Shown piece by piece: positions 1-64,000 of a DNA stretch of 64,000 bases; the first letter of the stretch is position 1; each line of letters starts with the position of its first letter. The DNA is taken from NCBI RefSeq assembly GCF_005877005.1, contig NZ_SSNH01000001.1, positions 248,001 to 312,000 of the forward strand, read 5' to 3'. The notes under the pieces are model-generated. The model ran no database searches. It was not told the origin of the DNA and saw nothing but the letters and a program-made list of their open reading frames with translations. A program made the translations under genes and the position numbers. The DNA comes from Sinomonas susongensis. GTDB lineage: Bacteria > Actinomycetota > Actinomycetes > Actinomycetales > Micrococcaceae.

Positions 1-235
1 CCTGCACGCGGGCGGCGCTTCCTCCGACCCAGCCCTCCGGCGTCAGTGGCTCGTTGCCGGGCGCCAGATGTACGCCCGGAAGTGGGGTAGTGAACGCAGG
101 CTCCAAGCGGCCCTTGCCGTGGCCTCGGTCGCCAATGCCGCGGCCAACGCCGTCCGACAGCTCATGGGCCGGGATGTGAGCGCACTCGGCACCCTTCGCC
201 GCGAACTCGCATATCTTGCTCGGAAGGAAGCATGA
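1..235 (+). CDS. Glycosyltransferase family 2, C-terminal fragment (truncated by window start)
   Basis: Only the last 77 or so codons are inside the window, read in the frame that ends at the TGA at 233-235. The fragment begins LHAGGAS and continues with basic, Arg-rich sequence (QMYARKWG). A His-x-Gly-Gly-Ala-Ser stretch followed by an amphipathic basic tail resembles the C-terminus of rhamnosyltransferase-like GT2 enzymes. The stop overlaps the ATG of the next gene (ATGA), so it belongs to the same polysaccharide operon. The catalytic GT-A domain lies upstream and cannot be seen, so the family call is tentative. Confidence 0.5.
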   Translation, partial: LHAGGASSDPALRRQWLVAGRQMYARKWGSERRLQAALAVASVANAAANAVRQLMGRDVSALGTLRRELAYLARKEA

Positions 236-1242
236 GAAGCCGTCTGCTCCTTCTGGTCACCCCGGCATTCCACGGCTACCACCGTTCGATTGCCCGGGCC
301 TTCGCAGGCCGGGCCTACGACGTTGTGACCCACTGCTACGACGCGTTCGAAACGTTCGCCGACAAGCTCCGCAACAAGGCATGCTTCGAACTCCCCGCTC
401 GGTTCGGACGTGAAGAAAGCGGCCAAGCCGAGGCATGGGCAACGCGCCGCGCCCTTGCTGTCCTTCGCGAGGTGCGGCCCGACCGCGTCGTGGTGATAAA
501 AGGTGACACCCTTGGCGCTGAGTTCTGGCAGGAACTCGACCGGCGCAGCATTCCCCGCATCCTCTGGCTCTACGACGACCTGGCGCGCCACCGTTACACA
601 GAAGCGTTCCTCCGGGGTGTCGGGCCGGTCGTCACGTATGCCCGAGCCGAGGCTCGGCAACTGTCCGAGCGCGGCATCGCGTCGACGTTCGTGCCCAATG
701 CCTTCGATCCTGAGCTCGCCTTGCCGTCGCCCCGGCGCAATGGGGAGGTTGTGTTTGTCGGGGCCCGCTATCCCAATCGGGTGGACTTGCTCACGCAGCT
801 ATCGGAGGCGGGTGTCCCGGTGAGGGCGTACGGGCGTCAGTGGTCCCATCACCCTTTCGACCGACTGCGCACGTGGGAGCTCGTGCGGCCCTCCGTTCCC
901 TCCGAACGCGACATTCCCCTCGACCGCGCCTACGCCGTCCAAGCCGAGGCTGCGGCCGCTGTGAATATTCACGGCCCCCAAGCCGGCTTGGCCATGCGGA
1001 CGTTCGAGGTCCCGGGGATGGGCGGACTTCAGCTCGCAGACCGTCCGGACATCGGCGAGTTCTACGACATAGGCAAGGAAACCCTCGTCTTCGAGTCAGC
1101 CGCCGAGCTCGTGGAACTGGCCACGCGCGCACAGCGCGACCGCGTCTGGTCCGAACGCATCCGCGAGGCCGGGCGCCGTCGAAGCCTCGCCAAGCACACT
1201 TTCGCCCACCGGGTCGCCGAGGTGGATGCGCTGTGGGCGTGA
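232..1242 (+). CDS. CgeB-like glycosyltransferase (GT-B fold)
   Basis: Product of 336 aa. The N-terminus (LLLVTPAFHGYHRSIARAF) and the middle (RVVVIKGDTLGAEFW, then PRILWLYDDLARHR) match the layout of CgeB/DUF3880-type proteins, which have a Rossmann half, a predicted-partner loop, and then a glycosyltransferase group-1-like C-terminus. The C-terminal half has VVFVGARYPNRVDLL and the typical nucleotide-sugar end AMRTFEVPGMGGLQLAD, where the conserved acidic residue sits in RTFEV. No membrane segment is seen, so it should be cytosolic. ATGA overlap with the upstream GT2 and a GTGA overlap with the downstream gene indicate translational coupling. Donor and acceptor sugars cannot be deduced. Confidence 0.75.
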   Translation: MRSRLLLLVTPAFHGYHRSIARAFAGRAYDVVTHCYDAFETFADKLRNKACFELPARFGREESGQAEAWATRRALAVLREVRPDRVVVIKGDTLGAEFWQELDRRSIPRILWLYDDLARHRYTEAFLRGVGPVVTYARAEARQLSERGIASTFVPNAFDPELALPSPRRNGEVVFVGARYPNRVDLLTQLSEAGVPVRAYGRQWSHHPFDRLRTWELVRPSVPSERDIPLDRAYAVQAEAAAAVNIHGPQAGLAMRTFEVPGMGGLQLADRPDIGEFYDIGKETLVFESAAELVELATRAQRDRVWSERIREAGRRRSLAKHTFAHRVAEVDALWA

Positions 1243-2384
1243 CGGGGCAGGGACTCCTCTTCCCGCGCGACATCGAGGCTTGGCACGCGTGGCAGGGGCG
1301 CCAGCGCGGGCTTCAGGGCATCCGTGCGGCCTTCTTCCGCCAGACCCCGGCCAGCCTGTGGCTCGCGCTTCGCGGGACGGCTCCGGCGGTCCTGATCGGC
1401 CTCGACGCCGAGACTCCAACCCAATTGGCGTCCCTCGTTCGTCCGCTTGCGCTGCTCCCCGATCTCGATGCGGCTGTGCTCATGCCTGCACGACGTCCGG
1501 GCGTCCTCCCCGGAGGCGGTTGGCGCTGGCTAGAGGTGACTTCGGTCGCCACCCGCAGGCCCGACAGCGGCGCGGCCTGCGCTGACGCGCGCGAAGCACC
1601 AGCCGTCTTGGGCTCTGTCCGGGCGGTGGTGACGGTCGGTCACTTCTTGCGCGCCGGCGCCCTGGCCAACCACTGGGCGGGGCATCTGGGAGCGGAAAGG
1701 GTCGTCGTCCAGCACGGTCTCCTCACCCCGCACGCACCCCCCTTGCCGCCGGAATCGCGTTTCCTCGCCTTCACCGACCAGGACGGCGAGTTCGCGGCTG
1801 CGGGACGAGACGACGTCGTGTATTCGAGCATCGGCTCCCAACTCCTGTGGACGGCCGGGAACGATCGGTCGAGGTCGATGCCGTGTGAAGGGCAGCGACC
1901 GTTGTACCTCGGGCAGCTTCATGGGGCGGAGCTTCCGCGCGGCATCAAACGCCGAGTTGCCGCGGACTTCTGCCGCGCAACGGGGGCGGTGTATCGGCCG
2001 CATCCTGCGGAGACCGATCTCGCGTCCCGCGCCCAGCACGCGCGGTGGGAGAGGCTCGGCATCATCGTCGACCGTTCCGGACGACCGCTCCGTGAGCTCG
2101 GACACCCAGTCGTCTCGGCCTTCTCGACGGGAGTGCTGGAGGCCGCGGCGAGAGGCATACCCGCGTGGGTCGTCTTCCCGGAAGCACCTCGCTGGCTCAT
2201 CGAATTCTGGGACCGCTATTCGATGCGCCGTTGGGGCGGGCCGCCCACCGCGCCTCCGCCCAGGGCGCCACGCGAACCAGCCTCCGCCGTCGCCGATCAT
2301 CTCGACCAGTTCATACGGGACCGCCTCCGGCCCGCGTCCGGGAACGGGCCATCCACAGCACAGCATCCAGGGGGAAGAAGTTGA
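1239..2384 (+). CDS. Putative polysaccharide transferase with sialyltransferase-like HP and ST motifs
   Basis: About 381 aa from the GTG at 1239, which overlaps the previous stop (GTGA); GTG 1233 is the alternative. No close family is recognised with certainty. Two signatures stand out: YRPHPAE (His255-Pro256) and SAFSTG (Ser296-Thr297) followed by VLEAAARG. An HP motif followed by an S-S/T motif is the known hallmark of bacterial sialyl- and polysialyltransferases (GT38, GT52, GT80), and the gene directly precedes CMP-sugar synthetase and NeuB-like genes. The inference is a transferase that moves the CMP-activated nonulosonic acid made by the next two genes. The D/E-D/E-G motif of those families is not clearly visible, and CDP-glycerol-type polymerases remain an alternative. 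The C-terminal 45 residues are Pro/Ala/Arg-rich and probably unstructured. Confidence 0.5.
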   Translation: MTGQGLLFPRDIEAWHAWQGRQRGLQGIRAAFFRQTPASLWLALRGTAPAVLIGLDAETPTQLASLVRPLALLPDLDAAVLMPARRPGVLPGGGWRWLEVTSVATRRPDSGAACADAREAPAVLGSVRAVVTVGHFLRAGALANHWAGHLGAERVVVQHGLLTPHAPPLPPESRFLAFTDQDGEFAAAGRDDVVYSSIGSQLLWTAGNDRSRSMPCEGQRPLYLGQLHGAELPRGIKRRVAADFCRATGAVYRPHPAETDLASRAQHARWERLGIIVDRSGRPLRELGHPVVSAFSTGVLEAAARGIPAWVVFPEAPRWLIEFWDRYSMRRWGGPPTAPPPRAPREPASAVADHLDQFIRDRLRPASGNGPSTAQHPGGRS

Positions 2385-3091
2385 CCATACTCTGCGTGAT
2401 ACCGGCCCGAGGCGGTTCGAAGGGCGTCCGCCGAAAGAACGTCCGCGCCGTCGCGGGCAAGCCGCTCGTCGTCTGGACCATCGAACAGGCCCTGCGCGCC
2501 CGCCCACGCCTCGACGTCCTCGTGTCCACGGACGACGAGGAGATCGCTCAGATCGCCCGCGAGGCAGGGGCCGACGTGCCCTTCATTCGACCAGCGGCTC
2601 TGGCACGGGACGAGACTCCGACCGAGCCGGTAGTCCGGCACGCTATAGCCGCCCGTACTCAGCAGGGTCGACGCCCTGACGCCGTCATGCTGCTCCAGGC
2701 GACATCACCCGTGCGCTTCCCAGGGACCTTGGACCGCGCGGTCGCGGAGTTCGAGGCGAGCGGCGTCGACTCACTGGTCGGAGTCGTGCCGCAGCCGCCT
2801 TTTCTCTGGCTGTCCGGCGAGGTGCCTTTCGCGGCATACGACCCAGCCCACCGTCCCCGGAGGCAAGAGCTCGACGCATCGGGCTACGTGTACCGCGAAA
2901 CCGGATCCCTATACCTCACCCGCACCGGGATCTACGAGCTGGGCGGCCACCGCGTCGGGGGCCATGCGGGCCTCTTCATCATGGACGAGCGCGAAGGCCT
3001 CGACGTGGACACCGAGTTGGACCTGCTCATCGCCGGACACCAGCTCGAGTGGCTCGGCGACGCGCTCGTCGGCAAGGACCCAGAGCTGTGA
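2381..3091 (+). CDS. CMP-nonulosonate (NeuA/PseF-type) cytidylyltransferase
   Basis: 236 aa starting at TTG 2381, chosen because it overlaps the previous TGA and follows a good ribosome site (GGGGGAAG, 2370-2377). The N-terminus carries the nucleotidyltransferase signature IPARGGSKG (residues 7-15) followed by RRKNV. Further conserved pieces are VSTDDEEIA, LLQATSPVR and the late DVDTELDL. These are the landmarks of acylneuraminate cytidylyltransferases, which form CMP-sialic, legionaminic or pseudaminic acid from CTP. Its place between an HP-motif transferase and a NeuB-domain protein supports activation of a nonulosonic acid for an exported glycan. Which nonulosonate it uses cannot be told from sequence. 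Confidence 0.88.
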   Translation: MTILCVIPARGGSKGVRRKNVRAVAGKPLVVWTIEQALRARPRLDVLVSTDDEEIAQIAREAGADVPFIRPAALARDETPTEPVVRHAIAARTQQGRRPDAVMLLQATSPVRFPGTLDRAVAEFEASGVDSLVGVVPQPPFLWLSGEVPFAAYDPAHRPRRQELDASGYVYRETGSLYLTRTGIYELGGHRVGGHAGLFIMDEREGLDVDTELDLLIAGHQLEWLGDALVGKDPEL

Positions 3092-5328
3092 TCATCGAGC
3101 GGAACATCGCCCCCTATGTCGTCTTCGCGGAGGCCCCGATTCTGTCAGCGCTGGCGAAGATCACCGCCAATCAGGCGCGGATCGCCTTCTGCGTCGACGA
3201 GCACGGGGTGCTTCGAGGCTCCCTCTCCGACGGTGACTTCCGCCGATGGATCGTCGAGAACCCGACGGCAGAGCTGGACGTTGCGGCCATCGCCGTAGCA
3301 AACCCAGCAGTGCGCAGTGCCGCCGCCGGGACTCCGATCAATGCCCTCGGCACCCTCATGGGGCCGCAGATCCTCCACCTCCCACTCGTCGACGAACGGG
3401 GCCGCCTCGTGGCCATCGCTGTGGACCGCCCCGACGTCCTGACGATCGGAAAGCGGGAGATCGGGGCTGGCCATCCGGCCTTTGTGATTGCCGAAATCGG
3501 GAACAACCACAACGGGTCCGTCGACCTCGCCTGTCGCCTCGTGGACCTTGCCGCGGAAGCGGGAGCCGACGCCGTCAAGTTCCAGCTGCGCGATCTCGAC
3601 GCGCTCTACCGTCAGGCCGGTGGCTCGAAGGCGGGGGAAGACCTCGGCGCCCAGTACACCCTCGACATCCTTTCACGGTTCTCGCTGCCTGCCCCGAAGC
3701 TGTTCGACGTCTTCGACCACTGCCGCGACCGCGGCGTCGACGTCATGTGCACTCCCTGGGACGCACCGAGCGTGACCGCACTCGTGGACTACGGCATCCC
3801 GGCACTCAAGATCGCCTCGGCCGACCTGACCAACCACGGGCTTCTACGAGACGCTGCGTCGTCGGGACTGCCCCTTGTGCTGAGCACCGGAATGTCCCGG
3901 GAAGACGAGATCCGAGAGTCCGCCTCCCTTGTGCGCGGGCTTGGCGCGAGCTTCGCCCTGCTCCACTGCCAGTCCTCGTACCCGGCGCCCTTCAAGGACG
4001 TGAACCTCGCCTATATGGATCGGCTCGCCGAGATAGGCCAGTGCATCGTCGGCTACTCAGGCCATGAGCGCGGATATCACGTGCCGGTTGCGGCTGTGGC
4101 CCGTGGAGCAAAGATCATCGAGAAGCACTTCACGCTCGACGTCTCGATGGAGGGCAACGACCACAAGGTCTCGCTCCTCCCGCACGAATTCGCCGAGATG
4201 GTCCGTTGGATCAGGGATGCTGAAGAGTCGATCGGGGAGAACGTCCCCCGGGAGGTCTCGACGGGCGAGCTCATGAACCGGGTGAATCTCGCGAAATCAC
4301 TCGTGGCGGCCAGCCCACTCTCCGCAGGCCACATCGTCCAGGAGTCGGATGTCGACATCAAGAGCCCCGGTCGCGGCCTCCAGCCCAACGTTCTCCCGCG
4401 CCTGCTCGGCCGGACACTCCGGCGGGACGTAGCGCAGGGCGACTTCTTCTACCGGGGCGACCTCGACGACGTCGTGCCCACCGGACGCGACTTCCGCTTC
4501 CGCCGCCCCTGGGGCCTCCCAGTCCGCTACCACGATCACAGAGACCTCACCCGCGACTGCGCCCCCGACTTCCTCGAGTTCCACCTCTCCTACAACGACC
4601 TCGAAGTCGACGTCGAGTCCGTCTTCGCCGAACCACTGGACATGCGCTTCACGACCCATCTGCCCGATCTCTTCGCGGGGGACTTCCTCGTGGACCTCGC
4701 ATCGCCCGACCGAGACATCTGGGAGCGGTCCATCGCGGAGGTCCAGCGAACCATCGGCGTCACGCGATTGCTCACAAGGTGGTTCCGCGAGGACGAGCCG
4801 ATCCTCGTGGTCACGATGGGCGGGTTCACGCGAGACGGCCACATCCCCTCCGAACGAAGGGCGGGGATGTACGAGCGGATAGCCGACGCGCTGGGCCGGC
4901 TCGACACCACGGGCGTGCGGCTCGCGGCACAGACCCTGCCTCCGTACCCGTGGCTCATGGGTGGCCAGCAATTCCACAACCTGTTCCTCGATCCGATGGA
5001 CACGGCCCAGTTCGCGGCCGCGACTGGAACCGGACTGTGCCTCGACGTCTCACATACGAAGCTCGCCGCCAACCATCTCGGCATCTCATTCTCCGAGACT
5101 GTCGAGCTCCTGGCCCCCCATACGATCCACCTCCACCTCGTCGACGCGAAGGGTGTCGACGGCGAGGGAGTCCAGATCGGCGAAGGTGAGGTCGACTGGG
5201 CGGCGCTCGCGGCACAGCTCGACCGGCTCGCGCCCGGAATCGGGTTCATACCCGAGATCTGGCAGGGTCATGTCAACAGCGGCGAGGGGTTCTGGACTGC
5301 GCTCGAGAGGCTTGAGCGATGGTTCTGA
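3088..5328 (+). CDS. Four-domain nonulosonate synthase: CBS pair - NeuB - SAF - xylose-isomerase-like TIM barrel
   Basis: 746 aa from GTG 3088 (GTGA overlap with the cytidylyltransferase). Residues 1-115 form a CBS-domain pair (ARIAFCVDEHGVLRGSLSDGD; LHLPLVDERGRLVAIAVDR). Residues 125-380 are a NeuB TIM barrel with IAEIGNNHNG (Glu136, Asn139-His141), AVKFQ, LLHCQSSYP, VGYSGHERG and IIEKHFTLD plus EGNDH, the PEP and metal-binding landmarks. Residues 397-456 are a SAF/antifreeze-like domain (NRVNLAKSLVA through GRTL). Residues 465-746 form an AP-endonuclease-2/xylose-isomerase-like barrel with LCLDVSHTK, HLHLVDAKG, GEGEVDW and PEIWQGH. The NeuB part should condense PEP with an N-acetylated hexose to make a nonulosonic acid. 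The last barrel may be an epimerase or isomerase feeding it, and the CBS pair may sense a nucleotide; both are inferences. Confidence 0.88.
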   Translation: MIIERNIAPYVVFAEAPILSALAKITANQARIAFCVDEHGVLRGSLSDGDFRRWIVENPTAELDVAAIAVANPAVRSAAAGTPINALGTLMGPQILHLPLVDERGRLVAIAVDRPDVLTIGKREIGAGHPAFVIAEIGNNHNGSVDLACRLVDLAAEAGADAVKFQLRDLDALYRQAGGSKAGEDLGAQYTLDILSRFSLPAPKLFDVFDHCRDRGVDVMCTPWDAPSVTALVDYGIPALKIASADLTNHGLLRDAASSGLPLVLSTGMSREDEIRESASLVRGLGASFALLHCQSSYPAPFKDVNLAYMDRLAEIGQCIVGYSGHERGYHVPVAAVARGAKIIEKHFTLDVSMEGNDHKVSLLPHEFAEMVRWIRDAEESIGENVPREVSTGELMNRVNLAKSLVAASPLSAGHIVQESDVDIKSPGRGLQPNVLPRLLGRTLRRDVAQGDFFYRGDLDDVVPTGRDFRFRRPWGLPVRYHDHRDLTRDCAPDFLEFHLSYNDLEVDVESVFAEPLDMRFTTHLPDLFAGDFLVDLASPDRDIWERSIAEVQRTIGVTRLLTRWFREDEPILVVTMGGFTRDGHIPSERRAGMYERIADALGRLDTTGVRLAAQTLPPYPWLMGGQQFHNLFLDPMDTAQFAAATGTGLCLDVSHTKLAANHLGISFSETVELLAPHTIHLHLVDAKGVDGEGVQIGEGEVDWAALAAQLDRLAPGIGFIPEIWQGHVNSGEGFWTALERLERWF

Positions 5329-6461
5329 GCGTGCGGAGTCGGTCGGCGCCCCTTGGCGACCACCCGACGGCGCTCTGGGTAGTGCCGGTCGCCGACCTCG
5401 CCGGGGTGGCTCGGCACGTCATCGATGTAGCCGAGGTTGGCCTGCCCGGCTGGCGGCTCGTCGTTCTGTGCCCTGAGGGTCCCCTCGCCGAGCGCTTGCG
5501 GTGTGCAGGGACCGCCGTACACGCCCCGGATTTCGGTCCCTCGGCCGGGCTGCTCACCTCAGTGACCGCTCTGCGCCGTGCCATTCGCGCCCTCCGGCCG
5601 GACATCGTGCACGCGCACCTCGCCTATGCCGACATCACGGCTGCCCTGGCGACAAGGGGCTCGGGAGTGCTGCTTGCGACGACGGAACACGGGATCTCAG
5701 CGGACGACAGCGTGTATCACCGGGCTGCATGGCGCTCCCAGGCAATGGCAATGGTCCATGGAAGCCGGTTCGCCGCCACGGACGTTGCGATCGCTGTGTC
5801 CCAAGCGACCCGGGCGACAATGCTCGAGAAGTGGTCCGGGAGATCCGAGATCACCGTGATCCCGAATGGCGTCGACCGGCCAGCCATGGGTACACCGGCC
5901 CGCGCCCGGCAGGCCGTGTCGTCGGCGGCCTCCACGGCGCCCACGGCCGAGGGGGACGGGCTGCGCGTACTCTCGCTGGCCCGCCTCTCGCGCGAGAAGC
6001 GCCTCCCAGACCTCCTGCGGGCGTTTGCCGAGCTCCGGCGCATCGATCCGCGCGCGACGCTCACGCTTGCCGGGGAGGGGCCTGAACGGGCGCCCATTCA
6101 GGCGGCGGTCCGCGCGATGGGCCTCACGGATGCGGTGGACCTCCCGGGCTTCCTCGAACCCGTGAGTGCCATGGCAAGGGCAGACGTGCTGGTTCAGCTC
6201 TCGGTCTGGGAGAACTGCTCCTACACACTTCTCGACGCCGTCACGGCGGGTCTGGGCGTTGTGGCCACGCCCGTAGGCGGCAACCCGGAGATCCTCCCGG
6301 AGGGGTGCCTTGTCACCGCCGAGGATCCTCACGGCGTGGCCGAGGCCATCGTCCGGCAGAAGGACGACGACGACCGCCCGTCCCTTCCCCTCGGCTGGCC
6401 GACGAGGCAGGAGATGGCCGCCCGAATTGTGGAAGCCTACGGACGGGGTGGCGCGACGTGA
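5319..6461 (+). CDS. Glycosyltransferase family 4
   Basis: 380 aa with a 10-bp overlap with the preceding gene. The N-terminal Rossmann half contains VPVADLAGVARHVID and IVHAHLAYADITAAL. The C-terminal half has the GT4 core: ITVIPNGVD, RVLSLARLSREKRLPDLLRAFA, LTLAGEGPE, VDLPGFLEPV and finally the E-x7-E-like region VWENCSYTLLDAVTAGLGVVATPVGGNPEIL. In GT4 enzymes this last region binds the nucleotide-sugar diphosphate. It should be a cytosolic retaining transferase extending the lipid-linked repeat unit. The normal first Glu is present (WENCSYTLLDA), although the second position is Asp rather than Glu. The downstream O-antigen-ligase-like gene starts in its stop codon. Confidence 0.85.
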   Translation: MVLSVRSRSAPLGDHPTALWVVPVADLAGVARHVIDVAEVGLPGWRLVVLCPEGPLAERLRCAGTAVHAPDFGPSAGLLTSVTALRRAIRALRPDIVHAHLAYADITAALATRGSGVLLATTEHGISADDSVYHRAAWRSQAMAMVHGSRFAATDVAIAVSQATRATMLEKWSGRSEITVIPNGVDRPAMGTPARARQAVSSAASTAPTAEGDGLRVLSLARLSREKRLPDLLRAFAELRRIDPRATLTLAGEGPERAPIQAAVRAMGLTDAVDLPGFLEPVSAMARADVLVQLSVWENCSYTLLDAVTAGLGVVATPVGGNPEILPEGCLVTAEDPHGVAEAIVRQKDDDDRPSLPLGWPTRQEMAARIVEAYGRGGAT

Positions 6462-7834
6462 CTTCATGGCCTGCCCCTGCGCTGCCCGGACCTGCGCTGC
6501 CCGGACCTGCGCTGCCCGGACCTGCGCTGCCCGGACCTGCGCTGCCTGCCCCTGCGCTGCCCGGACCTGCGCTGCCCGGACCTGCGCTGCCTGCCCCTGC
6601 GCTGCCCGGACCTGCGCCGTGTCGGGCGGTCGGCGGAAGAGGGCGCCGCCGAACAGGCGAGAGCGGGACGCCGGGTACCGGGACCTCGACGTTTCTGGCG
6701 TTCCTGTGTGCGGCCGGCTTCGTCGTGGGCGGGCTCGAGGTGCCGGGGCTCGGCTTCCCCGTCGACTCCGTCGCGACAGGGCTGGCGGTCCTCGTGGGAC
6801 TCGGCTCCAGGCCGAACGGTGCACCGCTTCCCCGGTGGATGCCGGTCCTAGCCTTCGCGGGCGTCCTGTGGATCGGTGCAGTCTCGATCGCGCTCGGCAG
6901 CCCGGATGTCAGGCGGCTGAGCCATCTAGCCCTCGACGCGGCCGCGATCGTCGTCGTCGCAGCCGGCCGCCTCGACCGCGCGGCCCTGGGGCGCGGCCTC
7001 GCGTTCGGAATGGTGGTCGGGGTGGCCTGGGGGACGGTGACATTCAAGGAGAGCACCTACGTCAATCGCCTCACGGGGATCTTCGGCGACCCGAACACGG
7101 CCGGGCTGATCATTGTCACGTGCGCGGGCCTCGCTCTTCCGGTGCTGCGCAGGGGAGTGAGCAAACTCGTCGTGGCCGGGGCCGCGCTTGCAGGGGTCCT
7201 GCTCACGGATTCGCGCACCACACTCCTCGCCGCATGCGCCATGATCGTCTGGATCGTGATGGCCCGGCTGCGCTTCAACCCGTGGATTGCCTTGGGCTTC
7301 CTCGCGGTCGGCACGCTCTGGGTCGTCAATGCCACGCGTCAGGGCCTCGGAGCTGACGCCTTCGCCGGACGGGCTGGGTCCGACGCACTGAGGGCCCGCA
7401 TCGACGAGGCCGCGCTCGCGGACGTGGAGTCGAGTCCATGGTTCGGCCACGGTGCCGGGACAGCCCGCGCCGTCGTCGACGGGCTCTCGTTCTTCTACCA
7501 CAGCTCCTATCTCTCGGTGCGGACGGAAGGCGGATGGATCGCGTTCATGCTCGTCGTCGGCCTTCTCCTCGCGACGTTCGCGGTCCTCGTCAGGCTCCGT
7601 CCCCGGCGTGTCCCGCTGTACGAAGCGAGCCTCATCGGGATCGCGGTGTGTGCGATCAATCTCGGTGAGGTGCTTATGACCGTGTCGTCCGCGGTCGCGG
7701 TGGGCATTTCGATGCAGTATGCGGCTATCACCCAATTTCCGCGGTCCGGCCCGGCGGCCGTTCCCTCGGTAGAGACTCAGCGTTCAGGAGGAATGGGACA
7801 TGACGCACATCGTTCTCGCGGCCAACAACGGTGA
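6458..7834 (+). CDS. O-antigen ligase / Wzy-like polymerase with repetitive N-terminus
   Basis: 458 aa from GTG 6458 (GTGA overlap with the GT4 gene); no other plausible in-frame start exists before the first membrane segment. Residues 7-51 are nine copies of PALPG/PALPA encoded by a 15-bp tandem repeat, followed by a basic linker. About ten membrane segments follow, from FLAFLCAAGFVVGG near residue 80. O-antigen-ligase family landmarks are GIFGDPNTAGL, LLTDSRTTLLA and SSPWFGHGAG, then a periplasmic loop before the last helices. It should polymerise repeat units, or ligate the glycan, on the outer face of the membrane. The upstream 5-gene arrangement fits a Wzx/Wzy-type pathway, although no flippase lies in this window. 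The next ATG lies 34 bp inside the 3' end of this gene. Confidence 0.8.
   Translation: MTSWPAPALPGPALPGPALPGPALPGPALPAPALPGPALPGPALPAPALPGPAPCRAVGGRGRRRTGESGTPGTGTSTFLAFLCAAGFVVGGLEVPGLGFPVDSVATGLAVLVGLGSRPNGAPLPRWMPVLAFAGVLWIGAVSIALGSPDVRRLSHLALDAAAIVVVAAGRLDRAALGRGLAFGMVVGVAWGTVTFKESTYVNRLTGIFGDPNTAGLIIVTCAGLALPVLRRGVSKLVVAGAALAGVLLTDSRTTLLAACAMIVWIVMARLRFNPWIALGFLAVGTLWVVNATRQGLGADAFAGRAGSDALRARIDEAALADVESSPWFGHGAGTARAVVDGLSFFYHSSYLSVRTEGGWIAFMLVVGLLLATFAVLVRLRPRRVPLYEASLIGIAVCAINLGEVLMTVSSAVAVGISMQYAAITQFPRSGPAAVPSVETQRSGGMGHDAHRSRGQQR
6476..6610 (+). repeat. 15-bp tandem repeat (9 units) encoding PALPG/PALPA
   Basis: Nine contiguous 15-bp units based on CCTGCGCTGCCCGGA, with units 5 and 8 ending CTGCC instead of CCGGA, plus a partial tenth unit to about 6617. 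The unit length is a multiple of three, so gain or loss of a unit changes protein length without a frameshift. It lies at the extreme 5' end of the O-antigen-ligase-like gene. Confidence 0.95.
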
Positions 7835-8864
7835 GATTGGCGGAGGGGAGGTCATGCTCCTCGGGATCGCCGAGGTCCTCAGGGAAATCGGGGTCGACGT
7901 GCTCGTGCTCGGCCCGGAACACCCGGGAGGCCTCATTGCAGCTGCGCGAGAGCGCGGCTTCAACGTCGATGCGCTCCCGTGCCGAGGGCGGGCCGAGTAC
8001 ATGCTGGCGCTCCGGCGCTGGCGGAAGGCGCACCCCGAAGGGGTCCTCTGGTGCAACGGACTCATCCCTTCCGCGGCGACCGCGGGGATGCCGCAGCGAA
8101 TAGTCCACCTCCATCAGCTCCCGCTGGGGCCGCAGCAGCTCATCGTTTCCGCTGCTCGCGTCAGGGCTCTGGCGACCCTCGTTCCATCCCAATTCATGGC
8201 CTCGAAGGTGCGAGGCGCGCGGGTGCTCGCGAACTGGTCCCCGGAACTCGAACGGGTGCTCGTTCCGCGGGGGAACGGTCCCGTCCGCCTCGGCTTCCTT
8301 GGGCGGCCGTCCGAGGCGAAGGGCATCCCGGTCCTGGCCGACGCTATGGCGCGCCTCCGGCACCGCGCTCCGCTCCGCTACTTCCTCCGAATCGCCGGTG
8401 AGCCGCGGTTTGTCGACGCCCGAGAGCGGGTCGTGGTCGAAGGCCGCATCCGGTCCCTCGGGCGCTCAGTCCAAGAACTCGGATGGATGGTCGCGGACGA
8501 GTTCTTCGGCACGATCGACATCCTGGTGGTGCCGTCCGTCCGCGACGAGTCGTTCGGACTTGTGGTCACGGAGGCCATGTCCGCGCGTGTTCCCGTCGTC
8601 GTGACCGATGCGGGCGCCCTGCCGGAGGTAGTAGGCCACGAGCACCCCTGGATCGCCCGCGCCGGCGACGCCGACTCCCTTGCAGACGTTATCGCTGCGG
8701 CGGCCACCGCGCTGCCGGCGGACGACGTCGTCGAACGCGCCCACAGGCGCTGGGTGGAGCTGTTCTCACCGGAGGTGGGTCGCGAGTCGGTCAGGAGCCT
8801 TCTGTCCGCGCTCGGGCTCGCGCCCGAGGAGAAGCGGGTCGAGCAAGCGGGGAGCACACCATGA
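7800..8864 (+). CDS. Glycosyltransferase family 4
   Basis: 354 aa. The ATG at 7800 has an ideal AGGAGG (7786-7791), the only strong Shine-Dalgarno of the cluster, and lies inside the 3' end of the O-antigen-ligase-like gene. The N-terminus, IVLAANNGEIGGGEVMLL, has the GGGE acceptor-side loop seen in many GT4 proteins. The C-terminal domain shows VRLGFLGRPSEAKGIPVLADAM, then VVPSVRDESFGLVVTEAMSARVPVVVTDAGALPEVV, which contains the E-x7-E motif (Glu of DESFG and Glu of TEAMS). It is a likely cytosolic retaining transferase adding one sugar of the repeat unit. Donor and acceptor are unknown. It is followed by an ATGA overlap with a GT2 gene. Confidence 0.87.
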   Translation: MTHIVLAANNGEIGGGEVMLLGIAEVLREIGVDVLVLGPEHPGGLIAAARERGFNVDALPCRGRAEYMLALRRWRKAHPEGVLWCNGLIPSAATAGMPQRIVHLHQLPLGPQQLIVSAARVRALATLVPSQFMASKVRGARVLANWSPELERVLVPRGNGPVRLGFLGRPSEAKGIPVLADAMARLRHRAPLRYFLRIAGEPRFVDARERVVVEGRIRSLGRSVQELGWMVADEFFGTIDILVVPSVRDESFGLVVTEAMSARVPVVVTDAGALPEVVGHEHPWIARAGDADSLADVIAAAATALPADDVVERAHRRWVELFSPEVGRESVRSLLSALGLAPEEKRVEQAGSTP

Positions 8865-9814
8865 ACAAGCCAGCGGCGTCCGTGATCATCCCGACGCGCG
8901 GGGGTGCCGGGCGGCTGCCGGTCCTGCTCGCCGCGCTCGCGGCCCAGGACACGGAGGACTTCGAGGTGGTCCCCGTGGTTGACGGGGACGTCGATGGGAG
9001 TGAGGACGTCCTCCGCCGCTGGTCCGGGCAGCTGCCTTTGAAACCGGTCGTGCTCCCGCAGAATCGCGGCCGCGCGGCCGCTCTCAACGCAGGAGCCGAG
9101 GCGGCGGCCGGGCGCGTCCTCGTCCGCTGCGACGACGACCTAGAACCGCGCGCGAACTTCATCTCGGGGCACCTTGCCCGGCACGCGGCAGAGGCGTGCG
9201 GTGTGGTGGGCCTGACGACCAATGCCTTCCCAGACACCCCCTACGCGAGGGCGTACGGGCGCAAGGCCGATGCCCGAGCCATCGCCGCTGCGCTCGCGCT
9301 CCCTGCCCACCGGACCTGGCGGCTCTGGTCAGCCAACGTCTCGGTCCCTGCCTCCCTCCACAGACAGCTCCGCGGCTATGACGGGCGCTACCGCCGATAC
9401 GGCTGGGAAGACGTCGACTTCGGCTATCGCCTGCACCGAGCCGGCCTTCCGGTTGTAGTCGCCCCCGAACTCATGGCGGTCCACCACGGCGCTTCGACGA
9501 CGACGGCGGCACGCGCCGTTCGAGCGCTGCACTCAGGCGCCGCACGCGAGACGTTCGTGACCGTGCACGGCGAGGCCGCCATTCGGGAGTTCGACGGCAG
9601 TCGGTCGCGGGCCTCCCGCAGCCTGTGGGACAGGCTCGTTCGGGGCGCGAGCGCGGTCGCCACCGAGCGGACGCTGCGTGCCTACGGGACGCTCGCCGAC
9701 GTGGCGGTTCGCGCCCTGCCTGCGGGCGTAGGGGAGAAGCTCATCGCGCTCGCCGTCGAATCGGCCGGGACCGCGGGCGTCAGGTATCCCGAGCGGGCGC
9801 GGGGGAGCTTCTAA
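8861..9814 (+). CDS. Glycosyltransferase family 2
   Basis: 317 aa from ATG 8861, overlapping the previous stop (ATGA). The GT-A core begins SVIIPTRGGAGRLPVLLAAL. The nucleotide-binding Asp lies in VVPVVDGDVDGSEDVL, and RCDDDLEPR is the metal-binding DxD-type motif. NVSVPASLHRQLRGYDGRYRRYGWEDVDFGYRLHRAG is the acceptor/catalytic loop with the ED motif typical of inverting GT2 enzymes and their C-terminal galactosyltransferase-like extension. HHGAST after it resembles the H-x-G metal ligand. It should be a peripheral cytosolic enzyme in repeat-unit assembly. The sugar is unknown. Confidence 0.87.
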   Translation: MNKPAASVIIPTRGGAGRLPVLLAALAAQDTEDFEVVPVVDGDVDGSEDVLRRWSGQLPLKPVVLPQNRGRAAALNAGAEAAAGRVLVRCDDDLEPRANFISGHLARHAAEACGVVGLTTNAFPDTPYARAYGRKADARAIAAALALPAHRTWRLWSANVSVPASLHRQLRGYDGRYRRYGWEDVDFGYRLHRAGLPVVVAPELMAVHHGASTTTAARAVRALHSGAARETFVTVHGEAAIREFDGSRSRASRSLWDRLVRGASAVATERTLRAYGTLADVAVRALPAGVGEKLIALAVESAGTAGVRYPERARGSF

Positions 9815-9861
9815 CGCCGCAGCAAGCACCGGTCGTCGCCTCGGGGCGATCGCAGGATCCG

Positions 9862-9903
9862 GTGGGGGAGACACGTTTTGGCCGATGGGGGAGATACGTT
9901 TTG
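9862..9903 (+). repeat. Duplicated 5'-leader segment with two potential TTG starts
   Basis: The string GTGGGGGAGACACGTTTTGG (9862-9881) is repeated with small changes as ATGGGGGAGATACGTTTTGG (9885-9904 region), 23 bp later. Each copy has a purine-rich ribosome-site-like stretch followed by TTG. Only the second TTG (9901) is in frame with the downstream glycosyltransferase. Confidence 0.75.
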
Positions 9904-11019
9904 GGGGACACCAGACCTGTCGTGGCAATCGCCCACGACTACCTCACGCAGCGCGGCGGGGCCGAGCGCGTCGTGCTCGCGATTCACAGGGCGTTTCCTG
10001 AGGCGACGATCTATACGACGCTCTACGATCCGGACGGTACGTATCCGGAGTTCCGCACGGCCCGGATTGTGACGTCCCGGCTCAATCGCTTCGGAGCGCT
10101 GCGGAGGCATCATCGGGCGGCCCTCCCCTTGCTCGCGCCCGCGGCCAGCGCGCTCACCGTGCCAGCCGACGTCGTCATCGCCTCGACGAGCGGCTGGGCG
10201 CACGGCTTCCGCACGGAGGGGCGCGTTCTTGCCTACTGCCATTCGCCAGCCCGTTGGCTGTATCTCGCCGAGCAGTACCTCGGCAGCGCGGCGAGTCGGG
10301 GCGCGCGCGGGGTTGCCCTCGCGGCCCTCAGGCCGCATCTCGTGCGCTGGGATCGGCGGGCGGCATGGGGTGCGGACCGCTACCTCGCGAACTCGAGCGT
10401 GGTCCGTGAGCGGATCGCCCGGGTCTACGGCGTCGAAGCGGACATCCTTCACCCCCCACACAGCGTCGATGTGACAGCTACGCGGGATCCCGTGCCCGAA
10501 CTCGAGGATTTCGTGGGCGACGGGGGCCACTTCCTGCTCGTGTCGCGCCTCCTCCCGTACAAGAACGTCGACCGGGCCGTCGAGGCCTTCCGCGGACTGG
10601 ACGAGCGTCTGCTGGTGGTAGGCAGCGGGCCGCTCGCTCGGGCTCTCGAAGCCGCACGGCCCCCGAATGTCCGGTTTGCGGGGCTCGTCACAGACGCCCA
10701 GGTCCGGTGGGCGTACGCCTCCGCGACGGCCCTCGTCGCTCCGTCCCACGAGGACTTCGGAATCACGCCCCTCGAGGCGGGAGCTTGGGGGAAGCCCACG
10801 ATCGCGCTTCGCGCCGGCGGCTATCTCGACACGATCTCCGAGGGCGTCACCGGACACTTCATCGAGCGGCCGACGGCGGAGGCCATCCGGGCCGGCGTCG
10901 TCGCCGTCCGCGAGCGGGACTGGGACGCCTCGGCCATCCGGGAGCACGTCGGCCGGTTCTCCGAGGAACGGTTCGGCACACGGCTCGCTGCCGAAGTCGC
11001 CGCTCTCGCTGGAACCTAG
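9901..11019 (+). CDS. Glycosyltransferase family 4 (WbaZ/mannosyltransferase-like)
   Basis: About 372 aa from TTG 9901, chosen because GGGGGAGA lies at 9886-9893 and conserved sequence begins soon after; GTG 9922 is an alternative. The N-terminus VVAIAHDYLTQRGGAERVVLAI is the classical opening of WbaZ-type GT4 enzymes, and AYCHSPARWLYLAEQYL is their conserved mid-domain motif. The C-terminal half has HFLLVSRLLPYKNVDRAVEAF, LLVVGSGPL and APSHEDFGITPLEAGAWGKPTIALRAGG, where Glu of HEDFG and Glu of LEAGA form the E-x7-E pair. It probably adds a mannose-like residue, by family analogy only. Its last 4 bp overlap the end of the convergent nucleotidyltransferase-like gene. It is the last gene of the operon. 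Confidence 0.85.
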   Translation: MGDTRPVVAIAHDYLTQRGGAERVVLAIHRAFPEATIYTTLYDPDGTYPEFRTARIVTSRLNRFGALRRHHRAALPLLAPAASALTVPADVVIASTSGWAHGFRTEGRVLAYCHSPARWLYLAEQYLGSAASRGARGVALAALRPHLVRWDRRAAWGADRYLANSSVVRERIARVYGVEADILHPPHSVDVTATRDPVPELEDFVGDGGHFLLVSRLLPYKNVDRAVEAFRGLDERLLVVGSGPLARALEAARPPNVRFAGLVTDAQVRWAYASATALVAPSHEDFGITPLEAGAWGKPTIALRAGGYLDTISEGVTGHFIERPTAEAIRAGVVAVRERDWDASAIREHVGRFSEERFGTRLAAEVAALAGT

Positions 11020-11906
11020 CCGCTCCGGCGACGACCCAGCACGGACCGCACGACGTCGGCCGCCTTCGATCGGAGCTCTTGGGCGTAGTCGTATGTCCGC
11101 GGCTCGCGGAGGAGCTTCATCCGCAGGTGGTCCCGGTTGACGGACAGGAGCGAGCGGAGGAGTTCCCAGCGCTCTGCCGAGCCGCGCGAGGCGCGCCAGC
11201 GGGCCCGGAAGAGCTCGACACGGGACCCGCCGCGCGAGATCACTTCCCAGACGCCGCGCTCGGGGTGCCCCCGCCACTCGTCGAGCTGACCCGTGGCGGC
11301 GGCCCAGCTGACACCTGCGCCGAGCGTGCGGGCCACGCCCTCAAGCTCCTCCCACTTCTCGGAACCGACCGCCTCGCGCACCGACTGGACGTCGGCGCTG
11401 CCTCGGAGCGGGTCACGGGCGGCGTGGAGGACGATCAGGAGGGCCTGGTCGTCGAGGGCCGGAACCCGGCAGGGCCAGGCGGCGATGACCCACTCCCGGC
11501 GCCGGTCCCAGAGGCGTTCGAAGAAGACCTCGGGGGCGATGCCGATGCCGGGAAAGCTGCGGTGGACGTCGACGTGGCCCCAGTGCTCGCTCCAGAGCGT
11601 CATGGCGTGGTGGAAGACCGAGCCGCTGCGGAACGTCGTCGTGACCTCCCACCCGTGGGCCACGAGCGTTTCGGCGAGCCGGGCTGCGTGCGCGGGCCGC
11701 ACGAGGACGTCGACGTCGGTGCTCGCCCGCCCGGCGGGGTAGAGGCCGGGTTCGGCGGCGTAGCCCTTGATGTGCAGGAGGTCGATCCCGGCTTCGGCCG
11801 TGAGCCATTCGACGAGTGCGTGGCCGAGCTGGATCCGGTCGCCCAGCGGCAGATCGGCCAACGGCGCATCCGGATGCGGATGCGTTCGTGTCTCAAGTCC
11901 CCCCAC
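11016..11906 (-). CDS. Nucleotidyltransferase-like protein (NTP_transf_5-type)
   Basis: 296 aa from a GTG at 11906. The landmark is LLHIKGYAAEPGLYPAGRASTDVDVLVR, matching the 'K G ... R ... D x D' core of the uncharacterised nucleotidyltransferase family often found in polysaccharide and lasso-peptide loci. The two Asp residues of TDVDVLV are the expected metal ligands. The downstream pieces GHVDVHRSF and LDDQALLIVLHAARDP are also typical. The C-terminus is basic (LGRRRSG). It is convergent with the glycosyltransferase operon, overlapping it by 4 bp. Function is unknown; surface-glycan biosynthesis is suggested only by position. Confidence 0.65.
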   Translation of the reverse strand: MGGLETRTHPHPDAPLADLPLGDRIQLGHALVEWLTAEAGIDLLHIKGYAAEPGLYPAGRASTDVDVLVRPAHAARLAETLVAHGWEVTTTFRSGSVFHHAMTLWSEHWGHVDVHRSFPGIGIAPEVFFERLWDRRREWVIAAWPCRVPALDDQALLIVLHAARDPLRGSADVQSVREAVGSEKWEELEGVARTLGAGVSWAAATGQLDEWRGHPERGVWEVISRGGSRVELFRARWRASRGSAERWELLRSLLSVNRDHLRMKLLREPRTYDYAQELRSKAADVVRSVLGRRRSG

Positions 11907-11945
11907 GGTTCCATCATTCTGGCAGGCAGGGACGAAGGCAAACGG

Positions 11946-12290
11946 CTAGGGGCGTCCGTTCACCGCGGAGATCGAGAGCGAGACCCAGCGCGTGAAGTCC
12001 ATCACGGTCTGGGTGGTGGTCGGCGCGTCGGTGGAAACCCCGCGGAAGAACCGCCAGAGGTTGCGGTGGACCCCTGACCCCACCGCGTGGCCGCGGCCGA
12101 ACGTCCCGTCCAGACCGCGCGCGTCCCGATCCCAGTCGATCATCGTGTATTCGACCGCGTTCGTCCCCTCCACGGGACGGCTCAGGATGACGATCCGCTG
12201 ATCGGGGGAGATGGCGCGGACGTTGAAGGGTTTCGGACCGGTGTCACGGAACGTGACCTTGTCCCCAAGCGCGAGGCTCCGGAAGCCCAT
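11946..12290 (-). CDS. Small protein of unknown function
   Basis: 114 aa if translation starts at ATG 12290, where AGGGG lies 5 nt upstream; longer starts at 12323 or 12311 are possible. I do not recognise the family. The sequence has no membrane segment or signal peptide. It contains GDKVTFRDTGPKPFNVRAI, RIVILSRPVE, YTMIDWDRDARGLD and RNLWRFFRG, suggesting a small beta-rich fold (alternating strands, as in SRPBCC-like or PH-like proteins). The frame is well supported by codon periodicity (G/C third positions). It is divergent from glgX, with a 214-bp intergenic region between them. Confidence 0.6.
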   Translation of the reverse strand: MGFRSLALGDKVTFRDTGPKPFNVRAISPDQRIVILSRPVEGTNAVEYTMIDWDRDARGLDGTFGRGHAVGSGVHRNLWRFFRGVSTDAPTTTQTVMDFTRWVSLSISAVNGRP

Positions 12291-12355
12291 GGTGACCCCT
12301 AACAACTGCATCCCCGCTTGCATCCGCGCTGAGTTATGAGCACCAGTGTAAGCGG

Positions 12356-12363
12356 TTGCGCAA
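12356..12363. promoter_or_regulatory. Palindromic core TTGCGCAA, candidate LacI-type operator
   Basis: A perfect 8-bp palindrome (TTGCGCAA) within AGCGGTTGCGCAAAGG lies in the divergent region between the small minus-strand gene and the trehalose/glycogen operon. A CG-centred palindrome of this kind is common in sugar-responsive LacI-family operators. No regulator gene is nearby, so this is only a candidate. Confidence 0.25.
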
Positions 12364-12492
12364 AGGGAATGTCATGGCTGTTACTGAAGCTTCACGGATG
12401 TGACGGGCCCGTGCGGCGGCGCCGCGGCGGAGGCGAAAGGCCTGCGGCACGGACCGGCTTCCGCTCGCCCCGCAAGCGTCGGTGCCGTGGGA

Positions 12493-12498
12493 TAGTGT
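12493..12498 (+). promoter_or_regulatory. -10 box (TAGTGT) for leaderless glgX transcript
   Basis: TAGTGT ends 6 nt before the ATG at 12505 and there is no Shine-Dalgarno, so the transcript probably begins at or next to the start codon. Confidence 0.55.
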
Positions 12499-12504
12499 CG
12501 CTCC

Positions 12505-14607
12505 ATGGAACAGGAGCCCTACGGGGCGCATCTGGCCGAGGGGGGAACGCGCTTTGTGCTGGCGACGGCGCCAGAGGCGGAGCGCGTCGAGGTCTGCCTG
12601 GTCGGCGACGACGGCGTGCAGACCTGCGCGGACTTGGCGCGGCTAGGCGAGGCCGACGGCGCGGTCCGCTGGGAGGGCGACGTCCCGGGAGTCGGCGAAG
12701 GCCAGCTCTATGGCTACCGCGTGCACGGCCCCTGGGAGCCCGAGCGGGGCCTGCGGTTCAACCCTGCAAAGCTGCTCCTGGACCCCTACGCGCTCTCCGC
12801 CGCGGGGACCCTCGGGGGCGAGCAGGAGCTCCACGGCCACGACCTCGGCGATGCGGAGAAGAAGGACACCTCGCACTCGCTCGGACGGGCCATGCTCTCC
12901 GTTGTCTGCGACCACCGCAACTACGACTGGGAGGGCGACCGCCCGCCACGGCGCCCGTACCACGAGACCGTGGTCTACGAAGCCCACGTGAAGGGCCTCA
13001 CCGAGCTGCATCCCGAGGTTCCCGAGGACCTCAGGGGTACCTTTCGGGGCGCGGCCCATCCGGCCGTCGTCGACCATCTGGTCTCCCTCGGCGTCACGGC
13101 CCTCGAGCTCATGCCGGTCCACCAGTTCATCGAGGACCCGGTCCTTGCCGGGAAGGGGCTCTCGAACTACTGGGGGTACAACAGCATCTGCTTCTTCGCG
13201 CCGCACAACGGCTACTCGTCAGACGGGCAGCAGTGCCAGCAGATCGCCGAGTTCAAAGACCTGGTCAAGGCCTACCATCGCGCCGGGATCGAGGTGATCC
13301 TCGACGTCGTCTACAACCACACGGGTGAGGGAAACGACCTCGGTCCCACGCTCTCGTTCCGTGGCATCGACAATGCCGCCTACTACCACCTCGTTCCGGG
13401 CGACGAGTCCCACTACATGGACTACACCGGCACGGGCAATACGCTCAACGTGGGGCACCCTCTGACGCTCCGTCTCGTCGTGGAATCGCTGCGGTACTGG
13501 GTCAGCGAGATGCACGTGGACGGATTCCGGTTCGACCTCGCGGCGTCGCTCGCGAGGGAGGCCGGCGATGTGGACATGGTCTCACCGTTCTTCGAACTCG
13601 TCGCCGCGGACCCAGTCCTCTCGCGGGTCAAGCTCATCGCAGAACCGTGGGACGTGGGGCCCGGCGGCTATCAGGTGGGCAACTTCCCGCCCCAGTGGGT
13701 CGAGTGGAACGGGAAGTTCCGTGACTGCGTGCGCGACTTCTGGCGAGGCGAGCCGGGGACTCTGCGGGAGCTCGCGACGCGGCTCTCAGGCTCGGCGGAC
13801 CTCTACGAGGAGGAGGGGCGTCGGCCCTCCGCCTCCGTGAACTTCGTGACCGTCCACGACGGCTTCACGCTCCGTGACCTCGTCTCGTACAACCAGAAGC
13901 ACAACGAGGCCAACGGCGAGGACAACCGCGACGGGACCGACGACAACCGATCGTGGAACTGCGGCGTCGAAGGCCCCACGGAGGACCCGCGCATCCTCGA
14001 GCTCCGCGCGCGCCAGCAGCGGAACCTGCTCCTCACCCTCATGCTGGCCCAAGGCGTCCCCATGCTCTCCCACGGAGACGAGCTCGGGCGGACGCAGGGC
14101 GGGAACAACAATGCCTACTGCCAGGACAACGAGACGACGTGGATCGATTGGGAGCACGCCGACGGCGAGCTCGTCGACTTCGTGCGACGCCTTGTGCGCC
14201 TGCGTCGAGAGCACCCCGTCTTCCGGCGCCGCAGCTTCTTCGACGGGACTCCTGTCGCGCCCGCGGAGGGCTATCCACTGCCCGACATCGTGTGGCTGGA
14301 CGCCGATGGGACCACCATGGGCAGCGACGACTGGGACGAGGACTGGGCCAAGTCCCTTGCGTTCTTCCTCAACGGCAATGCGGTGCCCGGAGTGAACGGC
14401 GCGCCGCGCGACTCGGACATGCTCGTGATCCTCAACGCCTCCGACAACGAAGTCGACTACCTCATCCCTGCCGGCCACTTTCCCGACAAATGGACGACCA
14501 TGCTCACGACGTGTAGTTCCGGGCTGGTGGGGGAAAGGACTGGTGCGGGGGAGCGCTTCGCAGTGCCCGCTCGCAGTTCAGTCGTGCTCGAGGCCGTCAC
14601 GGAGTGA
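12505..14607 (+). CDS. glgX: Glycogen debranching enzyme GlgX/TreX (first copy)
   Basis: 700 aa GH13 isoamylase-type enzyme that removes short alpha-1,6 branches from glycogen to give linear maltodextrins. The N-terminal CBM48 domain includes [22 protein letters not shown]. The four GH13 regions are present: DVVYNHT, GFRFDLA with nucleophile Asp344, KLIAEPWD with acid/base Glu380, and VTVHDGFT with Asp452. [19 protein letters not shown] is a GlgX-specific loop. Start ATG 12505 fits the leaderless promoter. It heads the operon glgX-glgX-treY-treZ, so the linear chains probably feed trehalose synthesis by TreY/TreZ. The length is normal for the family. It is clearly paralogous to the next gene. 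Confidence 0.95.
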   Translation: MEQEPYGAHLAEGGTRFVLATAPEAERVEVCLVGDDGVQTCADLARLGEADGAVRWEGDVPGVGEGQLYGYRVHGPWEPERGLRFNPAKLLLDPYALSAAGTLGGEQELHGHDLGDAEKKDTSHSLGRAMLSVVCDHRNYDWEGDRPPRRPYHETVVYEAHVKGLTELHPEVPEDLRGTFRGAAHPAVVDHLVSLGVTALELMPVHQFIEDPVLAGKGLSNYWGYNSICFFAPHNGYSSDGQQCQQIAEFKDLVKAYHRAGIEVILDVVYNHTGEGNDLGPTLSFRGIDNAAYYHLVPGDESHYMDYTGTGNTLNVGHPLTLRLVVESLRYWVSEMHVDGFRFDLAASLAREAGDVDMVSPFFELVAADPVLSRVKLIAEPWDVGPGGYQVGNFPPQWVEWNGKFRDCVRDFWRGEPGTLRELATRLSGSADLYEEEGRRPSASVNFVTVHDGFTLRDLVSYNQKHNEANGEDNRDGTDDNRSWNCGVEGPTEDPRILELRARQQRNLLLTLMLAQGVPMLSHGDELGRTQGGNNNAYCQDNETTWIDWEHADGELVDFVRRLVRLRREHPVFRRRSFFDGTPVAPAEGYPLPDIVWLDADGTTMGSDDWDEDWAKSLAFFLNGNAVPGVNGAPRDSDMLVILNASDNEVDYLIPAGHFPDKWTTMLTTCSSGLVGERTGAGERFAVPARSSVVLEAVTE

Positions 14608-14695
14608 ACGGCGGAAGATAACGGCGTCGTCACCACCCATCGCTATGATGCGAGGCACCGAGACCGGTGTGATCCATCACAGACAGAGGAGCTAC

Positions 14696-17107
14696 ATGGA
14701 GATCTGGCCCGGCACCCCCTACCCCTTGGGCGCGACGTTCGACGGAACGGGGACCAACTTTGCCCTGTTCAGCGAGGCCGCCAGCAAGGTGGAGCTGTGC
14801 CTCTTCGATGCCGACCGGAACGAGACGCGGGTCGAGCTCACCGAGGTGGACGGGTTCGTGTGGCACTGCTACCTCCCCGACATTCAGCCCGGACAGCTGT
14901 ATGGCTACCGCGTGCACGGCGAGTACGACCCCAGCAAGGGGCTGCGCTGCAATCCGAACAAGCTCCTCCTCGACCCCTACGCGAAGGCCGTGCATGGGCA
15001 GCCCGAGTGGTCCCAGCCCCTCTTCTCGTACAACTTCGACGATCCGTCGAGCCGCAACGACGAGGACTCCGCGCCCTACATGATGCTCGGCGTGGTGACC
15101 AACCCGTTCTTCGACTGGGGTGCGGACGCCCAGCTGCGCATCCCGTACCACGACACGATCATCTACGAGGCCCACGTCAAGGGGCTCACCAAGCTGCATC
15201 CCGAGGTTCCCGAGACCCAGCGCGGAACGTACGCGGGCGTCGCGCACCCCGCCGTCATCGCCCACCTGAAGAAGCTCGGTGTGACGGCGCTCGAGCTCAT
15301 GCCCGTCCACCAGTTCGTGGACGACAGCACGCTCCAGGAGAAGGGCCTGCACAACTACTGGGGATACAACAGCATCGGCTTCTTCGCGCCGCATGCGGGA
15401 TACAGCTCGGCGGGCGACCTCGGCTCCCAGGTGCAGGAGTTCAAGGCGATGGTCCGCGCCCTGCACGAGGCGGACATCGAGGTGATCCTCGACGTCGTGT
15501 ACAACCACACGGCAGAGGGCAACCACATGGGCCCCACCCTGTCCCTCAAGGGCATCGACAATGCGCGCTACTACCGCCTCGTCGAAGACGACCCGCAGTA
15601 CTACATGGACTACACCGGCACAGGCAATTCGCTCAACGCCCGGCAGCCCCACTCCCTCCAGCTGCTCATGGACTCGCTCCGCTACTGGGTCACCGAGATG
15701 CATGTGGACGGCTTCCGCTTCGACCTCGCCTCGACGCTCGCCCGCGAGTTCTACGACGTGGACCGCCTCTCGAGCTTCTTCGAACTCATCCAGCAGGACC
15801 CCGTCGTCTCCCAGGTGAAGCTCATCGCCGAGCCGTGGGATGTGGGACCCGGCGGCTACCAGGTGGGCAACTTCCCGCCGCAATGGACCGAATGGAACGG
15901 CAAGTATCGGGACACGGTGCGCGACTTCTGGCGCGGCGAGCCGGCCACGCTCGGCGAGTTTGCTTCGCGGCTCACCGGATCGGCCGACCTGTACGAGCGT
16001 GACGGGCGCCGGCCTGTCGCATCCATCAACTTCGTCACAGCTCACGACGGCTTCACCCTCCGTGACCTCGTCTCCTACAACGAGAAGCACAATGAGGCCA
16101 ACGGGGAGGACAACAACGACGGCGAGTCCCACAACCGTTCGTGGAACTGCGGCGCGGAAGGCCCCACGAAGGACGAGAAGGTCCTCGAACTGCGCGCCCG
16201 CCAGCAGCGGAACTTCCTCGCGACGATGTTCCTGTCTCAGGGCGTTCCCATGATCTGCCACGGAGACGAGCTCGGGCGCACGCAGCACGGCAACAACAAC
16301 GCCTACTGCCAGGACTCGGAACTCACCTGGATCAACTGGGAGGCCATGGACGGTCCACTCGTCGAGTTCACGGCTGCCGTGGCGCACCTACGGGCAGAGC
16401 ACCCCACGTTCCGTCGCAGCAAGTTCTTCATCGGCAAGCCCGTGCGGCAGGAAGAGGGCGACCGGCTGCCGGACATCGTGTGGCTCCGGCCGGACGGCGA
16501 GACCATGGTGCCCGAGGACTGGGACACCGCCTTCGGACGATCGGTCGCCGTGTTCCTCAACGGGAACGGGATCAACGGGGTCGACCGACGCGGGCAGGCG
16601 ATTACCGATGCCCATTTCCTCCTGTACTTCAACGCGCACGACGGCGAGGTGACCTTCCGGGTTCCCTCCCGGAAGTACGCGCCGGGGTGGGATGTGCTCA
16701 TCGACACGTCAGGTGCGCTTCCGCACGGCAAGCAGGTGCTTGCGGGTGCCGAGATCGGGATCGCGGCCAAGAGCCTCGCCGTGCTGCGCGCCCACGAGCC
16801 CGCGGCCACCGAGGCCGACCACTCCGTCGCGGCGTCGCTCGCGGCGCTCGCGGAGAGCGAGGGACGGTCTCCGGAGGATGCGGAGCCGGAGGATGCGGAG
16901 CCGGAGGAGACGGAGCCGCAGGAGACAGGGACCGAGCCCGCTTCGGCTGAAGAGGTGCCTGCTGACGAGGCCCCGGCTGAGGATGGCGGGGCGGCATCGG
17001 CAGAGGAAGGTGCCCCGGCGAAGGAGACCGAGGCGGTGCCGGAAGCCTCCGAGCGCCCCTCCAAGCAGAGGCGATCCAACCCCGGCCCGCGGAGGGGCAA
17101 GGACTGA
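14696..17107 (+). CDS. glgX: Glycogen debranching enzyme GlgX/TreX (second copy, acidic C-terminal tail)
   Basis: 803 aa from ATG 14696, which has GAGGAG at 14687-14692; upstream ATG 14648 is less likely. CBM48 plus GH13 with Asp343 in GFRFDLA, Glu379 in KLIAEPWD and Asp451 in VTAHDGFT, so it looks catalytically complete. It begins [19 protein letters not shown], the classic GlgX start that the first copy lacks. After about residue 705 it carries an extra 100-residue tail rich in Glu, Ala and Pro with short [10 protein letters not shown] repeats, ending in a basic stretch ([14 protein letters not shown]). The tail is not part of the GH13 fold and may be disordered. A TATGAT box (14644-14649) could supply an internal promoter. 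The gap to treY is 1 bp. Confidence 0.95.
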
Positions 17108-17108
17108 T

Positions 17109-19505
17109 ATGCGTTACCCGTCGTCAACCTACCGACTGCAGATCCGCCCAGGCTTCACGCTCGACGACGCGGCGCGCCTCGTGCCGTACCTGCGCCGCCT
17201 CGGCGTGGGCTGGGTCTACCTCTCACCGATCCTCGCGGCCGTCCGAGGGTCCGAGCACGGCTACGACGTCGCCGATCCGACCCGAGTGGACCCCGAAAGG
17301 GGAGGGGAGGAGGGGCTCGCTCGGCTCGCCGCCGCGGCACACGAGGCGGACATGGGCGTTCTGGTCGACATCGTTCCGAACCATCTCGGCATCGATGTGC
17401 CGGAGCAGAACCCGTGGTGGTGGTCCCTCCTGCGGGAGGGACGGAACTCAAGGTTCGCCGAGGCCTTCGACGTCGACTGGGCGGCGGGGGACGGAAAGGT
17501 CCTCCTCCCGCTCCTGGGCTCGGAGGCAGACCTCGACACCCTCCGGCTCGAGGGCGACCGCCTGTACCTCGGCGAGATGGCGCTCCCCGTCGCGGAAGGC
17601 AGCGTGCGCGAGGGCGACACACCGAGGGACGTCGCGGAACGCCAGAACTATGAGCTCATCCCGTGGCGCGAGGGCGAGACCCGGCTCAACTACCGGCGGT
17701 TCTTCACGGTCACGAGCCTTGCTGGCGTCCGGGTCGAGGTGCCGTGGGTGTTCCACGCGGCCCATGCGGAGGTGCGCCGTTGGTTCGAGGAGGGTCTGGC
17801 GGATGGGCTCCGGATCGACCATCCTGACGGGCTCGCCGATCCCGTCGAGTACCTCGGGCGCCTGCGCGAGCTGACTGGGAACTCGTACACGGTCATCGAG
17901 AAGATCCTCGAGGCGGACGAGCGGCTCCCGTCCGTGTTCCCCTGCGAAGGCACCACGGGATACGACGCACTCGGCGTCGTCGACCGGCTCTTCGTGGACC
18001 CCGCTGGTGAGGGCCGTCTCAACGAGCTCGACGCAGCCCTCCGCCGTCGGAATGACGCGGAAGGGGCGGGCGCCGACGCAGGAGGTGCGGGCTACGACGT
18101 CGACACACAGGCGCGGATCGCCAAGAGGATGATCACCGCTGGGCCGCTCCGGGCGGAGATCCTGCGGCTCGCACGCCTCGTGCCTGCCGCAGCAGATGCG
18201 CACGGACTGGTGGAGGCGGGAGCGCTGCCTGCTCCCCTTGCGTCTCCGGACGAGGTGGCTGACTCGATCGCGGAGATCGCCGTCGCGTACCCGGTGTACC
18301 GCACGTATCTGCCGCACATTCCGGGCGAGGCGGACCTTGTGCGGGGGGCCTGCAAGGAAGCTGCGGATGAGCGTCCGGACCTTGCCGAGACCATCACGGT
18401 CCTCGAATCGCTCCTCACCGACCCAGCCACCGAACTCTGCATCCGGTTCCAGCAGACCACCGGAATGATCATGGCGAAGGGTGTCGAGGACACCGCGTTC
18501 TACCGCCTCTCACGGCTCGGAACCCTCACCGAGGTCGGAACGGATCCGGGACGCTTTGCGGTGAGCCTCGACGAGTTCCACGCGCGGATGGGCGAGCGGG
18601 AGGCATCGATCCCGCTCTCCATGACCACCCTCACCACGCACGACACGAAGCGCAGCGAGGACGCGCGTGCGCGCATCTCCGTCCTGGCCGAGGTGGCCGA
18701 GGAGTGGTCGCAGCTTCTCCCGCGCCTCCTCGAGCGCGCCGAGCTTCCCGACGGTTCGCTCGCCAATCTCGTCTGGCAGGCCATCGTCGGAGCGTGGCCC
18801 GCAGACGTCGAACGGCTCACGGGCTACGCGCTCAAAGCCGCTCGCGAGGGCGCGCTCCACACGACCTGGACGGACCCGAATTCAGAGTTCGAGGGACAGC
18901 TGGAGGCACTCGTCCGATCAGCAGTCTCGGATGATGAGACGCGGAATCTCGTCGAGGATTTCGTCGCAGGAATCGAACCGTACGCCGCGTCCAATGGACT
19001 GTCCGCCAAGCTGGTGCAGCTCGCGGGCCCCGGAGTACCCGACGTCTACCAGGGCACCGAGTTCTGGGACCGTTCCCTGACGGACCCCGACAATCGTCGG
19101 CCCGTGGACTTCGAAGCCCGGGACGCCGCCCTGGCGGGACTCGATGCCGCTGCGGCTGTACCGGCTCCGACCGCGCAGGAGGCGAAGCTGCTCGTCGTCT
19201 CCCGGACGCTCCGGCTTCGGCGGGACCGCCCCGAGCTCTTCGAGGGGTACGTCCCGCTCGAGGCGACCGGGCCAGCGGCGGAGCATGCGGTGGGATTCAG
19301 GCGGGGAGCGCGCGGGGCCGTCGTGCTCGCAACCCGCCTTCCGCGGGGGCTCGAGCAGCGCGGCGGCTGGGGGGACACGTCCGTCGTGCTTCCGTGGCCC
19401 GCCCGCAATGCATTCACGGGTGCTGTCCACGAGGCCGGCCGGCTGCCGCTCGCCGAGGTCCTGGCCGAGCTGCCCGTTGCCCTGCTTGTACCGGAGGAGG
19501 ACTGA
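17109..19505 (+). CDS. treY: Malto-oligosyltrehalose synthase
   Basis: 798 aa GH13 enzyme that converts the reducing-end alpha-1,4 linkage of maltodextrins to alpha,alpha-1,1, creating a terminal trehalosyl unit. It opens with the TreY signature [36 protein letters not shown]. Catalytic regions are [17 protein letters not shown] (nucleophile Asp237), VIEKIL (acid/base Glu264) and [10 protein letters not shown] (Asp512). [10 protein letters not shown] and [17 protein letters not shown] are further TreY hallmarks. Start ATG 17109 follows the previous stop immediately, and its own TGA overlaps the ATG of treZ, giving a translationally coupled pair. Length is within the family range. Confidence 0.96.
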
Positions 19506-21307
19506 TGACGGAACTGGGACAGGCTGGAGGCCGCATGGCCCATGAGCCGGGCGACGTGTGGGCGCCAGCAGCGAAAGAGGTTGAGCTCGTCCTCGGCGGC
19601 GATCGGCTTGAACTCGTCGAGCAGGACGACGGATGGCGGATCGTGCCGGAAGCCGAGAGGGCGCGTGTGCGTGCGGCGTTGGCGCGCGGCGAGCGGTACG
19701 GATTCGTCGTCGATGGCGAGGGGCCATTCCCGGACCCTCGCTCCCTCCGCCAGCCGGAGGGCGTCCACGAGCTCTCGGCCGGCTTCGATCCGTCCGCGCA
19801 CGAATGGTCCGACGACGGCTGGCGTGGGCTCGACTTAGCCGGGTCGGTCGTCTACGAGCTTCATATCGGCACGTTCACACCTGAGGGAACCCTGGACGCT
19901 GCTGCCGAGCGGCTTCCGTACCTCGCCGACCTCGGCATCGGCTTCGTCGAGCTGCTGCCCGTCAACGCATTCAACGGGCCGTACAACTGGGGCTACGACG
20001 GCGTCCTGTGGTCGACCGTCCACGAGGGCTACGGCGGCCCCGCCGCCTACCAGCGCTTCGTCGACGCCGCGCACGCGCAGGGGATCGGCGTCATCCAGGA
20101 CGTCGTCTACAACCATCTGGGACCGAGCGGGAACTATCTCCCGAAGTTCGGCCCGTACCTGCTCGAGGGCGGGAGCACGGTGTGGGGCGACTCGGTCAAC
20201 CTCGACGGGCCGAAGTCAGACGAAGTGCGTTCATTCATCCTCGACAACGCCCGACTATGGCTCGAGGACTACCGGGTGGACGGGCTGCGGCTCGACGCCG
20301 TGCACGCGTTCGTCGACAGGCGCGCGGTCCATCTGCTCGAGGATCTCGCCGTACTCGCGGGGGACGTCGAGCAGCGGACGGGCCGCGCCAAGGTGCTCCT
20401 CGCGGAATCCGACCTCAACGACCCTCGCATCATCGCGCCCCGGGACCACGGCGGCTTCGGCGTGCATGGCCAGTGGAGCGACGACTACCACCACGCCGTG
20501 CACGTCGCGCTCACGGGCGAGGACGAGGGGTACTACTCCGACTTCTCGGACCCTGAGGCGCTTGCGAAGGTCCTCCGCGGCGGCTTCTACCACGACGGCA
20601 CGTACTCGAGCTTCCGGGAGCGTTCGCACGGAAGGCAGATCGACGCCGACCGTGTGGTGCCCACCCAGCTCGTCGTGTGCAGCCAGAACCACGACCAGGT
20701 GGGCAACCGCGCTGCCGGCGATCGCCCAAGCGAGACCCTGGGCTACGACCACCTCGCGGTCGCGGCAGTCCTCGTCCTCGCCTCTCCCTTCACCCCCATG
20801 CTGTTCATGGGGGAGGAGTACGGTGCCCGGACACCCTGGCAGTTCTTCACCTCCCATCCTGAGCCGGAACTCGCCCGCGCAACGGCCGAAGGCAGGCTCA
20901 AGGAGTTCGAGAAGATGGGCTGGGATCCGTCGCTCGTCCCGGATCCGCAGGACCCCGAGACGCTCCGCCGCTCGATCCTCGACTGGAGCGAGGCGGAGAC
21001 GGACGACGGCGCGCGGCTCCTCGAGCTGTACCGGCGGCTCATCGCCGTGCGCCGGGAACTTCCCGGGCTGTGGTCCGGCCGCTTTGACGAGACCGAGGTC
21101 GTGACAGGCGGTGGCGGCGGGGCCCGATGGATCGCATGGACCCGCCCCGGTGCTTCGGTGGCGGTCAGCCTCGGCCCCGGCTCCGCCGAGTTCAAGCTGC
21201 CCGCCAGTGCTGGCCGCCGCGTTGTCGTCTCGACGGACGAGGCGATCCGCGTGGACGGTGACATCGTTGCCTTCCCCGGTCCGGGCGCCGTCGTGCTCGG
21301 GGACTAG
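19505..21307 (+). CDS. treZ: Malto-oligosyltrehalose trehalohydrolase
   Basis: 600 aa GH13 enzyme releasing free trehalose from the product of TreY. The N-terminal CBM48-like region ([16 protein letters not shown]) is followed by [17 protein letters not shown] and the catalytic regions [23 protein letters not shown] (nucleophile Asp264), LLAESDLND (acid/base Glu301) and QNHDQVGNR (Asp397). [13 protein letters not shown] and LFMGEEYGA are TreZ landmarks. Start ATG 19505 overlaps the treY stop (the TGATG arrangement). A second in-frame ATG (MAHEPGD) lies 10 codons later. Operon end is marked by the strong terminator at 21342-21380. Trehalose is a compatible solute and stress protectant in actinobacteria. 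Confidence 0.96.
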
Positions 21308-21341
21308 ACAACCTGGGGGGGCGAGACCGACGCCCCGAACG

Positions 21342-21380
21342 CGAGAGGCCCCGTCCGGCAGCGCCGGACGGGGCCTCTCG
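21342..21380. terminator. Perfect 18-bp hairpin, bidirectional terminator
   Basis: Arms 21342-21359 and 21363-21380 are perfect inverted repeats (CGAGAGGCCCCGTCCGGC) with a 3-nt loop. It sits between the convergent ends of treZ and the GlsB-like gene. No long T-tract follows, as is usual in high-GC actinobacteria. Confidence 0.9.
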
Positions 21381-21392
21381 TATGTCAGGGCA

Positions 21393-21659
21393 CTACGCCC
21401 TGCGACGGTTCATGATGGCGCCCCAGATGAGGAGGACGATGATCGATCCGACGATGGCGGTAATCCACGTGCGGATCTCGAAGAAGGTGCCGATCGTGTT
21501 GAAGCCGAAGATCAGGCCACCGATGAGGCCTCCGAGCCAGGCGCCGACGACGCCGAGGATGAGAGTTGCGATCCAGCCGCCTCCCTGCCGACCGGGGAGG
21601 ATGGCCTTTGCAATTGCCCCGGCGATCAGGCCGAGGATCAGAAATCCGATGAACCCCAC
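21393..21659 (-). CDS. GlsB/YeaQ/YmgE family membrane protein
   Basis: 88 aa from GTG 21659, with AGGAG 6 nt upstream on the minus strand. The protein is almost entirely membrane: GFIGFLILGLIAGAIAKAIL, then the family motif PGRQGGGWIATLILGVVGAWLGG, then a third helix ending in NRRRA. Glycine zipper spacing (GAWLGGLIGGLIFG) is conspicuous. The family is 'transglycosylase-associated/stress-response' by name, but its molecular function is unknown. It is monocistronic, ending against the trehalose-operon terminator. Confidence 0.9.
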   Translation of the reverse strand: MGFIGFLILGLIAGAIAKAILPGRQGGGWIATLILGVVGAWLGGLIGGLIFGFNTIGTFFEIRTWITAIVGSIIVLLIWGAIMNRRRA

Positions 21660-21778
21660 GTTATTCTCCTTTGCTGGTGCGCGTTCGGTAGAACTACGTA
21701 TTCCCCGCTGACTCAGTTGTTCTAACACCGTGAGTATACGGCCGTCACCGTTGCCATCGAGACGATGCCGAATCTTTA

Positions 21779-21784
21779 TAGACT
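21779..21784 (+). promoter_or_regulatory. -10 box (TAGACT) upstream of aldo/keto reductase
   Basis: TAGACT ends 8 nt before GTG 21793 with no ribosome site between, consistent with a leaderless or near-leaderless mRNA. The spacing is 1-2 nt longer than in the other examples of this window. Confidence 0.4.
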
Positions 21785-21792
21785 GGTGCACT

Positions 21793-22809
21793 GTGACCTA
21801 CATCGCAGATTCGACCCGTTATCAGTCCATGCAGTACAACCGAGTTGGCCGAAGCGGTCTTCGGCTGCCGGCCATCTCCCTCGGGCTTTGGCACAACTTC
21901 GGCGACGACAAGAACTTCGAGGAGCAGCGCGCCATCCTCCGGCGCGCCTTTGACCTCGGCGTCACACATTTCGACCTCGCGAACAACTATGGCCCGCCTC
22001 CGGGCAGCGCAGAGTCAAACTTCGCCCGCCACCTGCGGGAAGACTTCCGGCCATACCGCGACGAGCTGATCATCTCCACCAAGGCCGGCTATTTCATGTG
22101 GGACGGGCCCTACGGCGAATGGGGATCCCGGAAATACCTGATCTCAAGCCTTGACCAATCGCTCAAGCGTATGGGCCTCGAGTACGTCGACATCTTCTAC
22201 AGCCACCGCCCGGACCCGGACACTCCGCTCGAGGAGACGATGGGGGCGCTCGACTACGCCGTCCGCTCGGGCCGGGCGCTGTACGCGGGCATCTCGTCCT
22301 ACTCGCCGCAGCAGACCCTCGAGGCCGCCCGGATCCTGCGCGACCTCGGCACGCCCCTGCTCATCCACCAGCCCAGGTACTCGATGGCGGACCGCTGGAC
22401 CGAGCAGGGCAGCCCGAACCTCTACCAGGCCCTGGACGAGGTGGGCGCCGGATCGATCGTCTACTCGCCCCTCGCGCAGGGGCTCCTGACGAACCGCTAC
22501 CTCCACGGCATCCCTGAGGACTCGCGCGCGGCGAAGGAGCAGTTCCTCAAGTCCTCGTCGATCACCGAGGACAAGGTCGAGATGGTCCGCGCTCTCGACG
22601 CGGTGGCCCGCGAACGCGGCCAGACGCTCGCCCAGATGGCGATCGCGTGGGTGCTGCGGCCCCAGCCCTCCGGCGCTTCCCCCGTGACCTCGGCCCTCAT
22701 CGGGGCCTCCTCGGTGGGCCAGCTCGAGGACTCGCTCGGAGCGCTGAACGCGCCGGAGTTCCTCGACGAGGAGCTCGCGGAGATCGACCGGATCCTCGAG
22801 GGGCACTGA
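21793..22809 (+). CDS. Aldo/keto reductase (YghZ / Kv-beta-like)
   Basis: 338 aa from GTG 21793, chosen by the TAGACT box and because family homology begins at MQYNRVGRSGLRLPAISLGLW. The catalytic tetrad of aldo/keto reductases is visible: Asp and Tyr in THFDLANNYG, Lys in ISTKAGYFMW and His in IFYSHRPDPDTP. The C-terminal ALIGASSVGQLEDSLGAL is the NADPH-binding region. The GPYGEWGSRKYL segment is typical of the YghZ (L-glyceraldehyde-3-phosphate reductase) subgroup. It is a cytosolic NADPH-dependent carbonyl reductase, perhaps for methylglyoxal-type aldehydes. It is not obviously operonic with its neighbours. Confidence 0.9.
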   Translation: MTYIADSTRYQSMQYNRVGRSGLRLPAISLGLWHNFGDDKNFEEQRAILRRAFDLGVTHFDLANNYGPPPGSAESNFARHLREDFRPYRDELIISTKAGYFMWDGPYGEWGSRKYLISSLDQSLKRMGLEYVDIFYSHRPDPDTPLEETMGALDYAVRSGRALYAGISSYSPQQTLEAARILRDLGTPLLIHQPRYSMADRWTEQGSPNLYQALDEVGAGSIVYSPLAQGLLTNRYLHGIPEDSRAAKEQFLKSSSITEDKVEMVRALDAVARERGQTLAQMAIAWVLRPQPSGASPVTSALIGASSVGQLEDSLGALNAPEFLDEELAEIDRILEGH

Positions 22810-22845
22810 CCGGGCGGCACTGACACGCCGCAATGAGGCGTTGGG

Positions 22846-22851
22846 TAGGAT
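22846..22851 (+). promoter_or_regulatory. -10 box (TAGGAT) of ino1
   Basis: TAGGAT followed by a roughly 55-60 nt leader that includes the palindrome GGATGCATCC (about 22870-22880) and an AAGGAGAA ribosome site before GTG 22913. Unlike many genes here this mRNA has a normal leader. Confidence 0.45.
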
Positions 22852-22912
22852 GAATTTGCTCTCCGGCGTCGGATGCATCCTCGCCGGTGCCAGTTGATCT
22901 GCAAGGAGAACC

Positions 22913-23998
22913 GTGTCTGAGAACCCGATCCGTGTTGCCATTGTCGGCGTGGGCAACTGCGCCGCCTCCCTCGTCCAGGGAGTGCACTACTACCGCGATG
23001 CGGACCCCGGGGAGACCGTCCCAGGCCTCATGCACGTCCAGTTCGGGCCGTACCACGTGAGCGATCTCGAGTTCGTTGCCGCGTTCGACGTCGATGGCAA
23101 GAAGGTTGGCATCGATCTTGCCGAGGCGATCGGCGCGAGCGAGAACAACACGATCAAGATCGCCGACGTTCCGCCGACCGGCGTCACCGTGCAGCGAGGC
23201 CACACTCTCGACGGGCTCGGCAAGTACTACCGAGAGACGATCGAGGAGTCGGACGCCGAGCCCGTGGACGTCGTGGCTGCGCTGCGCGAGGCAAAGGTCG
23301 ACGTGCTGGTGTGCTACCTCCCCGTGGGCTCCGACCAGGCGGCGAAGTTCTACGCGCAGTGCGCGATCGACGCCCACGTCGCGTTCGTCAACGCCCTTCC
23401 GGTCTTCATTGCCGGCGTTCCCGAGTGGGCGCAGAAGTTCACCGAGGCCGGGGTGCCGGTCGTGGGCGACGACATCAAGAGCCAGATCGGCGCCACGATC
23501 ACGCACCGCGTGCTCGCGAAGCTGTTCGAGGACCGCGGCGTCACCGTGGACCGCACGTACCAGCTCAACGTCGGCGGGAACATGGACTTCAAGAACATGC
23601 TCGAGCGTGAGCGGCTCCAGTCCAAGAAGATCTCGAAGACGCAGGCCGTGACGTCGAACGTCGAGGCCGAGCTGGCGCCGCGCGACGTCCACATCGGGCC
23701 GAGCGACTACGTCGAGTGGCTCGACGACCGCAAGTGGGCCTTCGTGCGCCTCGAGGGCCGCAACTTCGGCGATGCTCCCGTGTCGCTCGAGTACAAGCTC
23801 GAGGTGTGGGACTCGCCGAACTCGGCAGGTGTCATCATCGACGCCGTCCGCGCCGCGAAGATCGGCCTCGACCGCGGCATCGGGGGGCCGCTCGTCTCGC
23901 CGTCCGCGTACTTCATGAAGTCCCCGCCCGAGCAGCGCGCAGACGACATCGCGCGCGCCCAGGTCGAGGCGTTCATCCGCGGCGACGTCGAGCGCTAG
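22913..23998 (+). CDS. ino1: myo-Inositol-1-phosphate synthase
   Basis: 361 aa; GTG 22913 with AAGGAGAA 6 nt upstream. NAD-dependent isomerisation of glucose-6-phosphate to 1L-myo-inositol-1-phosphate, the entry to mycothiol and phosphatidylinositol in actinobacteria. The N-terminal Rossmann loop is [18 protein letters not shown]. Family landmarks are [34 protein letters not shown] and [13 protein letters not shown]. It is of the short bacterial (actinobacterial) type. mshA, the next mycothiol step, lies about 2 kb downstream on the other strand. A strong terminator (24044-24086) follows. Confidence 0.95.
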
Positions 23999-24043
23999 AC
24001 GAGACGGGCGCCTCAGCCGAGCGCGCCGTCGTCCCTCTCCTGA

Positions 24044-24086
24044 CGAAAGGCCCCCGAGGCAGGCAAACTGCCCCGGGGGCCTTTCG
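24044..24086. terminator. Hairpin terminator between ino1 and fhs
   Basis: CGAAAGGCCCCCG (24044-24056) pairs with CGGGGGCCTTTCG (24074-24086), with an inner GGCAG/CTGCC stem, between the convergent ends of ino1 and fhs. It can act in both directions. Confidence 0.88.
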
Positions 24087-24136
24087 TTGCGCTGCCCGAG
24101 CGACGCGCCTCGGCGCGTTCGGAACGAGGGTGCGGC

Positions 24137-25822
24137 TCAGAACAGGCCTTCGGGCCGTCCTTGCCCGTCGAGGCCCATGCGCAGGGCTCCGGGGCTCTTG
24201 GGAAGTCCGGGCATGGTCATGACGGTGCCGGTCACGGCAACGATGAACCCGGCGCCGGTCCGGGGCCGGAGCTCGCGGACGTGGACGGTGAACCCCTCGG
24301 GGGCGCCCAGGAGCGAGGGGTCGTCGGAGAGCGAATACTGGGTCTTCGCCATGCACACGGGCAGGGCGTCCCACCCGTTCTCCCGGATCTGGGCGAGCTG
24401 GCGCCGCGCGGCCTCGGAGAACTCGACGTCGGCACCGCCGTAGACCTCGCGGACGATCGTGCGGATCTTCTCCTCCACGGGCAGTTCGAGTGGGTAGAGC
24501 TGCCGGCAGGTCCCGGGCGCCGAGAGTGCCCCTAGGACCTCCTGCGCGAGGTCGTCGCCGCCGTCGTCCCCGCCGCCGCGGGCCCAGACGTCCGCGACCG
24601 CCGCCCGCACCCCGCCCTGGCGGCACCATGCGAGCACTGCGGCGAGCTCTTCGTCCGTGTCCGACACGAAGCGGTTCACCGCGACCACGGGCTCGAGCCC
24701 GAACTTCCGCACGGTCGCGATGTGCCGGGCAAGGTTGGGCATCCCCCGCTCGAGGGCGGCGACGTCCGGCTCGGAGAGCTGGTCCAGGGGGAGGCCTCCA
24801 TGGTGCTTGAGGGCGCGCACCGTCGCGACGAGGACGACGGCGGAAGGCGCCACGTCCGCGCACCGCGCCTTGATGTCCACGAACTTCTCCGCGCCGAGGT
24901 CTGCCCCGAACCCGGCCTCCGTCACGACGATCTCGGCGAGTCGGCGCGCCGTCGTGGTGGCGATCACCGAATTGCACCCGTGCGCGATGTTCGCGAACGG
25001 GCCGCCGTGGACGAGCGCAGGCGTCCCGGCGATCGTCTGGACGAGATTCGGCTTGATCGCGTCCTTGAGGAGCATCGCCATGACGCCCTGCGCCCCGAGG
25101 TCCGCGACCGTGATGGGGCGCCTGTCGTACGTGTAGCCCAGTGTGATCCGCGCTAGCCGCTCGGTGAGGTCCCGAGGCGACGTGGCGAGGCAGAAGACCG
25201 CCATGACCTCGGAGGCCACCGTGATGTCGAAGCCGTCCTGCCGTGGCACGCCCTGTCCCGGGCCTCCGAGCCCGACGACGATCTCGCGCAGGCTCCGGTC
25301 GTTCATGTCCATGACGCGTCGGAACGTGATCCGGCGCGGGTCGATGCCCAGCTCATTGCCCTGGAAGATGTGGTTGTCGACAAGCGCGCACAGCGCGTTG
25401 TTGGCCGAGGTGATCGCATGGAAGTCGCCCGTGAAGTGGAGGTTGATGTCATCCATGGGCAGCACTTGGGACCGTCCGCCGCCCGTCGCTCCGCCCTTCA
25501 TGCCGAGCACGGGGCCGAGGCTGGGTTCCCGGATGGCGATCATGGTGCGCCTGCCCGCCCTTGCGAGGGCGTCCGCGAGGCCTACAGTCAGCGTCGACTT
25601 GCCCTCGCCGGCGGGCGTGGGCGAGATGGCCGAGACGAGGACCACTTGGCCGAGCGTTCCAGGCGGCGGGAGCTGCGCGACGTCGATCTTCGCCTTGTAG
25701 CGGCCGTACGGTTCGACCGCCTCCTCTGGGATCCCGGCTGACTCGGCGATCTCTCCGATGGGGCGGAGGGTGGCGGCCCGCGCGATCTCGAGGTCGCTGG
25801 GCATCGCGGCCGTGGCGCTCAT
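24137..25822 (-). CDS. fhs: Formate-tetrahydrofolate ligase
   Basis: 561 aa from ATG 25822. ATP-dependent synthesis of 10-formyltetrahydrofolate from formate and THF. The P-loop-like motif TPAGEGKST is at residues 69-77, followed by the substrate-binding segment [18 protein letters not shown]. Other family blocks are [24 protein letters not shown] and [24 protein letters not shown] near the C-terminus is also conserved. The C-terminal [24 protein letters not shown] is the typical end. The gene follows mshA by 32 bp in the same direction and could share its transcript. The N-terminal MSATAAMPS is a little longer than usual; ATG 25804 is an alternative start. Confidence 0.95.
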
Positions 25823-25854
25823 GAGCCTCACCCTACCGCTAGCCCGGCCCGTGG

Positions 25855-27102
25855 TCAGGTGGTTACAGGACGTGCCGTCGCGTGGGCCCGGACGGCCCGC
25901 CGGTACGCCGCGCGCGTCCCCTCGGCCGTCTGCTCCCAGCCGAAGCGCTGCGCATAGATCGACGCCGCCCGGCCCAGATCCGCGCGCGTGGACGGGTCGT
26001 CGTAGAGCTGCTCGAGGACATCGGCCCACACCGCGGGATCGTGGCCCCCCACCAGGAATCCCGTCCGCCCGTCGCACACCGCCTTCGGGAGACCGCCGAC
26101 GCGAGCCGCAACGACTGGCGTCCCACAGGCCTGCGCCTCGAGCGCCACGAGCCCGAACGATTCCGAGAAGCTCGGCATCGCGACCACGTCGGCGGACCTG
26201 AACCACTCCGCGAGGACGGCGGCCGGGACCGGGGGCCGGCGGTGGACGACGCCGTCGAGCCCCTCCTCCCGGGCAAGCTCGTCGAGGTCCAGGCCGAGGG
26301 AACCGCTGGGGGCGCCGATGACGGTCACCGCGAGGGGGATGTCCGGACGACGACGCCGGAGCTCGCCCGCCGCCGCGACGAGGATCTGGGGTCCTTTGAG
26401 CCGCTGGAGCCGGCCCGCGAAAAGGATGTGGAACGTCGCCGCCGGCACCCCCGAGGCGACCCGTGAGCGTGAGCGGAAGGCCGGCCGGAAGATGCCCAGG
26501 TCCACGCCCGGGTTCACGATGTCGATGCGGTCCTCGTCGACGCCGTAGTGCCGCACGAGCTCGTCCCGCTCGGCCGCGGTGTTCGCGGTGAGCCACGTCG
26601 CGCCGTCGGCGATGAGCTGCTCCCCGCGCTCGCGCCACGTCGGCTCGGGCAGGTCGCCCGCGGCGAGGTGACGGTTCTTGACCCGCGCCATGGTGTGCAT
26701 GGTGTGGACGAGCGGCACGTCCCATTCGGACGCGGCGTGGAGGCCTGCGAGGCCGGACACCCAATAGTGGCTGTGCACCACCCGCGGGCGGGGGAGGCCG
26801 TGCATCCGCCGGAGCACGCCCTCGGCGAACTCGTCCGCTATGGGCGGCATCTGCTCCTTCGCGAGCTGTCGGCGGGGGCCCGCCTCGACGTGGTGGACCC
26901 TGACGCCCCGGGCGAGGGCGACCGTGTCGGGCTGCAGGGGGTCGGTCGCGCGCGTGTAGATGTCGACGCCGAGGCCGTCCTCGGCGAGAGCGCGGGCGAG
27001 GTGGCTGATGTACACGTTCATGCCGCCGGCGTCGCCCGCTCCGGGCTGCTCGAGGGGTGACGTGTGGAGGCTGATCATCGCCACGCGGTCCTGGTGCTGC
27101 AC
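25855..27102 (-). CDS. mshA: D-inositol-3-phosphate glycosyltransferase (mycothiol synthesis)
   Basis: 415 aa GT4 enzyme that transfers GlcNAc from UDP-GlcNAc to 1L-inositol-1-phosphate, the first committed mycothiol step. The N-terminus [24 protein letters not shown] is diagnostic of MshA, as are [13 protein letters not shown] and [11 protein letters not shown]. The C-terminal domain has [29 protein letters not shown] and [29 protein letters not shown], with the E-x7-E pair ([11 protein letters not shown]). Divergent from alr with only about 100 bp between. Together with ino1 it shows that the organism makes mycothiol. Confidence 0.95.
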
Positions 27103-27189
27103 GCTACAAGGCTACGGTTTCCTCGGCAGTGCCCCGCAGCTGTGACTCCGGGCGCGCGAATCCGAGCCGGCCGCTCCGAACGCCGCCGG

Positions 27190-27195
27190 TAGACT
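27190..27195 (+). promoter_or_regulatory. -10 box (TAGACT) for leaderless alr transcript
   Basis: TAGACT ends 6 nt before GTG 27202; no ribosome site is present. It drives the alr-tsaE-tsaB-rimI-tsaD operon. Confidence 0.55.
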
Positions 27196-27201
27196 CGGGG
27201 G

Positions 27202-28425
27202 GTGACTTCCACGCCCGACCCTGCAGTACAACGCCTGCCCGAACGCGCCGCCGTCGTCGACCTCGAGGCTGTCCGGCACAACGTCCGCGTCGTGCGGACC
27301 GTCGCGGAGCCCGCGCGCGTCATGGCCGTCGTGAAGGCGGATGCCTACGGTCACGGCGCCGTGCCCGTCGCCCGCGCGGCACTCGAGGCGGGCGCGGCGT
27401 GGCTGGGGGTTGCGCACATCGGCGAGGCGCTCACCCTCCGCGCCGCGGGGATCGAGGCGCCGACCCTCGCGTGGCTGCACACGGCTGAGAGCAACTTCTC
27501 GGCGGCGGTCGGCGCCGGCGTCGACCTCGGATGCTCCGGCTGGGAGCTCGGCCGGATCGCGGACGCCGCGCGCGAGCAGCAGCGCCCTGCCCGCGTGCAC
27601 CTCAAGATCGACACGGGGCTCGGACGCAACGGCGTGACGCCGGACCGCTGGGAGGCCGTCCTCGACGAGGCCACGGACTACCAGGACCAAGGACTGCTCC
27701 GCGTTGTCGGGGTCTTCAGCCATCTCGCGGTGGCCGACGAGCCGGACCGGCCTGAGACAGACGTCCAGCTCGGGGTCTTCCGCGATGCCGTCGCGCTCGC
27801 CGAGGACGCGGGATGCGACCTCGAGGTGCGCCACATCGCAAATTCGCCCGCGATCTTCTCCCGCCCGGACACGCACTTCGACCTCGTGCGCGCCGGGATT
27901 TCGATCTACGGGCTCTCGCCGTTCCCCGAGCAGTCCTCGTCCGACCTCGGCCTGCGTCCCGCGATGACGCTGCGCACGCTCGTGTCGCAGGCCAAGCGCG
28001 TCCCCGCGGGGCAGGGCGTGAGCTATGGGCTCACCTACCGGACGCCGGGAGAGAGCGCACTGGGGCTCATCCCGCTCGGGTACGCGGACGGGGTCCCTCG
28101 CACGTCCAACGGCGGCCCCGTGCGCATTTCGGGTACGACGTATCGGGTGGTCGGGCGTGTCGCCATGGACCAGATGGTGGTGGACCTCGGGCCCGACGCC
28201 GATGTCGAGGCGATCGCCGGCGGCGAGGCCGTGCTCTTCGGGCCGGGCGAAGACGGCGGCCCGACCGCCGACGACTGGGCCCGCGCCGCCGGGACCATCA
28301 ACTACGAGATCGTGACCCGCATCAGCCCGCGGGTCCCCCGCATCCACGTCGATTCGGCCGCCCGCGAGACCGTGGCCGGCGCGACCCCGGGCGCCGTCGC
28401 GACCGCCGTGGGAGGGCAGGCGTGA
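27202..28425 (+). CDS. alr: Alanine racemase
   Basis: 407 aa PLP enzyme interconverting L- and D-alanine for peptidoglycan. The PLP lysine is Lys45 in VMAVVKADAYGHG. The fold-III TIM barrel includes HLKIDTGLGRNG and RAGISIYGLSPF. The C-terminal beta domain carries the catalytic Tyr in QGVSYGLTYRT and the YADGVPR and GRVAMDQMVVDLG motifs. The GTG at 27202 follows the leaderless promoter box and begins MTSTPDP. It ends in a GTGA overlap with tsaE, so cell-wall and t6A genes are translated as a coupled unit, an arrangement common in actinobacteria. Confidence 0.95.
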   Translation: MTSTPDPAVQRLPERAAVVDLEAVRHNVRVVRTVAEPARVMAVVKADAYGHGAVPVARAALEAGAAWLGVAHIGEALTLRAAGIEAPTLAWLHTAESNFSAAVGAGVDLGCSGWELGRIADAAREQQRPARVHLKIDTGLGRNGVTPDRWEAVLDEATDYQDQGLLRVVGVFSHLAVADEPDRPETDVQLGVFRDAVALAEDAGCDLEVRHIANSPAIFSRPDTHFDLVRAGISIYGLSPFPEQSSSDLGLRPAMTLRTLVSQAKRVPAGQGVSYGLTYRTPGESALGLIPLGYADGVPRTSNGGPVRISGTTYRVVGRVAMDQMVVDLGPDADVEAIAGGEAVLFGPGEDGGPTADDWARAAGTINYEIVTRISPRVPRIHVDSAARETVAGATPGAVATAVGGQA

Positions 28426-29069
28426 GCGCTGGAAGCGCAGCTGGGCAGACCTCCGGGGCGGCGTGGGAACTGAGGGCGACGCCGACGACCGCGGAGGAGA
28501 CCCAAGCGCTGGGCGCGGCCCTCGGGCGCGTCCTCGACGCGGGTGACCTCGTCGTCCTCACGGGCGCCCTCGGCGCGGGGAAGACGACGTTCACCCAAGG
28601 CCTGGGGGCTGGCCTCGGAGTGCGCGGCGGAATCATCTCGCCCACGTTCGTCCTCGTACGCATCCACCCGAATGTGCCGGACGGCCCACGCCCGGGCGGC
28701 CCCGACCTCGTGCACGTCGACGCCTACCGGCTCGAGGGGGAGGGCGAGGTCGAGGACCTGGATCTCGAGAACTGGGCCGACACCTCGGTGACCGTCGTGG
28801 AGTGGGGCCGCGGGCTCGTCGAGGGACTCGCCGAGTCCTGGCTCGACATCGAGCTCGAGCGGGGTCCCCTGCCTTTCCCCGGGGCCAGTGCGAGCGCGGC
28901 GGACCCCGAAGTCGACTTCGATCCCGAGGGCGCCGAAGCGGGCGTCGACGAGGAATACGACGACGACGAGCCGCGGCTCGTCGTCGTGCGCGGGTTCGGT
29001 CCCCGGTGGACCCAACCTCCGGCCCTGCCCGGCGCGGTCGCGGCCCACGGTGTGGAGGGTGCAGAGTGA
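28422..29069 (+). CDS. tsaE: tRNA t6A37 synthesis ATPase TsaE
   Basis: 215 aa from GTG 28422. The P-loop is GALGAGKTTFTQG (residues 48-60), then SPTFVLVRIH and HVDAYRLEGEGEVEDLDLENW, the TsaE Walker-B-like and switch region, and VTVVEWGRGL. TsaE binds the TsaB-TsaD heterodimer and drives its turnover in t6A37 modification. It is longer than typical TsaE (about 150-160 aa): after residue 145 there is an acidic insertion (EVDFDPEGAEAGVDEEYDDDEP) before a final strand, LVVVRGFG. GTGA overlaps at both ends place it firmly in the operon. Confidence 0.93.
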   Translation: MSAGSAAGQTSGAAWELRATPTTAEETQALGAALGRVLDAGDLVVLTGALGAGKTTFTQGLGAGLGVRGGIISPTFVLVRIHPNVPDGPRPGGPDLVHVDAYRLEGEGEVEDLDLENWADTSVTVVEWGRGLVEGLAESWLDIELERGPLPFPGASASAADPEVDFDPEGAEAGVDEEYDDDEPRLVVVRGFGPRWTQPPALPGAVAAHGVEGAE

Positions 29070-29752
29070 TCCTCCTCGTCATCGACACGTCCGCCATCGC
29101 CTCCGCCGCCATCATCCGATGGCACGAGGACGAGCCCTGGGGCGCCGTCCTCGCCCAGTTCGCGACCGAGGACACCAAGTCGCACGCCGAGGTCCTCGCC
29201 CCCGGCATCGACGCGCTGCTCCTCGAACAGGAGCTGAGCGGCTCGGACATCGACCGGATCGTGGTCGGTGTGGGCCCGGGGCCGTTCACCGGCCTGCGTT
29301 CCGGCATCGCCACGGCCCGCGCCCTCGCCTTCGCGTGGAGCACACCGCTCGCGGGGCTCATGAGCCTCGACGCCATCGCATGGGACGTCCTTGCGGGAGC
29401 CAGGCCCCCCGCATCGGAGTTCGTCGTCGCGACTGACGCGCGGCGGCGCGAGGTGTACTGGGCCAGGTACTCCGCTCGGGGAGTCCTCCTCGAGGGGCCG
29501 CACGTCGCCCATCCCGACGCGCTCCCCGCCCTGCCGGTCTACGGCGCGGGCGGCGGGATCTACCGGGAGAAGCTCGAGGCGGCCGACGCCGTCGTCGTGG
29601 GCGAGTTCGAGAGCGCGCAGCCCACAGCGGCTTCCCTGGGGCTCGCCGCCGTCGAACGCCTTGCCCGGGGCGAGGAACTGCTCGACACAGCCCCGCGCTA
29701 CCTCCGGGAATCCGACGCGAAGGTGCCCGGGCCGCGGAAGAGGGCCCTGTGA
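29066..29752 (+). CDS. tsaB: tRNA t6A37 synthesis protein TsaB
   Basis: 228 aa from GTG 29066. An ASKHA-fold pseudo-protease partner of TsaD. Conserved blocks are LLVIDTSAIASAAI, HAEVLAPGIDALL, IDRIVVGVGPGPFTGLRSGIATARALAFA and VVATDARRREVYWARY. The C-terminal part is GLAAVERLARGE followed by PRYLRESDAKVPG, the usual TsaB ending. It stabilises TsaD and has no enzymatic activity of its own. Overlaps tsaE upstream and rimI downstream by 4 bp each. Confidence 0.94.
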   Translation: MILLVIDTSAIASAAIIRWHEDEPWGAVLAQFATEDTKSHAEVLAPGIDALLLEQELSGSDIDRIVVGVGPGPFTGLRSGIATARALAFAWSTPLAGLMSLDAIAWDVLAGARPPASEFVVATDARRREVYWARYSARGVLLEGPHVAHPDALPALPVYGAGGGIYREKLEAADAVVVGEFESAQPTAASLGLAAVERLARGEELLDTAPRYLRESDAKVPGPRKRAL

Positions 29753-30252
29753 CCGCCCAGTCGCTGCCCGACGGTGTCCACCTGCGCGACATGACCGAGG
29801 CCGACGTCCCTGCCGTCCACTCGCTCGAGAAGGCGCTGTTCCCCGTCGACGCGTGGCCCGAGCGGATGTTCCGCGACGAGCTCTCGCAGCCGGAGACGAG
29901 GCGGTACTACGTCGCCGAGGAGCGGACCCCCGAGGGTGAGCCGCGGATCATCGCTTATGCCGGTGTCATGTGCGTACCGCCGATCGCGGATGTGCAGACG
30001 ATCGCGGTCGTGCCCGAGCGGGAGGGCCGTGGGATCGGAGCCGCTGTGCTCACGGAGCTCATCGCCGAGGCCCGACGGCGTGGCGCGGAGGACGTCATGC
30101 TCGAGGTGCGCGCCGACAATCCCCGGGCACAGGCGCTGTACCGCCGCTTCGGGTTCACCCACATCCATACGCGCCGCCGCTACTACCGCGACGGGGTCGA
30201 TGCCCACATCATGCAGCTGCCGCTCGGGCGGCCGGAGGGAAGGGACCAGTGA
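29749..30252 (+). CDS. rimI: Ribosomal protein alanine N-acetyltransferase (GNAT)
   Basis: 167 aa GNAT-fold protein starting at GTG 29749. The acetyl-CoA loop is [31 protein letters not shown] (Q/R-x-x-G-x-G/A type), followed by [29 protein letters not shown], the RimI-typical C-terminus with Asn and Tyr catalytic positions. RimI acetylates the N-terminal Ala of ribosomal protein bS18 in E. coli. In actinobacteria it is regularly placed between tsaB and tsaD as here, and it may have wider substrates. Both ends overlap neighbours by 4 bp. Confidence 0.92.
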
Positions 30253-31322
30253 AGGAGCCGCTCGTACTCGGGATCGAGTCGTCGTGCGATGAGACGGGAG
30301 TCGGGATCGTGCGCGGCACGAGACTGCTCGCGAACACGGTCTCGTCCTCGATGGACGAGCACGTCCGCTTCGGTGGCGTCATCCCGGAGATCGCGTCCCG
30401 CGCCCACCTCGACGCCATGGTGCCCACTCTTGCGGAGGCCCTCGAAACGGCCGGCGTCACCCTGGCGGACGTCGACGCGCTCGCCGTCACATCCGGCCCC
30501 GGCCTGGCCGGCGCGCTCATGGTGGGCGTGTGCGCCGCGAAGGCCCTCGCCGTGGCGACCGGCAAGCCCCTCTACGCGATCAACCACCTCGTCGCGCACG
30601 TCGGGGTCGGCCTCCTCGACGGCGGCGTCTACGGCGGAGAGCTCCCGGAGGACCTCGGGGCGCTGCTCGTCTCCGGGGGCCACACCGAGGTCCTGCGCGT
30701 GCGGAATATCGCCTCCGACGTCGAGCTGCTCGGGTCAACCATCGACGACGCCGCAGGCGAGGCCTACGACAAGGTCGCTCGGCTCCTCGGCCTCGGCTAC
30801 CCCGGCGGCCCTGCCATCGACCGGCTGGCCAAGGATGGCGACCCCCGAGCCTTCCGGTTCCCCCGCGGCCTGACCCAGCCGAAGTACATGGGGTCGCCTG
30901 AGTCGCCCGGACCGCACCGCTACGACTGGTCCTTCTCGGGGCTCAAGACGGCGGTGGCCCGGTGCGTGGAGCAGCATGAGGCGGCGGGGAAGCCGGTGCC
31001 GGTCGCGGACATCGCGGCCTCGTTCCAGGAGGCCGTGGTCGACGTCGTGACCTCCAAGGCGATCCTCGCGTGCCGTGAGCACGGCCTGCGCAACCTCCTG
31101 CTCGGCGGAGGCGTAGCCGCGAACTCTCGGCTGCGCGAGCTCACTGCCGAGCGGTGTGCCGCCGCCGGGATCTCGCTCGCCGTGCCGCCGTTTTCGCTGT
31201 GCACGGACAACGGAGCGATGGTCGCGGCCCTCGCGGCGCGGGTCATCATGGACGGCCGCTCGCCCAGCGAGCTCTCGTTCGCACCCGACTCGTCCCTGCC
31301 CGTGACGACGGTGTCCGCCTGA
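30249..31322 (+). CDS. tsaD: tRNA N6-threonylcarbamoyltransferase TsaD
   Basis: 357 aa from GTG 30249. Catalytic subunit transferring threonylcarbamoyl to A37 of ANN-decoding tRNAs. Motifs: [29 protein letters not shown] (metal ligand His in the family HxxxH), [74 protein letters not shown] and [12 protein letters not shown] with the conserved DN. It completes the alr-tsaE-tsaB-rimI-tsaD operon. A palindromic repeat element starts 7 bp after its stop codon. Confidence 0.96.
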
Positions 31323-31329
31323 TCCCATA

Positions 31330-31397
31330 GGTTCGATTCGCCACAACTGGCGGGCAGTGTGCCTCAGCAAGAGGCTGAATTGCCTGCGAGTTGTGGC
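31330..31397. repeat. Palindromic repeat element, left copy
   Basis: Begins with the 19-mer GGTTCGATTCGCCACAACT (31330-31348) that recurs exactly at 32326-32344. GCCACAACT (31340-31348) is inverted as AGTTGTGGC (31389-31397), and an inner hairpin GCCTC-AGCAA-GAGGC lies at 31361-31375. The element could fold as a branched hairpin. It lies just after tsaD and upstream of the AbiEi/DUF559-like gene. Confidence 0.85.
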
Positions 31398-31473
31398 TTT
31401 TGGCACCTGCATCTTTTCCACATTCGGGCCGTCTCGGCCGCGCCGTGGCTCCGAGGCGCGGCAGGCTGGTGCT

Positions 31474-32385
31474 GTGGACGGTCCAGCGCTGCTCTTGCCA
31501 AGCCTTGGGGGCAGTGCCGCGGCCTGCGAGCTGCGGCGTTACTTCAGCCAGAAGCAGCTCATGCGGGCCGTTGAATCCGGGGACCTCGTCCGCCCACGGA
31601 AAGGCGTGTATGCGCTGCGGTCGTTGGCGGAAGCCCATCACACGGCCCTCGAGTGCCGCGGAGTGCTCTACGGCCGGTCCGCCGCTTTGGCCCACGGTAT
31701 GGGGGTTCTGCACCGGCCGCGTCAGGTCGAGGTCGCCGTGCCGAGGGGCACGAAGATCCGGTCTCATCCGAGGGCGAGCATCGTCACGCGCCTCCTTCCC
31801 GGGGAGGACCTCGTTCGCATGGGCGCAGTCAGGGCAACTGCGCCCGTCCGCACCGTTCTGGACTGTGCCGCACACCTCGGGTTCGCCGAAGGCCTGGCCA
31901 TTGCCGACTCTGCCCTGCGTCTCGGTCTCGTCGGGCACAGCGAACTGCTCGCGGCAGCCCAGGGATGGATCGGGCGAAACAGGCTTCGCCAGCAGCGGGT
32001 GCTTGCCCACATGGACGGCCGGGCGGCGAATGCCTTCGAATCCGGGCTCAGAGCGGCCTGCATCGAAGCCGCGGTGACGGTTGTCCCGCAGCTCCGGATC
32101 GTGACCCGAGGCGGCACCTTCGTGGTGGACCATGCTTCGGTCGTCCACCGGCTGGTTGCGGAGGCCGACAGCTTCGAGTGGCATGGCGGCCGCGAAGCTC
32201 TGCACCGCGACTGCACCCGCTACAACGAACTAGTCCGCGACGGGTGGGTCGTCCTGCGGTTCAGCTGGGAGCACATCATGTTCCAGAGGGCTTGGGTGAG
32301 CGAAGTCGTGGCAGATGCCGCTAACGGTTCGATTCGCCACAACTCGAAGGCAAACCGAGCCGAAAAGCGATTCAAGCGCGCCTGA
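31474..32385 (+). CDS. AbiEi-antitoxin-like / DUF559 (Vsr-like nuclease) fusion protein
   Basis: 303 aa if started at GTG 31474, where CAGGCT lies 6 nt upstream; an upstream extension to 31357 is less convincing. The N-terminal part (YFSQKQLMRAVESGDLVRPRKGVYAL) is the winged-helix opening of AbiEi-type regulators/antitoxins. The middle, RTVLDCAAHLGFAEGLAIADSALR, is typical of the same family. The C-terminal part, FVVDHASVVHRLVAEADSFEWHG to VLRFSWEHIM, is a DUF559/Vsr-type PD-(D/E)xK fold with Asp219, Glu230 and Asp232 in place. No toxin partner is adjacent. The last 20 codons lie in the right copy of a repeat element that also precedes the gene. Function unknown; a defence or regulatory role is an inference. 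Confidence 0.72.
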   Translation: MDGPALLLPSLGGSAAACELRRYFSQKQLMRAVESGDLVRPRKGVYALRSLAEAHHTALECRGVLYGRSAALAHGMGVLHRPRQVEVAVPRGTKIRSHPRASIVTRLLPGEDLVRMGAVRATAPVRTVLDCAAHLGFAEGLAIADSALRLGLVGHSELLAAAQGWIGRNRLRQQRVLAHMDGRAANAFESGLRAACIEAAVTVVPQLRIVTRGGTFVVDHASVVHRLVAEADSFEWHGGREALHRDCTRYNELVRDGWVVLRFSWEHIMFQRAWVSEVVADAANGSIRHNSKANRAEKRFKRA

Positions 32386-32398
32386 ATTGTGTCGAACG
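32326..32398. repeat. Palindromic repeat element, right copy
   Basis: The same 19-mer as at 31330 begins at 32326 and forms part of the 3' coding end of the AbiEi/DUF559-like gene. The inverted arm is degenerate here: AATTGTGTC at 32385-32393, at exactly the same 49-bp spacing as in the left copy. The element ends around the stop codon and just before the convergent small gene. Confidence 0.8.
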
Positions 32399-32572
32399 CT
32401 ACCGCCGCCGCCAAGCCAAGGCGGCTTCGACCCCTCCATAGACCAAGCCCCCGACAACGACCAGCAGCGCGGCCTGTGTGTGAGACGTGACAGCAAGGAC
32501 CACAGCAAGCACGGCAGCGACGAACAGGACTCGCCCCGGCGAGCGGCGCCGCCGTGCTGGGGGCTCGTTCAC
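32399..32572 (-). CDS. Small two-helix membrane protein (57 aa), coupled to YbdK-like ligase
   Basis: 57 aa on the minus strand, starting at a GTG (32572-32570) that overlaps the stop codon of the preceding ligase gene (GTGA), ending at TAG 32399-32401. It begins [14 protein letters not shown] and has two hydrophobic stretches, VLFVAAVLAVVLAV and AALLVVVGGLVYGGVEAAL, separated by TSHTQ, with a basic tail WRRR. Positive-inside distribution predicts both termini in the cytoplasm. The stop-start overlap is the same coupling used by other operons here, which supports it as a real gene despite its size. No family is recognised. Confidence 0.65.
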   Translation of the reverse strand: MNEPPARRRRSPGRVLFVAAVLAVVLAVTSHTQAALLVVVGGLVYGGVEAALAWRRR

Positions 32573-33714
32573 CCCTGGTGGCCCTCCCGCATGAGACGCG
32601 CCTCCTCCAGGACCACGGCGCGGAGATCCCCGCCGTGGGCTGCGGCAGTGCGCCGCTGCCGCTGGTAGCCCGCGCCCCGGCGCACGATGCCCTCGACGTC
32701 GCGGAGCTCCTTCTCGCAGCCGAGGTCGCGGGCAATGGGCTCGAGCCGATCGAGGGTCTCAGCGAGGTGTTCCGTGACGAGCTGCTCGCGCCCGGCAGCG
32801 TCGAGGATGATGATCGCGTCGAGACCGTACCGGGCGGAACGCCACTTGTTCTCCTGCACATGCCACGGCGGCATGGTCGGGATGGTGCCGCCGCTGTCGA
32901 GGGTTCGCGAGGCCTCTTCGACGAGGCACTGCGTGAGCGCGCCGATCGCGCCGACCTCCTCGAGGGTCGAGAGACCGTCGCACACCCGCATCTCGATGGT
33001 GCCGAGCCGAGGGACTGGGCGGATGTCCCAGCGGATCTCGCTGATGACGTCGATCACGCCGGTCGTGAGCATGTCCTGGACATAGCCCTCGAAGCCGTTC
33101 CAGTCCGAGAACTGGAACGGGAGGCCCGCCGTGGGGAGCTGCTGGAACATGAGCGCTCGCTGCGACGCATACCCCGTGTCCTCTCCGCCCCAGTAAGGGC
33201 TCGAGGCAGAGAGTGCCTGGAAGTGCGGGAAGTAGTTCACCAGCGCGTCGAGGACGGGCATGGCCTTGTCGCACCGGTCGAGGCCCACGTGGATGTGAAC
33301 GCCGTAGATGACCATCTGCCGGCCCCACCATTGGGTCCTGTCGATGAGCTTCGCGTAGCGGTCCTTGTCCGTCACGGGCTGGAGGCGCGGCGGGCTGAAC
33401 GGATGGCTTCCCGCGGAGAACAGTTCGACGCCGAGACGGTCGGTGACGCTGCGGACGGCATCCATGGTGGTTGCGAGGTCGTCTTTCGCTCCGCCGACGG
33501 TGTTGTGGACGTCGGTCACGATCTCGACCGTGTTGAGCAGGAGCTCCTGGTGGACGCGTGGGCAGTCTGCGTTGAGTTCGGGGTGCTCCGCGAAAACGCC
33601 GCGCAGGACGTCGGGGGCCGCCGAGACGAGCTCGCCCCCGTGCCGGTCCACGAGCGCGAGTTCCCATTCCATGCCGATCGTGGACTGCTTCGAGGGCGCG
33701 AAGTCGATGTGCAT
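32569..33714 (-). CDS. Carboxylate-amine ligase / glutamate-cysteine ligase, YbdK type
   Basis: 381 aa GCS2-family enzyme. The N-terminus MHIDFAPSKQSTIGMEWELALVD holds the family's Glu-rich ATP/metal site (GMEWEL). QELLLNTVEIVTDV, YGVHIHVGLD and SASSPYWGGEDTGYASQRALMFQQLPTAG are family blocks, and WDIRPVPRLGTIEMRVCDG is the C-terminal metal-binding region. YbdK has weak gamma-glutamylcysteine ligase activity in E. coli. In mycothiol-producing bacteria the true substrate is uncertain; EgtA-like gamma-glutamylcysteine formation for ergothioneine is one possibility, but no egtB/C/D genes are adjacent. A 57-aa membrane protein is translationally coupled downstream. Confidence 0.88.
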   Translation of the reverse strand: MHIDFAPSKQSTIGMEWELALVDRHGGELVSAAPDVLRGVFAEHPELNADCPRVHQELLLNTVEIVTDVHNTVGGAKDDLATTMDAVRSVTDRLGVELFSAGSHPFSPPRLQPVTDKDRYAKLIDRTQWWGRQMVIYGVHIHVGLDRCDKAMPVLDALVNYFPHFQALSASSPYWGGEDTGYASQRALMFQQLPTAGLPFQFSDWNGFEGYVQDMLTTGVIDVISEIRWDIRPVPRLGTIEMRVCDGLSTLEEVGAIGALTQCLVEEASRTLDSGGTIPTMPPWHVQENKWRSARYGLDAIIILDAAGREQLVTEHLAETLDRLEPIARDLGCEKELRDVEGIVRRGAGYQRQRRTAAAHGGDLRAVVLEEARLMREGHQG

Positions 33715-33820
33715 GGTCCGCCCCCGCTTCCGAGCTCAGGCTCCGGCAGGGCCGCAGCGTCCAGATACAGAACGTGCCCAGTCTAGGGCAGCCGCGCCCT
33801 CCCCAGAGTCCGAGAGGCTC

Positions 33821-35584
33821 TCACTGTACCCGGTCGAGGATCTCCGCCGTCCGGGCCGCGTCGGGAAGGCAGCCGAAGCCGAGGCTCCGTTCGTCGCCCA
33901 GACGCGCTCCGAGAAACGCTTCGGCGACGGACGACGGCGCGTGGCCGACGAGGAGCGCGCCCTCGAGAGCGAGTGCGAGCTCTTCCCCGAGCCGTCGCGC
34001 CCACCCCTGCGCCGCCTCTGGCTCGCGTCTCGCGTCCCACATGAGCGAGAGGGCCCGGTTCAGCTGCCGGTCCAGCAGCGGATCGACTCCGCGCTGCAGC
34101 TCGAGCTCGTCCGCGAGGGCCTCGGCGGAGTCCGGCTCGCGGGAGAGTGCCCGGAGGACGTCGAGCGCGACCACGTTCCCGGAGCCCTCCCAGATCGCCA
34201 TCACCGGCTGCTCGCGGTACCGCATCGCGAGGGGGAAGTCCTCGGTGTAGCCGTTGCCGCCCAAGCATTCGAGAGCTTCGGCCGCGTGCGCCGGGCCACG
34301 CTGGCAGACCCAGAACTTTGCCACGGCGGTCGCGATCCGGGCGAAGCCCCTCTCTCGGGCGGCATCGGCTCCCGGGACGCCGGAGTCGGCCCGCGCGCCC
34401 GTGGTGCCGCCCGCTCCCGTCGGCCGCGCGGCGTCGTCCGCCGCTGCGAGGCGTAGCCCGAGCGCGATGGATGCCTCCGCCTCGAGGGCCAGGTCGGCGA
34501 GGACCGCGGCCATCGCTGGCTGATCGATGAGGAGCTTGCCGAAGGCACGCCGGTGCCGCGCGTGCCATACCGCCTCGGCCACGCTCTGCCGCATCCCTGC
34601 GGCGGTCCCGAGCACGCAGTCCAGACGGGTTTCATGCACCATGTCGAGGATCGTCCTGATCCCGCGGCCTGCCTCCCCGATCCGCCAGCCGAGCGTCCTC
34701 TCGAACTCGACTTCGGCCGACGCGTTGGCCCGGTTCCCCAGCTTGGACTTGAGTCGGATGAGGTGGAGGGGATTCCGCGATCCGTCGTCGAGCACGCGCG
34801 GGACCAGGAAGCATGAGAGCCCGGGAGGTTCCTGCGCGAGCACGAGGAACGCGTCGCTCATGGGAGCCGAACAGAACCATTTCCGGCCCGTGATGCGGGC
34901 GGTCCCGTTGCCGTCGTCGACGGCGGTGGTCGTGCTCGCGCGCACGTCGGAACCGCCTTGGCGCTCTGTCATCGCCATGCCGACCAAGGCCCCCGGCTTG
35001 GCGGAGGCCGGAACCAGATGCGGCTCGTAGCCGGTGCCGTAGAGGAGCGGAAGCCACGAGCGGGCGACGGCGGGTTCCCGGGAGAGCGTGGGAACGGCGG
35101 CGTGCGTCATCGAGACCGGGCACGCGTGGCCCGGCTCGATCTGGGCGAACAGCATGAACGCGGCGGCTCGCGCGACGTGCGCGCCGGCGCGGGGGTCCGC
35201 CCAGGCGGACGTGTGGGCGCCGTGGGCCACGGCATCTCCGAGGATGCGATGGTAGGCGGGGTGGTATTCGACCTCGTCGAGCCGTTCCCCGTAGCGGTCG
35301 AGCGCGTGCAGGATGGGGGCGTGCAGGTTCGCGAGCCGCGCATTCTCCTGGAACTCGGCAGATCCGACGAGCCGGCCGATCGAAGCGAGGGCGCCCCCAG
35401 CCCACCCGGCGCCGTACCGACGAACGCCGTCGACGAGCGCGCTGTTCGTCGAGAACTCGTCGATCCCCACGCGGGGCGGCACCTGGTTCGCCACTGTGTC
35501 CGGCATGCGACCATTGGACACCGGCATGATCCCGCGGGCCATAGCCGGTGCGGCTGGTTCGGCTCCGGGCCCGGCCTCGGACAC
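33821..35584 (-). CDS. aidB: Acyl-CoA dehydrogenase of the AidB family
   Basis: 587 aa if started at GTG 35584. Homology to AidB begins at about TVANQVPP, so ATG 35527 or 35506 may be the real start. AidB is a FAD-binding acyl-CoA-dehydrogenase homologue induced by alkylating agents that binds DNA in E. coli. Family landmarks are GIGMTEKQGG-like MAMTERQGGSDVRASTT, GRKWFCSAPMSDAFLVLAQ, GLSCFLVPRVLDDG, KLGNRANASAEVEFE and the C-terminal ALECLGGNGYTEDFPLAMRYREQPVMAIWEGSGNVVALDVLRAL. A Gly/Ala-rich insertion (ARPTGAGGTTGARADSGVPG, about residues 392-411) is unusual. It is divergent from the aroE-like gene with only 17 bp between start codons. Confidence 0.88.
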   Translation of the reverse strand: MSEAGPGAEPAAPAMARGIMPVSNGRMPDTVANQVPPRVGIDEFSTNSALVDGVRRYGAGWAGGALASIGRLVGSAEFQENARLANLHAPILHALDRYGERLDEVEYHPAYHRILGDAVAHGAHTSAWADPRAGAHVARAAAFMLFAQIEPGHACPVSMTHAAVPTLSREPAVARSWLPLLYGTGYEPHLVPASAKPGALVGMAMTERQGGSDVRASTTTAVDDGNGTARITGRKWFCSAPMSDAFLVLAQEPPGLSCFLVPRVLDDGSRNPLHLIRLKSKLGNRANASAEVEFERTLGWRIGEAGRGIRTILDMVHETRLDCVLGTAAGMRQSVAEAVWHARHRRAFGKLLIDQPAMAAVLADLALEAEASIALGLRLAAADDAARPTGAGGTTGARADSGVPGADAARERGFARIATAVAKFWVCQRGPAHAAEALECLGGNGYTEDFPLAMRYREQPVMAIWEGSGNVVALDVLRALSREPDSAEALADELELQRGVDPLLDRQLNRALSLMWDARREPEAAQGWARRLGEELALALEGALLVGHAPSSVAEAFLGARLGDERSLGFGCLPDAARTAEILDRVQ

Positions 35585-35589
35585 CCCGG

Positions 35590-35595
35590 TAGCCT
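35590..35595 (+). promoter_or_regulatory. -10 box (TAGCCT) for leaderless aroE-like transcript
   Basis: TAGCCT ends 6 nt before GTG 35602, inside the 17-bp gap to the divergent aidB start, so the -35 region must lie within the aidB coding sequence. Confidence 0.5.
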
Positions 35596-35601
35596 TGGGT
35601 C

Positions 35602-36420
35602 GTGCCGATCCTCAACAAAGACATGACCCTGTGCATCTCGCTCTCGGCGCGCCCGAGCAACAACGGGACGCGGTTCCACAACTTCCTCTACGAGGCGCTC
35701 GGGCTCAACTGGATCTACAAGGCCTTCGCGCCCACCGACCTCGAGCAGGCGATCGCCGGAGTGCGGGGACTGGGGATCCGTGGGTGCGCGGTCTCGATGC
35801 CGTACAAGGAGCGCGTCATCGCCTTGGTGGATGCGATGGATCCCTCGGCCGCTGCCATTGAATCGGTGAACACGGTCGTCAACGACGGCGGCGTCCTCAC
35901 CGCGTACAACACGGACTACACCGCGATCGCCCAGCTCATCGCCGGGAGCCGGCTCGACCCCAGTTGGTCGATGCTGCTACGGGGGTCGGGGGGCATGGCC
36001 AAGGCCACGGCGGCCGCGTTCCGCGACGCTGGGTTCCGCGACGTGACCGTCGTCGCGCGGAACGAGGAGGCAGGGCGTGCGCTCGCCGTCCTCTACGGAT
36101 TCCACTGGCAGGGCGAGCTCGGGGATTCCTCGGCGGACGTCCTCGTCAACGCGACCCCACTCGGCATGGCGGGCGGCTCCGAGGCCGACTCTCTCGCGTT
36201 TCCACCGCAGACGGTGGCGTCAGCCCGGGCCGTCTTCGATGTCGTCGCTGTTCCGGCCGAGACCCCGCTTGTCAGGGCGGGACGCGCCGCTGGCAAGACC
36301 GTGATCAGCGGTGCCGAGGTAATGACCATCCAGGCGCTCGAGCAGTTCGTCCTCTACACGGGAATGCGCCCGAGCGAAGAGCAGGTCCGGGCTGCGGAGG
36401 AGTTCATGCGGGCACAGTAG
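35602..36420 (+). CDS. Shikimate 5-dehydrogenase-like protein
   Basis: 272 aa from GTG 35602. It resembles the shorter 'shikimate dehydrogenase-like' (HI0607/SdhL) subgroup rather than housekeeping AroE: it opens LCISLSARPSNNGTRFHNFLYEALGLNWIYKAF. The catalytic region GCAVSMPYKERVI has the conserved Lys, NTVVNDGGVLTAYNTDYTAI has the shikimate-binding Asn/Asp, and MLLRGSGGMAKATAAAFRDAGF is a variant NADP-binding loop. VLVNATPLGMAGG and the C-terminal ALEQFVLYTG complete the fold. Substrate may be shikimate with low activity or another hydroxy acid. It stands alone; convergent with the following methyltransferase gene. Confidence 0.85.
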   Translation: MPILNKDMTLCISLSARPSNNGTRFHNFLYEALGLNWIYKAFAPTDLEQAIAGVRGLGIRGCAVSMPYKERVIALVDAMDPSAAAIESVNTVVNDGGVLTAYNTDYTAIAQLIAGSRLDPSWSMLLRGSGGMAKATAAAFRDAGFRDVTVVARNEEAGRALAVLYGFHWQGELGDSSADVLVNATPLGMAGGSEADSLAFPPQTVASARAVFDVVAVPAETPLVRAGRAAGKTVISGAEVMTIQALEQFVLYTGMRPSEEQVRAAEEFMRAQ

Positions 36421-36447
36421 GCAGACGCACGGTGTGGAGCTACGGGG

Positions 36448-37683
36448 TCAGACGGGTTCGACGATCGCCGCGACGCGCTCGTCCCCAATCCGGGTGAGCA
36501 CGAGGGTCGCTCGCCGGTGAGGCTTCTTCTTGGGTGCCTTCCCCTGGCCGAGGAACAGGAGCTTGCGCAGCTCCTCGGGCGTGACGGAGGTACCGCGCTT
36601 CTTGATGTCGAGCGCTGTGATCCCCTCGTCCCGGACCCACTGCCGCAGGGCCCGCACGTTGTAGGGGCGCACCTCGAGGACGCGGTACGCCTTCGCGAAC
36701 GGGGTCGACACGAGATCTGGGCCGCAGATGTACGCGATCCGAGGGTCCAGGAGGTGGCCGCCCAGCCGGTCCGCGAGCTCCGCGACGAGGCCCGCCCGGA
36801 TCACGGCGCCGTCGGGCTCGTAGAGAAAGCCCTCGAGCGGGCCGAGCGCAGGCTTGACCCCGCCGCCGAAGTCCGTCTCTGCCACGAGTTCGGACGCGGT
36901 CTGGTCTGCCAGGACGAGTGCGGCGCGCCGGATGCTGGGGCGCTTGAGAGCATTGAAGTAGAGGCCCACCTCGGCGACCTCGCCGTCGACCGATACCCAT
37001 TGCGCCTCGCAGCCCTCCGGCACGGACGAGTGGGGGAGGCCCGGGCCGAGCTTGACGCCGACGGGCCGCCCCTCGGCCGCCAGCTCGGACACGAAGCTCA
37101 GCGGGGGAGAGAACTGCTCCGGGTCCCACAGCCGGACTGTTCCGGAGGTCGACGTCTTCCGTCGTGCCGGGTCCAGCCAGACCCCTTCGATCCCTTGGAG
37201 CGGGACGGTCTGCGCGTCCGCGTGGACGACCCGCACGTTGGGGAACGGCATGAGATTGATCGTCGCGCACGCAGCCGTCGTCTCGTCGAGTTCGACGGCG
37301 GTGACCTCCAGGTCGAGCGACGCCATCGCCATGGCGTCCGCGCCGAGCCCGCAGCCGAGGTCCGCGACCGTGCTGACGCCGGCGTCGACGAAACGGCGGG
37401 CGTGGCGGGCCGCGACGCTGAGCCGGGTCGCCTGCTCCAGGCCGGCCCGGGTGAAGAGCATGTGGCGGGAGAACTCGCCGAACTTCCCTTCCGCCTTGAT
37501 CCTCAGGCGGGCCTGGCTCAGGACGGCGGAGACGAGTTCGGGCGCATGGCCCGCCTTGCGGAGCCGGGCCGTGATCGCGAGGGCATCCTCTTCCCTGTAG
37601 GGGCCGAGCGAGTTGAGGAGGGCCCAGCCTTCCGAGGTCAGCAGGGGAGCGAGCTGCTCGGCGGCGTGGGGGTCCTGAGCCAT
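36448..37683 (-). CDS. Class I SAM-dependent methyltransferase with THUMP-like domain
   Basis: 411 aa. The methyltransferase core has ADLGCGLGADAMAMASLDLEVTAVELDE (SAM-binding motifs I and II), then VHADAQTVPL and GVWLDPARRKTS, where DPARR replaces the DPPY motif seen in related enzymes. The C-terminal quarter (RPYNVRALRQWVRDEGITALDIKKRGTSVTPEELRKLL) is the THUMP-like domain, which suggests an RNA target. The basic segment GKAPKKKPHRRATL follows it. The family is widespread in actinobacteria but I know of no proven substrate. Convergent with the aroE-like gene (28-bp gap); divergent from the small membrane protein at 37750. Confidence 0.87.
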   Translation of the reverse strand: MAQDPHAAEQLAPLLTSEGWALLNSLGPYREEDALAITARLRKAGHAPELVSAVLSQARLRIKAEGKFGEFSRHMLFTRAGLEQATRLSVAARHARRFVDAGVSTVADLGCGLGADAMAMASLDLEVTAVELDETTAACATINLMPFPNVRVVHADAQTVPLQGIEGVWLDPARRKTSTSGTVRLWDPEQFSPPLSFVSELAAEGRPVGVKLGPGLPHSSVPEGCEAQWVSVDGEVAEVGLYFNALKRPSIRRAALVLADQTASELVAETDFGGGVKPALGPLEGFLYEPDGAVIRAGLVAELADRLGGHLLDPRIAYICGPDLVSTPFAKAYRVLEVRPYNVRALRQWVRDEGITALDIKKRGTSVTPEELRKLLFLGQGKAPKKKPHRRATLVLTRIGDERVAAIVEPV

Positions 37684-37737
37684 GGATCAAGCCTAGTTCA
37701 CCCTGCACGGCGCCCAGCCGAGAGGAGCTGTTCCGGA

Positions 37738-37743
37738 TATGGT
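37738..37743 (+). promoter_or_regulatory. -10 box (TATGGT) for a leaderless transcript
   Basis: TATGGT ends 6 nt before ATG 37750. The intervening GGAGG-like GTGGAGGC could not act as a normal ribosome site at this distance. Confidence 0.45.
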
Positions 37744-37749
37744 GGAGGC

Positions 37750-38118
37750 ATGGAGACGACGCCTGCTGACGCCTCGCCCGCCGCCGACCACTGGGGAATC
37801 TCCCGCTACACCCGACCCCTTCTCATCCTCGGCATCGTCCTCGCCACGGTGTCCGCTGTCCTGCTCTTCATCGTCATCGGCCTCGACGCCTTCACAGCCA
37901 CCGTCTACTCCGTAGGCGGCAAGAGCATCAACGATGCGACCCCGGAAGCGGAGGCGCTCCGCGACCAGTACCTCGGTGCGAGGATCGCCGCCATTCTGGG
38001 CCTCGTGATCGGCGGCGTCCTCCTGATCGGCTCGCTCGTCGTCATGTACCTGAACCGTAGCCGCCAGAACGGCGACGACGGCGATGACCTGAGCTTCGAC
38101 GAGCTCGCGGGCGAATAG
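37750..38118 (+). CDS. Two-helix membrane protein of unknown function
   Basis: 122 aa from ATG 37750. Residues 1-20 are polar, then YTRPLLILGIVLATVSAVLLFIVIGLDAF forms the first membrane segment, an extracellular loop (VYSVGGKSINDATPEAEALRDQYLG) follows, and RIAAILGLVIGGVLLIGSLVVMYL is the second, ending in an acidic cytoplasmic tail (NGDDGDDLSFDELAGE). I do not recognise a family name. It lies directly upstream of groES but separated by the CIRCE-controlled promoter, so it is probably independently expressed. Confidence 0.75.
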   Translation: METTPADASPAADHWGISRYTRPLLILGIVLATVSAVLLFIVIGLDAFTATVYSVGGKSINDATPEAEALRDQYLGARIAAILGLVIGGVLLIGSLVVMYLNRSRQNGDDGDDLSFDELAGE

Positions 38119-38138
38119 TCGGACACCTGCAGCTTGGA

Positions 38139-38165
38139 TTGGCACTCGCCTTGACCGAGTGCCAG
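38139..38165. promoter_or_regulatory. CIRCE operator 1 (HrcA binding site)
   Basis: TTGGCACTC - 9 nt - GAGTGCCAG, a good but imperfect match to the CIRCE consensus TTAGCACTC-N9-GAGTGCTAA. Its 9-nt spacer contains the TTGACC -35 element of groES. Confidence 0.85.
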
Positions 38166-38179
38166 CCGCTCAATAGAGT
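38151..38179 (+). promoter_or_regulatory. groESL promoter
   Basis: TTGACC (38151-38156) and TAGAGT (38174-38179) with a 17-bp spacer form a near-ideal housekeeping promoter. Predicted transcription start is around 38186, at the edge of the second CIRCE, so both operators would block it. Confidence 0.8.
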
Positions 38180-38184
38180 CAGCA

Positions 38185-38211
38185 GTAGCACTCGCCCCGT
38201 GTGAGTGCTAA
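38185..38211. promoter_or_regulatory. CIRCE operator 2 (HrcA binding site)
   Basis: GTAGCACTC - 9 nt - GAGTGCTAA, matching the CIRCE consensus at 17 of 18 arm positions. It overlaps the predicted transcription start and would be transcribed into the groES leader. Confidence 0.95.
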
Positions 38212-38297
38212 CTGTCCAGGCACGCTCCCGGCACCCGCGACGACGGTTGCATGCCCGGCTCCCATTTCTGTGACCCGTTCATGAAAAGGAGAGATCC

Positions 38298-40281
<1,984 letters not shown>

Positions 40282-40328
40282 GGCACCGTCCGGCCACCAA
40301 GGCACCTGTCGGGCGCTCGCCGCCTGAC

Positions 40329-40370
40329 GCAGCGAGGGCCGTCCCAGATCTCTGGGGCGGCCCTCGCTGC
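40329..40370. terminator. Terminator after groEL
   Basis: GCAGCGAGGGCCG (40329-40341) pairs with CGGCCCTCGCTGC (40358-40370), with an inner CCCAGA/TCTGGG stem. It ends the groESL operon. Confidence 0.9.
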
Positions 40371-40427
40371 ATTCCGGGCCTGACTGGTCTTGCGACCTCT
40401 TGACCGTGGTATCGAACGCGCCAGAAA

Positions 40428-41732
40428 GTGTCCCTTGTGAAGCGCGACGCTCTGCGCGAGTACTTGGCGAGTGCCCTCTGGGCGATGCCGACTGCCGCAG
40501 TCGTGCTTGCGCTCATCGCGGGGACTGTGCTCTCGGCGATCCGGTTCGACTCCGCTTCTCCCTTGGCCGCACTCCTGTTCCAAGGAACGTCGGACGACGC
40601 GCGGAGCCTCCTGATAGGCATCTCGAGCACGATGATCACGGTCATCGCCCTCGTGCTGGGGCTGACCCTGGTGGCTCTTCAGCTCGCATCCACTCAGTTC
40701 AGTCCGCGGCTTCTCAGGAACTTTCTGCGGGATATCCCCAATCAGGTGACCCTCAGCGTGTTTGTCGCAACGTTCGCATACAGCACCGCCGGCCTCTACA
40801 CCGTGGGCATCCTGGGTGGTCAACGAACCGTGGACTACCCGCGCCTCGCGGTCAGCGGCGCTCTGCTGCTGCTCTTTGTGAGTCTCGTGACGCTGGTGTT
40901 CTTCGTTCATCACCTCTCGCACTCGATCCAGGTCGATCAGGTGATGAGGAGCGTGGAGACGGCGACCCTGCGGGTCGTGAGACATTCGTTCGTCGAGGGC
41001 GACCCCAGCGTCGAGCTGCCTCGGGTCCCCGTGTCGGCGGCGGCGGTGGCCGCACCACGCTCCGGATATGTACAGGCTTTCCATCTCGAGGCACTCGTCG
41101 GCGTCCTCGCGAGACGGGACTTGACAGCTGTTTTCGGGCCGATGGTGGGGGAGCATGTGACCGAGGGGGCCCCACTCCTCAGAGTGTGGGGACCCGGTGG
41201 TTCGGCGCCCGAGGAGCGGGACCGGCACGATGTCGCGCGGGCCGTCGCGCAGAGCGCGCGCATCGGCTACGAACGGACTCTGGAGCAGGATGTTGCCTTC
41301 GGAATCCGCCAGCTTGCCGATGTCGCGTCGAAGGCACTTTCGCCGGCAATCAACGACCCGTACACCGCGATCCAGGCAGTCGACCACCTCAGCTCAGTCC
41401 TCAGCGCGCTGGCGTCCCGTCGCCACGGGACCCAGGTGCTGCGAGACGCAGCCGGGACGGTCCGGCTCCATGTTCCCGGACGCGACTTCGCCTACCTCTT
41501 GGATCTGGCGCTCGGGCAGGTCCGTCGCTACGGCGCAAACGAGCCCCGCGTGGTCCGTGCGCTGCTTCGCGCGGCCCGTGACGTGGCCTGGTTCGGAGAC
41601 CCAGTCCACCGCGCCGTCGTCAGGCGGTACGTCGAGGTGCTCGTAGACGACGTCGAGCGGATGGTCCCCCAGGCCGCCGACCGTGAGCCGCTGCTCCAAG
41701 AAGCCGCAGGCGTAATCGAGACCCTGTTGTAG
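40428..41732 (+). CDS. DUF2254 membrane protein
   Basis: 434 aa; start at GTG 40428 or GTG 40437. Four membrane segments occupy residues 10-160: LWAMPTAAVVLALIAGTVLSAI, STMITVIALVLGLTLVALQLA, VTLSVFVATFAYSTAGLYTVG and LAVSGALLLLFVSLVTLVFFVHHLSHSIQVD. The block ASTQFSPRLLRNFLRD between them is a DUF2254 signature. The soluble C-terminal domain has SGYVQAFHLEALVGVLARRD and DVAFGIRQLADVASKALSPAINDPYTAIQAVDHL, also typical. Function is unknown for the family; an ion-channel-like or envelope role has been guessed at but not shown. Monocistronic between two terminated operons. Confidence 0.9.
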   Translation: MSLVKRDALREYLASALWAMPTAAVVLALIAGTVLSAIRFDSASPLAALLFQGTSDDARSLLIGISSTMITVIALVLGLTLVALQLASTQFSPRLLRNFLRDIPNQVTLSVFVATFAYSTAGLYTVGILGGQRTVDYPRLAVSGALLLLFVSLVTLVFFVHHLSHSIQVDQVMRSVETATLRVVRHSFVEGDPSVELPRVPVSAAAVAAPRSGYVQAFHLEALVGVLARRDLTAVFGPMVGEHVTEGAPLLRVWGPGGSAPEERDRHDVARAVAQSARIGYERTLEQDVAFGIRQLADVASKALSPAINDPYTAIQAVDHLSSVLSALASRRHGTQVLRDAAGTVRLHVPGRDFAYLLDLALGQVRRYGANEPRVVRALLRAARDVAWFGDPVHRAVVRRYVEVLVDDVERMVPQAADREPLLQEAAGVIETLL

Positions 41733-41838
41733 GACGAGTTCCGGCGTGTGCGTTTGGTCACCCCGACTCGCCGCCGGAATACGCCCCGGCCCGGGGAAAG
41801 TTTAGGATAGAAGGCACCGCAGCAGACCACGCCCGTAA

Positions 41839-43419
<1,581 letters not shown>

Positions 43420-43435
43420 TCCGCGGCACGCCTCT

Positions 43436-43471
43436 CGATGGCCCCTCGCCCCCAAGGGCGAGGGGCCATCG
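43436..43471. terminator. Terminator after guaB
   Basis: CGATGGCCCCTCGCCC (43436-43451) and GGGCGAGGGGCCATCG (43456-43471) form a perfect 16-bp stem with a 4-nt loop. Confidence 0.93.
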
Positions 43472-43528
43472 CCGTCGGGGCCTCTGCGGAGGGCCCTCCG
43501 CGGCGGGGCCCTCCGCGGTGGGGTCGAC

Positions 43529-43534
43529 TAAGGT
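43529..43534 (+). promoter_or_regulatory. -10 box (TAAGGT) for leaderless guaB3 transcript
   Basis: TAAGGT ends 7 nt before GTG 43542, and no ribosome site intervenes. Confidence 0.5.
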
Positions 43535-43541
43535 AGAGGCC

Positions 43542-44678
43542 GTGACCTACGAGATCGAAATCGGCCGCGGCAAGCGCGGACGGCGCGCTTACTCCCTCGA
43601 CGACATCGCCATCCTCCCCAACCGGCGCACCCGTGACCCCGAGGATGTCTCGGTCTCGTGGCAGATCGATGCCTACCGCTTCGAGATGCCGGTCATCGCG
43701 GCGCCGATGGACTCGGTCATGTCGCCCGCGACCGCGGTGGAGCTCGGCCGCCTCGGAGGCCTCGGCGTCCTCGATCTCGAAGGCCTCTGGACGAGGTACG
43801 AAGATCCCGAGCCCGTCCTGGCGGAGATCGCGGCGCTCGAGGGGGATCCGTCGAGCCCGGCGGTCACCCGGCGCCTGCAGGAGCTGTACTCGCGGCCGGT
43901 GGACCCAGAGCTCATCACCTCGCGCCTCGCGCAGATCCGTGCCTCGGGAGTGACGGTCGCGGGCGCGCTCACACCGTCCGGCACGCTGCGCCACTACAAG
44001 ACCGTGCTGGCGGCCGGCGTCGACCTCTTCGTCATCCGGGGCACAACCGTCTCGGCCGAGCACGTCTCGAAGAACCAGGAACCGCTCAACCTCAAGAAGT
44101 TCATCTATGAGCTGGACGTCCCCGTGATCGTCGGCGGCGCCGCCGGCTACACCCCGGCACTGCACCTCATGCGCACGGGCGCGGCTGGCGTTCTCGTGGG
44201 CTTCGGCGGGGGAGCGACGACGACGACGCGGCGCGCACTGGGCATCCATTCGCCCCTTGCATCTGCCATCAGCGACGTCGCCGCCGCGCGCCGCGACTAC
44301 ATGGACGAGTCCGGCGGCCGGTACGTGCACGTCATCGCCGACGGCGGCATGGGTACCTCGGGCGCGATCGTGAAGGCCATTGCGATGGGCGCGGACGCCG
44401 TCATGCTCGGCTCGGCCCTCGCCCGCTCGCTCGAGGCCCCGGGGCGGGGCTGGCACTGGGGAGCGGAGGCGCACCACCCGGACACGCCGCGCGGGGAGCG
44501 CGTCAATGTCGGGACCGTGGGGCCGATGGAGGAAGTGCTCTTCGGCCCGGGGCACCACGCGGACGGCACGTCGAACCTCGTCGGGATGCTGCGCCGTTCG
44601 ATGGCGACGACCGGCTACTCGGACCTCAAGGAGTTCCAGCGCGTGGACGTCGTCGTGTCCCCGCACGCCGGGCTCTAG
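43542..44678 (+). CDS. guaB3: GuaB3-family IMP dehydrogenase-related protein
   Basis: 378 aa from GTG 43542, chosen by the leaderless box. Actinobacterial IMPDH/GMP-reductase-fold paralogue: EIEIGRGKRGRRAYSLDDIAILPN and PVIAAPMDSVMSPATAVELGRLGGLGVLDLEGL. It has no CBS domains. At the position of the IMPDH active-site loop it reads LVGFGGGATTTTRRALGI, so the catalytic Cys of guaB (GSICTTR) is a Thr here. The phosphate and base sites (IADGGMGTSG, MLGSALARS) remain. The function in actinobacteria is not settled; a GMP reductase or regulatory role is possible, but a standard IMPDH reaction looks unlikely without the Cys. Confidence 0.92.
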   Translation: MTYEIEIGRGKRGRRAYSLDDIAILPNRRTRDPEDVSVSWQIDAYRFEMPVIAAPMDSVMSPATAVELGRLGGLGVLDLEGLWTRYEDPEPVLAEIAALEGDPSSPAVTRRLQELYSRPVDPELITSRLAQIRASGVTVAGALTPSGTLRHYKTVLAAGVDLFVIRGTTVSAEHVSKNQEPLNLKKFIYELDVPVIVGGAAGYTPALHLMRTGAAGVLVGFGGGATTTTRRALGIHSPLASAISDVAAARRDYMDESGGRYVHVIADGGMGTSGAIVKAIAMGADAVMLGSALARSLEAPGRGWHWGAEAHHPDTPRGERVNVGTVGPMEEVLFGPGHHADGTSNLVGMLRRSMATTGYSDLKEFQRVDVVVSPHAGL

Positions 44679-44730
44679 CGCGAGCACAGGTCGGCAATCG
44701 GGGCGTCGACGCGTCCCTCCGTCACTTGGC

Positions 44731-44778
44731 GCGCCTAGATTCCCAGAGGCGCCTGGGCCCCCAACGCGCCTAGACTCC
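44731..44778 (+). repeat. Duplicated GCGCCTAGAYTCC motif upstream of glpD
   Basis: GCGCCTAGATTCC (44731-44743) and GCGCCTAGACTCC (44766-44778) are 35 bp apart. Each contains a possible -10 (CTAGAT, TAGACT), so they may be tandem promoters or binding sites of a glycerol-responsive regulator. Confidence 0.6.
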
Positions 44779-44808
44779 TAAAAGGAAGTCTCGGGAGCGG
44801 AGGGCGCA

Positions 44809-46530
44809 ATGTCGGCACGGCTCGGGCCGGAGGCCCGGACAGCGGCGATCGAACGATTCAAGGCGACGGGGGGACCGGAGAAGCAGCTCGACGTCCTCAT
44901 CGTGGGGGGCGGCATCGTGGGCGCGGGCGCCGCGCTCGACGCCGTGACCCGCGGACTCGAGGTGGGCATCGTCGAGCAGCGCGACTGGGCCTCCGGCACG
45001 TCCTCCCGCTCGTCCAAGCTCATCCACGGAGGACTCCGCTACCTCGAGATGCTGGACTTCCGTCTCGTGCAGGAAGCCCTACAGGAACGGGGACTCCTGC
45101 TGCAGAGGATCGCGCCGCACCTCGTGAAGCCCGTGCCGTTCCTGTACCCGCTGACGCGTCGTTGGTGGGAGCGGCCGTACGTCGGCATGGGCATGCTGAT
45201 GTACGACTCGCTGGGGCTGACCAACGGGCATGGGACGGGCCTTCCCATCCACAAGCACATGTTCCGCAGGGGGACCCTCCGAGCGGCACCGAGCCTGCGC
45301 GACGACGCGATGATCGGCGCCATCCGCTACTACGACGCCCAGGTCGACGACGCGCGGATGGTCGTGAACGTCGTCCGCACGGCGTCCCATCACGGGGCCC
45401 ACGCGGTGAACCGCATGCGCGTCGAGAGCTTCTTGCGTGAGGGCGAGCGTGTTGTGGGCGCGCACGTCCGAGACCTCGAGACCGGCGAAGAGCTCGACAT
45501 CCGCGCCAAGCAGGTGATCAACGCAACCGGCGTGTGGACGGACGAGACCCAGGCCATGGTGACCGAGCGCGGGCAGCTCAAGGTCCGGGCGTCGAAGGGC
45601 GTCCACCTCGTCGTGCCGCGCGACCGGTTCCAGTCGACGGTGGGCCTCATCCTGCGCACCGAGAAGTCAGTGCTCTTCGTCATTCCGTGGGGGCGTCACT
45701 GGATCATCGGTACGACGGACACGGACTGGCGTCTGGACAAGGCGCACCCTGCCGCCTCGAGCAAGGACATCGACTACATCCTCGAGCGCGTCAACCGGGT
45801 CCTCCGGCGCCCGCTCACGCGCGAAGACGTCGAGGGGGTGTACGCGGGCCTCAGGCCGCTCCTCGCTGGCGAGAACGACTCGACGGCGAAGCTCAGCCGG
45901 GAGCACATTGTCACGCATCCCGTGCCCGGGATGGTCGTCGTCGCGGGTGGGAAGTTCACGACCTACAGGATCATGGCGCGCGACGCCGTCGACGAGGCCG
46001 TGCGGAATCTCGACGAGCGCGTCCCGGCGAGCGTCACCGACAGGATCCCGCTGGCCGGTGCGGACGGCTTCAGGGCCGTCTGGAACCGCCGGGGCCGCCT
46101 CGCAGCCGCGGCGCAGGTCCACGTCGCCCGGGTCGAGCACCTGATCAACCGCTTCGGCTCCCTCGCGACGGAGGTCCTCGACATCATCTCCCACGACCCG
46201 GCGCTGGCCCAGCCGCTCCCGGGCGCCGACGACTACCTCAAGGCCGAGGTCGTCTACGCCGTCACCCATGAGGCCGCACGACACCTCGAGGATGTCCTGA
46301 CCCGCCGCACCCGCATTTCCATCGAGGCATGGGACCGCGGGGTCTCGGCCGCGCCCGTCGTCGCCGAGCTCATGGCGCCGCTGCTCGGATGGAGCGATGT
46401 GCAGCGCGAGCGTGAGACGGCGCACTATCTCAAGCGGGTCGAGGCGGAGAGGCTGAGCCAGGAGCAGCCCGACGACGCCGCCGCCGACGTCGTCCGGCTC
46501 GGTGCGGAGGACATCATTCCCGTGCAGTGA
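44809..46530 (+). CDS. glpD: Aerobic glycerol-3-phosphate dehydrogenase
   Basis: 573 aa from ATG 44809, GGAGCGGAGG just upstream. Membrane-associated flavoprotein oxidising sn-glycerol-3-phosphate to DHAP and passing electrons to menaquinone. FAD motif VLIVGGGIVGAGAALDAVTRGLEVGIVEQRDWASGTSSRSSKLIHGGLRYLE is classical (the glycine-rich loop is at about residues 30-43). VINATGVWTD, FVIPWGRHWIIGTTDTDW and VVVAGGKFTTYRIMARDAVDEAV are family blocks. The C-terminal regulatory domain (HVARVEHLINRFG to the end) is of normal length. It is followed by a PTS IIA gene after 35 bp. No glpF or glpK is in the window. Confidence 0.95.
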   Translation: MSARLGPEARTAAIERFKATGGPEKQLDVLIVGGGIVGAGAALDAVTRGLEVGIVEQRDWASGTSSRSSKLIHGGLRYLEMLDFRLVQEALQERGLLLQRIAPHLVKPVPFLYPLTRRWWERPYVGMGMLMYDSLGLTNGHGTGLPIHKHMFRRGTLRAAPSLRDDAMIGAIRYYDAQVDDARMVVNVVRTASHHGAHAVNRMRVESFLREGERVVGAHVRDLETGEELDIRAKQVINATGVWTDETQAMVTERGQLKVRASKGVHLVVPRDRFQSTVGLILRTEKSVLFVIPWGRHWIIGTTDTDWRLDKAHPAASSKDIDYILERVNRVLRRPLTREDVEGVYAGLRPLLAGENDSTAKLSREHIVTHPVPGMVVVAGGKFTTYRIMARDAVDEAVRNLDERVPASVTDRIPLAGADGFRAVWNRRGRLAAAAQVHVARVEHLINRFGSLATEVLDIISHDPALAQPLPGADDYLKAEVVYAVTHEAARHLEDVLTRRTRISIEAWDRGVSAAPVVAELMAPLLGWSDVQRERETAHYLKRVEAERLSQEQPDDAAADVVRLGAEDIIPVQ

Positions 46531-46553
46531 GCCGGGCGCCCAGCTGAGGTCCG

Positions 46554-46559
46554 TAAAAT
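46554..46559 (+). promoter_or_regulatory. -10 box (TAAAAT) for leaderless PTS IIA transcript
   Basis: TAAAAT ends 6 nt before ATG 46566; the gap GGCAGC cannot serve as a ribosome site. Confidence 0.55.
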
Positions 46560-46565
46560 GGCAGC

Positions 46566-47051
46566 ATGCCCCAGCCTTTCGACCGCTATGACGCCCAGCT
46601 GACCTCGCCCGGGCTCGTCATCCTCGAGATGGATGCCGAGGACCGGCAGGACGCGACGCGGCAGCTTGCCGAGCGTCTCGCCGCCGAAGGCCGGATCGTT
46701 GATCTGGACGCCTTCCTCGCGGACGTCGAGTCCCGCGAGCACCAGATGGCCACCGGGCTCCCGGGCGGGATCGGCCTCCCCCATGCCCGGAGCGAGCAGG
46801 TGACCCGGCCGTCGATCGCAGTCGGGGTGGCGAAGTACGGAAGGGCCGTCGACTTCGGCGCCCTCGACGGACCCGCCTACGTGGTGCTCCTCATCGCGAC
46901 ACCCGCATCGAGCTTCTCGGAGCACCTCGAGGTGCTCGCGACGATGGCCCGCTCGCTCTCCAAAGCCGGGTTCCGTGAGTCCCTGCGCAGAGCGAACGAC
47001 CCTGACATCATCGCCGAGCTCGTCAACTCGGCCCTCGTCTTCGGGGACTAG
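46566..47051 (+). CDS. PTS system EIIA component (fructose/mannitol type)
   Basis: 161 aa, a single PTS_EIIA_2 domain. The phosphorylation site is His73 in GGIGLPHARSEQV, and ATGLPGG before it is the usual lead-in. VVLLIATPASSFSEHLEVLATMARSLSKAGFRESL is the typical helix pair at the C-terminus. It is cytosolic and would receive phosphate from HPr. No EIIB/EIIC genes are adjacent, so it may serve a distant permease or act as a regulatory IIA. It has its own leaderless promoter rather than depending on glpD. Confidence 0.9.
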   Translation: MPQPFDRYDAQLTSPGLVILEMDAEDRQDATRQLAERLAAEGRIVDLDAFLADVESREHQMATGLPGGIGLPHARSEQVTRPSIAVGVAKYGRAVDFGALDGPAYVVLLIATPASSFSEHLEVLATMARSLSKAGFRESLRRANDPDIIAELVNSALVFGD

Positions 47052-47104
47052 TCCGGGACTGCTGGACCGCCAAGGCCGTTTAGTTTTTCTACAGCTTGTC
47101 GGAG

Positions 47105-47110
47105 TACCGT
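47105..47110 (+). promoter_or_regulatory. -10 box (TACCGT) for leaderless surf1 transcript
   Basis: TACCGT ends 6 nt before GTG 47117. Confidence 0.4.
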
Positions 47111-47116
47111 TGAAAG

Positions 47117-47974
47117 GTGCTGAGAACCGCCCTCAAACCCCGTTGGATCCTCGCGCTGATCGGCGCGCTGGCGGTCTCGGGCGTGTTCGTGCTGTTGAGC
47201 CAGTGGCAGTTTTCGCGCTCCACATCGGACGCGCCGCCGGTCGTGACGACGACGGAGACACCCCAGCCCCTTGAGAACACCCTCCAGCCGGGGACGGACT
47301 TCCCTGCAACGGCGGCGGACCAGATGATCACGGCGACCGGTCACTACGACGCCTCGAAGCAGGTGCTCGTCCCGAACCGGCTGCTCCAGGGCGTGAGCGG
47401 CTGGTGGGTGGTGACCGCGTTCGTCGTCGACGGAGCCCCGGCCGTCGGGGGCGACCACACTGTCGTCATTCCGGTGGCCCGCGGTTGGCTCGCAGATCCG
47501 AGCCAGGTGCAGGCCCCACCGTCGGGGCAGGTCCAGCTGACCGGCCGGCTCGAGCCGTCGGAGGCCCCCCAGGCGAACAAGCATCCCGCTCCGGGCCAGG
47601 CCTCGATGGTCTCCGTCGCGGAACTCATCAACCTGTGGGACGTCCCGAGCTACACAGCATTCGTCGGCGCAGTCCACGAGGTGACAGCGGCCGGCGACCA
47701 GTCGGCGTCGGCCGTCTCGGGCCCCCTCAAGGCCCTCAACATCCCTCCACAGCCGAAGTCGACACCCGTCAACTGGCTCAACATCTTCTACGCCGTCGAA
47801 TGGGTCGTCTTCGCAGGATTCGCGATCTTCCTGTGGTGGCGGCTCGTGCGGGACGAATACGAACGCGAGCTCGAAGCCGCCGAGTACGGATCCGGCGCGT
47901 CTGAACTTTCCCCGCCTGGTGAGTCTTCATCGGACGAGGAGCATCTCCCATCCGACACCGGAGGAAAACCGTGA
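47117..47974 (+). CDS. SURF1-family cytochrome oxidase assembly protein
   Basis: 285 aa with the SURF1 layout: an N-terminal membrane helix (WILALIGALAVSGVFVLLSQWQF), an extracytoplasmic domain, and a C-terminal helix (WLNIFYAVEWVVFAGFAIFLWWRLVRDEYE). Domain landmarks are ATGHYDASKQVLVPNR, GWWVVTAFVV, IPVARGWLADPS and VQLTGRLEPSEAP. Family members help assemble the aa3 oxidase CuB/heme-a centre. The acidic C-terminal extension (GSGASELSPPGESSSDEEHLP) is extra. Its stop overlaps the GTG of the DUF3817 gene, a pairing frequent in Micrococcaceae. Confidence 0.88.
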   Translation: MLRTALKPRWILALIGALAVSGVFVLLSQWQFSRSTSDAPPVVTTTETPQPLENTLQPGTDFPATAADQMITATGHYDASKQVLVPNRLLQGVSGWWVVTAFVVDGAPAVGGDHTVVIPVARGWLADPSQVQAPPSGQVQLTGRLEPSEAPQANKHPAPGQASMVSVAELINLWDVPSYTAFVGAVHEVTAAGDQSASAVSGPLKALNIPPQPKSTPVNWLNIFYAVEWVVFAGFAIFLWWRLVRDEYERELEAAEYGSGASELSPPGESSSDEEHLPSDTGGKP

Positions 47975-48453
47975 TCGACCCCAAGCCCGCCACCGGGCGT
48001 ACCCCCCAGCGCCGCTTCGGCGGCACCGTTGCGCAGATCCGCTCGGCGCTTGGCTTCTACAAGGTCATGGCCTACGCGACAGGTTCAATGCTCCTGCTGC
48101 TGTGCCTCGAGATGATCCTTCGCTATGGCTTCGGCAAGTTCATCTTCGCCGGAGGCACGGACGCGATCACGGGACGAGCCTTCGGATTCGGCTTGGCCGA
48201 CGCCGATCCCGCGGGCGTGCTGGGCGGGGTGAACCTGTCTATCACGATCCTCATCGTGCATGGCTGGATGTACGTGATCTACCTCATCTCGAACTTCCGA
48301 CTGTGGTCCCTCATGCGGTGGCAGTTCGGCCGCCTGGTCCTCATGGCGGCGGGCGGCGTGGTGCCCCTCCTCTCGTTCTTCGTGGAGCGCCGAATCCATG
48401 CGGAGGTGGAGCGCGAGCTCCTCGCGCATCCCGATGCCGGCCAGCGCTACTGA
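47971..48453 (+). CDS. DUF3817 integral membrane protein
   Basis: 160 aa from GTG 47971. Three membrane segments: LGFYKVMAYATGSMLLLLCLEMIL, ITILIVHGWMYVIYLISNFRLW and FGRLVLMAAGGVVPLLSFFVERRI. The phrases FYKVMAYATG and HGWMYVIYL are hallmarks of DUF3817. Function unknown; coupling to a SURF1 gene suggests a respiratory or membrane-assembly link. The N-terminal 25 residues are cytosolic and basic. Confidence 0.9.
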   Translation: MIDPKPATGRTPQRRFGGTVAQIRSALGFYKVMAYATGSMLLLLCLEMILRYGFGKFIFAGGTDAITGRAFGFGLADADPAGVLGGVNLSITILIVHGWMYVIYLISNFRLWSLMRWQFGRLVLMAAGGVVPLLSFFVERRIHAEVERELLAHPDAGQRY

Positions 48454-48499
48454 CGTCCAGAACCCCTTGACAGCAGGGCGGCCCGTTCCTGATGTCCGG

Positions 48500-48505
48500 T
48501 AGGCT
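48500..48505 (+). promoter_or_regulatory. -10 box (TAGGCT) for leaderless guaA transcript
   Basis: TAGGCT ends 6 nt before GTG 48512, with no ribosome site. Confidence 0.6.
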
Positions 48506-48511
48506 TGACGG

Positions 48512-50110
48512 GTGACAACAGCATCCCAGAGCGCCGGCTCGCAGACAGCCCACAGGCCCGTGCTCGTGGTGGACTACGGTGCCCAGTACGCGCAGCTCAT
48601 CGCGCGGCGCGTCCGCGAGGCGAACGTCTACTCCGAGATCGTCCCGCACACCCTCACCACTGAGCAGATCCTCGCCAAGAACCCAGCGGCCATCATCCTC
48701 TCGGGCGGACCGTCGAGCGTCTACGCCGACGGCGCCCCGCGCGTGGGCTCGGACCTGTTCTCGGCGGGCGTGCCGGTCTTCGGCATCTGCTACGGCTTCC
48801 AGGCCATGGCAAACGCTCTCGGCGGCCTTGTCGCGAAGACGGGCCTGCGCGAGTACGGATCCACCCAGGTCTCCGCGGTAGGGGAGCCCCACTCGATCCT
48901 CGCCGGCGTGCCGGTGCTTCAGAGCACCTGGATGAGCCACGGCGACGCGGTCCAGGAGGCCCCTGACGGCTTCGAGGTCCTCGCCACCACCCCCGGCGCT
49001 CCCGTCGCCGCTTTCGTGAACCTCGAGAAGTCGCTCGGCGGCGTGCAGTGGCACCCGGAGGTCAAGCACTCCGAGTACGGACAGCAGGTCCTCGAGAACT
49101 TCCTGTTCGGCGTAGCGGGGCTCGAGCGCAACTGGACCACGGGCAACATCGTCGACGAGCAGATCGGGCGCATCCGCGACCAGATCGGTGACGCGCGCGT
49201 CATCTGCGGCCTCTCGGGAGGAGTGGACTCGGCGGTGGCTGCCGCGCTCGTGCAGCGCGCCGTCGGCGACCAGCTGACGTGTGTCTTCGTCGACCACGGC
49301 CTCCTCCGCGAAGGCGAGGCCGAGCAGGTGGAGCGCGACTTCGTTGCGGCAACCGGCGTCAACCTCTACGTTGCGAACGAGCAGGAGCGGTTCCTCTCTG
49401 CGCTCGCCGGAGTCACCGACCCGGAGCAGAAGCGAAAGATCATCGGACGCGAGTTCATCCGCGCGTTCGAAGAGGCCGAGCGCACCATCGTCGAGAAGGC
49501 CAAGGCCGAGGGCGATCAGATCCGTTTCCTCGTCCAGGGCACCCTTTACCCTGACGTCGTCGAGTCCGGCGGCGGCGAGGGAGCCGCGAACATCAAGAGC
49601 CACCACAACGTGGGCGGCCTCCCAGAGGACATGCGCTTCGAGCTCGTGGAGCCCCTTCGCACGCTCTTCAAGGACGAGGTGCGTGCTGTCGGTCGGCAGC
49701 TCGGCCTTCCAGCCGAGATCGTGGGGCGTCAGCCCTTCCCCGGGCCGGGTCTGGGGATCCGGATCATCGGCGAAGTAACGCACGAGCGCCTGGAGCTCCT
49801 CCGCAAGGCGGACGCGATCGCCCGCCACGAGCTCACGGCGGCCGGGCTCGACGACGAGGTGTGGCAGATGCCGGTCGTGCTGCTGGCCGACGTCCGCAGC
49901 GTGGGCGTCCAGGGCGACGGCCGCACATACGGCCACCCCATCGTCCTTCGCCCGGTCTCGAGCGAGGACGCGATGACGGCCGACTGGTCGCGCCTTCCAT
50001 TCGACCTCCTCTCGCGGATCTCCAACCGGATCACGAACGAGGTCGAGGGAGTCAACCGCGTGGTCCTCGACGTCACGAGCAAGCCCCCGGGAACCATCGA
50101 GTGGGAGTGA
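48512..50110 (+). CDS. guaA: GMP synthase (glutamine-hydrolysing)
   Basis: 532 aa, converting XMP to GMP. The class I amidotransferase domain (residues 1-200) has the nucleophile Cys93 in [12 protein letters not shown] and [14 protein letters not shown] with the His-Glu pair. The ATP-pyrophosphatase domain starts with [16 protein letters not shown]. The dimerisation domain has [18 protein letters not shown] and [13 protein letters not shown], ending [13 protein letters not shown] 48512 matches the leaderless promoter. guaA lies about 5 kb downstream of guaB, on the same strand but in a separate transcript, and is followed by a terminator. Confidence 0.97.
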
Positions 50111-50124
50111 TTCCCCGCTGATTT

Positions 50125-50153
50125 GGCCCCCGGCTGCGTTGCGGCCGGGGGCC
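50125..50153. terminator. Terminator after guaA
   Basis: GGCCCCCGGC (50125-50134) pairs with GCCGGGGGCC (50144-50153), followed by TTGG. Confidence 0.88.
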
Positions 50154-50169
50154 TTGGCGTGCGAGAGGC

Positions 50170-50175
50170 TAGTCT
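50170..50175 (+). promoter_or_regulatory. -10 box (TAGTCT) for leaderless helicase-like gene
   Basis: TAGTCT ends 7 nt before ATG 50183. Confidence 0.5.
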
Positions 50176-50182
50176 CGGAGCT

Positions 50183-53100
50183 ATGCCGATCAGGTCCATA
50201 GGCAAACGACGGAGCGCTCCAGACAGCGCGGAGGAGAGCAGGGACGTGCCCCAGCATCCGGGTATGCAGGAAGACGAGGCCCGCCTTGAGGCGTGGCTTT
50301 CGGCGCTGCCTGCCGTCACGGGACCCGACACCATGCTCAGCTTCTACCCCACCCCTGAGGGTGCCGTCGAGCTCACCTCGGCGAACGCGTCCGGTCTGGC
50401 CCAGCTGCTCGCCGGGCGCCGGACCCGTCTCTCGACCCTCGTCCGCGAGCGGCAGGACTACACGACCGCAGCCCGGGCTGCGCGGAATCTCCGAGCGAAG
50501 ATCTACGAGCTCGCGAACGAGCGAGGGCTGGACGCCGGCCATCTGGCCGCGGGCATCGCAACATGGACCTCCGCTGTAGGAGGCCGGCCCCGCCGCGTGA
50601 GCGCGCCCGTGCTCTTGGCCGGCGTCGCGCTGACCGTGCGCGCCGAGCAGGACGATTTCGAGATCAAGCTCACCGAGCCCGCGCGGCTCAATCCGGCCCT
50701 CGTCCGGCACCTGCGCAGCGTGCACCGTCTCGACATTGACGTCGCCGCGGTCGAACGGCTTGCGTACAGCACGGCACGACTCGATCCTCATCCGGTGCTC
50801 GAGCGCTTCCGTGCCATCCTGAGCGGCATACCTGGTGCATCGGTGGAGACCAGGCTGCTCGTCTCGACCTTCGCGGACCTCGAACACGCGCTCGATGACC
50901 CCGCCATCACCGCGGGCGCCCCCGTGGTCGCTTCGCTCGCCGCGGCGTCTCGCTCGGTCCACATCGCCCCGAACCCCCTCGACCCATCGCGCTTCACACC
51001 GATCGACGAGCGGCCGCCATCGCACGAACTCCTGGTCCTGGACGCCGACGCAGACCAGCAGCTTGCCATCGATTCCGCTCGTGCGGGCGACTCCCTCGTC
51101 GTCGAGACTCCGCCCGGAACGGGCCAGACGCAGACGGCCGTCAACGTCATCGCCAATCTCGTGGATGCAGGCCGGACCGTCCTCGTCGTGGCGGAGCGCC
51201 GCGCGAGCCTGGTCGAGCTCAATCAAGCGTGCGAGCGATTGGGCCTCGGCTCGCTCCTCCTCCAGCTGGGCACCGGGCTGACGGCGAATCAGCTCAAGCA
51301 GCAGCTGGTCCGTGCCATTGTCCGGAATGAGAAGGCCGAACAGCCTCGCCTCGAGTCCATCCACCGGACTCTGATCGAGCGGCGGTATCAGCTCCTCGAG
51401 CACGTCGAGTCCCTTCACAATGTGCGCGAGAGGTGGGGCTGCTCCCCGTACGAGGCCATGCAGTCCCTCGCGGCGCTCACGTCCATCCACCCGTCGCCGG
51501 CGACCACCGTGCGGCTCAAGCGCAGCGTCCTCGACAGCATCCGCGAACGGCGGGAGCTTGCGGAACGCCTTCGTCGCGCCGCCGAGCTCGGCAGCTTCAG
51601 CCGCGAGGCCACGACCAGCCCCTGGTACGGGGCGAGGATGCTGACCCGTCGCGAGACGGAGGACGCCCAGGCCCTCGTGGAGACCCTCGTCGCCGGCCTT
51701 CCTGCACTGCGGGACCGGATGGCGACGCTCGCGGCCCACTCCGAGATCCGCCTCGGATCCTCTGTCGACGAGTGGGGAGGGCAGATCGAGATGCTCGTCG
51801 CAGTCCGCGAGAGCCTCGACAAGTTCACCCCGGACATCTTCGACCGCCCTGTCGACGACCTCATTGCAGCGACCGCCCCGACGGCCTGGCGCAGGGAACG
51901 CGGGATCGAGATTCCGGCGATGCAGCGATCGCGGCTTCGCCGGGTGGCCAAAGAGTACGTCCGACCGGGCGTTCACCTCGCCGATCTGCACAGCTCGCTC
52001 ATCCTTGTCCAGGAGCAGCGGGCCCAGTGGTCCGAGTACGCCGTCTCGCAACGGCACCCGATGGTTCCATCCGGGCTCGCGGATCTCCGGGAGGACTATC
52101 GTGCAGTCCGCAAGGGGCTCGAGCGGCTCGGACATGTGATTGCAGGGACAAGGAGCGGCGGGGACCTGCTGCGAGCCCCTGTGGTTGAGGTGCAGGGCCG
52201 CCTCGAGGATCTCTCCGGAAGCTATGATTCCCTGCGGTCGCTGCCCGAGAGGACTCTTCTCGAGGACGAGCTGCGGGAGCGCGGGCTCGGCGAGCTTCTC
52301 GACGACCTCGCGGCGCGGCAGGCCTCGCCCGAGGTTGTTGCCTCTGAGCTCGAGCTGGCGTGGTGGCAGTCCGTCCTCGAGGCGATGATCAGCGGCGACG
52401 ACTACCTGGCGATGTCCGATGGCGCCCAGCTGCGCGCGGCGGAGGAGGAGTTCCGCCGCGCTGATCGCGCCCACATCGCCTCGGGCGCTGCCCGAGTCCG
52501 CTGGCGGCTCGCCGGAGAGTGGGGCCGGGCGCTGGGCGAGCACCCGCGCGAGGCGGAATCGCTGCGGAACCAGCTCAAGGACGGGCGCATCAGCCTCGCG
52601 GCCCTCGAATCCCAGGTCCCCCACCTTGTGCGGCCGCTCGTGCCGGTCTGGACGGCGAGCCCGTACGCCTTGGCTTCGGCAGCCCCTGCCCGGCGCCAAT
52701 TCGACGCCGTCGTGATCCTCGACGCCGACTCGCTGCCGCTCCGGGCCGCGCTGCCCGCGGTTGCGAGGGCCCGGCAGGTCATCGCCTTCGGAGACACCCA
52801 CGTCGCGAATCCGAAGCCCTTCACCGTTGGCGTCGACCACGGCCCCCAGCCCCAGGAGCCCGGCGAGGAGGTCGAGAGCGCCTTCGACGCTCTGAGCAGG
52901 GTCCTCCCGACCGTGCGGCTCAAGACCGTGTACCGCGGGGTTGACGAGGAACTCGGCCTCCAGCTGAGCCACCGGTTCTACGAAGGGGTGCTGCGCCGGC
53001 TGCCGGACGGACAGTCCGTCACCGGTCTGGACCGTGCGCTCCTGGTTGAATACCTTCCGGACGGCACCGGAATGCCGTCGGGCCAGGACGGAAACGTCGA

Positions 53101-54520
53101 GTCGGTCGCGGCCGAGGTCAATCGTGTGGTGGACCTCGTGTTCGAGCATGCCGCCCGCCGTCCGAACTCGTCGCTCGCTGTCGTGACCGCCAGCCCTCAG
53201 CACGCGGCCCGAGTGGGTGAGGCGATCCGTCTCCAGATGGCCAACCACACGGACACGAAGGAGTTCTTCAGCGGCAGGGAGGAACCCTTCCGGGTCGTCC
53301 CTGTCGACCGAGCCGGGGGACTGGTCCGCGATCACGTCATCTTCTCGCTCGGCTACGGGCGAACGCCGCACGGTCGTGCAATGCACTACTTCGGGCCCCT
53401 GAGCGAGCCAGGCGGCCGCCGTCGCTTCGCGCTCGCGATGAGCAGGGCACGGCACACGATGCACGTCCTGACGTGCTTCCAACCAGGGGAGCTCGACGAG
53501 AGCCGTCTCAGCGAGGGCGCGCGAGACTTCCATGAGCTCCTCGAACGGGAACTTGCCGGACGGACCGAACTCGGGACGAGGGCTACCCGGGCAGCGTCCA
53601 GCAGTGAATCCCTCGGGGCGGACCCGCTCGTGACCGATCTGGGGGAGCGGCTGGCTTCCCGCGGCGCGAGGGTGTGGCATCACTACGACGGCGCCATCGA
53701 CATGGCCGCGGCAGTGGATCCGCTCCTCACCCTCTCCCGGGACGAGCAGGAGCAGAGCGCCCCGGTCGCCGTCGAGTCGGACGGCACGAACCGGTACCGC
53801 GAGCTCAGTGTTCGCGAGCGCAGCCGTCAGCGGCCTGAGCTGCTCGAGCGGATGGGGTGGCGCTACTTCACCCTGTGGACCATCGAGGTCTTCACGGATC
53901 CGGGCAGCTGCGCCGACATGATCGCCGACCTTCTCGGCCTCGACGGACAGTCGGATGAGGGTAACGGCGCCGGGTTCCTCGCCGGTGACGCAATGGGCGC
54001 GCGCCGCACTGACGACACCGTGACGGAGCTGTGGGGTGCCGAGGGCAGGCCGGACGGTGATGCCGCCGGCAGCGTCTGGAATGACATGGTGATCGAAAGG
54101 GGAGCGGAGGATGCGTACCGCAATGATTCCGCCGCGTACGGCCAACGGCTTCCCCTCGAGGACTACAGGGAAGGATCTCCGGTGGCAGCACGCGACCATT
54201 TCGGCTCGCATCGCCGCGTGACGGTTCCCGCGACGGGCGCCGGCGACGACGGCTCCGAGCAGGCCTCGGCCGCCGGAGGCCCGGAGGACGCCGAGGACAG
54301 GATCGATCAGAGGCCAGAGGCAGCTGATGGTTCTTCGGGCCAGCCCATGTCCCGGAGGGAAGTCCGGGGAGCGGAGGGATCCGGCCGTCGCCGGGAGGTC
54401 GGGGAGCCCGCGCTCCCGCGCCCCGCCGGCGAGGACGATCCCCGGGCATGGGGGGACCGCGAGTCCGAGCGCGATCGCGACAGCTGGCTCAAGGACCAGC
54501 GGCCGCCGCACTGGGGCTGA
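50183..54520 (+). CDS. SF1-helicase-like protein with degenerate ATPase motifs and C-terminal Vsr-like nuclease domain
   Basis: 1445 aa. The scaffold is that of large Dna2/UPF1-type SF1 proteins. LVVETPPGTGQTQTAVNVI (residues 306-324) sits where Walker A should be, but the essential Lys is Gln315. DAVVILDADSLPL (Asp847-Ala848) replaces the Walker B D-E-A. IAFGDTHVANPKPF lacks the motif III Gln, while LKTVYRGVDEELGLQLSHRFYEGVL (motif IV) is intact. VVPVDRAGGLVRDHVIFSLGYG lacks the QG-x-E of motif V, but RRRFALAMSRARHTMHV (Arg1088, Arg1090) keeps motif VI. A C-terminal domain (about 1155-1265) with Asp1173 in AIDMAA and Glu1198/Asp1200 in AVESDG, then MGWRYFTLWTIEVF, matches the Vsr/MTES_1575 nuclease fold. 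The last 180 residues are disordered and charged. It is probably not an active ATPase. Confidence 0.8.
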   Translation: MPIRSIGKRRSAPDSAEESRDVPQHPGMQEDEARLEAWLSALPAVTGPDTMLSFYPTPEGAVELTSANASGLAQLLAGRRTRLSTLVRERQDYTTAARAARNLRAKIYELANERGLDAGHLAAGIATWTSAVGGRPRRVSAPVLLAGVALTVRAEQDDFEIKLTEPARLNPALVRHLRSVHRLDIDVAAVERLAYSTARLDPHPVLERFRAILSGIPGASVETRLLVSTFADLEHALDDPAITAGAPVVASLAAASRSVHIAPNPLDPSRFTPIDERPPSHELLVLDADADQQLAIDSARAGDSLVVETPPGTGQTQTAVNVIANLVDAGRTVLVVAERRASLVELNQACERLGLGSLLLQLGTGLTANQLKQQLVRAIVRNEKAEQPRLESIHRTLIERRYQLLEHVESLHNVRERWGCSPYEAMQSLAALTSIHPSPATTVRLKRSVLDSIRERRELAERLRRAAELGSFSREATTSPWYGARMLTRRETEDAQALVETLVAGLPALRDRMATLAAHSEIRLGSSVDEWGGQIEMLVAVRESLDKFTPDIFDRPVDDLIAATAPTAWRRERGIEIPAMQRSRLRRVAKEYVRPGVHLADLHSSLILVQEQRAQWSEYAVSQRHPMVPSGLADLREDYRAVRKGLERLGHVIAGTRSGGDLLRAPVVEVQGRLEDLSGSYDSLRSLPERTLLEDELRERGLGELLDDLAARQASPEVVASELELAWWQSVLEAMISGDDYLAMSDGAQLRAAEEEFRRADRAHIASGAARVRWRLAGEWGRALGEHPREAESLRNQLKDGRISLAALESQVPHLVRPLVPVWTASPYALASAAPARRQFDAVVILDADSLPLRAALPAVARARQVIAFGDTHVANPKPFTVGVDHGPQPQEPGEEVESAFDALSRVLPTVRLKTVYRGVDEELGLQLSHRFYEGVLRRLPDGQSVTGLDRALLVEYLPDGTGMPSGQDGNVESVAAEVNRVVDLVFEHAARRPNSSLAVVTASPQHAARVGEAIRLQMANHTDTKEFFSGREEPFRVVPVDRAGGLVRDHVIFSLGYGRTPHGRAMHYFGPLSEPGGRRRFALAMSRARHTMHVLTCFQPGELDESRLSEGARDFHELLERELAGRTELGTRATRAASSSESLGADPLVTDLGERLASRGARVWHHYDGAIDMAAAVDPLLTLSRDEQEQSAPVAVESDGTNRYRELSVRERSRQRPELLERMGWRYFTLWTIEVFTDPGSCADMIADLLGLDGQSDEGNGAGFLAGDAMGARRTDDTVTELWGAEGRPDGDAAGSVWNDMVIERGAEDAYRNDSAAYGQRLPLEDYREGSPVAARDHFGSHRRVTVPATGAGDDGSEQASAAGGPEDAEDRIDQRPEAADGSSGQPMSRREVRGAEGSGRRREVGEPALPRPAGEDDPRAWGDRESERDRDSWLKDQRPPHWG

Positions 54521-54542
54521 CGCGCGCACTGGGGCTGACGCG
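54508..54542 (+). repeat. 17-bp tandem duplication at the gene end
   Basis: GCACTGGGGCTGACGCG occurs at 54508-54524 and 54526-54542. The first copy contains the TGA stop of the helicase-like gene; the second carries a duplicate TGA just downstream. Confidence 0.85.
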
Positions 54543-54561
54543 GCAATCGTCCGCCTCGACC

Positions 54562-55344
54562 TCATCTGGCTGCCTCGACGAGCGCGAAGAAGACCTTGCC
54601 CCGGGCTGACGCTCCCGCAAGGAGGGGCGCCGTTTCGGGGGAGGCCGCGACGACGAGCAGTCCGTTCTGGTCCTTCGGAGTGCCGAGCCATGCGCTGGGC
54701 TGCTCCCCGCCGGAGCCCGTCCAGAGGACGGTCACCCCGGCCGCGATCCGTGCGGCGTTCCGCCCTTCCCGACCCGACTCCTCCGCGAGTACGAGGTCGA
54801 CCGTCTGCCCGGTGCGGATCAGCTGAAGGGAGTTGGGGTCGGCGACCCTCACAGGGACCGCCGCCGTCCCCGGTGGCGTTCCTGCAAGGAGACCAGGCCC
54901 GACGGTCGAGGTGTCCGTGAGCACACTGCCTCGTCGAACGGGAGCAGCGAGACGCTTGCCCTCGGCAGCGGCCGGTTCGCGCAGTGCTCCGTCTGGCACC
55001 GACTCCGGCGGAAGGCGGGCTATCCGGAGCTGGGAGGCCGAGACGGGCGAACCGGCCGGCAGGTCGGTCGCGGCCACTACGACGGGGGACTGCAGCGTCG
55101 AGGCTGGAGCCAGCAGGTAGACAGAGGCTGCCACTGCACCGGAGAGCAGGCCTGCGGCGAGGGTGCGGCGCCGTCGTCCCAGGAAGCGAACGAGTGGCGA
55201 GCGTCGCTGCGTCCCCCAAGGGTGCACCGTCCTGGGCGGACTCTCGCCGTCAAGGGATGATTGCCGAGCACCGGGCCGGCCCGATGTCAGACGGCCGGAG
55301 TGTCCCGACGAGAGGCGGCGGGACTGGCCTGGGAAGAGGGGCAT
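54562..55344 (-). CDS. SAF-domain (CpaB/RcpC-like) membrane-anchored protein
   Basis: 260 aa. The first 55 residues are basic and polar, followed by one membrane helix (TLAAGLLSGAVAASVYLLAPA), then a SAF/CpaB domain: VVVAATDLPAGSPVSASQLRIARLP, KRLAAPVRRGSVLTDTSTV and a RcpC-like region (AAVPVRVADPNSLQLIRTGQTVDLVLAEE). CpaB/RcpC proteins are periplasmic parts of Flp/Tad pilus systems, but no tad genes are nearby, so a pilus role is uncertain. The long basic N-terminus may be over-extended: TTG/GTG starts nearer the helix are possible. Same direction as fmdB and the 5-FTHF cyclo-ligase gene, possibly a three-gene operon. Confidence 0.8.
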   Translation of the reverse strand: MPLFPGQSRRLSSGHSGRLTSGRPGARQSSLDGESPPRTVHPWGTQRRSPLVRFLGRRRRTLAAGLLSGAVAASVYLLAPASTLQSPVVVAATDLPAGSPVSASQLRIARLPPESVPDGALREPAAAEGKRLAAPVRRGSVLTDTSTVGPGLLAGTPPGTAAVPVRVADPNSLQLIRTGQTVDLVLAEESGREGRNAARIAAGVTVLWTGSGGEQPSAWLGTPKDQNGLLVVAASPETAPLLAGASARGKVFFALVEAAR

Positions 55345-55438
55345 GCCCCGACGCTAGGACACCCGCCCCTGCGCGGTGGCTGGAACGGGCGCCAATGTGG
55401 ACACCGCGCCGGACTTCACGCTGTGGAGGGAAAAGGCC

Positions 55439-55744
55439 TCAGCTGGCCGCAGCGGATGCGGCGGGAGCGGGGTTGGACGCGGGAGCCGCGGTGGTGGTCG
55501 TCGAGGAGCCGCTCGGGGAGGACGCGCCGGCTGCGGAAGTGTTGGAGCCGGCAGGCACCGTGCTCGAGCTGCGCGAGTCGGTGCGGTAGAAGCCGCTGCC
55601 CTTGAAGACGACGCCGACGCTGTTGAACTTCTTGCGCAGGCTGCCGCCGCACTCCGGGCACACGGTCAGGGAGTCGTCGCTGAACGACTGGACGATGTCG
55701 AAGGCATGTCCGCAGTCCTTGCAGGCGTATGCGTAAGTAGGCAC
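55439..55744 (-). CDS. FmdB-family zinc ribbon protein
   Basis: 101 aa from the GTG at 55744, preferred to the GTG at 55750 because AAGGAG lies 5 nt upstream and the family starts x-PTYxYxC. The zinc ribbon is PTYAYACKDCGHAFDIVQSFSDDSLTVCPECGGSLRK, with two CxxC knuckles. The C-terminal 50 residues are Ser/Thr/Ala/Pro-rich and disordered. The family is a putative regulator named from formamidase operons; its biochemical role is unknown. It lies between a cyclo-ligase and a SAF-domain gene on the minus strand. Confidence 0.9.
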   Translation of the reverse strand: MPTYAYACKDCGHAFDIVQSFSDDSLTVCPECGGSLRKKFNSVGVVFKGSGFYRTDSRSSSTVPAGSNTSAAGASSPSGSSTTTTAAPASNPAPAASAAAS

Positions 55745-55842
55745 AGTCACTCCTTGCGAAACGTGGGGCCAGTGGCAGTCGGCCAGCGGTCACGGACAGC
55801 TGGCAGTCGTCGACCCCGAGTGCCAATTCTAACAGGCCACGC

Positions 55843-56475
55843 TCATGCTGTATTCCGCAGGTGCCTGATTCCGCTCGGCGTGATCGCGGCGTCGACGCGC
55901 CGGTCGAGCGGCTCGTCCGGAACCTCGCCGGACGGCAGCACCTCGGCGTCGAAGACGATCGCGGCGGTGGCAGGCGCTGGTCCTTCCCCGAGCTGGGCGA
56001 GGAAGCGGTCGTAGTAGCCGCCGCCCTGGCCGACCCGCCGCCCTTCGGCATCGAGGGCGGTGGCTGGGAGGAGGATCGCCGCGAGGGGCGGCCGTTGTCC
56101 GTCGCCCCTCTGAAGGGCCAACGCGTCGAGCCGTGGCCCCACGGGCTCCTGGAGCGGAGCGTAGCGGCTGCGCTCATAGGAGATGTCAGGGCTCCACTCG
56201 ACCCACGAGAGCTGGCGCTCGGGCTCGCAGATCGGGAGCAGCAGGTGGAAGCCTCGGGCGTGGAGCCGCCCGAGGAGCGGGAGCGTAGGCGGTTCGGCCC
56301 CGAGTCCGAGGTATGCCGTGAGGGTTCCGCCTTCGGGCACCTGGCTGGTCGCCCATGCGAATCCGTGGAACGCGATCCCTGCGCCCGCGGCTGCCCGTTC
56401 GTCCGCACTCATCGCACGACGGCGCTTCCAGACTTCCGCGCGCAGGCCGCGTTTGCGCTCTGCTGGAGATTCCAC
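55843..56475 (-). CDS. 5-Formyltetrahydrofolate cyclo-ligase
   Basis: 210 aa. ATP-dependent conversion of 5-formyl-THF to 5,10-methenyl-THF. The N-terminal KRGLRAEVWKRRRAMSADERAAAG is the usual start, and LLPATALDAEGRRVGQGGGYYDRFLA is the ATP-binding and catalytic signature (GxGxGYYDR). VFDAEVLPSGEVPDEPLDRRVDAAITPSG is the conserved C-terminal block. Length is normal. Divergent from galU with a roughly 110-bp gap. It complements fhs (region 24-26 kb) in one-carbon metabolism, although the two are not linked. Confidence 0.93.
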   Translation of the reverse strand: MESPAERKRGLRAEVWKRRRAMSADERAAAGAGIAFHGFAWATSQVPEGGTLTAYLGLGAEPPTLPLLGRLHARGFHLLLPICEPERQLSWVEWSPDISYERSRYAPLQEPVGPRLDALALQRGDGQRPPLAAILLPATALDAEGRRVGQGGGYYDRFLAQLGEGPAPATAAIVFDAEVLPSGEVPDEPLDRRVDAAITPSGIRHLRNTA

Positions 56476-56537
56476 GCTCAGAGCCTAGCGGGATGGCCGC
56501 CTCGCGGCTCGGCACCGCCGCGATCGGCGTGCAGCCC

Positions 56538-56579
56538 GCCGGAATCCTCGTGTAGCGCGCCGGAATCGTCGTATAGAGT
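56538..56579 (+). promoter_or_regulatory. galU promoter region with duplicated 18-bp unit and TAGAGT -10
   Basis: GCCGGAATCCTCGTGTAG (56538-56555) and GCCGGAATCGTCGTATAG (56559-56576) are tandem 21 bp apart. The second copy forms the -10 box TAGAGT (56574-56579), which ends 6 nt before GTG 56586, giving a leaderless galU mRNA. Confidence 0.55.
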
Positions 56580-56585
56580 GACAGC

Positions 56586-57509
56586 GTGTCGACCACGAAG
56601 CCAGTCAGGAAAGCCGTCATCCCCGTCGCCGGGCTGGGCACCCGGTTCCTCCCGGTGACGAAGGCCATGCCCAAGGAAATGCTCCCGGTGGTGGACAAGC
56701 CCGCCATCCAGTACGTCGTCGAAGAGGCGGTGTCCGTCGGGCTCGACGACATCCTCATGATCACGGGCCGCAACAAGCGTGCCCTCGAGGACCATTTCGA
56801 CCGCGTCCCCTCGCTTGAGGCGGCCCTCGAGGAGAAGGGCGACGAGAAGAAGCTCGCCGCCATCCAGGAGTCCAGCAATCTGGGCGACATTCACTATGTG
56901 CGCCAGGGGGATCCGAAGGGCCTCGGGCATGCGGTGCTGTGTGCGCAGCGGCATGTGGGCAACGAGCCGTTCGCGGTGCTGCTGGGCGATGACCTGATCG
57001 ACGAGCGGGACGAGCTGCTGGGGGAGATGATCCGGGTGCAGCAGGCCACGGGGGGTTCCGTGGTGGCGCTGATGGAGGTTCCGCGGGAGGCGATCTCCGC
57101 GTACGGGTGCGCGAAGGTCAGCCCTGTGGAGGGGGAGTCGTTCGTGCAGGTGCACGGGCTGGTGGAGAAGCCGGCGCCGGAGGATGCGCCCTCGAACCTG
57201 GCGATCATCGGCCGGTACGTGCTGCATCCTGCGGTGTTCGGGGTGCTGGAGGAGACCGAGCCGGGCCGGGGCGGGGAGATCCAGCTCACGGATGCGCTGC
57301 AGACCCTGGCCCGCCGGGACGGCGAAGGCGGGGGCGTGTACGGGGTGGTGTTCCGGGGGCGCCGGTACGACACGGGCGACAAGCTCAGCTACCTCAAGGC
57401 CGTCGTCACCCTCGCGTGCGGGCGTGCCGAGTTCGGCGAGGAACTGCGCTCGTGGCTGCGAGACTTCGTGTCCGAGGGCGCAGGTGTGCCTTCGGCCGCA
57501 GGCGCCTGA
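56586..57509 (+). CDS. galU: UTP-glucose-1-phosphate uridylyltransferase
   Basis: 307 aa from GTG 56586. Makes UDP-glucose from UTP and glucose-1-phosphate for glycans and trehalose/glycogen-related metabolism. Nucleotide-binding start KAVIPVAGLGTRFLPVTKAMPKEMLPVVDKPAIQYVVEEAV (signature G-x-G-T-R-x-L-P). Further blocks: IMITGRNKRALEDHFD-like region, VRQGDPKGLGHAVLCA, FAVLLGDDLID (metal Asp), HGLVEKPAPEDAPSNLAIIGRYVL and GEIQLTDAL. FRGRRYDTGDKLSYLKAVV is near the C-terminus. The next gene (GNAT) begins 5 bp after its stop, so the two are co-transcribed. Confidence 0.96.
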   Translation: MSTTKPVRKAVIPVAGLGTRFLPVTKAMPKEMLPVVDKPAIQYVVEEAVSVGLDDILMITGRNKRALEDHFDRVPSLEAALEEKGDEKKLAAIQESSNLGDIHYVRQGDPKGLGHAVLCAQRHVGNEPFAVLLGDDLIDERDELLGEMIRVQQATGGSVVALMEVPREAISAYGCAKVSPVEGESFVQVHGLVEKPAPEDAPSNLAIIGRYVLHPAVFGVLEETEPGRGGEIQLTDALQTLARRDGEGGGVYGVVFRGRRYDTGDKLSYLKAVVTLACGRAEFGEELRSWLRDFVSEGAGVPSAAGA

Positions 57510-57514
57510 CCGCG

Positions 57515-58132
57515 ATGTGGGGGCCGGGCGCCTGGCCGGTCTCGCTCGAATCCGGCGGCATCGGCCTGCGGCCGATCCGTTTCTCGGACCGGGCCGAGTG
57601 GATGGGACTCCGGGCACGGAACGCTGAATGGCTTGCGCCGTGGGAGGCTTCCAATCCTCAGCCGGGGGGAAGCCTGCCGACCTTCCGTCAGATGGTCCGG
57701 TCGCTGAACCAGCAGGCGCGTGACGCGTCGGCGCTCCCGTTCGTCATAACGCTCGCGGACCCGCACGGCGGACGGCCGCCGATCGTGGGCCAGCTGACGG
57801 TCTCCTCGATCATCTGGGGCTCAGCGCTCATGGCGACGCTCGGCTACTGGGTGGACCACGAGCATGCGGGCCGCGGTATCGCCCCGACGGCCGTGGCCCT
57901 TGCCACCGACCACTGCTTCTTCTCGCTGGGCCTGCATCGCATGGAGATCAACATCAGGCCCGAGAACAGCCCGAGCCTTCGTGTCGTGGAGAAGCTCGGA
58001 TTCCGCTACGAGGGGCTTCGTCCGCGCTACCTGCACATCGCGGGGCGGTGGGCGGATCACGAGTCTTTTGCCATTACGGCGGAAGAGGTGCCAGAGGGCC
58101 TGATGGCTCGTTGGGTCACGTCGCGGGCCTGA
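57515..58132 (+). CDS. GNAT acetyltransferase (RimJ/RimL-like)
   Basis: 205 aa from ATG 57515. GNAT fold of the RimJ type: IGLRPIRFSDRAEWMGLRARNAEWLAPWEA at the N-terminus, LGYWVDHEHAGRGIAPTAVALATDHCFFSLGLHRMEINIRPENSPSLRVVEKLGFRYEGLRPRYLHIAGRWADHESFAI carrying the acetyl-CoA binding and acceptor regions. It is the gene placed after galU in many actinobacteria (the Rv0995 position in M. tuberculosis, as I recall). The target is probably a protein N-terminus. Length is normal. Confidence 0.9.
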   Translation: MWGPGAWPVSLESGGIGLRPIRFSDRAEWMGLRARNAEWLAPWEASNPQPGGSLPTFRQMVRSLNQQARDASALPFVITLADPHGGRPPIVGQLTVSSIIWGSALMATLGYWVDHEHAGRGIAPTAVALATDHCFFSLGLHRMEINIRPENSPSLRVVEKLGFRYEGLRPRYLHIAGRWADHESFAITAEEVPEGLMARWVTSRA

Positions 58133-58202
58133 CTCAGGGCATGTCCTACCAGAGTCTGACGACACACCGTCGGCAATCCGGCCGCGTGCTCAGCTCGCCT
58201 CC

Positions 58203-58208
58203 TACGGT
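58203..58208 (+). promoter_or_regulatory. -10 box (TACGGT) for leaderless sepX/glpR-like gene
   Basis: TACGGT ends 6 nt before ATG 58215, without a ribosome site. Confidence 0.45.
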
Positions 58209-58214
58209 TTTGTC

Positions 58215-59150
58215 ATGGACTTCACTCTCAGCAGCTCGACGGTGCTCGGCGCCGCCGTCGTCCTGTGGCTGCTGTGGGGTGCGCCCTACCTGCTGCGCCG
58301 CCACCGGCCCGCTGGAGGGGCAGGGGTCCTCATGGCCGAGGCCAACTCGGGCGACGACGAAGCGTCCCGCACCAGCCTGTCCTTCGGGATCCAGCGCTCG
58401 GGGGCGGCCACGGAGAAGTCTGAACCAGCACATGTCACCACCGCCCGTCGACCCCCGGAGGAGGGGAAGCACGTGACCGTCCCGAACTCGGGCCCCAGCA
58501 GACTGCGCATCCGCTGGGGACGGTGTGCTCTGGCCGGGATCGGTCTTGCTGGCCTCGTCGTGGCAGCAGTCGGAGGGCTGCTCGCGGCACTCCAGTACGT
58601 GGGCGCGGCCGTTCCGCTGTTCGGGACCGCAGCGCTTGTCGGCTCGGTTGTCATCCTGCGCCAGCTCGCCCTGAGAGACCGGCGGCGGCGCCTCGCTGCT
58701 GCCTCCCGTCCTGCCGTCAGCGCCCCGCTGGCTGCCGAGCCGCGCGTCCAGGAGTCCCCTCGCCGCGAGGCCACCGAAGTGTTCGACCACCAGCCGGCTG
58801 CCGAACCGACCCCGGCACCCCTGAGCCGCGATGAACTTCGTGCTGCTGCCCTCGAAGTGGCGCGGGCAGCGCAGAAGTCCGCCGCCGAGGCTGCGAGCCG
58901 CGAAGGTGTCGCCGAAGTGGAACCGTGGGAGCCGGTGGAGGTTCCGAAATCGGCCTACATGGAATCCGCGAAGGCTGAGCGGGAGGCGCCCGAGCCGCTC
59001 GAGGAACCTGAGCAGCCCAAGCCCGAGGGCAAGGTCACCCTCAAGCCGAAGCGCGAGCCCGAGGATGCGCCCGGCGTCCGCACCGTCGCCCCTGCGGGCC
59101 GGGGGGCCCTCGGCAACCTCGACGCAGTCCTCCAGCGGCGACGGGCCTGA
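58215..59150 (+). CDS. SepX/GlpR-like divisome membrane protein (candidate)
   Basis: 311 aa. The N-terminal helix FTLSSSTVLGAAVVLWLLWGAPYLL (about 3-27) is followed by a 75-residue cytoplasmic loop, then two closely spaced helices (ALAGIGLAGLVVAAVGGLLAAL and AVPLFGTAALVGSVVILRQL, about 105-150) and a long, charged, Pro/Glu-rich C-terminus ending GNLDAVLQRRRA. This N-helix, loop, helix-pair, disordered-tail layout and the galU-rimJ neighbourhood match the actinobacterial divisome protein SepX of Streptomyces and GlpR of Corynebacterium. The match is by layout and synteny from memory, not by alignment. In other actinobacteria the gephyrin-like moeA/glp gene lies between galU and rimJ but is absent here. 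Confidence 0.55.
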   Translation: MDFTLSSSTVLGAAVVLWLLWGAPYLLRRHRPAGGAGVLMAEANSGDDEASRTSLSFGIQRSGAATEKSEPAHVTTARRPPEEGKHVTVPNSGPSRLRIRWGRCALAGIGLAGLVVAAVGGLLAALQYVGAAVPLFGTAALVGSVVILRQLALRDRRRRLAAASRPAVSAPLAAEPRVQESPRREATEVFDHQPAAEPTPAPLSRDELRAAALEVARAAQKSAAEAASREGVAEVEPWEPVEVPKSAYMESAKAEREAPEPLEEPEQPKPEGKVTLKPKREPEDAPGVRTVAPAGRGALGNLDAVLQRRRA

Positions 59151-59217
59151 GGCCCCCTCCCGCTGGTACCTCATCAACTGGGTGTTCCGGTTGAATGCGG
59201 TGGCGGCGGAGACTCGG

Positions 59218-59223
59218 TAGTCT
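59218..59223 (+). promoter_or_regulatory. -10 box (TAGTCT) for leaderless NmrA-like gene
   Basis: TAGTCT ends 7 nt before ATG 59231. Confidence 0.5.
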
Positions 59224-59230
59224 CGGCCCC

Positions 59231-60022
59231 ATGGCTCTCCTCGCAGTCGCAGGCGGTACCGGTCAGGCTGGCTCAGCGGTGGTCCTCGAAGCCCTCGCCC
59301 GCGGGTACGAGGTCCGCGCGTTCAGCCGTCGGCTCCCACCGCCCGCCGCTGCCGTGGAGGGCGTCGAGTACGTTGTCGCGGATGCGGCGACGGGCGTCGG
59401 GCTCGCGGCTGCACTCGATGGCGCCGAGGTACTCGTTGACGCTCTTGAAGGGCGTGGACGTGCTGCCCAGCGCGCCTTTCCCGAGGCGGGACGACGGCTT
59501 CTGGCCGCGGCGCACGGCTCCGGCGTCCGGCGCGCGGTCATGCTCTCGATCGCCCAGTGCGACCAGATCGGCTTCGGGTACTACCGTTCCAAGGTCGCCA
59601 AGGAGAAGGCGTACGACGCCGCGAAGGTGCCCACCGCCGTCGTGCGCGCCTCGCAGTTCCACTCGCTGCTCGCGGAGCTCTTCGCCTACGGAAGCCGCTT
59701 CCGCGTCGTTCCGTCCGTGCGCCGTGCCCGCATGCAGCCCATCGACGTCGCGGATGTGGCCCGGGCTCTCGTGGAGGCGGCGGCCGAGGAAGCTGGAGGG
59801 CATACCCTCCGCACCGTGAGCGGTCCGGAGACGAGGCCAGTGCACGATTTCGCCCAGGAATGGAAGACCGCAGTCGGCTCCACGGCAGGCATCATCGACC
59901 TTCCTGTTCCCGGCAGATTCTTCTCCGAGGGACGCAATCTCGCCCCCGGAACCGCCTTCGGGACCACCACCTTCGCGCAGTGGCTCGAGAGCCATTCGGG
60001 GGACTCTGCCAATTTGTCTTGA
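59231..60022 (+). CDS. NAD(P)-binding SDR / NmrA-like oxidoreductase
   Basis: 263 aa from ATG 59231. Atypical short-chain dehydrogenase of the NAD(P)H-binding/NmrA type: LLAVAGGTGQAGSAVVLEALARGYEVRAFSRR is the dinucleotide-binding start (GGTGQAG), VEYVVADAATGVGLAAALDGAEVLVDAL is the strand and helix pair that follows, VMLSIAQCDQIGFGYYRSKVAKEKAYDAAKVPTAVVRASQFHSL has the Y-x3-K-like segment, and RMQPIDVADVARALVEAA is typical of the family. Probably a quinone or NADPH sensor or reductase. Monocistronic. The tRNA-Ala gene follows 38 bp later. Confidence 0.85.
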   Translation: MALLAVAGGTGQAGSAVVLEALARGYEVRAFSRRLPPPAAAVEGVEYVVADAATGVGLAAALDGAEVLVDALEGRGRAAQRAFPEAGRRLLAAAHGSGVRRAVMLSIAQCDQIGFGYYRSKVAKEKAYDAAKVPTAVVRASQFHSLLAELFAYGSRFRVVPSVRRARMQPIDVADVARALVEAAAEEAGGHTLRTVSGPETRPVHDFAQEWKTAVGSTAGIIDLPVPGRFFSEGRNLAPGTAFGTTTFAQWLESHSGDSANLS

Positions 60023-60060
60023 ACGTCCGCGGCCAGTAAGGTTGAATCCGCACCAGCACG

Positions 60061-61855
<1,795 letters not shown>

Positions 61856-61899
61856 TGATCACTCCATCGGGTGGTTTCGGGAATTCTTCTGAGCATATA

Positions 61900-61926
61900 G
61901 ATCAATTTCGCCCAGCGAAACTGATC
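61900..61926. promoter_or_regulatory. Palindromic operator in the Lrp-MFS divergent region
   Basis: GATCAATTTCGC (61900-61911) and GCGAAACTGATC (61915-61926) pair at 11 of 12 positions around a 3-nt centre. Flanking half-sites of similar type lie outside (GGTTTCGG near 61873-61880 and CCGAAAC near 61943-61949). Best read as binding sites for the divergently encoded Lrp regulator. Confidence 0.7.
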
Positions 61927-61956
61927 AGGGCTGTCAGGATTACCGAAACTGTCACC

Positions 61957-63222
61957 ATGTCCCTCTTCGCCGAGCTGCGCATGCGCCCCACCGAGTCGGC
62001 AGCCCGGGGCTCCCGAGGCCGCGGATGGGAGGCGTCCCGTGCTGCGCGCCTCGCGCTCAGCGGAGGGACACTGTTCGTGCTCCTCGTGGGAGCCAACCTC
62101 GCGACTCCGCTCTACCCGCTCCTCGCCGCGCGTCTCGGACTTGGCACCTTCGGCATCTCGGTCGCCTTCGCGAGCTACGTCGTGAGCCTCGTCGCCGTCC
62201 TGCTGCTCGCGGGTCACTGGTCGGACCACATCGGGCGCCGCGCCGCGCTGACCATTGCCGTGCTCCTCGGCATAACAGGGCTGGCCGTGTTCGCGACGGC
62301 GGATTCCCTGCTCCTGCTGTGCCTCGGCCGCGCGCTGCACGGGGCGGCGGTCGCTCTCGCGACGGGTGCAAGCGCGGCCTCGCTCCGCGAGCTGCTGCCC
62401 GGACGCCCCGAATGGGCGTCGCGGGCCACACTCCTTTCGAGCTCGGGAGGCGTGGCCCTCGGGCCCGTGCTGGGCGGCCTGCTCGCTGTGGGGAGCCAGC
62501 CGACGGCGCTGCCGTTCCTCGTCTGCGCTGCGGCCCTCGCGCTGCTGCTGGCGCCCCTTGTCCTCGTCCGGGCACGGCCGGCCATCCGTCCCGCGCAGGG
62601 GGTCTCCCGCTCCCGGCTTCTTGCGCCCCGCGGACTGTCCTTGGGGTTGGGCGGTGCGAGGGGCGAATTCTGGCGGGCTGCAGCGACGGGCTTCCTGAGC
62701 TTCGCCGTCTTCGGCTACTGCCTTTCCCTTGCCCCAGGCTACTTCGCCGTGACCCTCCATCTGTCCTCGCTCCCCGCCGTGGGCGCCGTCGCGGGACTCG
62801 CGCTCGCGGCGTCGGCCGCGGTCCAGCTCACGGGCCGCAGCCGGCCCGCATCTTCCTCCTCGCTGCCTGCAGCCCCACTGGGCCTCGTGCTCCTCGGCGC
62901 CGGGCCGCTTGCCGCCGCCCTTGCCGCCCAGGCTGGCGCCGGCGTCGTCCTCGTCGCGGGGATCGTGGCCGCCGGCGTCGGCCAGGGGATCGCCTTCCGC
63001 GCGCTGTTCGAACGGCTGGCCGCCGCTGTCGAGCCGGAGCAGCATGCCCAGGCGGTGAGCGCTCTCTACGTCGTGACCTATCTCGGGAGCGCCGTTCCGG
63101 TGGTCGGTCTCGGGGCGCTGGCAGGCGCAGTGGGCATCCCCCTCGCCTCCGACGTGTTCACTGCAGCATGCGCCGCCGCAGCGGGGGTCCTTGCCGCGGT
63201 CTGCTGGAGGTCCAGGCCCTGA
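61957..63222 (+). CDS. MFS transporter
   Basis: 421 aa from ATG 61957; the upstream reading frame is non-coding operator DNA. About 12 hydrophobic segments, with the motif-A-like GHWSDHIGRRAALTIAVLLGITG between helices 2 and 3 (D-x-x-G-R-R). The first helix contains GTLFVLLVGANLATPLYPLLAARLG. The last third (AVSALYVVTYLGSAVPVVGLGALAGAVG) matches drug/metabolite MFS proteins. It may export an amino acid or related compound, judged only from the divergent Lrp gene. It is convergent with the second Lrp gene (22-bp gap). Confidence 0.88.
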   Translation: MSLFAELRMRPTESAARGSRGRGWEASRAARLALSGGTLFVLLVGANLATPLYPLLAARLGLGTFGISVAFASYVVSLVAVLLLAGHWSDHIGRRAALTIAVLLGITGLAVFATADSLLLLCLGRALHGAAVALATGASAASLRELLPGRPEWASRATLLSSSGGVALGPVLGGLLAVGSQPTALPFLVCAAALALLLAPLVLVRARPAIRPAQGVSRSRLLAPRGLSLGLGGARGEFWRAAATGFLSFAVFGYCLSLAPGYFAVTLHLSSLPAVGAVAGLALAASAAVQLTGRSRPASSSSLPAAPLGLVLLGAGPLAAALAAQAGAGVVLVAGIVAAGVGQGIAFRALFERLAAAVEPEQHAQAVSALYVVTYLGSAVPVVGLGALAGAVGIPLASDVFTAACAAAAGVLAAVCWRSRP

Positions 63223-63243
63223 GTGGGCCGCTAGTGCGAAAGG

Positions 63244-63714
63244 TCAGTCCGGAAGCGGGCCGCGGCCCGGGATCTGCTCGAAGACGAGCGTCGTTTCCGT
63301 GTGGCCCACGACGGGATCGGTCGTGAGATTGTCGAGCACCCAGTCGCGGAGTTCCTCCGTGCTCCCCACCGCGATGTGGAGGAGATAGTCGACGGCGCCC
63401 GACGTGTGGAAGGTCGCGAGCACGCCGGGGAGGCTGGGGACCCTCGAGGTGAAGGAATCGATCTGGTCGCGGTCGTGGGCGCGGAGGCTCACCGAGATGA
63501 GGGCTTGGACGCTTCGTCCCACGGCGCTCAGGTTCACCTTGGCCTCGTAGCCGGTGATGATGCCGCGCTCCGACAGGGCGCGCGTGCGCATGAGTGCCGT
63601 CGACGGCGCGATGCCCACGAGTTCGGCGAGCTGCTTGTTCGTCATCCGAGCGTCGTCGACGAGAGCCGCGAGGATCCGGCGGTCGACGTCGTCGAGCGGT
63701 TCGGCCATGGCCAC
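63244..63714 (-). CDS. Lrp/AsnC family transcriptional regulator
   Basis: 156 aa if started at GTG 63714, which has AAGGAGGG about 8 nt upstream; ATG 63708 is the alternative. The AsnC HTH is LDDVDRRILAALVDDARMTNKQLAELVGIAPSTALMRTRALSERGIITGYEAKVNLSAVG, very close to typical Lrp. The RAM domain holds VLATFHTSGAVDYLLHIAVGSTEELRDWVLDNL, with the family's Gly-Asp-x-Tyr-like turn as GAVDY. It lies 40 bp upstream of the end of another MFS gene and may not control it directly. A paralogue of the regulator at 61355 but not closely similar. Confidence 0.9.
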   Translation of the reverse strand: MAMAEPLDDVDRRILAALVDDARMTNKQLAELVGIAPSTALMRTRALSERGIITGYEAKVNLSAVGRSVQALISVSLRAHDRDQIDSFTSRVPSLPGVLATFHTSGAVDYLLHIAVGSTEELRDWVLDNLTTDPVVGHTETTLVFEQIPGRGPLPD

Positions 63715-63754
63715 GAGGTTCCCTCCTTGGGCGGCTGACGGCAGCCACCCCATC

Positions 63755-64000
63755 CTAGCGGCCGGTCCGTGGGCCTTCCTGAGAGGAACGGAGGACGGCG
63801 GCTTCCGCGGGATGCACGACGGCGGCGAGGGCCGCGGTGGCGAGGGTGAGGGCGGCGATCCCGAGTGCGAGCCACCCCCAGCCGAGGCCTTGGAAGACGT
63901 AGCCGCCGAGCCAGCCCAGCAGGCTCGAGCCCGTGTAGTAGAAGAGGTTGTAGAGCGATGCGGCCTGGGCCCGGCCAGTGGTCGCCAAAGCGCCGGTCCA
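63755..64000 (-). CDS. MFS transporter, C-terminal part (truncated by window end)
   Basis: The open frame reads out of the window at 64000 and stops at 63755. The visible 80 residues are GRAQAASLYNLFYYTGSSLLGWLGGYVFQGLGWGWLALGIAALTLATAALAAVV, the last two membrane helices of a major facilitator (AraJ/YnfM-like subgroup, where SxLYxLFYYxGSSxxG is typical), and then a short cytoplasmic tail VHPAEAAVLRSSQEGPRTGR. Transcribed toward the Lrp gene, in the same direction, with a 40-bp gap. Confidence 0.8.
   Translation of the reverse strand, partial: WTGALATTGRAQAASLYNLFYYTGSSLLGWLGGYVFQGLGWGWLALGIAALTLATAALAAVVHPAEAAVLRSSQEGPRTGR

Follow-up and report, generated by a model that had tools for sequence, protein, structure and literature searches.

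The question raised by this locus is why a large helicase-nuclease gene should be kept when residues of its motor have been replaced. The window, a stretch of 64,000 nucleotides from Sinomonas susongensis, holds at 50183..54520 (+ strand) a coding sequence whose translation of 1445 aa comprises a degenerate SF1 helicase, a nuclease-like domain, a fast-evolving linker and a PPHW tail. A DUF4011-like stretch at aa 93-177 (50459..50713) passes the Pfam cut-off for PF13195 (E 1.6e-5; 25.4 bits against 22.2). The helicase part, on the same + strand and located by motifs and alignment, consists of a degenerate Walker A (aa 306-318, 51098..51136; GTGQTQT, with Gln315), a degenerate Walker B (aa 841-853, 52703..52741; ILDADS, with Ala848), a degenerate motif III (aa 866-881, 52778..52825), a motif IV region (aa 912-924, 52916..52954), a degenerate motif V (aa 1036-1056, 53288..53350) and motif VI (aa 1078-1092, 53414..53458). 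The AlphaFold model predicts a mostly helical insert (aa 421-835, 51443..52687, +; limits set by us) that separates the first RecA-like part from Walker B. The sequence-only reading of this gene had reported GTGQT (Gln315), LDADS (Ala848), GDTHVANPKPF, VYRGVDEE, DRAGGLVRD and FALAMSRAR, and all six are present in the protein at the residues given, the first two within PPGTGQT and VILDADS (Asp847, Ala848).

Our main alignment of 81 rows (the window copy and 80 named loci) shows that most of these replacements are a property of the family. Position 315, the P-loop Lys of active SF1 helicases, is Gln in 80 rows and Leu in one, so that the orthologue comparison proposed earlier finds Lys missing throughout; position 848, the Walker B Glu, is Ala in 79 rows, Ser in one and Gly in one, and the Walker B Asp-Glu is thus absent. 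The motif VI Arg (Arg1088) is retained in all 81 rows. Two of the reported losses held in part. In motif V of the window copy both the Gln and the Glu are missing, and the Glu, two places past the Gln, is found in none of the 81 rows, but the Gln (ERAQGLVRD) is kept in 51; the motif III Gln is gone from the window copy, but in 20 of the 81 rows position 873, one residue ahead of the usual site, is occupied by Gln. Since D-A-D/E, with an acid at +2, occurs in most of the Walker B patterns listed from the 81 rows, the Walker B acid may have shifted rather than solely been lost.

With the same replacements fixed at 315 and 848, the argument that the altered motifs are no sequencing error was borne out. 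Four altered catalytic motifs could also betray a decaying gene; however, decay or error is rejected for the Micrococcaceae on account of the frame, which is open for 1307 aa or more at every one of the 80 named loci, of the fixed replacements and of a core dN/dS of 0.038-0.102 (four Sinomonas pairs), which indicates purifying selection, and we give this explanation next to no likelihood. Orthologues with normal motifs, which the earlier reading had named as the sign of a decaying copy, do exist: GKS/GKT and DEAS are normal in copies from two further families of the order, but those of the Micrococcaceae are not in decay. Elsewhere the Lys is rare: of 63 readable copies that do not belong to the named set, just 8 keep it.

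Nucleotide binding might survive with Gln or Arg in the P-loop and a shifted acid, and the protein could then be a switch that binds ATP or GTP without hydrolysing it and changes shape accordingly. The retention of GTGQT or GSGQT in 80 of the 81 rows, the conservation of P311 and G312 (0.86 and 0.96) in 28 degenerate rows from other families and the motif VI Arg in 81 of 81 would fit such a switch. We nevertheless consider it improbable, as the Lys that contacts the phosphate is gone and several other families have lost the whole P-loop while the gene is still present.

The number of times that the motor was lost is a separate matter. A quick tree gave at least four changes of the P-loop Lys over 75 rows (without L129, L217, L144, L119, L128 and L020), or three when L249, L220, L126 and L212 were not counted, and three changes were also obtained over 37 rows. 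Several independent losses are not claimed, because fewer losses were not rejected in any of three AU tests (p 0.238, 0.175 and 0.244), which used 37 of the 81 rows and groups picked after a tree had been viewed. Alignment A1 covered 24 loci.

The fold appears to have outlived these changes. The AlphaFold model of the full protein is confident (pLDDT 84.8, pTM 0.72), and its nearest structures are senataxin, Upf1, Aquarius, Dna2 and Ighmbp2, with a Z of 18.7 against both Dna2 and Ighmbp2 and a Foldseek E of 1.8e-13 against senataxin, at which the whole-chain TM is low (0.30-0.47). In this predicted model two RecA-like domains of UPF1 type (SF1B fold) are present. The structure alignments covered 42 (A3) and 39 (A5) of the 81 rows.

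The Vsr/MTES_1575-like nuclease domain (aa 1148-1251, 53624..53935, +), delimited by Pfam PF18741, predicted fold and residues, had been described as apparently intact, a claim that stands for some of its putative catalytic residues only. Asp1173, Glu1198 and Asp1200 are all present in the window copy, and Glu1198 and Asp1200 in 81 of 81 rows, but Asp1173 is kept in 67 and is Asn in the remaining 14, and the site is altered in every row at three further positions: Tyr at 1205, where four of six intact homologues have His, Glu1212 in place of the first Asp of RDRD, and Ser (71 rows), Thr (9) or Cys (1) in place of the second, at 1214. Taken alone, the domain matches PF18741 with E 2.7e-8 and 34.2 bits, under the gathering score of 38.2, and all 39 rows scanned match at E<=0.01. 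Its model has a pLDDT of 75.8, with best Z scores of 7.8 (I-Bth0305I) and 6.2 (Vsr, 1cw0) and no Foldseek E below 0.1.

An active nuclease is possible, because the acids D, E and D remain in most Micrococcaceae, and the helicase core could then be a DNA-binding frame for a Vsr-type domain that still cuts independently of ATP. Strong selection on the domain (dN/dS 0.03-0.08) and a structural list led by PD-(D/E)XK-type nucleases, at middling Z, are consistent with cutting. We regard it as unlikely all the same: the changed nuclease residues weaken the earlier proposal of a nucleotide-independent nuclease, and Asp1173 or Glu1198 is missing in many other families that retain the gene. Perhaps the cutting domain, too, was lost long ago.

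The genomic setting bears on the further proposal of a defence factor. A homologue (E<=1e-12) occurs in 136 of the 149 genomes of the order, so that the gene is near-universal there, mostly at one place. In the window its upstream neighbour is an ORF which we take to be guaA (48512..50110, +), co-directed upstream in all 80 named loci. Downstream lie a convergent SAF/RcpC-CpaB domain gene (54562..55344, -; Pfam SAF 9.1e-13, RcpC 9.2e-9; 80 of 80 named loci) and a Zn_ribbon_8 zinc-ribbon gene (55439..55750, -; Pfam 1.5e-15; 78 of 80), presumably FmdB and, we assume, kin to Rv0991c/Ruc. MscL, SAF, FmdB or FCL genes stand downstream on the opposite strand at all 80 named loci, at 57 of 64 other loci and at none of the six loci of intact homologues; all four are missing at seven of the 64, at least three of which are cut by contig ends. 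A SAF/CpaB gene of M. luteus is required for transformation according to excerpts of PMC8467076; this lead was dropped, since by its neighbours there, HTH-17 and CpaE, we take that gene for another locus. The main text of a Schaalia Tn-seq paper (PMC12369343) yielded no essentiality data for the helicase gene.

Kinship to anti-phage proteins is nevertheless what a profile search brings up, the nearest named families being PDC-S37 (PADLOC PDLC05009; 375 bits, strongest over aa 622-1248 of the 1445, no curated cut-off shown), ProA (NF058533; 366.3 bits) and Hhe (NF042953; 165.6 bits). The curated cut-offs, 1500 bits for ProA and 2000 bits for Hhe, lie far above these scores. Partial relatives occur in 274 of 72,556 plasmid records and, where named, are DUF3320 or DUF4011 proteins, so the wider family moves. 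However, 80% coverage of the query is reached in only one of the 274, by a 29% relative at the same mscL locus on a 415-kb Actinomyces oris replicon, and the 50,697 phage records yield a single match, spanning 37% of the query. A mobile defence gene is thus not favoured, and near-universal presence, mostly at one place with the same neighbours, weakens the defence reading in general, so that we judge an anti-phage protein related to these families distinctly improbable. Core status alone is not decisive, because a DUF4011 core gene found in every Pseudomonas aeruginosa isolate flanks a defence hotspot, as excerpts of PMC10250203 describe. Literature searches gave no paper on PDC-S37, no recognised source paper among the matches listed for ProA (with anti-phage or DUF4011), nothing on topic among those listed for pseudo-helicase, actinobacteria and Walker A, and, among the DUF4011 papers listed, none on the helicase gene.

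The strongest functional lead, I think, was overlooked in the sequence-only reading. The protein ends in a PPHW module (aa 1396-1445, 54368..54517, +) that elsewhere is a separate small ORF, and it is joined to the rest by a linker (aa 1256-1395, 53948..54367, +) that evolves fast (dN/dS 0.25-0.50, four Sinomonas pairs). When one fixed pattern was applied to all 150 loci, PPHW was found at 80 of 80 named loci (68 fused, 12 adjacent), fused or adjacent at 49 of 64 other loci and at none of the six intact homologues elsewhere; in the same 150 loci the opposite strand gave 0 and the upstream side 1. Fused and separate states changed at least nine times on the tree, and at least 19 of the 48 loci with a separate ORF have a start codon giving a 4-base overlap with the helicase stop. 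The link does not hold everywhere, since no PPHW ORF was found within 1.5 kb at 15 of the 64 other loci; among the eight loci of family f38, PPHW ends 226-942 bases downstream in five, lies about 3.5 kb off in two (L215, L221) and was not found in one. The rows of alignments A2 and A4 were chosen for PPHW or PPHH endings, so their conserved PPH columns prove nothing, and the A2 profile overlooks ORFs caught by the pattern, e.g. in f19. The module has no match in PDB and none above threshold in the family libraries searched, and no relevant paper was found ('RPPHW' leads to one unrelated plastics paper). Fusion and adjacency are linkage, not contact.

Of the earlier interpretation, repurposing as such fits, because the family has fixed the loss of its motor residues and is under strong purifying selection; its nuclease and defence variants do not fare as well. 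A scaffold rather than an enzyme is suggested, since most related bacteria retain the gene, generally at one site and in many cases adjacent to, or fused with, the tiny, undescribed PPHW protein. On balance we lean towards an ancient, mostly vertically inherited pseudo-helicase that would act as a nucleic-acid scaffold tied to PPHW. Its ancestor would have been an SF1B (UPF1/Ighmbp2-like) helicase with a Vsr-type nuclease, probably an ATP-driven enzyme, and copies in the two other families, judging by their motifs, could still do ATP-driven work. In the branch to which the Micrococcaceae belong, the residues of the motor would have been lost and the nuclease site partly changed, while the fold, the genomic position and strong purifying selection persisted. 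The dead core and its helical insert may bind DNA or RNA but not unwind it; the C-terminal PPHW peptide would be presented by the flexible linker and might dock to a conserved partner or be a working small protein in itself. More tentatively, and as a possibility rather than a probability, one could picture an undescribed two-part machine in Actinomycetes, in which a small PPHW protein, common throughout much of the class and usually single copy, is carried or accompanied by a giant dead helicase-nuclease, for the most part at the mscL/SAF/FmdB locus. The pair would serve as a nucleic-acid scaffold of the core genome with a RecC-like logic, an enzyme having turned structural, perhaps more than once.

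A core-gene pseudo-enzyme across many families would, in our judgement, be unusual in bacteria. As intact and dead forms exist in one protein family and at one locus, what survives the loss of ATP hydrolysis is directly testable, and the PPHW module, small enough for pull-downs and deletions, offers a defined handle on function. It would be misleading to call the gene an anti-phage protein after its best match, or a 'DNA helicase', the annotation in Actinomyces oris.

Among known systems, UPF1, Ighmbp2, senataxin and Dna2, SF1B helicases with functional P-loops, share its fold according to the predicted model, whereas the Sinomonas protein is without the P-loop Lys, the Walker B Glu and the motif V Glu. 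The (candidate) anti-phage helicase-nucleases ProA (NCBIfam NF058533) and PDC-S37, its best profile matches, likewise combine a helicase core with a Vsr-type nuclease, in models of 1903 and 1550 positions against 1445 aa here. The six intact homologues compared (1846-2167 aa in five cases, 1337 aa in the sixth), which were not scanned with the ProA and PDC-S37 models, keep GKS and DEAS and are without the MscL/SAF/FmdB locus and PPHW. RecC and AddB, the UvrD-like subunits of RecBCD and AddAB, motor-nuclease complexes that act at DNA ends, would be alike in logic, a helicase fold kept for holding DNA and not as a motor; this likeness is one of working principle alone, and although neither was among the 50 structural matches listed for the model, this carries no evidence of absence. 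The MTES_1575-type Vsr nuclease (PF18741), described in excerpts of PMC3710099, has the acids D, E and D in common with the nuclease domain; the match is below the gathering score, and the His and the RDRD Asps of intact homologues are altered here. Utp25, a yeast pseudohelicase, differs in belonging to the DEAD-box family and to eukaryotic ribosome assembly, but according to excerpts of PMC9539457 it, too, retains a helicase fold, with DEAD-box motifs that are dispensable.

The helicase gene occupies positions 50183-54520 of the forward strand, an open frame translating to 1445 aa; 72 bases separate it from the stop codon of an upstream gene, which from its sequence we take to be guaA. Against Pfam, the protein matches DUF4011 over the cut-off and AAA_11 and MTES_1575 under theirs. 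The motifs quoted in the sequence-only reading, which described a helicase fold with a lost motor, were all found at their residues in the translated CDS, and the orthologue alignment that it had proposed bore out the losses in Walker A and B. Across 81 rows (the window and the 80 named loci described below), residue 315 in Walker A is never Lys (Q in 80, L in 1) and residue 848 in Walker B is never Glu (A in 79, S and G in one each); residue 1088 in motif VI is R in 81/81. The core dN/dS (NG86) in four Sinomonas pairs is 0.038, 0.076, 0.096 and 0.102; the linker gave 0.25-0.50 and the PPHW tail 0.11-0.26. These values are rough because core dS is 0.8-1.4. The fixed replacements at 315 and 848, together with the low core dN/dS, speak strongly against decay of the gene in Micrococcaceae. 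In the window's own genome, the search gave one match in total and no intact second copy at its threshold.

The helicase gene belongs to the core genome and usually sits in the same location. When aa 829-1254 were searched against 149 genomes sampled from the window's order, presumably GTDB's Actinomycetales, 145 matched at E<=0.001 and 136 at 1e-12 or better, some of these best matches possibly being intact homologues rather than the gene described here. The remaining 13 were all ten genomes of family f14 and three others without a match; in f14 there were nine weak matches and one genome with none, and most others in the order have a clear homologue. Of 533 related stretches, the 80 best were taken as the named set; 79 of them bear the name of a Micrococcaceae genus or of the family in their titles, and L065 that of Sporosarcina. 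This set has guaA upstream in 80/80 and, downstream, SAF in 80/80 and FmdB and FCL in 78/80 each. MscL, SAF, FmdB or FCL lies within 6 kb downstream on the opposite strand in 57 of 64 other loci, in none of L126, L127, L128, L132, L140, L141 and L220, and downstream of 0/6 intact homologues elsewhere. The annotation of Actinomyces oris WVU627 runs 'DNA helicase', 'hypothetical protein', mscL, SAF, FCL, glp, the C-terminal end of the hypothetical protein being NDARLRRDVPPHWG. The L065 contig, titled Sporosarcina beigongshangi, shows the Micrococcaceae order guaA, helicase, SAF, FmdB, FCL, galU and is probably from a mislabelled genome. A 415-kb record labelled an Actinomyces oris plasmid (NZ_CP116225.1, L256) has mscL, FCL and glp; since these are expected on a chromosome, it may be a chromid or an assembly label issue.

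The P-loop could be scored in 63 of the 64 other loci, L129 ending before Walker A. The Lys is kept in eight (L134, L135, L136, L137, L247 and L250 of family f17; L238 and L239 of f5), and in 55 it is replaced by Q, A, R, T, G, L, V, M or N, or hardly any P-loop is present. In a quick tree, 50 Lys-less rows from fifteen families including Micrococcaceae form one group (SH-aLRT 100), and loss appears separate within f17 (L143, L248, L249) and in f38 and f25, families of other orders; fewer losses were not rejected by AU tests. Because intact homologues and intact f17 and f5 copies exist, the ancestor was likely an active helicase, judging from sequence. The intact motifs of f17 and f5 may have been regained by transfer.

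The nuclease domain had been read as apparently intact, which holds for both acids of E-x-D but not for the His position or the two Asps of RDRD, the catalytic residues being those we assume from Vsr-like enzymes. In L148, L149 and L212, which are intact homologues, the site runs E-x-D-G-x-x-Y-H...A-R-D-R-D-R, and in the window E-S-D-G-T-N-R-Y...V-R-E-R-S-R; the His position is Tyr1205 in 81/81 rows, the first Asp of RDRD is Glu1212 in 81/81, and the second (1214) is Ser in 71, Thr in 9 and Cys in 1. The His is absent also in the f17 and f5 copies with intact motor motifs and in two of six intact homologues (L146, L147). Asp1173 is gone in 8/8 f38 rows and Glu1198 in many other families. Since residues are lost in both motor and nuclease, a scaffold reading requires neither activity.

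The AlphaFold model of aa 55-1252 (pLDDT 84.8, pTM 0.72) has senataxin, Aquarius, Upf1 and Dna2 as best Foldseek matches, with low whole-chain TM-scores; VIA-align gave Z 18.7 for both Dna2 (rmsd 4.9, 463 aligned) and Ighmbp2 (rmsd 4.7, 469 aligned). The nuclease part modelled alone (pLDDT 75.8) had zero Foldseek matches below E 0.1 and only middling VIA matches; I-Bth0305I (Z 7.8, rmsd 3.0, 87 aligned) leads the list together with Hjc and VRR_NUC, and Vsr scores Z 6.2. Among 19 Micrococcaceae rows, the most conserved 50-residue windows are aa 401-450, 551-600 and 701-750 (within 51383-52432; mean 0.83-0.86), in or beside a helical insert and exceeding the catalytic-motif windows; a contact surface may lie there.

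The last 50 residues of the helicase (54368-54517, forward strand), the PPHW module, have the terminal sequence DRDSWLKDQRPPHWG; the consensus of the module is LPDxTxDDxDxGWGE...RLLRERPPHW. At other loci the module can be a separate small ORF ending in PPHW or PPHH, as at L226:6081-6317 and L206:1462-1626 (both forward). It is fused in 68 and separate just downstream in 12 of the 80 named loci; of the 64 others, 13 have it fused and 36 as a separate ORF no more than 1.5 kb away, and the search within that distance found none in 15, two of which (L215, L221) have it about 3.5 kb off. Intact homologues gave 0/6, and controls over all 150 loci gave one upstream and none on the opposite strand. 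Fused and separate states changed at least nine times on the tree. In at least 19 of the 48 loci with a separate ORF, that ORF has a start codon in a 4-base overlap with the helicase stop, and RTGA stands at that stop in 26/48 separate versus 6/81 fused loci, sets whose lineages differ. A tail profile matched 136 of 246 class genomes, mostly with one copy each. Of 296 genomes from the phylum, 23 matched a second profile, 21 within the same class and two borderline outside. In L226 and L227 (family f37) the module adjoins MscL, identified by Pfam in L226, with the helicase ORF absent from the retrieved stretch. Seven PPHW sequences had no NCBIfam match and one sub-threshold Pfam match (DUF3245), and no PDB match was found up to E 10; the module is apparently an undescribed small protein or tail.

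A flexible tail would carry a conserved short module attached to a large fold of nucleic-acid-binding type. Because the module has repeatedly been joined to and split from this helicase-type fold, we infer that a docking or delivery peptide, co-produced with the scaffold, would fit. The constituent parts are of known kinds, and no description of a conserved dead helicase with a PPHW partner was found in the family and structure libraries or open-licence papers searched. RecC and AddB likewise retain a helicase fold without the motor, a likeness proposed here for the way of working, with no claim to family membership. The same kind of likeness may be drawn with Utp25, which retains a helicase fold but can do without its DEAD-box motifs (PMC9539457).
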